Assembly: GCA_021731295.1 (NCBI GenBank)
Contig: JAKFXQ010000004.1
Location: 1 to 37,903, forward strand
Direction of reading: 5' to 3'
Source of the DNA: Patescibacteria group bacterium
GTDB taxonomy: Bacteria; Patescibacteriota; Minisyncoccia; Phycocordibacterales; UBA2100
DNA: 37,903 nucleotides
Shown one piece after another: positions 1 through 37,903 of this stretch; positions within the stretch are counted from its first letter, which is position 1; every line of letters starts with the position of its first letter. The position numbers were made by a program, and so were the translations under genes. Below the pieces are notes generated by a model. That model searched no databases and had not been told where the DNA came from. It saw only the letters and a list, made by a program, of their open reading frames with translations.

Positions 1-13
1 ACACAGTACTAGT

Positions 14-1183
14 ATGATGGTAGCATCACGCGCGCAAAACGACATGTCTTTTTCCTTCACAATACAGGCTCGTTCCAAACGTTCACGCGCGCGGCTCGGG
101 GTTATTTCGACGCCGCACGGAGAGATAGAGACGCCAGCCTTTATCCCCGTCGCGACCCGAGCGACCGTGCGCACGCTCGATACGGCAGAGGTTGCCGAAT
201 TAGGTTCACAAGCCCTCATCTGCAACACCTACCATCTGCACCTAGCGCCAGGAGAGGATGTCGTAAAAAAACACGGCGGCATTCACGGATTCATGAAGTG
301 GGACCGGCCGCTGATGACCGATTCCGGCGGCTTTCAGGTGTACAGCTTGGGCTTCGGCACTGATCACCAGATGGGAAAAATTCTCAAGGAGCCGACGGAT
401 GAAAAGTTGGAACAAGGCGCTTCTCCGGTGAACGTAAAAATAACCGATGATGGGGTGCACTTCCGCTCCCCTATTGACGGCACACAGCTGTACCTTGACC
501 CTGCAATTTCCATCGGCATTCAGGAAAAATTGGGAGCGGACATCATGTTCGCTTTCGATGAGTGTCCGTCACCCCTCGCCGATGAGGCATATATGCGAAA
601 GTCGATGGAGAAGACGCATCGGTGGGCGAAGCTCTGCCTCGAGGCCAAGAAGACCAACCAGGCACTCTACGGCATCGTACAAGGCGGCGGCTTCAAAGAA
701 TTGCGTGCCGAGAGCGCGCAGACAATCGGCGCGATGCCGTTCAACGGATTCGGTATCGGCGGCGAGTTTGGCTACGACAAAGAAACGATGCGTGACGTGG
801 TTGGTTCCGTCACTGACATCTTGCCGACCGAAAAACCGCGTCACCTCCTCGGCGTTGGGCATCCAGAAGACTTTACGTACATTGCGGAGAGTGGCTGCGA
901 CACGTATGACTGCATCGCGCCGACGCATTACGCGCGTCGCGGCGTCGTCTTTACAAGCACTGGCCGCATCGACCTGCGTAAACCGTCGGTCGTTCAAGAA
1001 GATGGGCCAGTGGATGCGGCGTGTCGCTGTGACGTCTGCCAGACGTATTCACGCGCATACATCGCACATTTGTTGCGGGCGAAAGAACTCTCTGGCATGA
1101 AGCTCGCGACCATGCACAACCTCTATTACTTCAACGAGCTCGCACGCACCGTTCGTGAACGCATTGCAACGGGCGATCTATGA
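14..1183 (+). CDS. tgt: queuine/7-deazaguanine tRNA-ribosyltransferase
   Basis: Full-length ORF with TGT motifs (DTAEVAELGSQALICNTYHLHLAPG, MTDSGGFQVYSLG, GVGHPEDF, DTYDCIAPTHYARRG, CRCDVCQTYSRAYIAHLL). Start uncertain (ATG at 14, 17 or 44). Confidence 0.96.
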   Translation: MMVASRAQNDMSFSFTIQARSKRSRARLGVISTPHGEIETPAFIPVATRATVRTLDTAEVAELGSQALICNTYHLHLAPGEDVVKKHGGIHGFMKWDRPLMTDSGGFQVYSLGFGTDHQMGKILKEPTDEKLEQGASPVNVKITDDGVHFRSPIDGTQLYLDPAISIGIQEKLGADIMFAFDECPSPLADEAYMRKSMEKTHRWAKLCLEAKKTNQALYGIVQGGGFKELRAESAQTIGAMPFNGFGIGGEFGYDKETMRDVVGSVTDILPTEKPRHLLGVGHPEDFTYIAESGCDTYDCIAPTHYARRGVVFTSTGRIDLRKPSVVQEDGPVDAACRCDVCQTYSRAYIAHLLRAKELSGMKLATMHNLYYFNELARTVRERIATGDL

Positions 1184-2202
1184 GCGCACTCGACGAGCTC
1201 TTAGTGCAGTACAACTACGACCTTCCGAAAGATTTAATCGCGCTCATCCCTGCCTCGCCACGCGACAGTGCGCGCATGCTGGTATATTCCCGTAGTACGC
1301 ACGAGAGTCTGGATACGACATTTGCGCACCTCGCCGAGCACCTCCCGCCAGGTGCACTCCTTGTCTTCAACGACACCAAGGTCATCCCTGCTCGGGTCTA
1401 CGCGCAGAAAGCGACTGGCGGCATGGTGGAACTTTTGTTCACGGACGTCTCATTCTCGACGAACAGCGCAAGCGCTATCGGTAATGCGAAGCTTTCTATT
1501 GGCGATGTCTTGCGCGTTGGCTCGCACACGCTCACTGTGGAAGAAACTCTGCCGAGCTACCGCATCGCAACGGACAATGTGCGCGCGGTCATTGAAGAGA
1601 GCGGGCACATTCCTATCCCGCCGTATCTGAAATCGACGCCGATGACTGAAGCCGAACTGCGGCGCGAGTATCAGACTATCTTCGCCAAAGTGGACGGTTC
1701 CATTGCAGCGCCAACCGCCTCTTTGCATTTCACTCCGGAATTGATGGATAGGCTCGCCGCTCGAGGCATCGAGACCTGCGAAGTTACCTTGCACGTGAAT
1801 CTCGGCACGTTCGCGCCCCTCACTGAAGAAGCGGTCGCCTCGGGACAATTGCATGAGGAGCAGTACGAAATCTCTCCCGAGACAGCGACACGTATCAACG
1901 ATGCGAAACACACTGGCAGGCCGATTATCGCGGTCGGGACGACCGTCACGCGCACGCTCGAATCTGCGGGCACTTCCGGCACCGTCGCACCGGGCCTGGG
2001 CGCGACTCGCCTGTTCATCCGCGAAGGGTTCCCCTTCCGCATCGTGGACGGTCTCATCACGAACTTTCACGTACCACAGTCCTCGTTATTGATGCTCGTC
2101 GCCGCACTTACCGGGCGCGATGAACTGTTTCGCATATATAGACACGCGATAGAGGAACGCTACCGACTCTTCTCCTTTGGAGATGGGATGCTCATTCTCT
2201 AG
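1180..2202 (+). CDS. queA: S-adenosylmethionine:tRNA ribosyltransferase-isomerase
   Basis: QueA motifs (YDLPKDLIALIPASPRDSARMLVY, LLVFNDTKVIPARV, HIPIPPYLK, NFHVPQSSLLMLVAAL); overlaps the tgt stop by 4 nt. Confidence 0.96.
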   Translation: MSALDELLVQYNYDLPKDLIALIPASPRDSARMLVYSRSTHESLDTTFAHLAEHLPPGALLVFNDTKVIPARVYAQKATGGMVELLFTDVSFSTNSASAIGNAKLSIGDVLRVGSHTLTVEETLPSYRIATDNVRAVIEESGHIPIPPYLKSTPMTEAELRREYQTIFAKVDGSIAAPTASLHFTPELMDRLAARGIETCEVTLHVNLGTFAPLTEEAVASGQLHEEQYEISPETATRINDAKHTGRPIIAVGTTVTRTLESAGTSGTVAPGLGATRLFIREGFPFRIVDGLITNFHVPQSSLLMLVAALTGRDELFRIYRHAIEERYRLFSFGDGMLIL

Positions 2203-3553
2203 TCCGATAGGCTACCTTCGCGTCCCTATACGCTTCCATGGCCCGCCGATAGCTGACTTTCTGGTCTATAAGGGGCTCTGGGTACTGAGCGAGGGATGAG
2301 AAATCGTGTGTCTTTCCATCAGTGAGCATTGCACTCGGCACGTCGCCTAGTTCTGGTACCCACTTTTTAATGTAGAGCGCCTCGGAATCGAACTTTTTCG
2401 CCTGTACGTACGGATTAAAAATACGAATCGGGCGCGGGTCAGCGCCGACAGACGCACTCCACTGCCATCCGCCGTTATTCGACGAGGGGTCGTAATCGAC
2501 AAGTTGCGATGCAAAATACTGCTCACCCCACCGCCAATCAACGAGGAGATTCTTGGTGAGATAGGAAGCGACAATCATGCGCACCCGATTGTGCATCCAG
2601 CCGGTCTCGCGAAGCTGCCGCATACCCGCGTCCACTATCGGCACTCCCGTCCTCCCCTCTTTCCACGCATCGAATTCCTCTTCATCGTTACTCCACTCGA
2701 TATAGTCTCCCCACGGGAGAAACGCGCGGCCGAACACGTACGGAAAATGCAGCGCGATGTAGAGGTAGAAATCGCGCCAGTACAATTCGGCAATAAACTG
2801 CTCGCCTATGTCTACCTTATTCGCCGCATGGAACGTCTCTCGAATCGAAACGGTTCCGAATTTATGGTGCGGAGAGAGTCTGGAAGTGCCTGCGTGCGCG
2901 GGCAAGTTCCTCTCTTCCGCATAGTTCTGTATTTTCTTGAGCGCAGTGATGAGCGCGAGTCCGTTAGTGCGACCACCACGCTCGTCGGTTGCGTCAGGAA
3001 TGGGCACGGTGTGAGCAAGTGTGCCGCGGAAATAGTGTGTCGCTGTATTCGTTTGCGGCCTGGGCACCATGTGAGATTGAGCACGGTGCATGAATGGCGT
3101 AAATACGCTGTAGGTCTTCCCCATGTCGGTGCGGATGTCCTCTAGTGGAGAAAGTGCAATATCGTCACACGCTACAAACGCGACACCCTCCTTCTCACAA
3201 GTCTTCTCTAGATCCTCGTCTCGCTTCCGCGAGAAGGGCGTGTAATCCTTGTTTACATATACCGCATCAACACCTTCGCCAATCAAACGCGCAATCGTGT
3301 CCACTGGTGAACCGCCAAAAACATATAGTCGTGAGCCATGGCCCTGCAATGCGACATCAAGTTCACGCAACGACGTACAGAGGAAGCCGAACGAGCGCGG
3401 GCTGAAGTATTGGTTTGCGGTCGCATCTGTCTGCCGCGTATCAAAGATAAAGACAGGAATGACTTCCTTGGATTCCGCGAGCGCTCGAATCAGGCCAAGA
3501 TTGTCCTCGAGTCGCAGATCGCGCCGAAATATAAAGAGGGATTTCTGGTGCAC
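2192..3553 (-). CDS. phr: deoxyribodipyrimidine photolyase / cryptochrome family
   Basis: N-terminal IFRRDLRLEDNLGLIRAL and C-terminal WMHNRVRMIVASYLTKNLLVDWRWGEQYFASQLVDYDPSSNNGGWQWSASVG, RIFNP; GTG start. Confidence 0.95.
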   Translation of the reverse strand: MHQKSLFIFRRDLRLEDNLGLIRALAESKEVIPVFIFDTRQTDATANQYFSPRSFGFLCTSLRELDVALQGHGSRLYVFGGSPVDTIARLIGEGVDAVYVNKDYTPFSRKRDEDLEKTCEKEGVAFVACDDIALSPLEDIRTDMGKTYSVFTPFMHRAQSHMVPRPQTNTATHYFRGTLAHTVPIPDATDERGGRTNGLALITALKKIQNYAEERNLPAHAGTSRLSPHHKFGTVSIRETFHAANKVDIGEQFIAELYWRDFYLYIALHFPYVFGRAFLPWGDYIEWSNDEEEFDAWKEGRTGVPIVDAGMRQLRETGWMHNRVRMIVASYLTKNLLVDWRWGEQYFASQLVDYDPSSNNGGWQWSASVGADPRPIRIFNPYVQAKKFDSEALYIKKWVPELGDVPSAMLTDGKTHDFSSLAQYPEPLIDQKVSYRRAMEAYRDAKVAYRTRE

Positions 3554-3565
3554 GGGGTCAGTATA

Positions 3566-4060
3566 CTAGCGGAAATACGCGGCCTTTTCGCCCAATGGGA
3601 CGCCGAGAAATGCCGCCCACGGGTCCACATCAATCCATGCGCCATTCACTTTTACCTGCACGTACTGATGGATGAATAAATTGAAAGGCACGGCACAGAG
3701 ACGAATATCGTCATCCGTAAACCGTCCACTCTTCACGAGCATGAGGCGCAACAAATGGTTTTGCCCCGTGCAGGGCATGAAGCCGGACTCGATGCGCCAC
3801 GGCTCGATGAAGGCGCGCCAGAAGTTGGTTATCGTGCGAATACGACTCCCGTAGTAGTGTTTCGTGATGTGCTGGTAAACGCCTTCGAGGAATGCCCGCT
3901 GTCCCTCTGTCTCCCTCTCCAGTCGTAGCATCACATCTTGAAGTTGCTGGGGCGTCTCGTCAGGGAGTTCGCTTTTCTGGAATCCAAAGTATGGCACCAC
4001 GAGACGTAACCCAACGTAGACACAGAATGCATACGCCAGGATGAGCCAGAAAATAAACAT
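3566..4060 (-). CDS. membrane-anchored protein with transglutaminase-like Cys/His/Asp pattern
   Basis: N-terminal TM helix; C-terminal PCTGQNHLLRLMLVKSGRF...IHQYVQVKVNGAWIDVDPW resembles the transglutaminase-like core (Cys ... H-x-W/Y-V ... G-x-W-x-x-x-DP). Confidence 0.6.
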   Translation of the reverse strand: MFIFWLILAYAFCVYVGLRLVVPYFGFQKSELPDETPQQLQDVMLRLERETEGQRAFLEGVYQHITKHYYGSRIRTITNFWRAFIEPWRIESGFMPCTGQNHLLRLMLVKSGRFTDDDIRLCAVPFNLFIHQYVQVKVNGAWIDVDPWAAFLGVPLGEKAAYFR

Positions 4061-4082
4061 AGGCTCAGTATACTCGCCTCAC

Positions 4083-4397
4083 TCACTTTTGGTTCAGTGC
4101 CTTGATGTCGACGACTACCTCCTCTTCGTCCACGTACCACGTCATGCACCCTTCTGCGGCCAGAGCTTGCTGCACAGCAATTTCGTCAGATGCGCGCGAC
4201 AGTCGCCCTTTGAGCGCGTCATTCATGCGCTCACTCAGTAGAAGTCGTGGGTGCCCTGAAATGGCCGTATCGCGCCAACAGACGTAATACGTCATGTCCC
4301 CCATGGGCAGATGTGCACGCGAACGAGATTCAGCATTCGCCTTCAGTCGTACGGGCATCCCGAGCGTTAGTTTTGGTTTTTCTGGCGTGCGTTCCAT
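4083..4397 (-). CDS. hypothetical protein, 104 aa
   Basis: Intact ORF between coding genes with a -10-like CACAAT 6 nt before the ATG; no family recognised. Confidence 0.5.
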   Translation of the reverse strand: MERTPEKPKLTLGMPVRLKANAESRSRAHLPMGDMTYYVCWRDTAISGHPRLLLSERMNDALKGRLSRASDEIAVQQALAAEGCMTWYVDEEEVVVDIKALNQK

Positions 4398-4446
4398 CGA
4401 GCTATTGTGCCACGACTCACAACTTTCGCGTGGAGTTGCAGGAAAA

Positions 4447-4647
4447 GCGCGAACGACGGGCTCTGTCAGGAATATTTTCTATCCTGGGTCAGCGAGTGAG
4501 TAATCACCAGGTCACGCATAAAATGCTCGCCGTCGCTCACATTTTTGCGCGACCCCGCCTCGGCCGTTCCGCCTGTTGGCGTAACATGCCTCCGGCCCGC
4601 ATTACGCGAAAAAGGATGGCGCAGGCCATCCTTTTTCGTCTCAATGC
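4447..4647 (-). repeat. tRNA-3'-linked composite palindromic element (copy A, tRNA-Asp)
   Basis: 14-bp exact direct copy of the tRNA-Asp 3' end (GCGCGAACGACGGG at 4447-4460 and 4646-4659), AT hairpin with gcCGTCgc apex at 4520-4546, GCGACCCCG at 4549-4557, 14-bp-stem hairpin at 4607-4638. Confidence 0.75.
4607..4638 (-). terminator. hairpin terminator downstream of tRNA-Asp
   Basis: cgaaaaaggatggc-gcag-gccatcctttttcg, 14-bp stem with A/T-rich flanks. Confidence 0.7.
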
Positions 4648-4720
4648 GCGAACGACGGGACTCGAACCCGCAGCCTCTCGCGTGACAGGCGAGTGCTCTA
4701 ACCAGTTGAGCTACGTCCGC
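4648..4720 (-). tRNA. tRNA-Asp(GUC)
   Basis: Cloverleaf readable on minus strand: GCGGACG...CGTTCGC acceptor, anticodon loop CTGTCAC, T-arm GCGGGTTCGAGTCCCGT; no encoded CCA. Confidence 0.95.
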
Positions 4721-4755
4721 AACGTTGCGTACAATATACCACTTACCCCTCTTTT

Positions 4756-5001
4756 TCAACGCCTCCGCTTCCACCAATAGCGAAGCACGTCTATACCGGA
4801 AACCAGGGCCCATGCTCCGTTGGTGAGAATGAACGGCACTGCGTCCGTGACGATGGCGTAATACAAGAGTCCCGAGGCACCCACCAGGTTGAGTGCGTCG
4901 TACCACACGCCATCATTCGACAACCAGCCGTACTGATTCGCGACGAACAGCGCAAGGATGAGGAGCGCCGAGAGCACACCGAGAAGGAGCAGTGGTTCCA
5001 T
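4756..5001 (-). CDS. small membrane protein, CBU_0592-like
   Basis: 81 aa, TM segments and WYDALNLVGASGLLYYAI...TNGAWALVSGIDVLRY pattern; ATG begins 1 nt after the tRNA-Met discriminator base. Confidence 0.7.
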   Translation of the reverse strand: MEPLLLLGVLSALLILALFVANQYGWLSNDGVWYDALNLVGASGLLYYAIVTDAVPFILTNGAWALVSGIDVLRYWWKRRR

Positions 5002-5002
5002 G

Positions 5003-5076
5003 TGTCGGGGGCGAGACTCGAACTCGCGACCTAGCGCTTATGAAACGCTCGCTCTAACCGGCTGAGCTACCCCGAC
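5003..5076 (-). tRNA. tRNA-Met(CAU), elongator-type
   Basis: GTCGGGG...CCCCGAC A; anticodon loop TTCATAA; T-arm GCGAGTTCGAGTCTCGC; acceptor position 1-72 paired, so not initiator. Confidence 0.9.
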
Positions 5077-5110
5077 GTGCCGTAAAAAGTAGCATTTCCG
5101 AGCCTTCATT

Positions 5111-5509
5111 TCAATGATGCTCGTGCTTGTGTTTACGCTTCTGCAATTCGGCCACTTTCTGCGCTCGAAAGGAACGATACTCCTCTTCGAGTATGGAAAG
5201 GTCATCGTCTTCCAATTCCTCCGCATCAATGAGCGCATCGCGCGCCGGTTTAGAGGCGCGAATGAGTTCATCGAGCTTCAGTTGAGTCGCGCGCGCTTCC
5301 CTGTTCTGCGTGTTCTGAATAACGAAGACCATCAGGAATGTGATGATGGTCGTACAGGTATTGATGACGAGCTGCCAATGCTGCGAGAACCCAAATTTGG
5401 GCCCGAGAAGCGCCCAAATGACGACAAGTGCGACAGCCGTGACAAACGTCCACGGTGAGCCGGCCATCTCACTCACCCGATGTGCGAACATACGGAATAG
5501 GTGATGCAT
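5111..5509 (-). CDS. low-affinity iron permease family protein
   Basis: GSPWTFVTAVALVVIWALLGPKFGFSQHWQLVINTCTTIITFLMVFVIQNTQNREARATQLKLDELI matches this family closely; ATG at 5509 preferred over GTG at 5515 from the TATACT-N6-ATG arrangement. Confidence 0.88.
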   Translation of the reverse strand: MHHLFRMFAHRVSEMAGSPWTFVTAVALVVIWALLGPKFGFSQHWQLVINTCTTIITFLMVFVIQNTQNREARATQLKLDELIRASKPARDALIDAEELEDDDLSILEEEYRSFRAQKVAELQKRKHKHEHH

Positions 5510-5566
5510 GCACACAGTATACCCCGCAGAGCCGCTTCCAGGTCACTTCGGTGCTAGGCTGTGTTC

Positions 5567-6454
5567 ATGACATGGCTCTCCTTTGCCCTTATCGGTATGA
5601 CGATTTGGTCCGCGACAGCCATCGCAGACCGATACTTTCTCCTCCAGGTGAAGAGCGTGCGCTTCTATCTACTCCTCCCCACATTGCTCCAGCTACCGCT
5701 GATGGCACTGGTGATGCTCTACTTCCCGCTGCAGGACATAGGGTCCGCAGCAACATATGCAGCCATTGCAAGCGGCGTCCTCGAGGCGGCGGTTCTGTAC
5801 TTCTTATTCGTCGCAATCCGGAGCGAGGAAGTGAGCCGCGTGTTCCCTCTCACGGGACTAGGGCCGATTTTGACGCTCATCGCAGGGTGGCTATTTCTGG
5901 GCGACTCGGTAACGTCCACGCAGGCTCTCGCCATGGGTCTCTTTATGATTGCGGGAATATTCCTCTCCCTGACGCACGGAGGTGGCCGCATAAAAATATC
6001 GAAAGCCCTGCCACCTATTTTCATAGGCTCATTCCTCACCTCTGCCTTTATGCTCACCCTCAAATATTCCGTCGAAACAGACTTCTGGACCGGGTTCTTC
6101 TATTCCCGTATCGGATTCTTCCTGGCAGGCTTGGTGGTCCTATTCGTGTTCGCGAAGGAAATCCGACGACAGTGGTCGGCTCTTCGGAACACCATGCGTG
6201 CAGGATTGATAGCAAACCAAACTATTTCTTTCTCTGGCCACGTCTTCTATTTCTTCTCGCTATCTCTCGCGAGCGCAGCACTCGTCCAAGCAACGCTGAG
6301 CATGCAAAGCGGCATCATCTTTCTCATGGCGCTCATGGTTTCGGTCGTGAATCCTCGACTCCTTGAGGAAAGCACTAAGTCGCGAGACATCATTCAGAAA
6401 GTCATCGGCATCGCGCTGGCGATTACCGCGACGTATTTGCTTGCGAGTGCGTAG
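5567..6454 (+). CDS. EamA/DMT-family transporter
   Basis: About 10 hydrophobic segments, FPLTGLGPILTLIAGWLFLGDSV typical of EamA; TAGGCT-N6-ATG supports start at 5567. Confidence 0.85.
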   Translation: MTWLSFALIGMTIWSATAIADRYFLLQVKSVRFYLLLPTLLQLPLMALVMLYFPLQDIGSAATYAAIASGVLEAAVLYFLFVAIRSEEVSRVFPLTGLGPILTLIAGWLFLGDSVTSTQALAMGLFMIAGIFLSLTHGGGRIKISKALPPIFIGSFLTSAFMLTLKYSVETDFWTGFFYSRIGFFLAGLVVLFVFAKEIRRQWSALRNTMRAGLIANQTISFSGHVFYFFSLSLASAALVQATLSMQSGIIFLMALMVSVVNPRLLEESTKSRDIIQKVIGIALAITATYLLASA

Positions 6455-6485
6455 TGCACACGCTCAGTTCGCTCCACGACGAGAG

Positions 6486-7040
6486 TCAACTGTTGGGGCA
6501 CCGATAGTACATCAAAACGTCGTCCACATATGCGCCGGCGTGCTGCGTTCCTTGTGGCAGAAGTCCATACTCCGTGAAGCCGACTTTTTCGTAGAGCGAG
6601 CGCGCAGCAGCGTTCGGCGCCTTCATGCGAAGCGTTATGATTTTCAAGTCTGCGAGATTGGTCTCGGCTTCCGCCATTGTCGCGCGCATCAGTACTTCAC
6701 CCAGACCGTGTCCACGCACTGACGCATCAATGGAGATACCGAACACGGCAACATGATTCTCCGTCTTATCATTCAAATCGACACTGCTGATACCCATGAC
6801 CGCATCGTTCACGACCAAAAAAAGCGTGACGCCCCTCTGTTCGCGAATCGCCGTACGTTTGTGCGTGATAAATCTCTCTTCATCTTCCATGGATACCTCT
6901 TCACCTTGAAATCTCACGAATGTCCGCTCTTTCGAGAGTCGGTTGATGTATTCCCACGCGCTACGAACATCGTCCATTTCTGGGTAGCGGATGACGTAGT
7001 GCAGACCCTTCGCGGTGACCCCTTCACTGACGATATGCAT
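6486..7040 (-). CDS. GNAT-family N-acetyltransferase
   Basis: VFGISIDASVRGHGLGEVLMRATMAEAETN...ITLRMKAPNAAARSLYEKVGFTEYG. Confidence 0.92.
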   Translation of the reverse strand: MHIVSEGVTAKGLHYVIRYPEMDDVRSAWEYINRLSKERTFVRFQGEEVSMEDEERFITHKRTAIREQRGVTLFLVVNDAVMGISSVDLNDKTENHVAVFGISIDASVRGHGLGEVLMRATMAEAETNLADLKIITLRMKAPNAAARSLYEKVGFTEYGLLPQGTQHAGAYVDDVLMYYRCPNS

Positions 7041-7072
7041 GTCTCGGACTATAGCAGGTTCTCAATTCCATA

Positions 7073-7104
7073 TACAAATACCCGGCACGAGCCGGGTATT
7101 TGTA
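7073..7104 (-). terminator. hairpin at the distal end of copy B
   Basis: tacaaatacccggc-acga-gccgggtatttgta, 14-bp stem. Confidence 0.6.
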
Positions 7105-7320
7105 TTTTGTTGCGGGGGCGGTGGGGGCGGGAATTGGCCAAGAGCTCGAAAATTGCCGTCGCAATTTTCTCCTCTCGGCCCTGGATGCGCGGTCCGTTCT
7201 GCTGAACGGACACCTCGCGCATCCCTGCAATTCTCGACGCGAGAGTGTCCCACACTCTCGCTCCCCCGTCATACAAAATGCAAAAGAGTCCGCCACAAGG
7301 ACGGACACTTTTGCATTTTG
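7104..7320 (-). repeat. tRNA-3'-linked composite palindromic element (copy B, tRNA-fMet)
   Basis: Direct copy of the tRNA 3' end (ATTTTGTTGCGGGGGCGG at 7104-7121 and 7315-7332), AT hairpin with CGTC loop 7148-7169 in outer stem 7137-7180, GC hairpin 7183-7224, inverted T-arm TGCAATTC 7226-7233, hairpin 7240-7260, CCCCCG 7263-7268, terminator hairpin 7273-7321. Confidence 0.85.
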
Positions 7321-7392
7321 TTGCGGGGGCGGGAATTGCACCCGCGACCTCAAGGTTATGAGCCTTGCGAGCTACTACTGCTCCACCCCGCG
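7321..7392 (-). tRNA. tRNA-fMet(CAU), initiator
   Basis: CGCGGGG...CCCCGCA with C1xA72 mismatch, anticodon loop CTCATAA, T-arm GCGGGTGCAATTCCCGC. Confidence 0.93.
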
Positions 7393-7454
7393 ATACGACC
7401 TCCAGATTTCACCGAAGTGCCTCACTCTACCATGCACGCGCGAACGCGTGCAAG

Positions 7455-8126
7455 TCAGGTAATAAATTTAAATTCATGGAACACGCGCTCGTACATACGA
7501 ATGACGCGACGCGCTTCTCGCTCCGTGAGTTCAAACGCGGAACCCTCGTGCGCGACCATATTGCGAATCTTGTGCGCCTCCCACGCATAGTCAATCGTAT
7601 TAAACATCGAGACATCAATCTGCTTCATTTTGTCTGCCATCGTCTCACCTTTGTAGCCTAACGTATCGAGCAACTCATTGAGCATGATATCGGCTTCAAG
7701 AATGGCGAGACGCCACTTGCCCGGATCGTCGGAGGAAATCTCGTCAAAAATGCGCTGCCATCGTAGTTGCGAGCGAGGAATGTCCTCAGAGACAATGCTC
7801 TGCCGTGATTTCGCTACTGCCACCCGTTCGAGATGGCGAAGTTGCGAAATACGAATCATGCAATAGATAACGCCGACCGCGAACAGAAGAACAAAGAAGA
7901 TGGCGACCACGTACCACGGCCCCCAGATAGAAATGAGTGTATCCTGCGACCAGCCCGTCTGCAGTTCGGAGAGGAGCGACCGTGTGTACGATGCCTCGTC
8001 AGGAAGCAGTGTGTTGGGAATACCGAACGTTGCCGGCTCGTGCTGAGCTTTGAGATAGTCCTCGCCAACGCCGGAGAAGAATCCGACAAATGGGAAGAGG
8101 AAGTCCCAGAAGGACGACTGCTGCAT
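7455..8126 (-). CDS. membrane protein with C-terminal HEPN-like (Rx4H) domain
   Basis: TM helix WYVVAIFFVLLFAVGVIYCMI, then helical domain ending AWEAHKIRNMVAHEGSAFELTEREARRVIRMYERVFHEF. Confidence 0.65.
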   Translation of the reverse strand: MQQSSFWDFLFPFVGFFSGVGEDYLKAQHEPATFGIPNTLLPDEASYTRSLLSELQTGWSQDTLISIWGPWYVVAIFFVLLFAVGVIYCMIRISQLRHLERVAVAKSRQSIVSEDIPRSQLRWQRIFDEISSDDPGKWRLAILEADIMLNELLDTLGYKGETMADKMKQIDVSMFNTIDYAWEAHKIRNMVAHEGSAFELTEREARRVIRMYERVFHEFKFIT

Positions 8127-8141
8127 GTCGATTATTCTACA

Positions 8142-9557
8142 CTAGCCACGGACACGCTCGACGTCCTCCCCCATAGCGAGCAGCACTCCTTCTCCGCGAA
8201 GTGGACCCATAAGCTGAAATCCTACCGGCAGAGCAACGCCATCACGTGCGACAGTACCTGATGGTACCGATATTGCAGGAACTCCCGCCAGGTTCGCGGT
8301 AACACTGAAGATGTCTTCGAGATACATGGCGAGAGGATCGCTCGCCTTCTCCCCTATCTTAAACGCCGGGCCGGGCGCCGTCGGAAGCGCGATAGCATCA
8401 ACGGTGGCAAATGCTTTGTCAAAATCGGCGCGGATGAGCGCGCGCACAGCGCGCGCCTTTCGATAATAGGCGTCAGAATAACCCGCCGAGAGCACGAACG
8501 TGCCGGTCAAAATACGACGGCGTACTTCCTCACCAAAACCGACCGCCCTCGTCTTCTTATACACGTCCTGAATGGTATCGGCTTGGACGGACAGACCGTA
8601 GCGAATACCGTCGTACCGAGCGAGGTTCGTCGATACTTCGGCGGGACAGACGATGTAGTAAACCGGGAGCGCGTACGGCAAGTTCGGCATATCCACATCA
8701 ACAATGCTGTAGCCTGCGCCTTTTAGTTTCTCAAGCGTCGCATCAAAGAGCGCACGCACGTCCGCATCAAGTCCTTTCTCGATAAACGCGCGTGGCACGC
8801 CAATGCGCTTTCCTCCTCCGGCGAGCGCGTAATCTGGTAGCGATGTACCATCGTTCTCATCGTGCCCGCGAATTGCTTCGAAGAGAATTCGTGCGTCAGT
8901 AGTTGTCTTCGTAAGCGGCCCTATCTGGTCCAGTGACGAACCCATCGGCATGAGACCAAAACGTGACACCGCGCCGTAGGATGGTTTGAGACCAACGAGC
9001 CCACAGTGTGATGCCGGCTGACGAATTGAGCCGCCGGTGTCCGAGCCCAGTGCGGCGACGGCCATACCTCCCGCCACTGCCGCAGCAGAGCCGCCCGAAG
9101 AACCTCCCGGTACACGGGTACTGTCGAGCGGATTCTTCGTGGCACCGTAGGCTGAATTTTCGGTCGAGCTCCCCATCGCAAACTCATCCATATTCGTGCG
9201 ACCAAGGAACACGGCGCCCTGTGCTTTGAGTTTCAGAATGACTGTCGAGTCATACGTTGCGCGATAGTGTTCAAGAATCTTCGAGCTCGAGCTTGCGATG
9301 CGACCGTGGATGAGAATGTTGTCTTTAATCGCGAGCGGGATCCCGGTTAAGGGCGCTACGTCGCCCGTAGCGATGCGCGTATCTGCCGCATCGGCCTCGG
9401 CAAGCGCACTGTCGCGCCACACTTCGAGATACGCGTGAATAGAGGGGTCCGTTTTTTCGATTGCGGAAAGATACGCCTGGGTCAGCTCTCGCGATGTGTA
9501 TTTCTTGGCATCAAGGTCAGCGCGTGCCTGTGCGATGGTCAGCGTCGTGATATCCAT
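8142..9557 (-). CDS. gatA: aspartyl/glutamyl-tRNA amidotransferase subunit A
   Basis: Amidase signature GGSSGGSAAAVAGGMAVAALGSDTGGSIRQPASHCGLVGLKPSYGAVSRFGL. Confidence 0.96.
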   Translation of the reverse strand: MDITTLTIAQARADLDAKKYTSRELTQAYLSAIEKTDPSIHAYLEVWRDSALAEADAADTRIATGDVAPLTGIPLAIKDNILIHGRIASSSSKILEHYRATYDSTVILKLKAQGAVFLGRTNMDEFAMGSSTENSAYGATKNPLDSTRVPGGSSGGSAAAVAGGMAVAALGSDTGGSIRQPASHCGLVGLKPSYGAVSRFGLMPMGSSLDQIGPLTKTTTDARILFEAIRGHDENDGTSLPDYALAGGGKRIGVPRAFIEKGLDADVRALFDATLEKLKGAGYSIVDVDMPNLPYALPVYYIVCPAEVSTNLARYDGIRYGLSVQADTIQDVYKKTRAVGFGEEVRRRILTGTFVLSAGYSDAYYRKARAVRALIRADFDKAFATVDAIALPTAPGPAFKIGEKASDPLAMYLEDIFSVTANLAGVPAISVPSGTVARDGVALPVGFQLMGPLRGEGVLLAMGEDVERVRG

Positions 9558-9558
9558 A

Positions 9559-11855
<2,297 letters not shown>

Positions 11856-11875
11856 CTATCGCCGCACGTGGAGCA

Positions 11876-12352
11876 TCAGTAGCGCAGCTCGACGGAACGC
11901 TGGAGCGCACGGGCGCTCTGATTCACTTCGCTACAGGAAACACTGTATCCGTCAGCACGAATCTCGGTGCGCGGGTGCACATCGTTCTTCAGCACCATAA
12001 CGTCTACACAGTACCCGTTCGGTTCATACTGAAAGGATACGGAATACGGTTCGATATATGGCGCCGATGGCGGAAACGTCAGCGAAAGCGTTTCGCCGTC
12101 GCACTGGGCTGGCGTGCCCGGCGTGGTTGATGCGAACATGCCATGACGAATGTCCCAATACAGCGCGCACTCTGCACCAGAGTCAGCCGCATAAAACGCG
12201 AACTGTGAGTCGCGGCCAATGGACGAAAGCGTAACGCTCTTACGCGCAATGGCGACAATGGAGAGCCCGAGAGCGAGGACCAGCGACCCGACCAAGGCTG
12301 CGAGAAGGAGTGTAAATCCGCGGCTGTGAGTAGTTTTCATATTAGAGTTCAT
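11876..12352 (-). CDS. PilX-like minor pilin-type protein
   Basis: N-terminal RGFTLLLAALVGSLVLALGLSIVAIA; inside pilin cluster; start trimmed to MNSNMK (12352) or MKTT (12340). Confidence 0.75.
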   Translation of the reverse strand: MNSNMKTTHSRGFTLLLAALVGSLVLALGLSIVAIARKSVTLSSIGRDSQFAFYAADSGAECALYWDIRHGMFASTTPGTPAQCDGETLSLTFPPSAPYIEPYSVSFQYEPNGYCVDVMVLKNDVHPRTEIRADGYSVSCSEVNQSARALQRSVELRY

Positions 12353-12953
12353 CGTCAATCCAGCGATAGAGATTTTCCGAAATCGTGAACGTGCGCTCTT
12401 GGAACGAACCGGTGCGCCAGCGAACAGTCGCCGAGACACGAATCTCGTCATCGTCGGTTCCTGGTATAAAATCGGCGATGACCTGTCGAGAAAATCGTGT
12501 CGAGACCCATCCGGACTGATCGTTGTATATCAGAATGGTGCCAACAGGACCGTATGCATAGAAATTGCCGTCGGTACGGAGCGCCGGACACGGCCCTTGA
12601 TTGCAGATTGTCATTCGATTATCGCGTGTGTCGATAACAAACGGCTGGCCAATAGGGATACCCGTCATGATGCCGTCGGAAAGCCCTCCGCCACCAAACT
12701 GTGCGATGGTGAGGATGTTTTCGTCGCGAACCGCGCGCACGGACTCAATCGCCTCCTGTGCAAGATGGAACGCCGTAACCTGGTCGCGCGCATAGTACGC
12801 ACTCGCCAGTGACTGTGTCGCCAACGTCATGGGAGACACTATTGCGAGCGTGAGAAATGAAATTGCTACCAATGTCTCAATGAGCGTGAACCCTGCAACT
12901 TTCATGATGAGGTGCCGTTGCTGTGTCTCGGTTTTTTGGATTCTCATACTCAT
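12342..12953 (-). CDS. prepilin-type minor pilin (PilV-like)
   Basis: Class III signal AGFTLIETLVAISFLTLAIVSPMTLATQSL. Confidence 0.85.
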   Translation of the reverse strand: MSMRIQKTETQQRHLIMKVAGFTLIETLVAISFLTLAIVSPMTLATQSLASAYYARDQVTAFHLAQEAIESVRAVRDENILTIAQFGGGGLSDGIMTGIPIGQPFVIDTRDNRMTICNQGPCPALRTDGNFYAYGPVGTILIYNDQSGWVSTRFSRQVIADFIPGTDDDEIRVSATVRWRTGSFQERTFTISENLYRWIDDEL

Positions 12954-13540
12954 ATGTCGAGCACGCGCTGTACGGCAGTTGCCTGAATGGAGAACGTGGT
13001 ACGTGTCCTTACTCGATCTGACCCGACTGTTCCCTTCATGACGATGACAATCTTCGGCTGGTCAGTGTCCCCGCCGCCCGGCTGGCTGCCTACCACGTAA
13101 AAGCGAAGGTCATCAATTTCAATTTCTGGCGCCGTAACCGCGAAGGCTGCCGCATTTATCCCCTGTTGTCGTTCGAGACGCTTCGTGCCAGCGTCATACG
13201 AGTAGACAAGGTAGTCGTCAGGATTGCCTTCCGTTCCTCCGAAACGAAGAAAAGCGATTGACGTCCCTGGCGTTCCCGCACAATCCTGTGGATCCATCAA
13301 GGTCCCGCCGCCACAGTGATAATCGCTTCCCATGCGCACGTTACGCACCATGCCGTCCAGCGCAATATTCAAGTTGTTCATCACGGACTCGATGGCGCGT
13401 GCCTTGCGATTCGCATCCACGAGCGAGAGCAGCGCGGCCAGAGAGATGACCATCACGACGGTAAAGAGACCGACGGATACAATCATCTCGACGAGCGTGA
13501 ATCCTCGTTGTCCTCTCGTGTGCGCGCGTTGCAGTGGCAT
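12950..13540 (-). CDS. prepilin-type minor pilin (PilW-like)
   Basis: RGFTLVEMIVSVGLFTVVMVISLAALLSLVDANRKARAIESVMNNLN. Confidence 0.85.
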   Translation of the reverse strand: MPLQRAHTRGQRGFTLVEMIVSVGLFTVVMVISLAALLSLVDANRKARAIESVMNNLNIALDGMVRNVRMGSDYHCGGGTLMDPQDCAGTPGTSIAFLRFGGTEGNPDDYLVYSYDAGTKRLERQQGINAAAFAVTAPEIEIDDLRFYVVGSQPGGGDTDQPKIVIVMKGTVGSDRVRTRTTFSIQATAVQRVLDI

Positions 13541-13542
13541 AC

Positions 13543-14169
13543 TTATTGTACAGAAATCTGGCCCGCGAGTTCAATCAGAATGTTTGCACGCGCCCCTTGT
13601 GGAGAACCAAGTACGATTCGTGCTTGCTCATACGTCTGAACGCCGTCGCTACGGATATATGCATCCGGTTCCGGGCGACGAAAGATGACATTGAGTTCGT
13701 CCTGCCCGCACATCTCCGATTGATTTAAAGGGCGCACACACAAATCAATAATGGAATAGCCGCCGCGCATGGTGGTGTTCTCCACTAGTTCGCAGGTGTT
13801 TGGGTCTCCGGGTGTCGGACAATCATACCGCCCATCACCGAGCTCGCTCGGAAACTCTGCAATATCGGTGAACAGTTGGTATGTCGTCGGTTGCGATGCA
13901 TTGAAATGGATGCCGTACGCGCGCTCGAAGTCTGACGTGCCGACGTCCGAGCGTCGAACTGCGATGCCGTAGACTTGTGCCTGACGGACAGAGAGCGCTA
14001 TGTCATAGGCGAGAGTCTCAAGCGTTATGTTGCCGCCAAAGCGACTATTGCTCGCTAGTGTGATGGTAGTAATGACGACAAATACCGTCATCACGGCGAG
14101 CATCTCAACGAGCGTAAAGCCCCTCACGGAATGAGAGGGATGTGAATTCCGTAGAGGGTTGAGAGCCAT
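13543..14169 (-). CDS. prepilin-type minor pilin (FimT/GspH-like)
   Basis: RGFTLVEMLAVMTVFVVITTITL; start trimmed to MALNPLRN. Confidence 0.82.
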   Translation of the reverse strand: MALNPLRNSHPSHSVRGFTLVEMLAVMTVFVVITTITLASNSRFGGNITLETLAYDIALSVRQAQVYGIAVRRSDVGTSDFERAYGIHFNASQPTTYQLFTDIAEFPSELGDGRYDCPTPGDPNTCELVENTTMRGGYSIIDLCVRPLNQSEMCGQDELNVIFRRPEPDAYIRSDGVQTYEQARIVLGSPQGARANILIELAGQISVQ

Positions 14170-14924
14170 AGGATAACGCAGCTCGCGATGAGGAAAGGGC
14201 CAAACGGTACCTCGCTCCTCATTGTAAAGCCCGCACCGTACTGCCACAACGATTTTGAGCCTCGTTTCTGTGCAAAAGTCGCGAGTGCGGAAAGCGGCAA
14301 AAGGATGCCGAGACTGACCACGGCACCAATGACGAATGCAAACATGGTCGCGACAAACCCGTAGAGTGGTCCCAATATCCAACCGAAAGAGAGCGCCAGC
14401 TTCACATCACCGAAACCCATCCAAGCGCCGCGCGAGTATGCCCATAGGAGAAAGAGTGGTAGAGCGGCTATGGGCCCGGCCGAAAACAGCATGACAATGT
14501 CTTCCGCCCCGTATATCGCGTACCCGTACAGAAACGAGAGAATCGCGAGCGCGTAGTTCCACTGATCTGGAATGAGGGAATGGTGAAGGTCGAACACCGC
14601 AACCGCGATAAAGAGTGCAATCATCGCTAATGCGAGTCCGAGGGGAATAGGCGGCAACCACGACGACGCGAAAATGAAGAACAAGACGCCGGTGATGAGC
14701 TCGACAAGCGGATACTGAATGGATATGGGCGCACGACATGTGCGGCAACGACCGGCGAGCGCAAGCCACGAGACAACCGGCACCAGTTCGTACCACTCCA
14801 GTGTGCGTTTGCAGTGCGAACAGTGGCTGCGCCCCCCTATTCCCTCATCAGTCCCCGTACGCAAGATAAGTACGTTTAGAAAGCTACCGACAATGAGGCC
14901 GAAGACAAACGCCGCATATTCCAT
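14124..14924 (-). CDS. pilD: prepilin peptidase (A24 family)
   Basis: GSFLNVLILR, CSHC...CRTC zinc-binding cysteines, FDLHHSLIPDQ, GFGDVKLALSFGWILG; TACTGT-N6-ATG supports start at 14924. Confidence 0.93.
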   Translation of the reverse strand: MEYAAFVFGLIVGSFLNVLILRTGTDEGIGGRSHCSHCKRTLEWYELVPVVSWLALAGRCRTCRAPISIQYPLVELITGVLFFIFASSWLPPIPLGLALAMIALFIAVAVFDLHHSLIPDQWNYALAILSFLYGYAIYGAEDIVMLFSAGPIAALPLFLLWAYSRGAWMGFGDVKLALSFGWILGPLYGFVATMFAFVIGAVVSLGILLPLSALATFAQKRGSKSLWQYGAGFTMRSEVPFGPFLIASCVILWLSTLYGIHIPLIP

Positions 14925-14940
14925 CCCGAGACAGTAGCAC

Positions 14941-14968
14941 ACAAAACCCGCCAGATGGCGGGTTTTGT
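14941..14968 (-). terminator. hairpin downstream of major pilin
   Basis: acaaaacccgcc-agat-ggcgggttttgt between pilin and prepilin peptidase. Confidence 0.7.
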
Positions 14969-14987
14969 AGAGTGCAGTGGCGTTACG

Positions 14988-15470
14988 CTACGGTCTCTGG
15001 CAGTAGAAGAGATCGCCCGTCGAGTCAGCACAGTTTTGTGTGCCGACGGTGCCGTCGATATCTCCATTGAGTGCCGAGTGCCCGGTGCTCTCAAGCTCTG
15101 CACGTATGACGTACGATGCACATACGCTTGCCGTACACGCTGCACTTGCTGAGTCGAGCGGAGCGTAGAAGTAGTTCTGATCGACACCACCCGGATCGGT
15201 CGGCAATGCAGCGATGTACCCTGCTGCGGAGAGACCAGTCAAGCTGGTGGTAACTACTGCTGCGGTTGTCGTCGGATAGCTCTGGTTGGCATCGTAGAAG
15301 AGCTCGAGCGCGAGCTGGAGCTGCTTGATGTCCGAGATGCGGCGAGCATCGCGGCCCTTCTGACGTGCACTGTTGAGAGACGCCAAGACAACCGACGAAA
15401 GGATGCCGATGATCGCGATGACGACCAAGAGTTCAATCAAGGTGAAACCGCGCTTGTAAGAGAAATTCAT
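14988..15470 (-). CDS. pilA: type IV major pilin
   Basis: KRGFTLIELLVVIAIIGILSSVVLASLNSARQKGRDARRISDIKQLQLALELFYDANQSYP; start trimmed to MNFSYK. Confidence 0.92.
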   Translation of the reverse strand: MNFSYKRGFTLIELLVVIAIIGILSSVVLASLNSARQKGRDARRISDIKQLQLALELFYDANQSYPTTTAAVVTTSLTGLSAAGYIAALPTDPGGVDQNYFYAPLDSASAACTASVCASYVIRAELESTGHSALNGDIDGTVGTQNCADSTGDLFYCQRP

Positions 15471-15530
15471 ATTTGTATGAAAATACTTGCTAAATTTGTA
15501 ATGACACCCCGTGTTTATCACGTTGCGTAC

Positions 15531-15536
15531 ATTATA
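15531..15536 (-). promoter_or_regulatory. -10 box of major pilin promoter (TATAAT) with about 54-nt leader
   Basis: GCATATAATGTACG on the minus strand upstream of the pilin ATG at 15470. Confidence 0.5.
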
Positions 15537-15580
15537 TGCGACGCCGCACCGTTGACAGAGATGCCTGTGGATAGCAAGAA

Positions 15581-16792
15581 CTAGAGGCCAGAGGCAATAT
15601 TGTATATTGGCACCAATACCGAGGCCAAAAGGACAGCGACACCGAGGGCGAGCATGACTATCATGATTGGTTCGATTAAAGAAACCAGAGTGTCAATCGC
15701 GTTATTCACCTCGCGACGGTAGAACTTAGCCATCGTAGAAAGAATCTGGGACATGTTACCGGTCTCTTCGCCTATTTTGACCATAGCGATGACGATGCCG
15801 GGGATATCCCCATGCTTCCTGAACGCTTCGGATACCGGCAGACCGGCTTTCACGTCATTCGCGACCTCGTTCATAATTTGCTCGTACGTCGGGTCGCCAA
15901 CAACCGTTGCCGTAATTTCGAGTCCGCGCAACATCTGTATGCCACTGGTAAGCATGGTCGAGAGGTTGTCCGCAATGCGCGAAAGAAACAATTTCTGATA
16001 GACGCCGCCGAGGACAGGTACCTGCAGACGTGCATGTGAGAAGAACAATCTGCCTTGGTCCGACTGTGCATACCTGAAGAGGAAGACGCCAGCCATAACA
16101 AGGAGCACGAGAAGCAGCAGAATGTAATCAGACACGAAATTACTCATACCGATGACTATCTGCGTATAGACCGGCACCTCTTGTCCTGTTTCCGTAAGCA
16201 TCACTGCGAGGCGCGGAATGACCAAGGTGAGCATCAAGACCATGACCGTAAGGAACGTGAAAATGATGAACGCGGGATAGACGAGTGCGTTCTTCGTTTT
16301 CTGCGTGATTTCGTAGTTACGGTCGAGATAATCCGCGAGGAAGGCGAACGTTTCGTCGAGCTTTCCTGCCTCCTCACCTGCACGCACCATATTGACGAAA
16401 AACGGTGAGAACATGTCGTCCTGCCTCCCGAGCGCCGCAGAAATGGACGAACCACCTTGAATGTCATTTGCGATGAGCGTCAGTTTTTCAGCCAATTTTG
16501 GCGTGCGGGCTTCAGCGGCTAAAAGGCGAAACGCGCGCAAAGCTGAAACCTGTGCCTCAAACAGCGTCGTCATCTGACGCGAAATCATCACAATATCCTT
16601 CGTCTGTATGCGATCAAAAATCGCTATTCGGTCGCCTAAGAGCGACTGGTTTTCATCCGCTGGCTCGATGGACGAAATGATGAGGCCGCGTCGCTGTAGC
16701 GCCGTAATCGCGAGGTCTATCGATATGGCTTCAATGCTGCCCGTCTTTTCAGTTCCACTCTCTTCGACGCCCTTGTAATTAAAGAGTGCCAT
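15581..16792 (-). CDS. pilC: type IV pilus inner-membrane platform protein
   Basis: GspF/PilC domains (ISRQMTTLFEAQVSALRAFRLLA, GEEAGKLDETFAFLADYLDRNYEITQKTKNALVYPAFI, GEETGNMSQILSTMAKFYRREV). Confidence 0.95.
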   Translation of the reverse strand: MALFNYKGVEESGTEKTGSIEAISIDLAITALQRRGLIISSIEPADENQSLLGDRIAIFDRIQTKDIVMISRQMTTLFEAQVSALRAFRLLAAEARTPKLAEKLTLIANDIQGGSSISAALGRQDDMFSPFFVNMVRAGEEAGKLDETFAFLADYLDRNYEITQKTKNALVYPAFIIFTFLTVMVLMLTLVIPRLAVMLTETGQEVPVYTQIVIGMSNFVSDYILLLLVLLVMAGVFLFRYAQSDQGRLFFSHARLQVPVLGGVYQKLFLSRIADNLSTMLTSGIQMLRGLEITATVVGDPTYEQIMNEVANDVKAGLPVSEAFRKHGDIPGIVIAMVKIGEETGNMSQILSTMAKFYRREVNNAIDTLVSLIEPIMIVMLALGVAVLLASVLVPIYNIASGL

Positions 16793-16795
16793 GGC

Positions 16796-17860
16796 TTAGA
16801 GAAGTTTCTGGAGGACGTTCGGGTTGAGCGAGTATTGATAGGCGCTCTCGACGGTGATTTCCCCTTTCGATACGAGCTCCGCGAGCGAGCGGTTCATGTC
16901 AATCATGCCTTCCGTTGAGCCCGTTTCGATGACTGTATTCAGTTCGTGAGTACGCTTCTCGCGAATAAGATTCGCAACGGCTTTCGTGTTTATGAGCAGT
17001 TCAAACGCCGGAATCATGCCGCCAGAAACACGTGGAATGAGGCGCTGACTGAACACGCCCATGAGAGACGCGGCAAGCTGGATTCGAATTTGGTCCTGCT
17101 GGTTTGCGGGAAACGTGTCGATAATACGGTCGATAGTCTGTGCGGCGTTGTTTGTGTGCAAGGTTGAGAAGACCAGGTGGCCCGTTTCGGCGGCGGTAAC
17201 TGCCGCAGCCATGGTTTCCGGCCCACGCATTTCACCTACCAAAATCACATCCACGTCTTCACGAAATGCTGAATGGAGGGCGGTCGCAAAGTCTTTCGTG
17301 TCGATGCCGACTTCTCGCTGCTCAATCAACGACTGCTTTGGCTCGTAAATGTATTCTATCGGGTCTTCAATCGTGACGATATGATCCATGCGCTCCGTGT
17401 TGATGAGTTCAAGCAGTGCCGCGAGTGTGGTTGTTTTCCCCTGCCCCACCGGGCCAACTGCCAGAAAGAAGCCCTGAGACTTGCGCGCAAACGACGTGAG
17501 AATTTCCGGCTGATTCAATTCCTCGAGCGTACGAATCTGTTTCGGAATGAGGCGCATCGCGATGCCGCACGAACCGCGCTGGAAGTAGGCATTGCAGCGA
17601 AAACGCGTACCGTCTTCAATCTGAAAGGCAAAATCGAGTTCCTTCGTCGCCATGAACTCATCCATGTGCTCCGGTCGGGCGATTGATTTCAGAAACCCCA
17701 GCGTATCTTCTGGCGTGAGCAACGGCTCCTTCAACATGGGCGAGAGCGCCCCAGCAACGCGAATAGTTGGATGCGCTTCGGTCGAGAAGTGCAAATCAGA
17801 ACCACCCTCGTGCTGGAGCACGGTGATGTATTTCTTCATTGACGCAGCGTAGTCCATCAT
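16796..17860 (-). CDS. pilT: type IV pilus retraction ATPase
   Basis: Walker A GPVGQGKTTTLAALL, TIEDPIEYIYEPKQSLIEQREVG, VGEMRGPETMAAAVTAAETGHLVFSTLHTNNAAQTIDRIIDTFP. Confidence 0.95.
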   Translation of the reverse strand: MMDYAASMKKYITVLQHEGGSDLHFSTEAHPTIRVAGALSPMLKEPLLTPEDTLGFLKSIARPEHMDEFMATKELDFAFQIEDGTRFRCNAYFQRGSCGIAMRLIPKQIRTLEELNQPEILTSFARKSQGFFLAVGPVGQGKTTTLAALLELINTERMDHIVTIEDPIEYIYEPKQSLIEQREVGIDTKDFATALHSAFREDVDVILVGEMRGPETMAAAVTAAETGHLVFSTLHTNNAAQTIDRIIDTFPANQQDQIRIQLAASLMGVFSQRLIPRVSGGMIPAFELLINTKAVANLIREKRTHELNTVIETGSTEGMIDMNRSLAELVSKGEITVESAYQYSLNPNVLQKLL

Positions 17861-17880
17861 AGTCTCAAGTGTAGTATGCG

Positions 17881-18270
17881 TCAGGCCTTTTTCGCGAGCT
17901 CTTCCTTCGTCATGTTGACAACTTCTGACGGAATCATTGTTGCCTTGATGACATAGCGATGGGCGCCAAGTTTTTCCGCCTGTTCCCTATCCGCATCATT
18001 CCCTTGATTGGTAAGAGCTATCAGATGTGCGTTCGGCGCGAGCTTCTCGCTCCCTATGGTCGCAAGAAATTCAAAGCCGTCTTTCTCCGGCATGACCAAA
18101 TCAAACAATACCGCCGCAGGATTGTACCCGCCGCGCAGCAGATTCAGTGCGTCTTCAGTACGACTACATGATTCGACATGGAAACCTGCCTGCAGGAACT
18201 TGGCACTGTACATGTCTAGGAGAAACCTATCATCGTCGAGCAGTAAGAGGTTGGTTGCAGGTTCGGTCAT
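17881..18270 (-). CDS. single-domain response regulator (receiver only)
   Basis: LLLDDDRF acidic pair, phospho-acceptor AVLFDLVMPEKDGFEFL, LIALTNQG, YVIKAT; no output domain. Confidence 0.92.
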   Translation of the reverse strand: MTEPATNLLLLDDDRFLLDMYSAKFLQAGFHVESCSRTEDALNLLRGGYNPAAVLFDLVMPEKDGFEFLATIGSEKLAPNAHLIALTNQGNDADREQAEKLGAHRYVIKATMIPSEVVNMTKEELAKKA

Positions 18271-20003
18271 ACATCATCAAGAGTGATTTTCGGGGTCACC
18301 GTGTCTGTCGCTGGCACTGGTTCCGGCTGTGCTTCCGGCGCTGGCTCCGGTGCTGCATCGTCCTGCTCGCTCAACACCAGGGTCGAACTTAATGTCGCGA
18401 CCTCAGAGAATGGAGTGAGCTTCGCGAATGATTTTACCATGGCATCTTCGCGCATCGTGAGCATGCCTTGCGCGCGCGCCGCGGCCCAGAGCTCGGAATC
18501 AACGGGGTTCTTGAGCACAATTTGCTCGATTGCGGGTGTCATTTCGAGTACTTCGAAGACAGCCATACGGCCACGCATACCAGAAACGCACCCGGGTACT
18601 TTTTCTGGTTCGTATATCTGGTCGGGTAGCGGAAAATGATACTTCTCGGGGAGTGAAGAAAAACCCATTTCAATATCTTTGCGAATCGACGGCTGCATTG
18701 GAACGGCTTTGCCTGAGCCAGGACAGAGCGTGCGTACGAGGCGTTGTGCAATGGAGCAGATGAGGACTGGCGGGATGAGATACGGTTCGACACCCATATC
18801 AATGAGGCGTGGAATGGTGCCGACCGCATCATTGGTGTGAATCGTGGAGAAAACGAGGTGACCGGTGAGCGCGGCTTGAATGGCCAATTTGGCCGTCTCG
18901 CCGTCGCGGATTTCACCGACCATGATGATGTCCGGGTCTTGACGCAGTGTCGTGCGCAAACCGGTCGCGAAAGTGTATCCGATTTCAGGGCGCATCTGCG
19001 ACTGTGTAATGCCGTCGATGTAGTATTCGATTGGATCCTCGAGAGAAAGTATGTTTGAGTGCTCGCGGTCCAACTCGGAGAGCATAGAATAGAGCGTCGT
19101 GGATTTACCCGAGCCGGTCGGCCCAGAAACCAAGATGAGTCCGTGCGGCTGCCGAATAGCACGACGCACAAGCGAAAGCGAGGCGTCGCTCAATCCCAGC
19201 TTGTCCATGGAAATGAAGCCGCGCGCGCGATCAAGAATACGCATCACTATCTTTTCTCCATACGCCGACGGAAACGTAGAGACACGGAAGTCTATTTGTC
19301 GCTCATCAATCGTTGCGCTAAAGCGTCCGTCTTGTGGCTTGCGACTCTCGTCGAGACGGATAGACGCGAGTACTTTGATACGGGCAATGAGTGAGCGATG
19401 CGTGTTGAGCGGGAGTACGACGGACGTATGCAGTTCGCCGTCAACACGATAGCGTACGCGCACACCTGAGGCTGTCGGCTCTATGTGGATGTCGGATGCG
19501 CCTCCATCAATCGCATAGCGCAAAATTGTGGATGCAATCTTCACCGTCGGCGCATCTTCCTGAATCGTCGGCGCACCGCGATTCCCCGCTCCCGTTAGGT
19601 TCAATTCGTCCTCAATTTTCTCTTTGTGCACTTGCTTCACCTGCTCGGACTCAAGATCAGAAACGGCACGGTCCACTTCCCCGCCGAGCCCGCGATACAT
19701 CGTGAGTACTTTGTCGAAATCTTCCTGCGAAATCTGAAATATCTTGAACGGCGTCCCCGTCTTGCGCGTGATGAAATTGAGTGCGTCTATGGCGGCGATG
19801 TTTTCCGGGTCGACCATACCAACCTCGAGCACATCATCAACGACGTCTATCGGGACGAATTTATAGTGCTCAGCTGCCTCTTCCGGGATGAGCTTGAGTA
19901 CTTCATAGGGAACCTTGGCATCGCCCAGCTGCCGTCGTGGCACGGATGATTCGTCGGCTGCCTGAGCCATCTCGGCGAGCTCGCTGTCAGAAACCGGCGG
20001 CAT
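18267..20003 (-). CDS. pilB: type IV pilus extension ATPase
   Basis: GspE/PilB N domain, GPTGSGKSTTLYSMLSELDREHSNILSLEDPIEYYIDGITQSQMRPEIGYTFATGLRTTLRQDPDIIMVGEIRDGETA. Confidence 0.96.
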   Translation of the reverse strand: MPPVSDSELAEMAQAADESSVPRRQLGDAKVPYEVLKLIPEEAAEHYKFVPIDVVDDVLEVGMVDPENIAAIDALNFITRKTGTPFKIFQISQEDFDKVLTMYRGLGGEVDRAVSDLESEQVKQVHKEKIEDELNLTGAGNRGAPTIQEDAPTVKIASTILRYAIDGGASDIHIEPTASGVRVRYRVDGELHTSVVLPLNTHRSLIARIKVLASIRLDESRKPQDGRFSATIDERQIDFRVSTFPSAYGEKIVMRILDRARGFISMDKLGLSDASLSLVRRAIRQPHGLILVSGPTGSGKSTTLYSMLSELDREHSNILSLEDPIEYYIDGITQSQMRPEIGYTFATGLRTTLRQDPDIIMVGEIRDGETAKLAIQAALTGHLVFSTIHTNDAVGTIPRLIDMGVEPYLIPPVLICSIAQRLVRTLCPGSGKAVPMQPSIRKDIEMGFSSLPEKYHFPLPDQIYEPEKVPGCVSGMRGRMAVFEVLEMTPAIEQIVLKNPVDSELWAAARAQGMLTMREDAMVKSFAKLTPFSEVATLSSTLVLSEQDDAAPEPAPEAQPEPVPATDTVTPKITLDDV

Positions 20004-20009
20004 ACAGCG

Positions 20010-20363
20010 CTAAGGTGTTTGCGTCTGGGTTGGCGGTAGAGGTGCGACGAGCGTATTCCCGGGGAGCGGCGCAAACGGATTCGAGCGACCCACCGGTTCG
20101 GGCACGATTTCGATACCGTAATCGACGAGGCTCTGGAATGCAGGGTCTGTAAAAATGGTGCCGTCCAATGAGACGTCGCGCAGTTGCAATAGTGTCGCAA
20201 CCAAATCGCGCTCTGCTTCATTCGGTGCTCCTGTTGCGACTTGTTGTGTAACTAAGAGCGCATCGTCTCCCGGCGAGCCGCGCAGCACATACCAGCCAAT
20301 GATGCCTAAGAACGCCGCGAGGCCGACGATGAGTATGGTGTTTTTGGATAACATGCCGCTCAT
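20010..20363 (-). CDS. PilP-like/pilus-assembly associated protein
   Basis: TM helix plus GRSNPFAPLPG (PilP-like motif) and position between pilO and pilB. Confidence 0.5.
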   Translation of the reverse strand: MSGMLSKNTILIVGLAAFLGIIGWYVLRGSPGDDALLVTQQVATGAPNEAERDLVATLLQLRDVSLDGTIFTDPAFQSLVDYGIEIVPEPVGRSNPFAPLPGNTLVAPLPPTQTQTP

Positions 20364-20367
20364 ACCA

Positions 20368-20955
20368 TTATTTTAGCCAGTAGGTCTTGAGGACAACATC
20401 AAAGGTATAGACCGGCTCTGGCAGAACAATTCCTTCAGTGCCGGGCGCCGCTTGCAACGATAACGACACGATATCGACGATGCGCAGACTGCGCTCAAGT
20501 GCTTCCATAAATGCGATAAAGGCGGGATACGTACCCTGTGTCGAGAAGCCAAACGTAATGGATTCAAATGTATCCGACGAAGCACCGATGACTCCGGCGG
20601 CAGTCTGGGCCGTATTTGAATTCGTATTCGAGGATGTGTTGTTGATGGACACATTCTGGAGCGCAAAGCCCTGACTTCCGGCAAAACTATCTAGGTCGAG
20701 AAGGAGACGGACGTTATCCACATGATCCGGCAACAGCTTGCCGAGACGTTCAATGTCCTGTGGATTGAACGTATTAAATCGTGACAATAGCTCTTGGCGC
20801 CGACGCTGAAGCTCGTTCGATCGCTCGAGAGCCTGATTGTACGACTGGATGTCCGCCTGCAACTGCTTCGTCGAATCGTACTGCGGCTTAGTGTAGTAAA
20901 AGAAGATGCCACCAGCGACACCGACGAGAACAAAAGCGAAAATAAATCGGAACAT
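20368..20955 (-). CDS. pilO: pilus assembly protein PilO
   Basis: Single TM, YNQALERSNELQRRRQELLSRFNTFNPQDIERLGKLLPDHVDNVRLLLDLDSFA; start trimmed to MFRFIF; follows pilN. Confidence 0.82.
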   Translation of the reverse strand: MFRFIFAFVLVGVAGGIFFYYTKPQYDSTKQLQADIQSYNQALERSNELQRRRQELLSRFNTFNPQDIERLGKLLPDHVDNVRLLLDLDSFAGSQGFALQNVSINNTSSNTNSNTAQTAAGVIGASSDTFESITFGFSTQGTYPAFIAFMEALERSLRIVDIVSLSLQAAPGTEGIVLPEPVYTFDVVLKTYWLK

Positions 20956-20956
20956 A

Positions 20957-21679
20957 CTATGGTTGGAATGGGTCGGCCTCCGCAGGAGGCGGTACATTTT
21001 CTGGGTTCTGTGGCGCTTGTTGCGGCGCTCCCTGTTGGCCTGGCTGCCCAAAGGGTGAGTTCGTCGGCGCCGGGAAATTAGTCGTTGGCGCGCTCGGCGT
21101 AAACTGCGTCGAATAGCGCAGAGCGAGCGGACTCACGAGCGCTGTCAGGTCAAAATGCACACCATCCGTCTTGCGCGCGATATTCGAGAAAATTGGGTTC
21201 GCTATCGTCCCCGAGCGGCTTAAGTAGTCTGCCTGCAGGGCGACCGAGTTCACACTTTGCGCTATACCTGCCATGGACATCGTGACATTTGCTTGGTCAG
21301 CTTTAAAAGAAAGCGTCGAGTACGAAACAGTTTGCAGCGTGAGCTGCTCGAGAATGTCGAACAGGCGCGATGGTGCCGTATGGTTCTTGAGAATACGGTC
21401 GGCCACTCGCATGCGGTCATCCAACCGCGTCAGCTCCTGAATCAATGCCGGGTCAAATGCTTCACGGGCGCGTTCAAGCTGTTCGCGCTTCGATGTGCTC
21501 GACGTGTTGAGATACTGCACATAGAGAAATACGGCGACGGCGAGTGCCGCGGACGCAACAAGCAAGACGACACCGAGCAGAATGAGCAAGTCGGCGAAAC
21601 TAGTGCGCTGCGCGACACGACGCGTGGGGGAAACCACCGCGTCGCTCGGTATGAATGATGATTTAATGCCGGTTTCCAT
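20957..21679 (-). CDS. pilN: PilN-like pilus assembly protein
   Basis: TM near N-terminus followed by coiled region; directly between pilM and pilO. Confidence 0.75.
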   Translation of the reverse strand: METGIKSSFIPSDAVVSPTRRVAQRTSFADLLILLGVVLLVASAALAVAVFLYVQYLNTSSTSKREQLERAREAFDPALIQELTRLDDRMRVADRILKNHTAPSRLFDILEQLTLQTVSYSTLSFKADQANVTMSMAGIAQSVNSVALQADYLSRSGTIANPIFSNIARKTDGVHFDLTALVSPLALRYSTQFTPSAPTTNFPAPTNSPFGQPGQQGAPQQAPQNPENVPPPAEADPFQP

Positions 21680-21680
21680 A

Positions 21681-22832
21681 TCAGCTGTTCCTGAGGGCGC
21701 GAAGTGCGAGGCCTACAGCGACGGCGAATCCTGGTCCAATCTCCCGTAACACCTGTTCGAGGAATGCTGGTGTTTCGGTGCGACTAAATGGATGCGCTAT
21801 CTCTGCGTCCGTATGCAGGAGTTCCCGTGCGTACGGAGCGAGCCCGGGAAGCGATGCACCACCACCGGTCAAGATGGCTTTAGATACATTCTTGTTGTAC
21901 CGCTTTCCGTAGCTCAATAGTACCCGATTGGCCTCGCCACAGACACGTTCCAATGTTGATAACACTGCCGTCTTGATACGATCGTTCTCATCGGTCGAAA
22001 GCGCGTTCGATGCACTGATGCCATGTTCGCGCTTGATGCGCTCTGCTTTGTCGAACTCCCACCCGAGTGAGCGCCCAAGATTCTCCGTCATATGCTGACC
22101 GCCATGCGTTACCAAGTGTGTCGCGCGCACGATGCCCCGCTCGACGATATACATCTTGGTCGTCGACGCTCCTAGGTCAATGACCAATACCGGAGCGACA
22201 CCGTGCCCGAGCGACGAGCGAATAGCACTAAAGATTTCAATCTCGTAGAACGACACTTGCAGGCCGGTGGACTGCGCAATCGTCTGATAGGCGCGCACAG
22301 TCTCATTGTGAATAGCGACGAGGAGCACTTCTATACCCTTCGCGCGCAAGCCTGACTTTTCATTGACCTGATCGAATGCTGACTGCAGGTTCTCGTCTTC
22401 GGGAATAGCGAACCAGTCCAGCATGACTTCGGAAACCGGGAGCGGAATATACTTCCTCGCCTCAATAGGAATCATGCGTTTCAGCTGTTCGTTGTCCACC
22501 TTCGGCATGTCGAGAATGGAAACAAGACTGGAGGCGAACGGAATGGAGATCCCGCCGATACGCGCCGTAACATTCGCTTCGCGCATCAAGTCCGTTATTG
22601 CCTCTGCTACTTTTTCAGGCGCGAGCTTCACGACTTTACCAATTGGCACCGCACCGTATGGCCCGAGTGCAATCTCGCCATACGTTTCAAGCACAGCAGC
22701 ACCGTGCGCACTCTTCAACTGCACAATCTTCACCGACGATGTGCCGATATCAATGCCGATGACCGAGCCGCTCTCGCCTACGCCCAAGGCCGATGTTACG
22801 CGCTTAGAAAGAGATGACAGGGAAAATGCCAT
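21681..22832 (-). CDS. pilM: type IV pilus assembly ATPase PilM
   Basis: VIGIDIGTSSVKIVQLK, VLVIDLGASTTKMYIVERGIVRATHLVTHGGQHMTENLGRSLG, AILTGGGASLPGL. Confidence 0.95.
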   Translation of the reverse strand: MAFSLSSLSKRVTSALGVGESGSVIGIDIGTSSVKIVQLKSAHGAAVLETYGEIALGPYGAVPIGKVVKLAPEKVAEAITDLMREANVTARIGGISIPFASSLVSILDMPKVDNEQLKRMIPIEARKYIPLPVSEVMLDWFAIPEDENLQSAFDQVNEKSGLRAKGIEVLLVAIHNETVRAYQTIAQSTGLQVSFYEIEIFSAIRSSLGHGVAPVLVIDLGASTTKMYIVERGIVRATHLVTHGGQHMTENLGRSLGWEFDKAERIKREHGISASNALSTDENDRIKTAVLSTLERVCGEANRVLLSYGKRYNKNVSKAILTGGGASLPGLAPYARELLHTDAEIAHPFSRTETPAFLEQVLREIGPGFAVAVGLALRALRNS

Positions 22833-22849
22833 TCTGAAAAGTATAGCAC

Positions 22850-23170
22850 CTACGCGCTTATCTTAGCCGCAAGAATAAAATCATTTTCGGATAATCCGCC
22901 GATGGCATGAGTCGAAAGCGAGACCGAGACCTCCCCCCACGAGAGCGAGATGTCGGGGTGGTGCCCTTCCTGTTCCGCGATAGCACCAATGCGATTCACG
23001 AACGCGAGCGCTTCTGCAAAATTCTTAAACGTGAATCTGCGCGCTATTGATTTTCCGTCTGCAGAGAGCTCCCACCCTGGTATGTCCTTCACGAGCTCTT
23101 CCGCCTGCGGCCGGAACATCGGCATTACGCCAGCCTCACAGGGAATGCACTTCTTTTCCGCGAGAGACAT
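22850..23170 (-). CDS. 4a-hydroxytetrahydrobiopterin dehydratase (pterin-4a-carbinolamine dehydratase)
   Basis: WELSADGKSIARRFTFKNFAEALAFVNRIGAIAEQEGHHPDISLSWGEVSVSLSTHAIGGLSENDFILAAKI. Confidence 0.94.
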   Translation of the reverse strand: MSLAEKKCIPCEAGVMPMFRPQAEELVKDIPGWELSADGKSIARRFTFKNFAEALAFVNRIGAIAEQEGHHPDISLSWGEVSVSLSTHAIGGLSENDFILAAKISA

Positions 23171-23184
23171 GCAACAATCGTAGC

Positions 23185-23829
23185 ATGCTGCCGTTTCTGA
23201 AACGGCTTCTCGACCTTGTCCTTCCGCAGAAGGAGCGCCTCGTGCGGCTTGATTCGTACAAGCCCCATCATCTAGCGCCGTCGCCTCAGGCCATCCAGGC
23301 TGACGGGTGCGAAATAATCACACTCATGTCATACCGAACTCCTGCGGTGGATGACTGTATTCGCGCACTGAAGTACGACAGGGCGTCGTCTGCGGCACCA
23401 CTTTTGGCGAATGTCCTCGCAGAATACCTGCACGAAGAGGTGCGCACGTTCCGCGCATTTTCACAGCGCCCCATCATGCTCGTCCCTGTCCCACTGCATG
23501 CCTCACGCATGCGTGAGCGCGGTTTCAACCAGATGGAGTCGGTATTACGCGCGCTTCCTAAAGAGTTCACAGACGGCACACGCTCGTCCCTCGTTACCAA
23601 CGCACTCGTACGTACTCGTGAGACGGCGCAGCAAACGCGACTGTCGCGCGCAGAGCGCATCGAGAATATGCGCGACGCCTTTGCGCTTTCGGACGTGGCA
23701 CGTCTGCGGCATGCGCACGTGTTTCTGCTCGATGACGTGGTTACAACCGGCGCCACGCTCACCGAGGCCGCGCGCCCGCTGATTGCAGCCGGCATCGCGG
23801 TTGAGATGATTGCGCTTGCGCGGGCGTAG
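23185..23829 (+). CDS. comF: ComF-family phosphoribosyltransferase
   Basis: CIRALKYD, PIMLVPVPLHASRMRERGFNQ, VRTRETAQQTRLSRAERIENMRDAF, HVFLLDDVVTTGATLTEAA; start trimmed to MLPFLKRL. Confidence 0.9.
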   Translation: MLPFLKRLLDLVLPQKERLVRLDSYKPHHLAPSPQAIQADGCEIITLMSYRTPAVDDCIRALKYDRASSAAPLLANVLAEYLHEEVRTFRAFSQRPIMLVPVPLHASRMRERGFNQMESVLRALPKEFTDGTRSSLVTNALVRTRETAQQTRLSRAERIENMRDAFALSDVARLRHAHVFLLDDVVTTGATLTEAARPLIAAGIAVEMIALARA

Positions 23830-23834
23830 GGGTA

Positions 23835-24359
23835 TCAACCGAAATTCAGACCTTTTCCTTGCAGGAGCTCGAACCCTCGAAGAATGCCGAGATATTCTGG
23901 GTCATCTGCATAGTCATGCGGCACATAGGCTTCTGGACGAATCTCGTTCTTACGAGTAACCACTTCGTCATATGACAGCCATTCGAATGACGAGTGGTCT
24001 TCTGGATGCAGCACGATATTCTCGAGGGGGTCGGTGAACCGAGCAAAATATTGTGTTTCTATGGTATGCGAACCTTTAATCTCATTCGTGTAGGTGAAGA
24101 CAAAATAGGGGTCCCCCACTTCGACACCCATCACAAATTCTTCACGGATTTCGCGCGTGAGTCCGGCAACAATTTCCTCGCCAAAGTCTATGTGCCCTCC
24201 TGGTAGCTCAAAGACGCCGGGCAAGAATTTCTTGGTCGCCGCCCGCTTCGCGAGAAACACTTTTTCCACACCATCAAACGAACGATGAATGAACGCACAT
24301 GCACTAATGACTTGCTGTCCGCGCGCTGGTGTTTCGCTGTCGTGAGATATCTTGTTCAT
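23835..24359 (-). CDS. NUDIX hydrolase
   Basis: Nudix box GGHIDFGEEIVAGLTREIREEF. Confidence 0.9.
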   Translation of the reverse strand: MNKISHDSETPARGQQVISACAFIHRSFDGVEKVFLAKRAATKKFLPGVFELPGGHIDFGEEIVAGLTREIREEFVMGVEVGDPYFVFTYTNEIKGSHTIETQYFARFTDPLENIVLHPEDHSSFEWLSYDEVVTRKNEIRPEAYVPHDYADDPEYLGILRGFELLQGKGLNFG

Positions 24360-24430
24360 GAGTTCATTATAGTATCGGCACGTGGAACGTGCCTCTCTCC
24401 AGCTTCACGAATGCAAAATGCTTATTATTG

Positions 24431-24610
24431 AGTGAGGATTCGGTCACAAATATTTCTTGCGCCGTCGCGCAAGAAATTTCGCGACCCCGGCTCGCACCCG
24501 CATCAGCTGATGCGGGTCCCGCTGCGCCTTTCGAATCCCTCACGTAGTGTCCCCCGGACACTACTCCTCTCCGTCCATCAAAAAACGCGCCAGTGGCGCG
24601 TTTTTCTCGG
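24431..24610 (-). repeat. tRNA-3'-linked composite palindromic element (copy D, tRNA-Ser)
   Basis: Degenerate direct T-arm copy at 24432-24446, 11-bp AT hairpin with CGTC loop 24452-24477, perfect 22-nt palindrome 24496-24517, exact inverted copy of 20 nt of the tRNA-Ser 3' end split as 24530-24541 plus 24566-24573 by a 24-nt hairpin insert, terminator hairpin 24581-24605. Confidence 0.88.
24581..24605 (-). terminator. hairpin terminator downstream of tRNA-Ser
   Basis: aaaaacgcgcc-agt-ggcgcgttttt. Confidence 0.75.
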
Positions 24611-24699
24611 CGGAGAGGGAGGGATTCGAACCCTCGAGACAGTTTTACCCGCCTAACACGTTAGCACCGTGCCGCCTTCGACCACTCGGCCACCTCTCC
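24611..24699 (-). tRNA. tRNA-Ser(GCU)
   Basis: GGAGAGG...CCTCTCC G, anticodon loop GTGCTAA, long variable arm, T-arm GAGGGTTCGAATCCCTC. Confidence 0.95.
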
Positions 24700-24801
24700 A
24701 ATATGTTGCTTCTTCGAGCCCTGCCATGAGACAAGCCTCAACCACGTCTCCGTGTCGCACTACCCTACCATTTCATGCGCTCGGATTAAAGCCTGCGGGC
24801 G

Positions 24802-24829
24802 TTGACGGCCGGCCGGGGTGCGCTAGGGT
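24802..24829 (+). promoter_or_regulatory. promoter for NYN-domain gene (TTGACG-N16-TAGGGT)
   Basis: -35 TTGACG 24802-24807, -10 TAGGGT 24824-24829, followed by about 40-nt leader with AAGGAG before ATG 24874. Confidence 0.5.
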
Positions 24830-24873
24830 GGAGATAGCTCGCACGCTGGGTGCGGCAATAAGGAGAGCAGCTG

Positions 24874-25530
24874 ATGGAGGAAAGGAAGAAGGCGGTGCTC
24901 ATCGATGGCGCATCGCTTTCGGCAATGCGCAATCGTCTGGGGATCAAGCGGATTCACTACCTCGGCCTATCACGAATTCTGAAGCAGGTCGGGACTCTGC
25001 CCTTTTACGGCAAGCCCTGCATCGTGCTTCCGGAGACGTACCGGTCGCAGTATTGGGTCAAAATGCTCGCCACGTACGGGTATCAGGTCTTCTTTTCGCC
25101 GACTGAAAACGGCAAAGACGACCAGGTGCTCATCGAACGCATGCGCTCGCTCGATTCGCAGAAAGTCGGTGAGATTATCATCGTGTCGACCGACCAAGAT
25201 TACGCGTCCATCCTCCGAGAGAAAAGCGACGAGGGTATGCGCGTCTACTGGGTCGGCACGCGAAAGGCTGACAAAGACGGTTCGCTCCCGATTGGTACCG
25301 CGCTCGAAGCACTGTTTGAACGAGGCGCGTTCACCTTCGTAGAGCTGGCCGACCATACGTCCCGACTCGTGAGGAACCCGAACGAGGAGGAGATGGATAC
25401 GCTCCGGCGCCCTCTGAAAGTCAGTATCACGATTCCTCTGACCTTCAAGGACACCAAGCGGTTCGTCAACAAGCTTCTCGCCGTTCTCGGACGCTTCCCC
25501 GGTGCCACGTACTCAATTGAGAGCACCTGA
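24874..25530 (+). CDS. NYN (PIN-like) domain protein with C-terminal extension
   Basis: KKAVLIDGASL, GKDDQVLIERMRSL, EIIIVSTDQDYASILREKSDEGMRVYWVG; strong SD upstream. Confidence 0.8.
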   Translation: MEERKKAVLIDGASLSAMRNRLGIKRIHYLGLSRILKQVGTLPFYGKPCIVLPETYRSQYWVKMLATYGYQVFFSPTENGKDDQVLIERMRSLDSQKVGEIIIVSTDQDYASILREKSDEGMRVYWVGTRKADKDGSLPIGTALEALFERGAFTFVELADHTSRLVRNPNEEEMDTLRRPLKVSITIPLTFKDTKRFVNKLLAVLGRFPGATYSIEST

Positions 25531-25544
25531 CACCCACGCCATGA

Positions 25545-25572
25545 CAAAAGGCCCCGCGCGCGGGGCCTTTTG
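25545..25572. terminator. bidirectional hairpin terminator
   Basis: Perfect 28-nt palindrome caaaaggccccgcgcgcggggccttttg between convergent genes. Confidence 0.8.
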
Positions 25573-25586
25573 CTACAACGAGACGC

Positions 25587-25922
25587 TTAGAGCACTTTTT
25601 GAATGAACCAGTTTGCGATGGAGAGGACGACCGCGCCCAGAAGGGCCGGCACAAATCCGGCGACATCAAACCCTGGTACAACGAGTTCCATCCCCCAGAA
25701 CAAGAGTGCGTTCAGGATGAACGCAAAGAGTCCAAACGTAATGATGGTAATCGGAAACGTGAGGACATGTAAGACCGGCCTGATAACCATAACAATGACC
25801 GACCAGACTAATGCGACAAGGAGGATGGTCGTCCATCCACCTGCAACCGTGATGCCGGGGACGAATTGGACGGTCAGATAGACCGCGGCCACCGTACCGA
25901 GAAACTTTAATAGTGTGTGCAT
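25587..25922 (-). CDS. 4-TM phage-holin-superfamily-IV-like membrane protein
   Basis: FVPGITVAGGWTTILLVALVWSVIVMVIRPVLHVLTFPITIITFGLFAFILNALLFWGMELVVPGF. Confidence 0.9.
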   Translation of the reverse strand: MHTLLKFLGTVAAVYLTVQFVPGITVAGGWTTILLVALVWSVIVMVIRPVLHVLTFPITIITFGLFAFILNALLFWGMELVVPGFDVAGFVPALLGAVVLSIANWFIQKVL

Positions 25923-25948
25923 GTCTGCAGTATACCCCCCTTTACCTC

Positions 25949-25973
25949 ACAAGCGCCCCGTAGGGGCGCTTGT
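25949..25973. terminator. hairpin
   Basis: acaagcgcccc-gta-ggggcgcttgt, 11-bp stem. Confidence 0.55.
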
Positions 25974-25989
25974 TTCCATGTGACGAGAG

Positions 25990-26112
25990 CTAGAACGCAT
26001 CCTCCTCGCTCACCTCTTCGCCTTCTTCTTCGTCTTCGTCGTCTGTATCCAGTGCCTCGAGCGCATCTTCAGAAGGTGCGTCCTTGGCTGTCTCATCACC
26101 ATCGTCTGCCAT
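25990..26112 (-). CDS. small highly acidic protein (about 40 aa)
   Basis: MADDGDETAKDAPSEDALEALDTDDEDEEEGEEVSEEDAF, followed by a hairpin; start uncertain. Confidence 0.4.
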   Translation of the reverse strand: MADDGDETAKDAPSEDALEALDTDDEDEEEGEEVSEEDAF

Positions 26113-26232
26113 GAAGAACATGTTTGAAACGTTTAGCCTGCTAACTGTGAACACCGCCATCGTACTCATAGAATTGTTCTCCGCAAGGGGGCTCACTGTG
26201 TATAACAATATTCCGCCGCTATAATCCAGCCC

Positions 26233-28377
26233 ATGACGCCCACGGACTTGCTCACCGCCCACTTCCGATTGGCCAAACCACAGCTCAGCGCCCTTCGCAA
26301 ACTCGGCGTAGCGACGATAGGAGACATGCTGCGCCACTTCCCCGTGCGCTACGAGCCAGCCGGCACGGAAGGGTCAACCCGCACACTCAATCACGGGGAG
26401 AAAGTCACGCTCTACGGCACTCTTTCGAATCTTGAGGCCAAGCGCCTCTGGAAAAGTCGTCGAACAGCAACGACGGGCTGGTTCGAAGACGAGAGTGGTC
26501 GGGTCAAGGTGATGTGGTTCAACCAGCCGTACATCGCGAAAATGGCACCGCAAGGCACTCCGGTGCGCCTCACCGGTACCGTTGCAGGCAAAGACAAGCC
26601 GTACATCACGAATCCGGAAATCGAGGCCTTGCCCGAGGGCTACGTCCGCACCGACTTATTCCAAGAGAAGACCGAGGGGGATGCCGTGCCACAGCTCTTT
26701 CCTGTGTATCCAGAATCACACGGCATCACTTCGCGCTGGTTTTATCATGCGCTCGAGCGTGTCTTCGCGGCGAACGCACACGAGATTGCTGATCCAATAC
26801 CGGAAGACGTGCGCACGCGCTATAACCTGCCGGAAATCGCGACGGCACTGCATTGGATTCACCGTCCAGAAAAAGGGCCGCATGCAGAAGCCGCGCGAAA
26901 ACGATTCGCTTTTGAGGAAATGTTTGTCCTGTCGGTCGCGCGCACCAAAGAGCGCGCGGAAAACAGCGCACGTCCCGGCTATGCGATAGACGGTACCGGA
27001 TTAGTAGATGACTTCCTCGCGGCAATTCCCTTCCCGCCGACAGGCGCACAACGTCGCTCTATCGCCGACATACTCACGGATTTCACTCATCCGCATCCGA
27101 TGTCGCGATTACTCGAAGGCGATGTGGGGAGTGGAAAAACGTTGGTTGCAGCTGCAGTAGCCTACGCCGTCGTCCACGCACGACCAAAAGGTCAGTCATT
27201 CGGCACCCTGCAGGTCGCCTACATGGCACCGACGGAAATTCTCGCAAGGCAGCATTTCGAATCGTTCGTCGAATACTTCAAACACCTGCCGATTTCCATA
27301 GCTCTCATTACCGGCGCTGAATGCAAGAAGTATCCGTCGAAAACTGCGCGCGGCGGCGCGACGACCATTTCGCGCCCGCAATTATTGAAGTGGGTCGCGC
27401 AGGGAGAGATTGCGATGGTTGTAGGCACGCATGCACTCATCCAGAAAGCTGTGCGGTTCAAGCACCTCGCCTTCGTCATCGTAGACGAACAGCACCGTTT
27501 CGGAACGAAACAGCGCCACGCGTTGATACGTAAAGGTGAGCTCACGCCGCATTTTCTCTCGATGACGGCGACACCCATCCCACGCACACTGGCACTGACG
27601 CTGTATGGCGATTTAGATTTATCTGTTTTGGATGAGCTGCCCAACGGCCGGCTTCCCGTCACGACGCGCATAGTTTCTCCGGAGAGTCGCGACGAAGCGT
27701 ACACGGCAATTCGCGGACGATTAAAAGAAGGGCGACAAGCCTACGTTATCTGCCCCCGCATCGAAGAGCCGGACCCTGCAAAACTGAATGCGCTCCAAGC
27801 AAAATCAGCGAAGGCAGAAGCGAAACGCTTGCAAGCCGACATCTTCCCCGAATTTCGTGTAGGGCTTCTGCATGGTGCACAAACACCTAAAGAGAAGGAG
27901 CGCGTCATGCAGCAATTCACTGCCCATGAGCTAGATATATTAGTTGCCACATCGGTTGTCGAAGTTGGTGTGAACGTGCCAAATGCCACCGTCATTCTCA
28001 TCGAAGGTGCCGAGCGATTCGGTCTGGCACAGCTACACCAGCTCCGTGGCCGCGTCCAGCGCTCCAGTCACCCACCGCTGTGTTTCCTGTTACCAGAAAC
28101 CAAGGGAGAAGCATCCGTGAAGCGCTTGAAGACGATGGAAAAAAGCAGTAACGGATTTGAGCTCGCCGAGGCCGACTTGGAAGCCCGCGGCGCGGGCGAT
28201 TTGCGCGGCGTCCGCCAATGGGGCATTTCTGACCTAGGCATGGACGCGCTGAAAAATGCGAAGCTCATCCGCGCTGCACGTGAAGAAGCGGCGGAAATAA
28301 TTGCGGAAGACCCGACACTGGCGCGGCACCCAGCACTCGCCGCGCGTATGGACGCGCCATTGCCGCACCGAGAGTAG
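26233..28377 (+). CDS. recG: ATP-dependent DNA helicase RecG
   Basis: RLLEGDVGSGKTLVAAAVA, MAPTEILARQHFE, VDEQHRFGTKQR, MTATPIPRTLALTLYGDLDLSVLDELP, HQLRGRVQRSSHPPLCFLL; start preceded by TATAAT-N7-ATG. Confidence 0.96.
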   Translation: MTPTDLLTAHFRLAKPQLSALRKLGVATIGDMLRHFPVRYEPAGTEGSTRTLNHGEKVTLYGTLSNLEAKRLWKSRRTATTGWFEDESGRVKVMWFNQPYIAKMAPQGTPVRLTGTVAGKDKPYITNPEIEALPEGYVRTDLFQEKTEGDAVPQLFPVYPESHGITSRWFYHALERVFAANAHEIADPIPEDVRTRYNLPEIATALHWIHRPEKGPHAEAARKRFAFEEMFVLSVARTKERAENSARPGYAIDGTGLVDDFLAAIPFPPTGAQRRSIADILTDFTHPHPMSRLLEGDVGSGKTLVAAAVAYAVVHARPKGQSFGTLQVAYMAPTEILARQHFESFVEYFKHLPISIALITGAECKKYPSKTARGGATTISRPQLLKWVAQGEIAMVVGTHALIQKAVRFKHLAFVIVDEQHRFGTKQRHALIRKGELTPHFLSMTATPIPRTLALTLYGDLDLSVLDELPNGRLPVTTRIVSPESRDEAYTAIRGRLKEGRQAYVICPRIEEPDPAKLNALQAKSAKAEAKRLQADIFPEFRVGLLHGAQTPKEKERVMQQFTAHELDILVATSVVEVGVNVPNATVILIEGAERFGLAQLHQLRGRVQRSSHPPLCFLLPETKGEASVKRLKTMEKSSNGFELAEADLEARGAGDLRGVRQWGISDLGMDALKNAKLIRAAREEAAEIIAEDPTLARHPALAARMDAPLPHRE

Positions 28378-28385
28378 GCGTGAGA

Positions 28386-29723
28386 TTACTCGGAAATCGT
28401 AATCGAGGCCGTATCTACGTCCGAGAAGCCCTGTTCGCGTCGCAGTGTGATGGTGTACGTGCCAGGATTCGCATAGTCATGCGAGTACTGCTTCGAGACA
28501 ACCCCCAGTGCGCAGCTCCCCTGATTCTGAATCTCGTGCGTGCTGCCGTCACCCCAATCGAGATCGAATGCGGCACACGTCGACTCAATGTCGAACTGCG
28601 CCGTTACGTCGACAGATTCGTTGTCCAAAACGGGACTGACCGAGAAGTATCCGCCGTAGCCGCTGGTGTTACCCGTTGGTCCAATAACCGAAATCGACTT
28701 TATTCCGACGTCGGTCGAACCGCGCGTAAGTTTAGCGGTGTATACGCCTGCACTGGTGTACTGATGCGTCACCGTGAACGAGCTTGCGGTACAGCCAGTG
28801 ATGGGAAGTGACGCGGTAGCGCCGTCGCCGAAGACAATGGTGTATGGCCCTGCATTGCACGCTCCCTGCGCGTTCACGATACCGGAGAACGTTGCATTGA
28901 ATGGTGCGTTGCCCGAGGTTGCGGCGACATCAAACGTATCTTGCGCACCTGGATTCGCTGGCTTTGGCGCGCCTGAAACAACGATGGTCGCTGTTGTTCG
29001 GTGCACTCCGGAGCGGAGCGTAACCACATAGGTGCCACCGTACTGATACGTATGATTGAATACTTGGCGCAATTCACTACAGATGTTCGGCGCAACCGGC
29101 ATCTGCACCGGTGGCGCGCCATCGCCGAAATCGACTTCATAGTTCGCGCCGACACACGAGCGCGTCGTGTTCACGGTTACTTCGATGACTGCATTCAGCG
29201 GTGCTGCGCCGGAAATAGGCGTCACCTTCACAAAGCCGCCTACTTGCGGCGTCACCGATCCCACGATAGTCGGACACTGTAACGCCATCAGGGCAGCCGT
29301 GCGCGGCCCAACAACGCCGTAGCCAGTGGATTCTGGCGTACCTTCACAGACAAGCTTGTGCTTGCATTGAAATCGTTTAACCGCTGCTTCCGTAAGTGCT
29401 CCGTAGAAACCCGTAACCTGTGGGTCCGGATAGACGGTCGGGTCGAGTGCGAGGAACTGCTGCAGGCGTGCGACATCATCACCAGAAATGCCGCGCTTCA
29501 ACGTACGGCTGATATGCGGGCAGGAGACCGCTCCTGACGTGGGCGAGCTGATGGGCGCGATGGACTGGCCTATCGGCGGCACCGCTACTCCGCCCTGCTG
29601 GAGAGCAGTTATCTGCGCAATGAGGGAGGCAATCTGTGCCTGGAGTTCGGCAATGGACTGCGCGCTCACGGTGAGCGGACTAATAAGTGCGGCGAGCAAA
29701 GCGCCAGCGAGTATGTGTCTCAT
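28386..29723 (-). CDS. secreted/surface protein: signal peptide, peptidoglycan-binding domain, three PKD-like repeats
   Basis: Signal MRHILAGALLAALISPLTVSAQS; LKRGISGDDVARLQQFLALDPTVYPDPQVTGFYGALTEAAVKRFQ; repeated YEVDFGDG / YTIVFGDG / FDLDWGDG with HTYQYGGTYVVTL-type ends. Confidence 0.88.
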   Translation of the reverse strand: MRHILAGALLAALISPLTVSAQSIAELQAQIASLIAQITALQQGGVAVPPIGQSIAPISSPTSGAVSCPHISRTLKRGISGDDVARLQQFLALDPTVYPDPQVTGFYGALTEAAVKRFQCKHKLVCEGTPESTGYGVVGPRTAALMALQCPTIVGSVTPQVGGFVKVTPISGAAPLNAVIEVTVNTTRSCVGANYEVDFGDGAPPVQMPVAPNICSELRQVFNHTYQYGGTYVVTLRSGVHRTTATIVVSGAPKPANPGAQDTFDVAATSGNAPFNATFSGIVNAQGACNAGPYTIVFGDGATASLPITGCTASSFTVTHQYTSAGVYTAKLTRGSTDVGIKSISVIGPTGNTSGYGGYFSVSPVLDNESVDVTAQFDIESTCAAFDLDWGDGSTHEIQNQGSCALGVVSKQYSHDYANPGTYTITLRREQGFSDVDTASITISE

Positions 29724-29758
29724 GGGACAATTGTCGCACGTGCCCCCACCCCTGCAAC

Positions 29759-30220
29759 CTATGAATTCACAGTCATCTCGAGCGCAGCCTGTGCCGCTGA
29801 AGCTCCGTGATTCGTCTTCCCCGTCGCGCGCGCCTTTGCTTGTGCGAGCGAGTTCGGTGTAATGACACCGAAACCTATCGGAATACGATACTCAATCATG
29901 AGCTGTGTGAGCCCGTGGGAAACTGCGGAGGAAATGTATTCGTCGTGTTTGGTCTCGCCCTTAATGACACATCCGATGGCGACGAGCGCATCGTACTTTT
30001 TTGTCTTCAGCAGACGAGATGCCGCGAGCGGAAGTTCAAACGCACCCGGCGTGCGCACTACCGTAATGTTCTTGTCCTTCACCTTCCACGCCTCAAGCGT
30101 ATCCAGTGCACCGGCCAACAGGGCGTTGGTGATGTCTTCATTAAAACGAGAGACGATAACGCCGACGCGGAGTGTCGCGCCGTTACCCGCCTCACGTGGC
30201 TTGAATTCAGTTCGTAACAT
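29759..30220 (-). CDS. ribH: 6,7-dimethyl-8-ribityllumazine synthase
   Basis: VGVIVSRFNEDITNALLAGALDTL, VVRTPGAFELPLAASRLL, ALVAIGCVIKGETKHDEYISSAVSHGL, PIGFGVIT. Confidence 0.96.
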   Translation of the reverse strand: MLRTEFKPREAGNGATLRVGVIVSRFNEDITNALLAGALDTLEAWKVKDKNITVVRTPGAFELPLAASRLLKTKKYDALVAIGCVIKGETKHDEYISSAVSHGLTQLMIEYRIPIGFGVITPNSLAQAKARATGKTNHGASAAQAALEMTVNS

Positions 30221-30232
30221 GGCGGCACCCTA

Positions 30233-30817
30233 TCACTTCTTCATGATTTCCGCCACGTAACGCGCAAACATGTCGGTCTCGGTGTTGACGCGACTCCCTT
30301 TCTGCAAGTCGCCGAGCGTCGTTTCTTTCAGTGTGTGAGAGATGAGTGCGACGGTGAATGTGTCGCGACCGAGTTCTTGAATAGTGAGCGAAACACCATC
30401 AACAGTGACGGACCCCCATGGCACCAACAGCTTTCGCACTGCGTTGGGCACGGCGAAGGTGAGGCGCACGGATGTCCCGCGCTTTTCGGCAGCACGTACC
30501 GTTGCCGTCGCATCAACATGTCCCTGCACAAAATGCCCGTCAAGCGCATCAATCATACGAAGCGATTTCTCGAGGTGGAGCACGCGCCCTTTCGTGAACT
30601 CGTCAGCCGTCGTTATCTTTCGCGTTGTCGGCATATACTCAACCTCAAAGTACGTAGCGCCTTTTGCGCGAACGGTCGTACAAATGCCGTGTACGGAAAT
30701 ACTCTCACCGAGCGTGAGTTTCCACGCCTTGGGTTTCTCAATATGGACGATACGGCTCTTCCCCCGCAGCTCGGACGAAATGACCTTCCCCGTCTTCTTT
30801 ATAACTCCGGTAAACAT
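30233..30817 (-). CDS. ribE: riboflavin synthase, alpha subunit
   Basis: MFTGVIKKTGKV, two lumazine-binding barrels, DGHFVQGHVD, GVSLTI, ETDMFARYV. Confidence 0.94.
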   Translation of the reverse strand: MFTGVIKKTGKVISSELRGKSRIVHIEKPKAWKLTLGESISVHGICTTVRAKGATYFEVEYMPTTRKITTADEFTKGRVLHLEKSLRMIDALDGHFVQGHVDATATVRAAEKRGTSVRLTFAVPNAVRKLLVPWGSVTVDGVSLTIQELGRDTFTVALISHTLKETTLGDLQKGSRVNTETDMFARYVAEIMKK

Positions 30818-31155
30818 GGGTGCACTCTAAAGTATTCGCGAACCGATTGCACGTCTTTCTCAATTTGCTCTTTCAGCGCATCAAGCGAAGCAAACGTCTG
30901 GTCGTCGCGCACTTTTTCAAGCGCGGTGATGGTGATGGTCTTTCCATAGAGGTCGGCATCGAAATCAAGGATGTGGGCTTCGAGGACAGGGCGTCGCGTG
31001 GAGGCGAACAGTGCTGCGGGAAGCGTACGTCCGTCGAGTTGAACCGTTCCTGCAAATATGCCCGAAAGTGGTTCTGATACGGCAATGTTCGCCGTCGGGT
31101 AGCCCAGTCGGCGACCTTCTCCGTCGCCGTGAATAACTTCGCCAGAATACGTCAT
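30799..31155 (-). CDS. stand-alone riboflavin kinase (RibF C-terminal domain only)
   Basis: MTYSGEVIHGDGEGRRLGYPTANI...GIFAGTVQLDGRTLPAALFASTRP-type core, LEAHILDFDADLYGKTITITALEKVRDDQTFASLDALKEQIEKD; start trimmed to 31155. Confidence 0.9.
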   Translation of the reverse strand: MTYSGEVIHGDGEGRRLGYPTANIAVSEPLSGIFAGTVQLDGRTLPAALFASTRRPVLEAHILDFDADLYGKTITITALEKVRDDQTFASLDALKEQIEKDVQSVREYFRVHPCLPEL

Positions 31156-31598
31156 GCGAGTTCGGAGAGCGCCGCGAGCGCGTACGCGCACACCGTAGGA
31201 ATGATGCCCACGCTATTGTCTTCGAGTTCCTTGCGAGAGAACCAGCGCATCTCGGTGCCGCCTTCTGACATTTCGGTGCCGCCGATGACGCGCGCGAAAT
31301 AGGTCAAATCTATATGCTCGTGCGTCTCATTAAAATGGTGACGGTTCAAAAAACGTGGCGCGACGAGGTCGCTCTCATCCACGCCCTCGAGGCGAGGTAC
31401 GCCGATAAGTTCGACGTCAAAGCCCGTCTCTTCCTTCGCTTCGCGAATCGCCGCCTGATTCGGGTCTTCGTCGAGTTCTATGTGCCCGCCAGGTTGCAGC
31501 CATTTCTTCGACTTCTGGTGCCAATGGAGAAGCACCTTTCCCTCGCGCACGATGAAGACGCTTGCCGTGAAGTCTATTTTCTCGTGAATGTGGGCCAT
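31152..31598 (-). CDS. NUDIX hydrolase
   Basis: Nudix box GGHIELDEDPNQAAIREAKEETGFD. Confidence 0.93.
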   Translation of the reverse strand: MAHIHEKIDFTASVFIVREGKVLLHWHQKSKKWLQPGGHIELDEDPNQAAIREAKEETGFDVELIGVPRLEGVDESDLVAPRFLNRHHFNETHEHIDLTYFARVIGGTEMSEGGTEMRWFSRKELEDNSVGIIPTVCAYALAALSELA

Positions 31599-31601
31599 AG
31601 C

Positions 31602-32132
31602 TTATGTAGTGGGTGCGAGTTTCATTTCCATTTGGGGAATCATGATGCCGTTTACGCGAAGCCGGTCTTCGGTCACCCGTCCTCCAGTATCTATAAACCC
31701 CAATTTCTCATAAAACCGAATGGCGCGAGCATTGTATGTCGCGACATATACGTACGTTACTTTGCGCGCATCGAGAAACGTGTGTGCCTCGTTCCAAAGT
31801 TGTGTCCCAATGCCTTGGCCGAGGTAATCAGGAAGGACATACAGTGCGTTCAATTCATTGAAATTCTCCTCGCGCGATACGCGGCAGACACCGACCACTT
31901 TTCCGTCTACGCGCGCCACAAATAGTCGCGCAGACTCATTGTCCCCCTCGATGAAGGCGCGCATCTTTTCAACTTTTTCGGGACTGTGCCGATTCTTCCA
32001 GCGCTCTTCGACGCCATCACGAGTGATACCAACTTCCTCGTTCGGGTATGTCGCGAGCCACGATTCGTACCAGACATCCTGCATAGCAGGTATGTCTTCG
32101 ACACGTGCCCGTTCTACAGTGACGTCGGCCAT
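31602..32132 (-). CDS. GNAT-family N-acetyltransferase
   Basis: LNALYVLPDYLGQGIGTQLWNEAHTFLDAR...YVATYNARAIRFYEKLGFIDTGG; start trimmed to MADVTV. Confidence 0.92.
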   Translation of the reverse strand: MADVTVERARVEDIPAMQDVWYESWLATYPNEEVGITRDGVEERWKNRHSPEKVEKMRAFIEGDNESARLFVARVDGKVVGVCRVSREENFNELNALYVLPDYLGQGIGTQLWNEAHTFLDARKVTYVYVATYNARAIRFYEKLGFIDTGGRVTEDRLRVNGIMIPQMEMKLAPTT

Positions 32133-32166
32133 AGTGGCAGTATACAGAACCCATGTCGTCACGGAT

Positions 32167-32236
32167 ATTTTCCTCGCCGACGTTCGGAAAATTCCGCGAC
32201 CCCGGCTCGCGGTTCGGCCCGCTGGCCTCACATCGC
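32167..32236 (-). repeat. partial tRNA-3'-linked element (copy E1)
   Basis: AT hairpin attttcc...ggaaaat 32167-32192 followed by CGCGACCCCGGCTCGC (32195-32210), identical to 24480-24495 in copy D. Confidence 0.65.
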
Positions 32237-32409
32237 TCCGCCTCGGACTAGTACCGAAAAACAGCGCGCAGGCGCGGCAACTTCACGGCAACTTTGTTGT
32301 CCCCACGCATAATTTTCTGCTGAAAATTTGCGCGGGCCCGCCTCAGCGCCAAGCGCTTGCGGCCCGGACAAGTCGAGAAAACGATGCCCCGCATCGTTTT
32401 CTGTACTTG
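32237..32409 (-). repeat. tRNA-3'-linked composite palindromic element (copy E2, tRNA-Ile)
   Basis: Degenerate direct copy of tRNA-Ile 3' end at 32237-32255, AT hairpin 32311-32328, small hairpin 32345-32357, inverted tRNA end CGGACAAGT 32365-32373, terminator hairpin 32376-32402. Confidence 0.7.
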
Positions 32410-32413
32410 TCCG
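32365..32413 (-). terminator. long hairpin fused to the tRNA-Ile 3' end
   Basis: agaaaacgatgc-ccc-gcatcgttttct (12 bp) inside cggacaagt/acttgtccg (9 bp) that includes the last bases of the tRNA. Confidence 0.7.
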
Positions 32414-32482
32414 CCTGCCTGGACTCGAACCAGGAACCCCAGAGGTATAAGCTCTGTGCTCTAACCATTGAGCTACAGGCGG
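32410..32482 (-). tRNA. tRNA-Ile(UAU)
   Basis: CCGCCTG...CAGGCGG A; anticodon stem CAGAG/CTCTG, loop CTTATAC gives anticodon UAU; T-arm CCTGGTTCGAGTCCAGG. Confidence 0.9.
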
Positions 32483-32580
32483 ATTCTCCACCGTTATCCA
32501 GTTGATGACCGGAACAAGGCGGGTATGGACAACTGTAGTGCACTTTGCCGCTCGATTCAAATCGTTGCTACAATCCGCGC

Positions 32581-33330
32581 ATGTCGGAGACTCCCCGCAG
32601 CCCCTCGCAAAAGCCAGAGTACTTCGACCCAGAATACACAGAATCGCGTCACGCGTATGTGGAACGTTTGCGTGCACTCGCCGAGGCAGGCGCACCCGAA
32701 CCTCATGAGGACTGGGATGCGGTGTACGTGTTCTCTGGGCCCGAACTCACGTTGGACCCAGCAGAGCGCCCGAAGAACCAAGAGAACAATACCTACAACC
32801 AGACACTCACACGCCTTGAGGCAGGCTTCATGGTAGCCAAGAAAGTCACTGCTCTTCGTCTGAAGGCGACTGGAGTGGAGAAGGGCGTTTCGGCAATCAC
32901 ACTCGACGACCTGGTTGCGCACGGTCCCAACATATATTTCGATGGCTACACACAGCACAATGAGCTTCTCGCGAACATGATTGCCCAAGGCGAGCTTTCC
33001 AAACAGTTCGGTTTTCCGGACACGAAATTCATCATCAGCGGTACCGGGACGAAACACACTGGCGATCAGTTCGCGCACTTCCCGTTGTCGGTTGTCGCAG
33101 AGAGCAGAAAAGTTGTTCTTGTTTCTGACCTCTACCACATCCCCCGCATCGAACAGTACTTTGGCTCTAAGAACGATGTGCATCAGTTGCCGCGCGAGAA
33201 ATTCGAACTGTACTTCCACGACACATCACGCATCGCGATGAAACAGGCGCTCGCGGAGGCACGCAAGACGTATCCGTATGAACAGTCAGGTGACCTGACG
33301 CCACGCTCAAAACTTAACGAATCGATTTAG
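32581..33330 (+). CDS. YdcF/DUF218-like protein
   Basis: DAVYVFSGPE, FIISGTGTKHTGDQFAHFPLSV, VVLVSDLYHIPRIEQYFGSK; TACAAT-N6-ATG supports start at 32581. Confidence 0.6.
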   Translation: MSETPRSPSQKPEYFDPEYTESRHAYVERLRALAEAGAPEPHEDWDAVYVFSGPELTLDPAERPKNQENNTYNQTLTRLEAGFMVAKKVTALRLKATGVEKGVSAITLDDLVAHGPNIYFDGYTQHNELLANMIAQGELSKQFGFPDTKFIISGTGTKHTGDQFAHFPLSVVAESRKVVLVSDLYHIPRIEQYFGSKNDVHQLPREKFELYFHDTSRIAMKQALAEARKTYPYEQSGDLTPRSKLNESI

Positions 33331-34456
33331 CGACGACCTTTGCGACGCGCTTGTCGAACATATCCGGCAGAATCTTTGTCGCCGTCGGTTTCTTCACGAG
33401 TGACGCGAGTGCTTTCGCTGCCTTGAGTTTGATATCGTCAGTAATCTTTCGCACACCATTGTCGAGTGCGCCACGGAAGATGCCTGGAAACGCCAGTGAA
33501 TTGTTGACCTGGTTCGGGAAATCCGAGCGCCCCGTTGCAATAACAACGGCGCCTCCCTTCTTTGCTTCATCCGGCATGATTTCCGGTGTTGGGTTAGCGA
33601 GCGCGAAGACTATCGCCTTCGGTGCCATGAGTTTGATGTCGGACGCTTTTGCGAGACCGGGGCCCGAGACGCCAATCAAAACATCGGCGCCTGCAAGAGC
33701 CTCCTTCAAACCACCCGTGATGTGACTGAAGTTCGTGGATGCGGCGAGTTCGAGCTTGTGCCGTGTAAGATCCGCCCTACCTTCGGTGATGATGCCTTTT
33801 GAGTCGAGGATGAGAATGTTTGTGGCGCCCGCGACACGGAGTAAATTCGCCGTCGCAGCTCCCGCCGCACCAGCGCCTGAAATCACGATGCGCGCGCTCG
33901 TGAGTTTCTTCCCGACTACCTTGAGTGCGTTGATGAGACCAGCAAGAACAACGATTGCGGTCCCGTGCTGGTCGTCATGCATGACCGGGATATCGAGCGC
34001 CTCGACAAGCCGACGCTCGATGTCGAAACACTTTGGCGCGGCGAAGTCTTCGAGGTTAATGCCGCCGAAACCAGGAGCGATACGCAATACGGTCTGGATG
34101 ATTTCTTCTGGGTCCTGTGTGTCCAACACGATGGGCACCGCATCTACGTCGGCGAACGTCTTGAAGAGTGCCGCCTTGCCTTCCATAACCGGCAGTGCGC
34201 CAAGAGCGCCAATATTCCCAAGCCCAAGGACCGCCGAACCATCGGAAATGACGGCGACCATACGGCCCTTCATCGTGTACTGTCGCGCGCGCTCCGCATC
34301 CCCCTTTACGTACATAGAAACGGCAGCAACGCCCGGAGTGTAGACGAGCGACAAATCCGCCCGATTCTTCACTTTCGCGGCCGGAACGATACGTATTTTC
34401 CCCTGCAATTTTTTATGCAACGCGAGCGCTTTCTTGTCATTTGGGGATGTATTCAT
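33314..34456 (-). CDS. NAD(P)-dependent malic enzyme
   Basis: LSLVYTPGVAAVSM, AVISDGSAVLGLGNIGALGALPVMEGKAALFKTFADVDAVPIVLDT, FGGINLEDFAAPKCFDIE, HDDQHGTAIVVLAGLINAL. Confidence 0.96.
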   Translation of the reverse strand: MNTSPNDKKALALHKKLQGKIRIVPAAKVKNRADLSLVYTPGVAAVSMYVKGDAERARQYTMKGRMVAVISDGSAVLGLGNIGALGALPVMEGKAALFKTFADVDAVPIVLDTQDPEEIIQTVLRIAPGFGGINLEDFAAPKCFDIERRLVEALDIPVMHDDQHGTAIVVLAGLINALKVVGKKLTSARIVISGAGAAGAATANLLRVAGATNILILDSKGIITEGRADLTRHKLELAASTNFSHITGGLKEALAGADVLIGVSGPGLAKASDIKLMAPKAIVFALANPTPEIMPDEAKKGGAVVIATGRSDFPNQVNNSLAFPGIFRGALDNGVRKITDDIKLKAAKALASLVKKPTATKILPDMFDKRVAKVVAKSIR

Positions 34457-34498
34457 GGGCGGCAGTATATCATTTCCACTTGTAGTACAATGCCGCGC

Positions 34499-35215
34499 AT
34501 GTGTTGGAGCGGCGAAGCATCAGCAGCAATAGCCGCAGTCGGAATCGCCTCGACCGCGTACGCGATTTACAAGAAGGAGCCGCCCGAGCTCTACCTCCCG
34601 CTTGCGTACTTTTCGTTGATGGAGTTGCTGCAGGCGTATACCTACAGCGTCATCGACCAGTGCGGCATGACGGGCAATCAGGTCGCGACACTACTTGGGT
34701 ACATGCATATCGCGTTTCAACCGTTCTTTATAAACATGATGGGCATGTATTTCATCCCGCCCGAAGTACGCGAGAGAATACGAACAACCGTATACACCCT
34801 CTGTTTTGTCTTCGCTGTTCTCATGCTCGTCCGACTCTACCCTCTGCCGAGCGTACCGATGTGCGAGCTGGGCTCGATGCTCTGTGGCACTCCACTGTGT
34901 TCCGTTTCGGGCAACTGGCACATCGCGTGGAATATTCCGTATAACAACCTTTTCGGCGACATCCCGCTCTATGCTATGGTCGGCCTCATTCTGCCCGTGC
35001 TCTATGGTTCATGGCGTGCGAGCATTTATAGCTTCGTCGCTGGACCGATTCTTGCGTACCTCCTCACGAATAATCCGAACGAACAGCCCGCAGTGTGGTG
35101 CCTACTTTCAATTGGACTACTCCTTATCGTCGTGAAGACGCGAATACGCGACATCCTCCACGTGCGCTCGTGGTTCTTGTGGCCGCGAAGCTGGCTCGAG
35201 AAAAGCTGCTCATAG
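34499..35215 (+). CDS. multi-pass membrane protein, DUF5765-like
   Basis: MCWSGEASAAIAAVGIASTAYAIYKKEPPELYLPLAYFSLMELLQAYTY, several TM segments; start set by TACAAT-N7-ATG. Confidence 0.65.
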   Translation: MCWSGEASAAIAAVGIASTAYAIYKKEPPELYLPLAYFSLMELLQAYTYSVIDQCGMTGNQVATLLGYMHIAFQPFFINMMGMYFIPPEVRERIRTTVYTLCFVFAVLMLVRLYPLPSVPMCELGSMLCGTPLCSVSGNWHIAWNIPYNNLFGDIPLYAMVGLILPVLYGSWRASIYSFVAGPILAYLLTNNPNEQPAVWCLLSIGLLLIVVKTRIRDILHVRSWFLWPRSWLEKSCS

Positions 35216-35244
35216 ACAACCAAAACACCCCTGGCGCACGACGC

Positions 35245-36624
35245 CTAGTACCGCACGCCGCGTATAAAGACCGCTTCTACTGCCCCCGGCATATTCCTAT
35301 CTACGAGCGCGGACCACTGCACCTTCGTCTTCAACTCCTCGCGACGCACACGCGTCGACTTCTTCGTGTTCAGTACTGTGAATGACGCGACATAGCCTTT
35401 CTCAATCTTCCCAAATCCTTTGCCCCACTTTTGTTTCGGAAACTGTTTTTTAAGATGCGGATTCAGGAACTGCCCTGGATAATACGCCGTGACGCGCGCA
35501 ATATCTTTGGCACTAAATCCGTGCTCTTTCATGAGCCACGCGCAGACGAGTGCATAGGTATCGAGCCACGGAGCGCCGCTGTGATTGTTCTCTTCGCACG
35601 TCGCGAGATAGAGTGAACGGTCTTCTTTCTCTATCGCACGTGCAACATCGGCGAGCGATTGGCCAGGAAAACGCTCCGCGAATTTCTTGAACGCTGAATA
35701 CTTCTCTTCTTCTGTGTGCGGCGCATGATCGGTCGCGAGAAACTGGATGAAACCGCTCTTCAAGCCCTTGATGAGCGCAGTCCGGTCAGCGGGAGATTGT
35801 ACAGCCGGATTCATCTGTATCTTTGTCCAGAGCGATGGATCCGCGTCAGTCATCGACGTATCAAACAAGAGATGGAGCGGAGACACTTCGAGCACAATGT
35901 CGCACCCGCGTTTTCGATGAGCCTCAATCATCTCGAAGCTTTCGCCTCCCGTTGACCAGTGACAGAGTTTGGCGTGAATCTTGTACTTCTCGATCAAGGG
36001 CAGAAGGATGCGCAGGCCTTCGTTCACACATTCACGCGGACGGCGCTCCGTGTGTGTCCTGCCCTTTGCACTCGCTTGCACAATAGGTTCGTATTCGACG
36101 TGGAATGAGATGTGGTGACCTTTGTAGCGCGATAGGATGACGTCCAGCTCGCTCCCATACGTGACGGTCAAATCGCCGACCGACTTTCCGAAATAGAGTT
36201 TATAGAAATGCTCACCCGGCTTCCCCAGTGGACGTGTCTTCGTGTCGATGCCGAGATAATTGAAAATGGATACCGGATGCGCAAGTTCGCTCACTCGTTT
36301 CCGGTGCCAGTCGAACTGCGAGCGCCCAACAACCGGATTCGGCGTATTCGGCATCGCCGCAACCGCAACAACGCCACCATGCAGAGCCGCGTCAGCGGCC
36401 GTTTTGTACTCCTCTTTATAGACCTGTCCACCCGTATCATCCTCACGCGCATGGATGTGCACGTCAGCGAATCCGGGAAAGATAATGCAGTCGCGCCCGA
36501 AATCATGCTCCACCTTTTTTGTCGGTTTCCCAATCCGTGTAATAAGTCCCGTCTTCTCATCAACTGTTATAGCGGCCTTCTTTGGCGCGCCCTTATGCGA
36601 TGCAATGAGTCCTTGAATAGTCAT
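35245..36624 (-). CDS. pyrC: dihydroorotase (class I-like amidohydrolase)
   Basis: FPGFADVHIHAREDD, AMPNTPNPVV, TDHAPHTEEEK, GAPWLDTYALV; start trimmed to MTIQGL. Confidence 0.92.
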   Translation of the reverse strand: MTIQGLIASHKGAPKKAAITVDEKTGLITRIGKPTKKVEHDFGRDCIIFPGFADVHIHAREDDTGGQVYKEEYKTAADAALHGGVVAVAAMPNTPNPVVGRSQFDWHRKRVSELAHPVSIFNYLGIDTKTRPLGKPGEHFYKLYFGKSVGDLTVTYGSELDVILSRYKGHHISFHVEYEPIVQASAKGRTHTERRPRECVNEGLRILLPLIEKYKIHAKLCHWSTGGESFEMIEAHRKRGCDIVLEVSPLHLLFDTSMTDADPSLWTKIQMNPAVQSPADRTALIKGLKSGFIQFLATDHAPHTEEEKYSAFKKFAERFPGQSLADVARAIEKEDRSLYLATCEENNHSGAPWLDTYALVCAWLMKEHGFSAKDIARVTAYYPGQFLNPHLKKQFPKQKWGKGFGKIEKGYVASFTVLNTKKSTRVRREELKTKVQWSALVDRNMPGAVEAVFIRGVRY

Positions 36625-36659
36625 GCGCACAGTATACGGGAGCATGTTTGGCCTGCTAC

Positions 36660-36687
36660 TTGTCAGACAGTGGACGCACCGTATGAT
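36660..36687 (+). promoter_or_regulatory. promoter TTGTCA-N16-TATGAT
   Basis: -35 36660-36665, -10 36682-36687 upstream of the SD-led 82-aa ORF. Confidence 0.55.
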
Positions 36688-36713
36688 GCGCGTACAGGGA
36701 AAGGAGGTGCATC

Positions 36714-36962
36714 ATGCGATGCCCCAAAAGCAGGCGCATCTGCCTGAGGCGATTGTTCTCTACAAACTGCATCGTGATAGACCGGCGCTCGGTCGTCTGT
36801 ACGCTCGAGTGCGCAGATTCGTGGGCGGACCGTCGCAAACGTGCGGCCAAGTCTGTCAGTTCGGTGTATCAACGATTTTTCACGGCACGATTCAGTCTGC
36901 ATCGCGTGCGCACAGTGAGAGACGAAGACCTCAAGAAACACACCGAGGTCGGCGACCAGTAA
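36714..36962 (+). CDS. orphan small Arg/Cys-rich protein, 82 aa
   Basis: Near-perfect SD AAAGGAGGTG (36700-36709) 6 nt before ATG, promoter upstream, hairpin downstream; no recognisable family. Confidence 0.6.
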   Translation: MRCPKSRRICLRRLFSTNCIVIDRRSVVCTLECADSWADRRKRAAKSVSSVYQRFFTARFSLHRVRTVRDEDLKKHTEVGDQ

Positions 36963-36970
36963 TGGTCTTG

Positions 36971-36994
36971 CGGCCGCTCGAGAGAGCGGCCGCG
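36971..36994. terminator. GC-rich hairpin
   Basis: gcggccgctc-gaga-gagcggccgc, 10-bp stem, between converging ORFs. Confidence 0.55.
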
Positions 36995-36996
36995 CG

Positions 36997-37257
36997 TTAT
37001 TCCCACCAGGACCCTTTCTTGAATCCGAGCTCTCGCGCACATTCATTCGCGACTTGGCGTAGCTCTTCGAGCGCTGTCTGATTCGAAATGACGACCGAAC
37101 GCTGAATGTCCTGTTTGATAGAGCCGAGAGCAATCACTGTGCGAGCAAGACGCATCTTTGCCGCGAAATCGTGTATCTGCGCCTGCATTTGCGGCGTGTA
37201 TGCCTTCTTCCCGGAAAAAATTTGTTCGTCCTCGAAGAATGCCGGTTCGGGTCGCAT
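36997..37257 (-). CDS. hypothetical protein, 86 aa
   Basis: Intact ORF with TAGAGT 6 nt before ATG. Confidence 0.65.
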   Translation of the reverse strand: MRPEPAFFEDEQIFSGKKAYTPQMQAQIHDFAAKMRLARTVIALGSIKQDIQRSVVISNQTALEELRQVANECARELGFKKGSWWE

Positions 37258-37280
37258 GCGGAAACTCTAGCACGCAACGA

Positions 37281-37903
37281 CTATACAACAGGCTGGTGCT
37301 CGATATCTTGTTTCTTCTTCGGCATGATGCCGTTGGTGATGAGAATATGCTCGAAGTCGTCTCGTTCAATCGTCTCCATTTCAATGAGGTGTTTCGCGAT
37401 GGCGTCCAAGGCTTTGCGGTGCTCCGTCATGACGTGCTCCGCCTTGTCGTAGGCCGTGGTGATAATCTTTTTCACCTCCTCATCGACAATGGTCGAGATA
37501 CTCTCCGACTGCTCCGAGCCCTCCACGCCGCTCCCGAAGAGCGTTTTGCCTCGAGATGCGTCAATTGCCATCGGTCCCACTTTTTCAGACATGCCGTAGC
37601 GCGTCACCATGTCTCGCGCGAGCGCCGTGAGTACTTGCAGGTCGTTTGATGCGCCGGTCGTAATGTCGCCGTATATCATCTTTTCCGCGATGTAGCCGCC
37701 AAGAGAGACGGCGATGTCGTCCTCGAACTCCTTCTGCGATTGCATGCGACGATCTTCGAGCGGCAGCTTCAGTGTGTAGCCAGCCGCGCGTCCGCGAGAG
37801 ATGATGGAAATCTTGTGCACGGGGTCCGCATACGGCAAGACCGACGCGACAAGTGCGTGACCCGCTTCGTGATATGCCGTAATCTCCTTTTCCTTCTTAT
37901 TCA
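37281..37903 (-). CDS. ftsH: ATP-dependent zinc metalloprotease FtsH, C-terminal part (runs off window)
   Basis: HEAGH readable on the minus strand near 37880, DPVHKISIISRGRAAGYTLKLP, GGYIAEKMIYGDITTGASNDLQVLTALARDMVTRYGMSEKVG. Confidence 0.95.
   Translation of the reverse strand, partial: NKKEKEITAYHEAGHALVASVLPYADPVHKISIISRGRAAGYTLKLPLEDRRMQSQKEFEDDIAVSLGGYIAEKMIYGDITTGASNDLQVLTALARDMVTRYGMSEKVGPMAIDASRGKTLFGSGVEGSEQSESISTIVDEEVKKIITTAYDKAEHVMTEHRKALDAIAKHLIEMETIERDDFEHILITNGIMPKKKQDIEHQPVV

What the first reader, a model, noticed from the sequence alone, without database searches (positions are those of the whole stretch)
24431..24699. Copy D: exact 20-nt inverted copy of the tRNA-Ser 3' end split by a 24-nt hairpin
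The tRNA 3' end on + is CGGAGAGGGAGGGATTCGAA (24611-24630). Its exact reverse complement TTCGAATCCCTC|CCTCTCCG occurs at 24530-24541 plus 24566-24573, interrupted only by acgtagtgtcccccggacactact, itself a hairpin. The interruption falls at the T-arm/acceptor junction. A perfect 22-nt palindrome (24496-24517), an 11-bp CGTC-loop hairpin (24452-24477) and a degenerate T-arm copy (gtgaggattcgg) follow. In RNA the 3' half of the tRNA could pair with its own downstream inverted copy.
Basis: seen in the sequence. Interest (0 to 1): 0.8.

Follow-up and report, generated by a model that had tools for sequence, protein, structure and literature searches.

The report
Tiny elements inserted into tRNA ends
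The odd inverted tRNA copy is part of a previously undescribed (as far as we could search) family of ~150-250-base structured DNA elements that insert into the 3' ends of tRNA and other essential genes across Patescibacteria, carry a replacement gene end, and contain a mirror copy of whatever site they sit in.

Summary
The inverted, hairpin-split copy downstream of tRNA-Ser is not a private oddity: the same anatomy follows about ten genes of this genome, and its core occurs in 36 of 41 genomes searched. Each element reads: restored gene 3' end (R), terminator, G (reverse complement of the insertion site, running 2 nt past it; in the long form split by a ~25-nt hairpin at the T-stem/acceptor junction), a conserved two-hairpin core (P3-P4), then the displaced original gene end (R'). 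Insertion is at TT|CRA in the tRNA T-loop, 3 nt before the tRNA end, or in fixed spots of topA, rpsI and other genes. The core shows massive covariation (541 double changes vs 140 shuffled) and has no Rfam match; G and R' decay independently, so they record the insertion event rather than a maintained pairing. Empty and filled sites exist. Best reading: integrase-less integrative elements that restore their target, moved in trans, probably via a folded single strand. The enzyme is unidentified: Y1, RT, IS110 and serine recombinases do not track the elements; only a Xer-like recombinase is nearly universal. It is neither an integron attC nor evidence for tRNA autoregulation.

The parts
24609..24699 (-). 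tRNA-Ser(GCT), the target gene
   Evidence: ARAGORN and Rfam RF00005
24628..24629 (.). inferred insertion point TT|CGAATCCC in the T-loop (minus strand, between 24629 and 24628)
   Evidence: R/R' boundary in class I elements, commonest offset TGAC|C; window copy placed by homology with L204, L205
24609..24628 (-). R: tRNA 3' end presumed supplied by the element (restored target end)
   Evidence: comparison with displaced copies in L204, L205 and the other class I elements
24581..24605 (.). terminator-like hairpin (12-bp stem, T-run)
   Evidence: the repeat finder I3; several empty tRNA-Ser sites have no such hairpin (by eye)
24566..24573 (-). G, acceptor part (reverse complement of the tRNA acceptor 3' strand)
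24542..24565 (-). P2, 24-nt hairpin at the T-stem/acceptor junction
24530..24541 (-). G, T-arm part (reverse complement of tRNA positions 54-65, including 2 nt upstream of the insertion point)
24441..24529 (-). conserved core P3-P4 (model R1, 84.5 bits)
   Evidence: covariation
24489..24529 (-).
24443..24488 (-).
24431..24442 (-). R': displaced original tRNA end, degenerate here
   Evidence: exact in L204, L205
4509..4597 (-). core of a sister element after tRNA-Asp (95.0 bits)
4447..4463 (-). displaced tRNA-Asp 3' end beyond a second, degenerate unit
   Evidence: direct match CCCGTCGTTCGCGC
7135..7225 (-). core of a sister element (core subtype B) after tRNA-Met 7320-7392
   Evidence: arms
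32156..32243 (-). core of the distal unit of a tandem pair after tRNA-Ile (94.0 bits)
32300..32364 (-). core of the proximal unit after tRNA-Ile (short variant, 34.1 bits)
5002..5076 (-). tRNA-Met with no element; the corresponding tRNA in G024 is filled

Best explanation
The feature is one copy of a family of small (~140-250 nt) integrative elements without an integrase of their own. Shown: an element sits inside the 3' part of a tRNA (T-loop TT|CRA, or 3 nt before the end) or of a conserved gene; the gene on its upstream side is complete (R), while the core is followed by a second copy of the gene end (R'); a two-hairpin core abuts R' at a usual ...TGAC|C boundary; G just before the core is the reverse complement of the insertion site, reaching 2 nt past it; P3/P4 are held by covariation in single-strand polarity; tandem units occur and distal ones match the tRNA less well. 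Inferred: the element carries R, so insertion does not destroy the target; the mobile form is a single strand (most likely ssDNA, possibly RNA) in which P3-P4 and G paired with R present a target-like duplex at the core|R junction; a trans-acting recombinase joins it to the intact site; later units insert tRNA-proximally. How G and R come to match a new target (selection, template-switch correction of quasi-palindromes, or copying during insertion) is not resolved.
For: Family: 36 of 41 genomes with 1-32 copies; many Patescibacteria groups in a DNA pattern scan that ignores context. Covariation: 97.1% paired cells, 541 double-change cells vs 139.5 +/- 10 shuffled, slid controls 50-107. Strand polarity: G-T 78 vs A-C 8 in Watson-Crick columns. 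Site specificity: same-strand tRNA within 400 nt upstream in 80/113 elements vs 9 opposite-strand; class I G contains both upstream nucleotides in 37/37; class II G matches 7-8 of 8 nt in 49/64, starting at -5 in 39 of these; proximal G match to own tRNA mean 7.5/8 vs 5.5 for other isotypes, p~1e-44, not corrected for shared ancestry. P2: 18/28 class I elements have the acceptor complement, mostly 24-26 nt away; contiguous complement peaks at position 65. Filled/empty: window tRNA-Met(5002) empty, G024 filled with exact 19-nt repeat; tRNA-Ser filled and empty within the genus. Non-tRNA targets: topA, rpsI, rpsR-like and rnpB-like ends; R and R' of rpsI and topA differ while encoding the same or similar residues. 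Tandem: distal G match 6.2 vs 7.5. A restored target plus displaced fragment is the known signature of tDNA integration (PMC4383910).
Against: No excision, circle or transposition was observed. No candidate enzyme family tracks the elements. G007 has 8 elements and no tyrosine-recombinase hit. No hits in viral contigs with two strict patterns, nor in phage or plasmid records with one query. Core identity is similar within and between genomes (0.71 vs 0.70), so no recent burst is visible. Class II direct repeats are only a few nt. Identity of the first 33 nt of R and R' in the own topA copy, diverging after that, also fits target copying rather than carriage. R1 was seeded mostly on tRNA-linked copies.
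Confidence: 0.55

Rival explanations
1. Remnants of ordinary tRNA-targeting tyrosine-integrase islands: attL and attR left after internal deletion, with P3-P4 as an accessory attachment-site structure.
For: Same gene subsites (T loop, acceptor end) and a restored/displaced pair, as in PMC4383910; a Xer-like recombinase is nearly universal.
Against: Where R' could be matched, R and core are 44-155 nt apart with no cargo; one core family serves 15 isotypes and protein genes; an inverted copy of attB is not part of that signature.
Confidence: 0.17
2. A resident functional RNA, for example a tRNA-like trailer: G with P2 and R' rebuild a 12-bp acceptor/T-arm helix with the junction in the tRNA-like place, so the RNA could be a substrate of RNase P or RNase Z.
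For: P2 lies exactly at the 65|66 junction in many class I elements; G-T over A-C bias; strong covariation.
Against: G:R' pairing is not maintained; class II lacks P2; the window copy has lost the acceptor part of R'; a terminator-like hairpin precedes it; presence is patchy in one genus.
Confidence: 0.13
3. Replication template switching (quasi-palindrome correction) makes the matching arms, and perhaps the compensatory stems, around any hairpin; the arms say nothing about mobility.
For: Reported to create and maintain perfect hairpins (PMC8794818, found, abstract only); stem sequences diversify quickly.
Against: Does not explain the shared core with conserved loops, the fixed insertion points, the 2-nt overlap in 37/37, or the displaced gene ends after the core.
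Confidence: 0.08
4. The tRNA 3' half pairs with its inverted copy and so regulates tRNA-Ser maturation.
For: Thermodynamically favoured in a full-length transcript.
Against: Terminator-like hairpin before the inverted copy; absent from the same tRNA in other genomes; the same anatomy after protein genes.
Confidence: 0.04

Closest known systems
tDNA-integrated genomic islands (Islander signature; tyrosine integrases; PMC4383910)
   Same: Insertion within a tRNA gene with a restored target and a displaced 3' fragment; T-loop and acceptor-end subsites.
   Different: ~140-250 nt, no integrase, a covarying two-hairpin core, an inverted copy of the target site, one family on 15 isotypes and on protein genes.
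Integron attC sites (PMC2727003)
   Same: Short, sequence-variable, structure-conserved, strand-specific fold next to a recombination junction.
   Different: No GTTRRRY/RYYYAAC boxes (0/152); target is a tRNA or housekeeping gene, not attI; no gene cassettes; core has two side hairpins.
CTXphi-type Xer-hijacking elements (folded ssDNA attP; seen as titles and abstracts)
   Same: Integrase-less; idea of a folded single strand mimicking the host site.
   Different: Sites are tRNAs and genes; no dif site was examined here; no phage genes.
IS110 bridge RNAs (PMC11208160, title and abstract)
   Same: Non-coding element sequence complementary to the target across the insertion point (analogy only).
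   Different: Continuous complement to one strand; IS110 transposase hit in only 3 of 41 genomes and not in the own genome.
IS200/IS605-REP/RAYT elements (own knowledge)
   Same: Small palindromic single-strand elements with a short guide near a hairpin foot.
   Different: No Y1 hit in the own genome or in element-rich G004; target ends are restored.
E. coli tyrT 178-bp repeats / rtT RNA (own knowledge)
   Same: Repeats after a tRNA that contain copies of the tRNA 3' end.
   Different: No Rfam match to our elements; no inverted copy or P3-P4 core known to me.

Membership tests
tDNA-integrated element (Islander type) | intact tRNA plus displaced tRNA 3' fragment flanking the element | tested here: met
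   degenerate in the window copy
tDNA-integrated element (Islander type) | integrase encoded in the element | tested here: not met
   units of ~140-250 nt, no room for an ORF
Integron attC | R-box pair RYYYAAC / GTTRRRY | tested here: not met
   0/152
Integron attC | structure conserved rather than sequence, one strand favoured | tested here: met
IS110 / bridge RNA | DEDD transposase in the genome | tested here: not met
   3/41 genomes, own genome none
IS200/IS605-REP | Y1 transposase | tested here: not met
   none in own genome or G004
Group II intron / retroelement | reverse transcriptase or group II RNA domains | tested here: not met
   no RT in own genome, G004, G024 or G034; no Rfam intron match on the elements tested
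Known Rfam RNA family | match at gathering score | tested here: not met
Xer-hijacking element | uses host Xer at dif | tested here: inconclusive
   Xer-like protein in 39/41 genomes, but G007 has elements without a hit; dif sites not examined

The most novel reading that the evidence does not exclude
G is a true guide: a single-stranded (ssDNA or RNA) element finds its target by base-pairing across the insertion point (2 nt upstream plus 3 to ~17 nt downstream), a trans-acting host enzyme inserts it, and the element is re-programmed at each new site because R and G are copied from the target. This would be a self-retargeting, protein-less, nucleic-acid-guided insertion system.
Probability: 0.15. 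Interest if true: 0.95.

Novelty: new variant of a known kind. Interest (0 to 1): 0.76.

Why it matters
A family with hundreds of copies across Patescibacteria appears to have gone unnamed. It shows integration into essential gene ends by elements far smaller than any integrase gene, with target restoration built in. The 2-nt overlap of an inverted target copy makes nucleic-acid-guided insertion directly testable. It would also affect tRNA and 3'-end annotation in these reduced genomes.

Tried and rejected
Chance or artefact: rejected. Known RNA: no Rfam family. attC: no boxes. Dedicated recombinase: Y1, tyrosine recombinase, RT, IS110 and serine recombinase families compared over 41 genomes; none tracks copy number by inspection. 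Cargo-bearing version: no R copy further than 155 nt upstream among matched elements. Viruses, phages and plasmids as carriers: nothing. Site lineages versus genome lineages: core identity is saturated and uninformative. Copying from mature CCA-tailed tRNA: the displaced copy lacks CCA in 18 of 22 cases where the gene lacks it; the 4 of 22 with CCA weakly hint that R' is the older end. Paper searches found no description, but the library is open-access only.

Full report
Observation. Every base and coordinate in the finding is right. The minus-strand tRNA-Ser(GCT) is followed by a terminator-like hairpin (24581-24605), then an exact reverse complement of its last 20 nt, split by a 24-nt hairpin exactly at the T-stem/acceptor junction, then two more hairpins and a degenerate copy of the T-arm. 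A gapped match this good is beyond shuffles.

It is a family. Reading downstream of all 46 tRNAs in the fetched genome pieces showed the same anatomy after Gln, Met, Asp, Lys, Arg, Glu, Ile and, in variant form, Tyr and Ala. Nine cores were aligned; 20 of 28 predicted pairs have double changes. A covariance model (R1) finds 13 matches in ~935 kb of this genome, the weakest one doubtful, and matches in 36 of 41 genomes (own plus 40 relatives), up to 32 per genome. A pattern scan of the species-level collection finds it in Kaiser-, Taylor-, Nomura-, Moran-, Falkow-, Yanofsky-, Adler- and Saccharibacteria among others, and in one contig labelled Elusimicrobia. In a phylum-wide sample with strict filters 32 of 287 genomes match, with the strongest matches in the same order and class. 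No Rfam family matches. Contig lengths shared between and one search place the genus with 'Candidatus Kaiserbacteria' records (inference).

The core is a real structure. On 95 copies 97.1% of cells pair, 541 cells carry double changes (139.5 +/- 10 in shuffles, at most 107 when slid), and the covariation score is 0.577 vs 0.181. In columns that are normally Watson-Crick, G-T outnumbers A-C 78 to 8, so the top strand seems to fold as a single strand (RNA or ssDNA) rather than as a symmetric cruciform. Much of that excess sits in one column pair (56-116), and the model scores G-U as a pair, so the test is supportive, not conclusive.

Anatomy and insertion rule. In class I (28-37 elements, depending on the threshold) the insertion point is the T-loop, TT|CRA. 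The gene on the upstream side has a complete 3' end (R). The core's right end...TGAC, abuts a second copy of the same gene end (R'), starting at the C; this offset is the commonest (25 of 45; 22 of 30). Immediately left of the core is G, the reverse complement of positions 54-65, i.e. it includes the two nucleotides upstream of the insertion point in 37 of 37. Its contiguous match peaks at position 65, the end of the T-stem; then comes P2, usually 24-26 nt, then the complement of the acceptor strand (18 of 28; control with other isotypes 27 of 260). In class II the insertion point lies 3 nt before the annotated tRNA end (NN|CAC), the core starts ~46 nt after the tRNA, and the right arm of the terminator-like hairpin is G (49 of 64 with 7-8 of 8 matches, start -5 in 39; -7 or -8 mainly where CCA is encoded). 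Proximal elements match their own tRNA far better than other isotypes (7.5 vs 5.5 of 8). 80 of 113 elements lie within 400 nt downstream of a same-strand tRNA, against 9 for opposite-strand.

Not only tRNAs. The same core sits at the C-terminus of topA (GTKTIPERCS...; at least ten genomes, including the own one), of rpsI (WSKR*), of an rpsR-like gene, of a small membrane-protein gene ending MMGSSQ or similar, and after what looks like rnpB (gene names from the C-terminal sequences and own knowledge, not from a profile search). In rpsI, R (CAAACGCTAG) and R' (CAAGCGATAG) differ but encode the same residues; in the own topA copy the first 33 nt are identical and the rest diverged though homologous. 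A carried, target-restoring end explains the first; partial copying or conversion may be needed for the second.

Mobility. Within the genus tRNA-Ser(GCT) is filled in L204, L205, L215, L220, L225 and others, and empty in L207, L209, L213 and others. L204 and L205 keep an exact 18-19-nt R'. The window's own tRNA-Met at 5002-5076 is empty, while the corresponding tRNA in G024, in the same Asp-Met-Met cluster and followed by a similar small membrane-protein ORF, is filled between two exact 19-nt copies. Tandem units occur, and the distal ones match the tRNA less well (6.2 vs 7.5), as expected if new units enter next to the tRNA.

What the arms are. If G paired with R' for a function in place, both would drift together. 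They do not: of 420 positions, G alone departs in 65, R' alone in 50, both in 9 (7 alike). P3 and P4, in contrast, are kept. So the arms record the insertion event; the core is what is selected, or what is required for movement. In the window copy R' has already lost its acceptor part.

Mechanism. I favour site-specific integration of a folded single strand by an enzyme supplied in trans. The restored/displaced pair and the subsites are those of tDNA integration (PMC4383910). Folded single-strand sites that recombine with double-stranded ones are known from integrons (PMC2727003) and Xer-hijacking phages. No enzyme can be named. The own genome has no Y1, RT, IS110 or serine-recombinase hit and one Xer-like protein (XerA-type model above its cut-off, XerC/D below). 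G007 has elements but no tyrosine-recombinase hit. How new targets acquire matching R and G is the main gap; template-switch correction of imperfect inverted repeats is a documented process that could do part of it (PMC8794818).

A full-length transcript would prefer to pair the tRNA 3' half with G (-150.2 vs -135.2 kcal/mol for the parts), so read-through could harm the tRNA. But a terminator-like hairpin intervenes and the family also follows protein genes, so this is at most a side effect.

Variants. Other cores occupy the same architecture: subtype B (window Met 7320, own tRNA-Ala-GGC, G024 Asp, L220), C (L206, L225, G014 Asp) and D (L215) (sorted by eye). R1 detects these poorly, so counts are lower bounds.

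Limits. All evidence is comparative. Copies share ancestry, so raw counts are not independent events. The R1 seed came mostly from tRNA loci. 'Terminator' is by appearance only. The paper search covered open-access text only.

Noticed in passing
window 4447-4597: After tRNA-Asp a class II-like unit is followed by a second degenerate unit that ends in a displaced tRNA-Asp end (CCCGTCGTTCGCGC): a decayed tandem.
   Followed up: partly
window 32156-32364: Tandem pair of elements after tRNA-Ile(TAT), the proximal one with a short core variant.
   Followed up: partly
L009:1217-1360 (C1): tRNA-Ala(CGC) is followed 45 nt on by an exact 26-nt direct copy of its 3' end without any core: a different, tandem-duplication-like case.
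   Followed up: no
L215, window 7109-7270, L206: Different core subtypes in the same architecture (restored end, G with P2, core, displaced end), suggesting a larger superfamily than model R1 captures.
   Followed up: partly
L108:6150-6760: In a contig labelled Elusimicrobia, a tRNA-Arg carries a tandem array in which the direct repeat is over 40 nt and covers R and its hairpin; the bin label was not verified.
   Followed up: partly
L128:765-872: Marginal Rfam group-II-D1D4-1 match (36.4 bits, cut-off 35) shortly after a partial 16S rRNA: possible rRNA-linked intron.
   Followed up: no
L010:14554-15465: The only tyrosine recombinase hit of the genome scores above the archaeal XerA model cut-off and below the XerC and XerD cut-offs: probably a single-Xer system.
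   Followed up: partly
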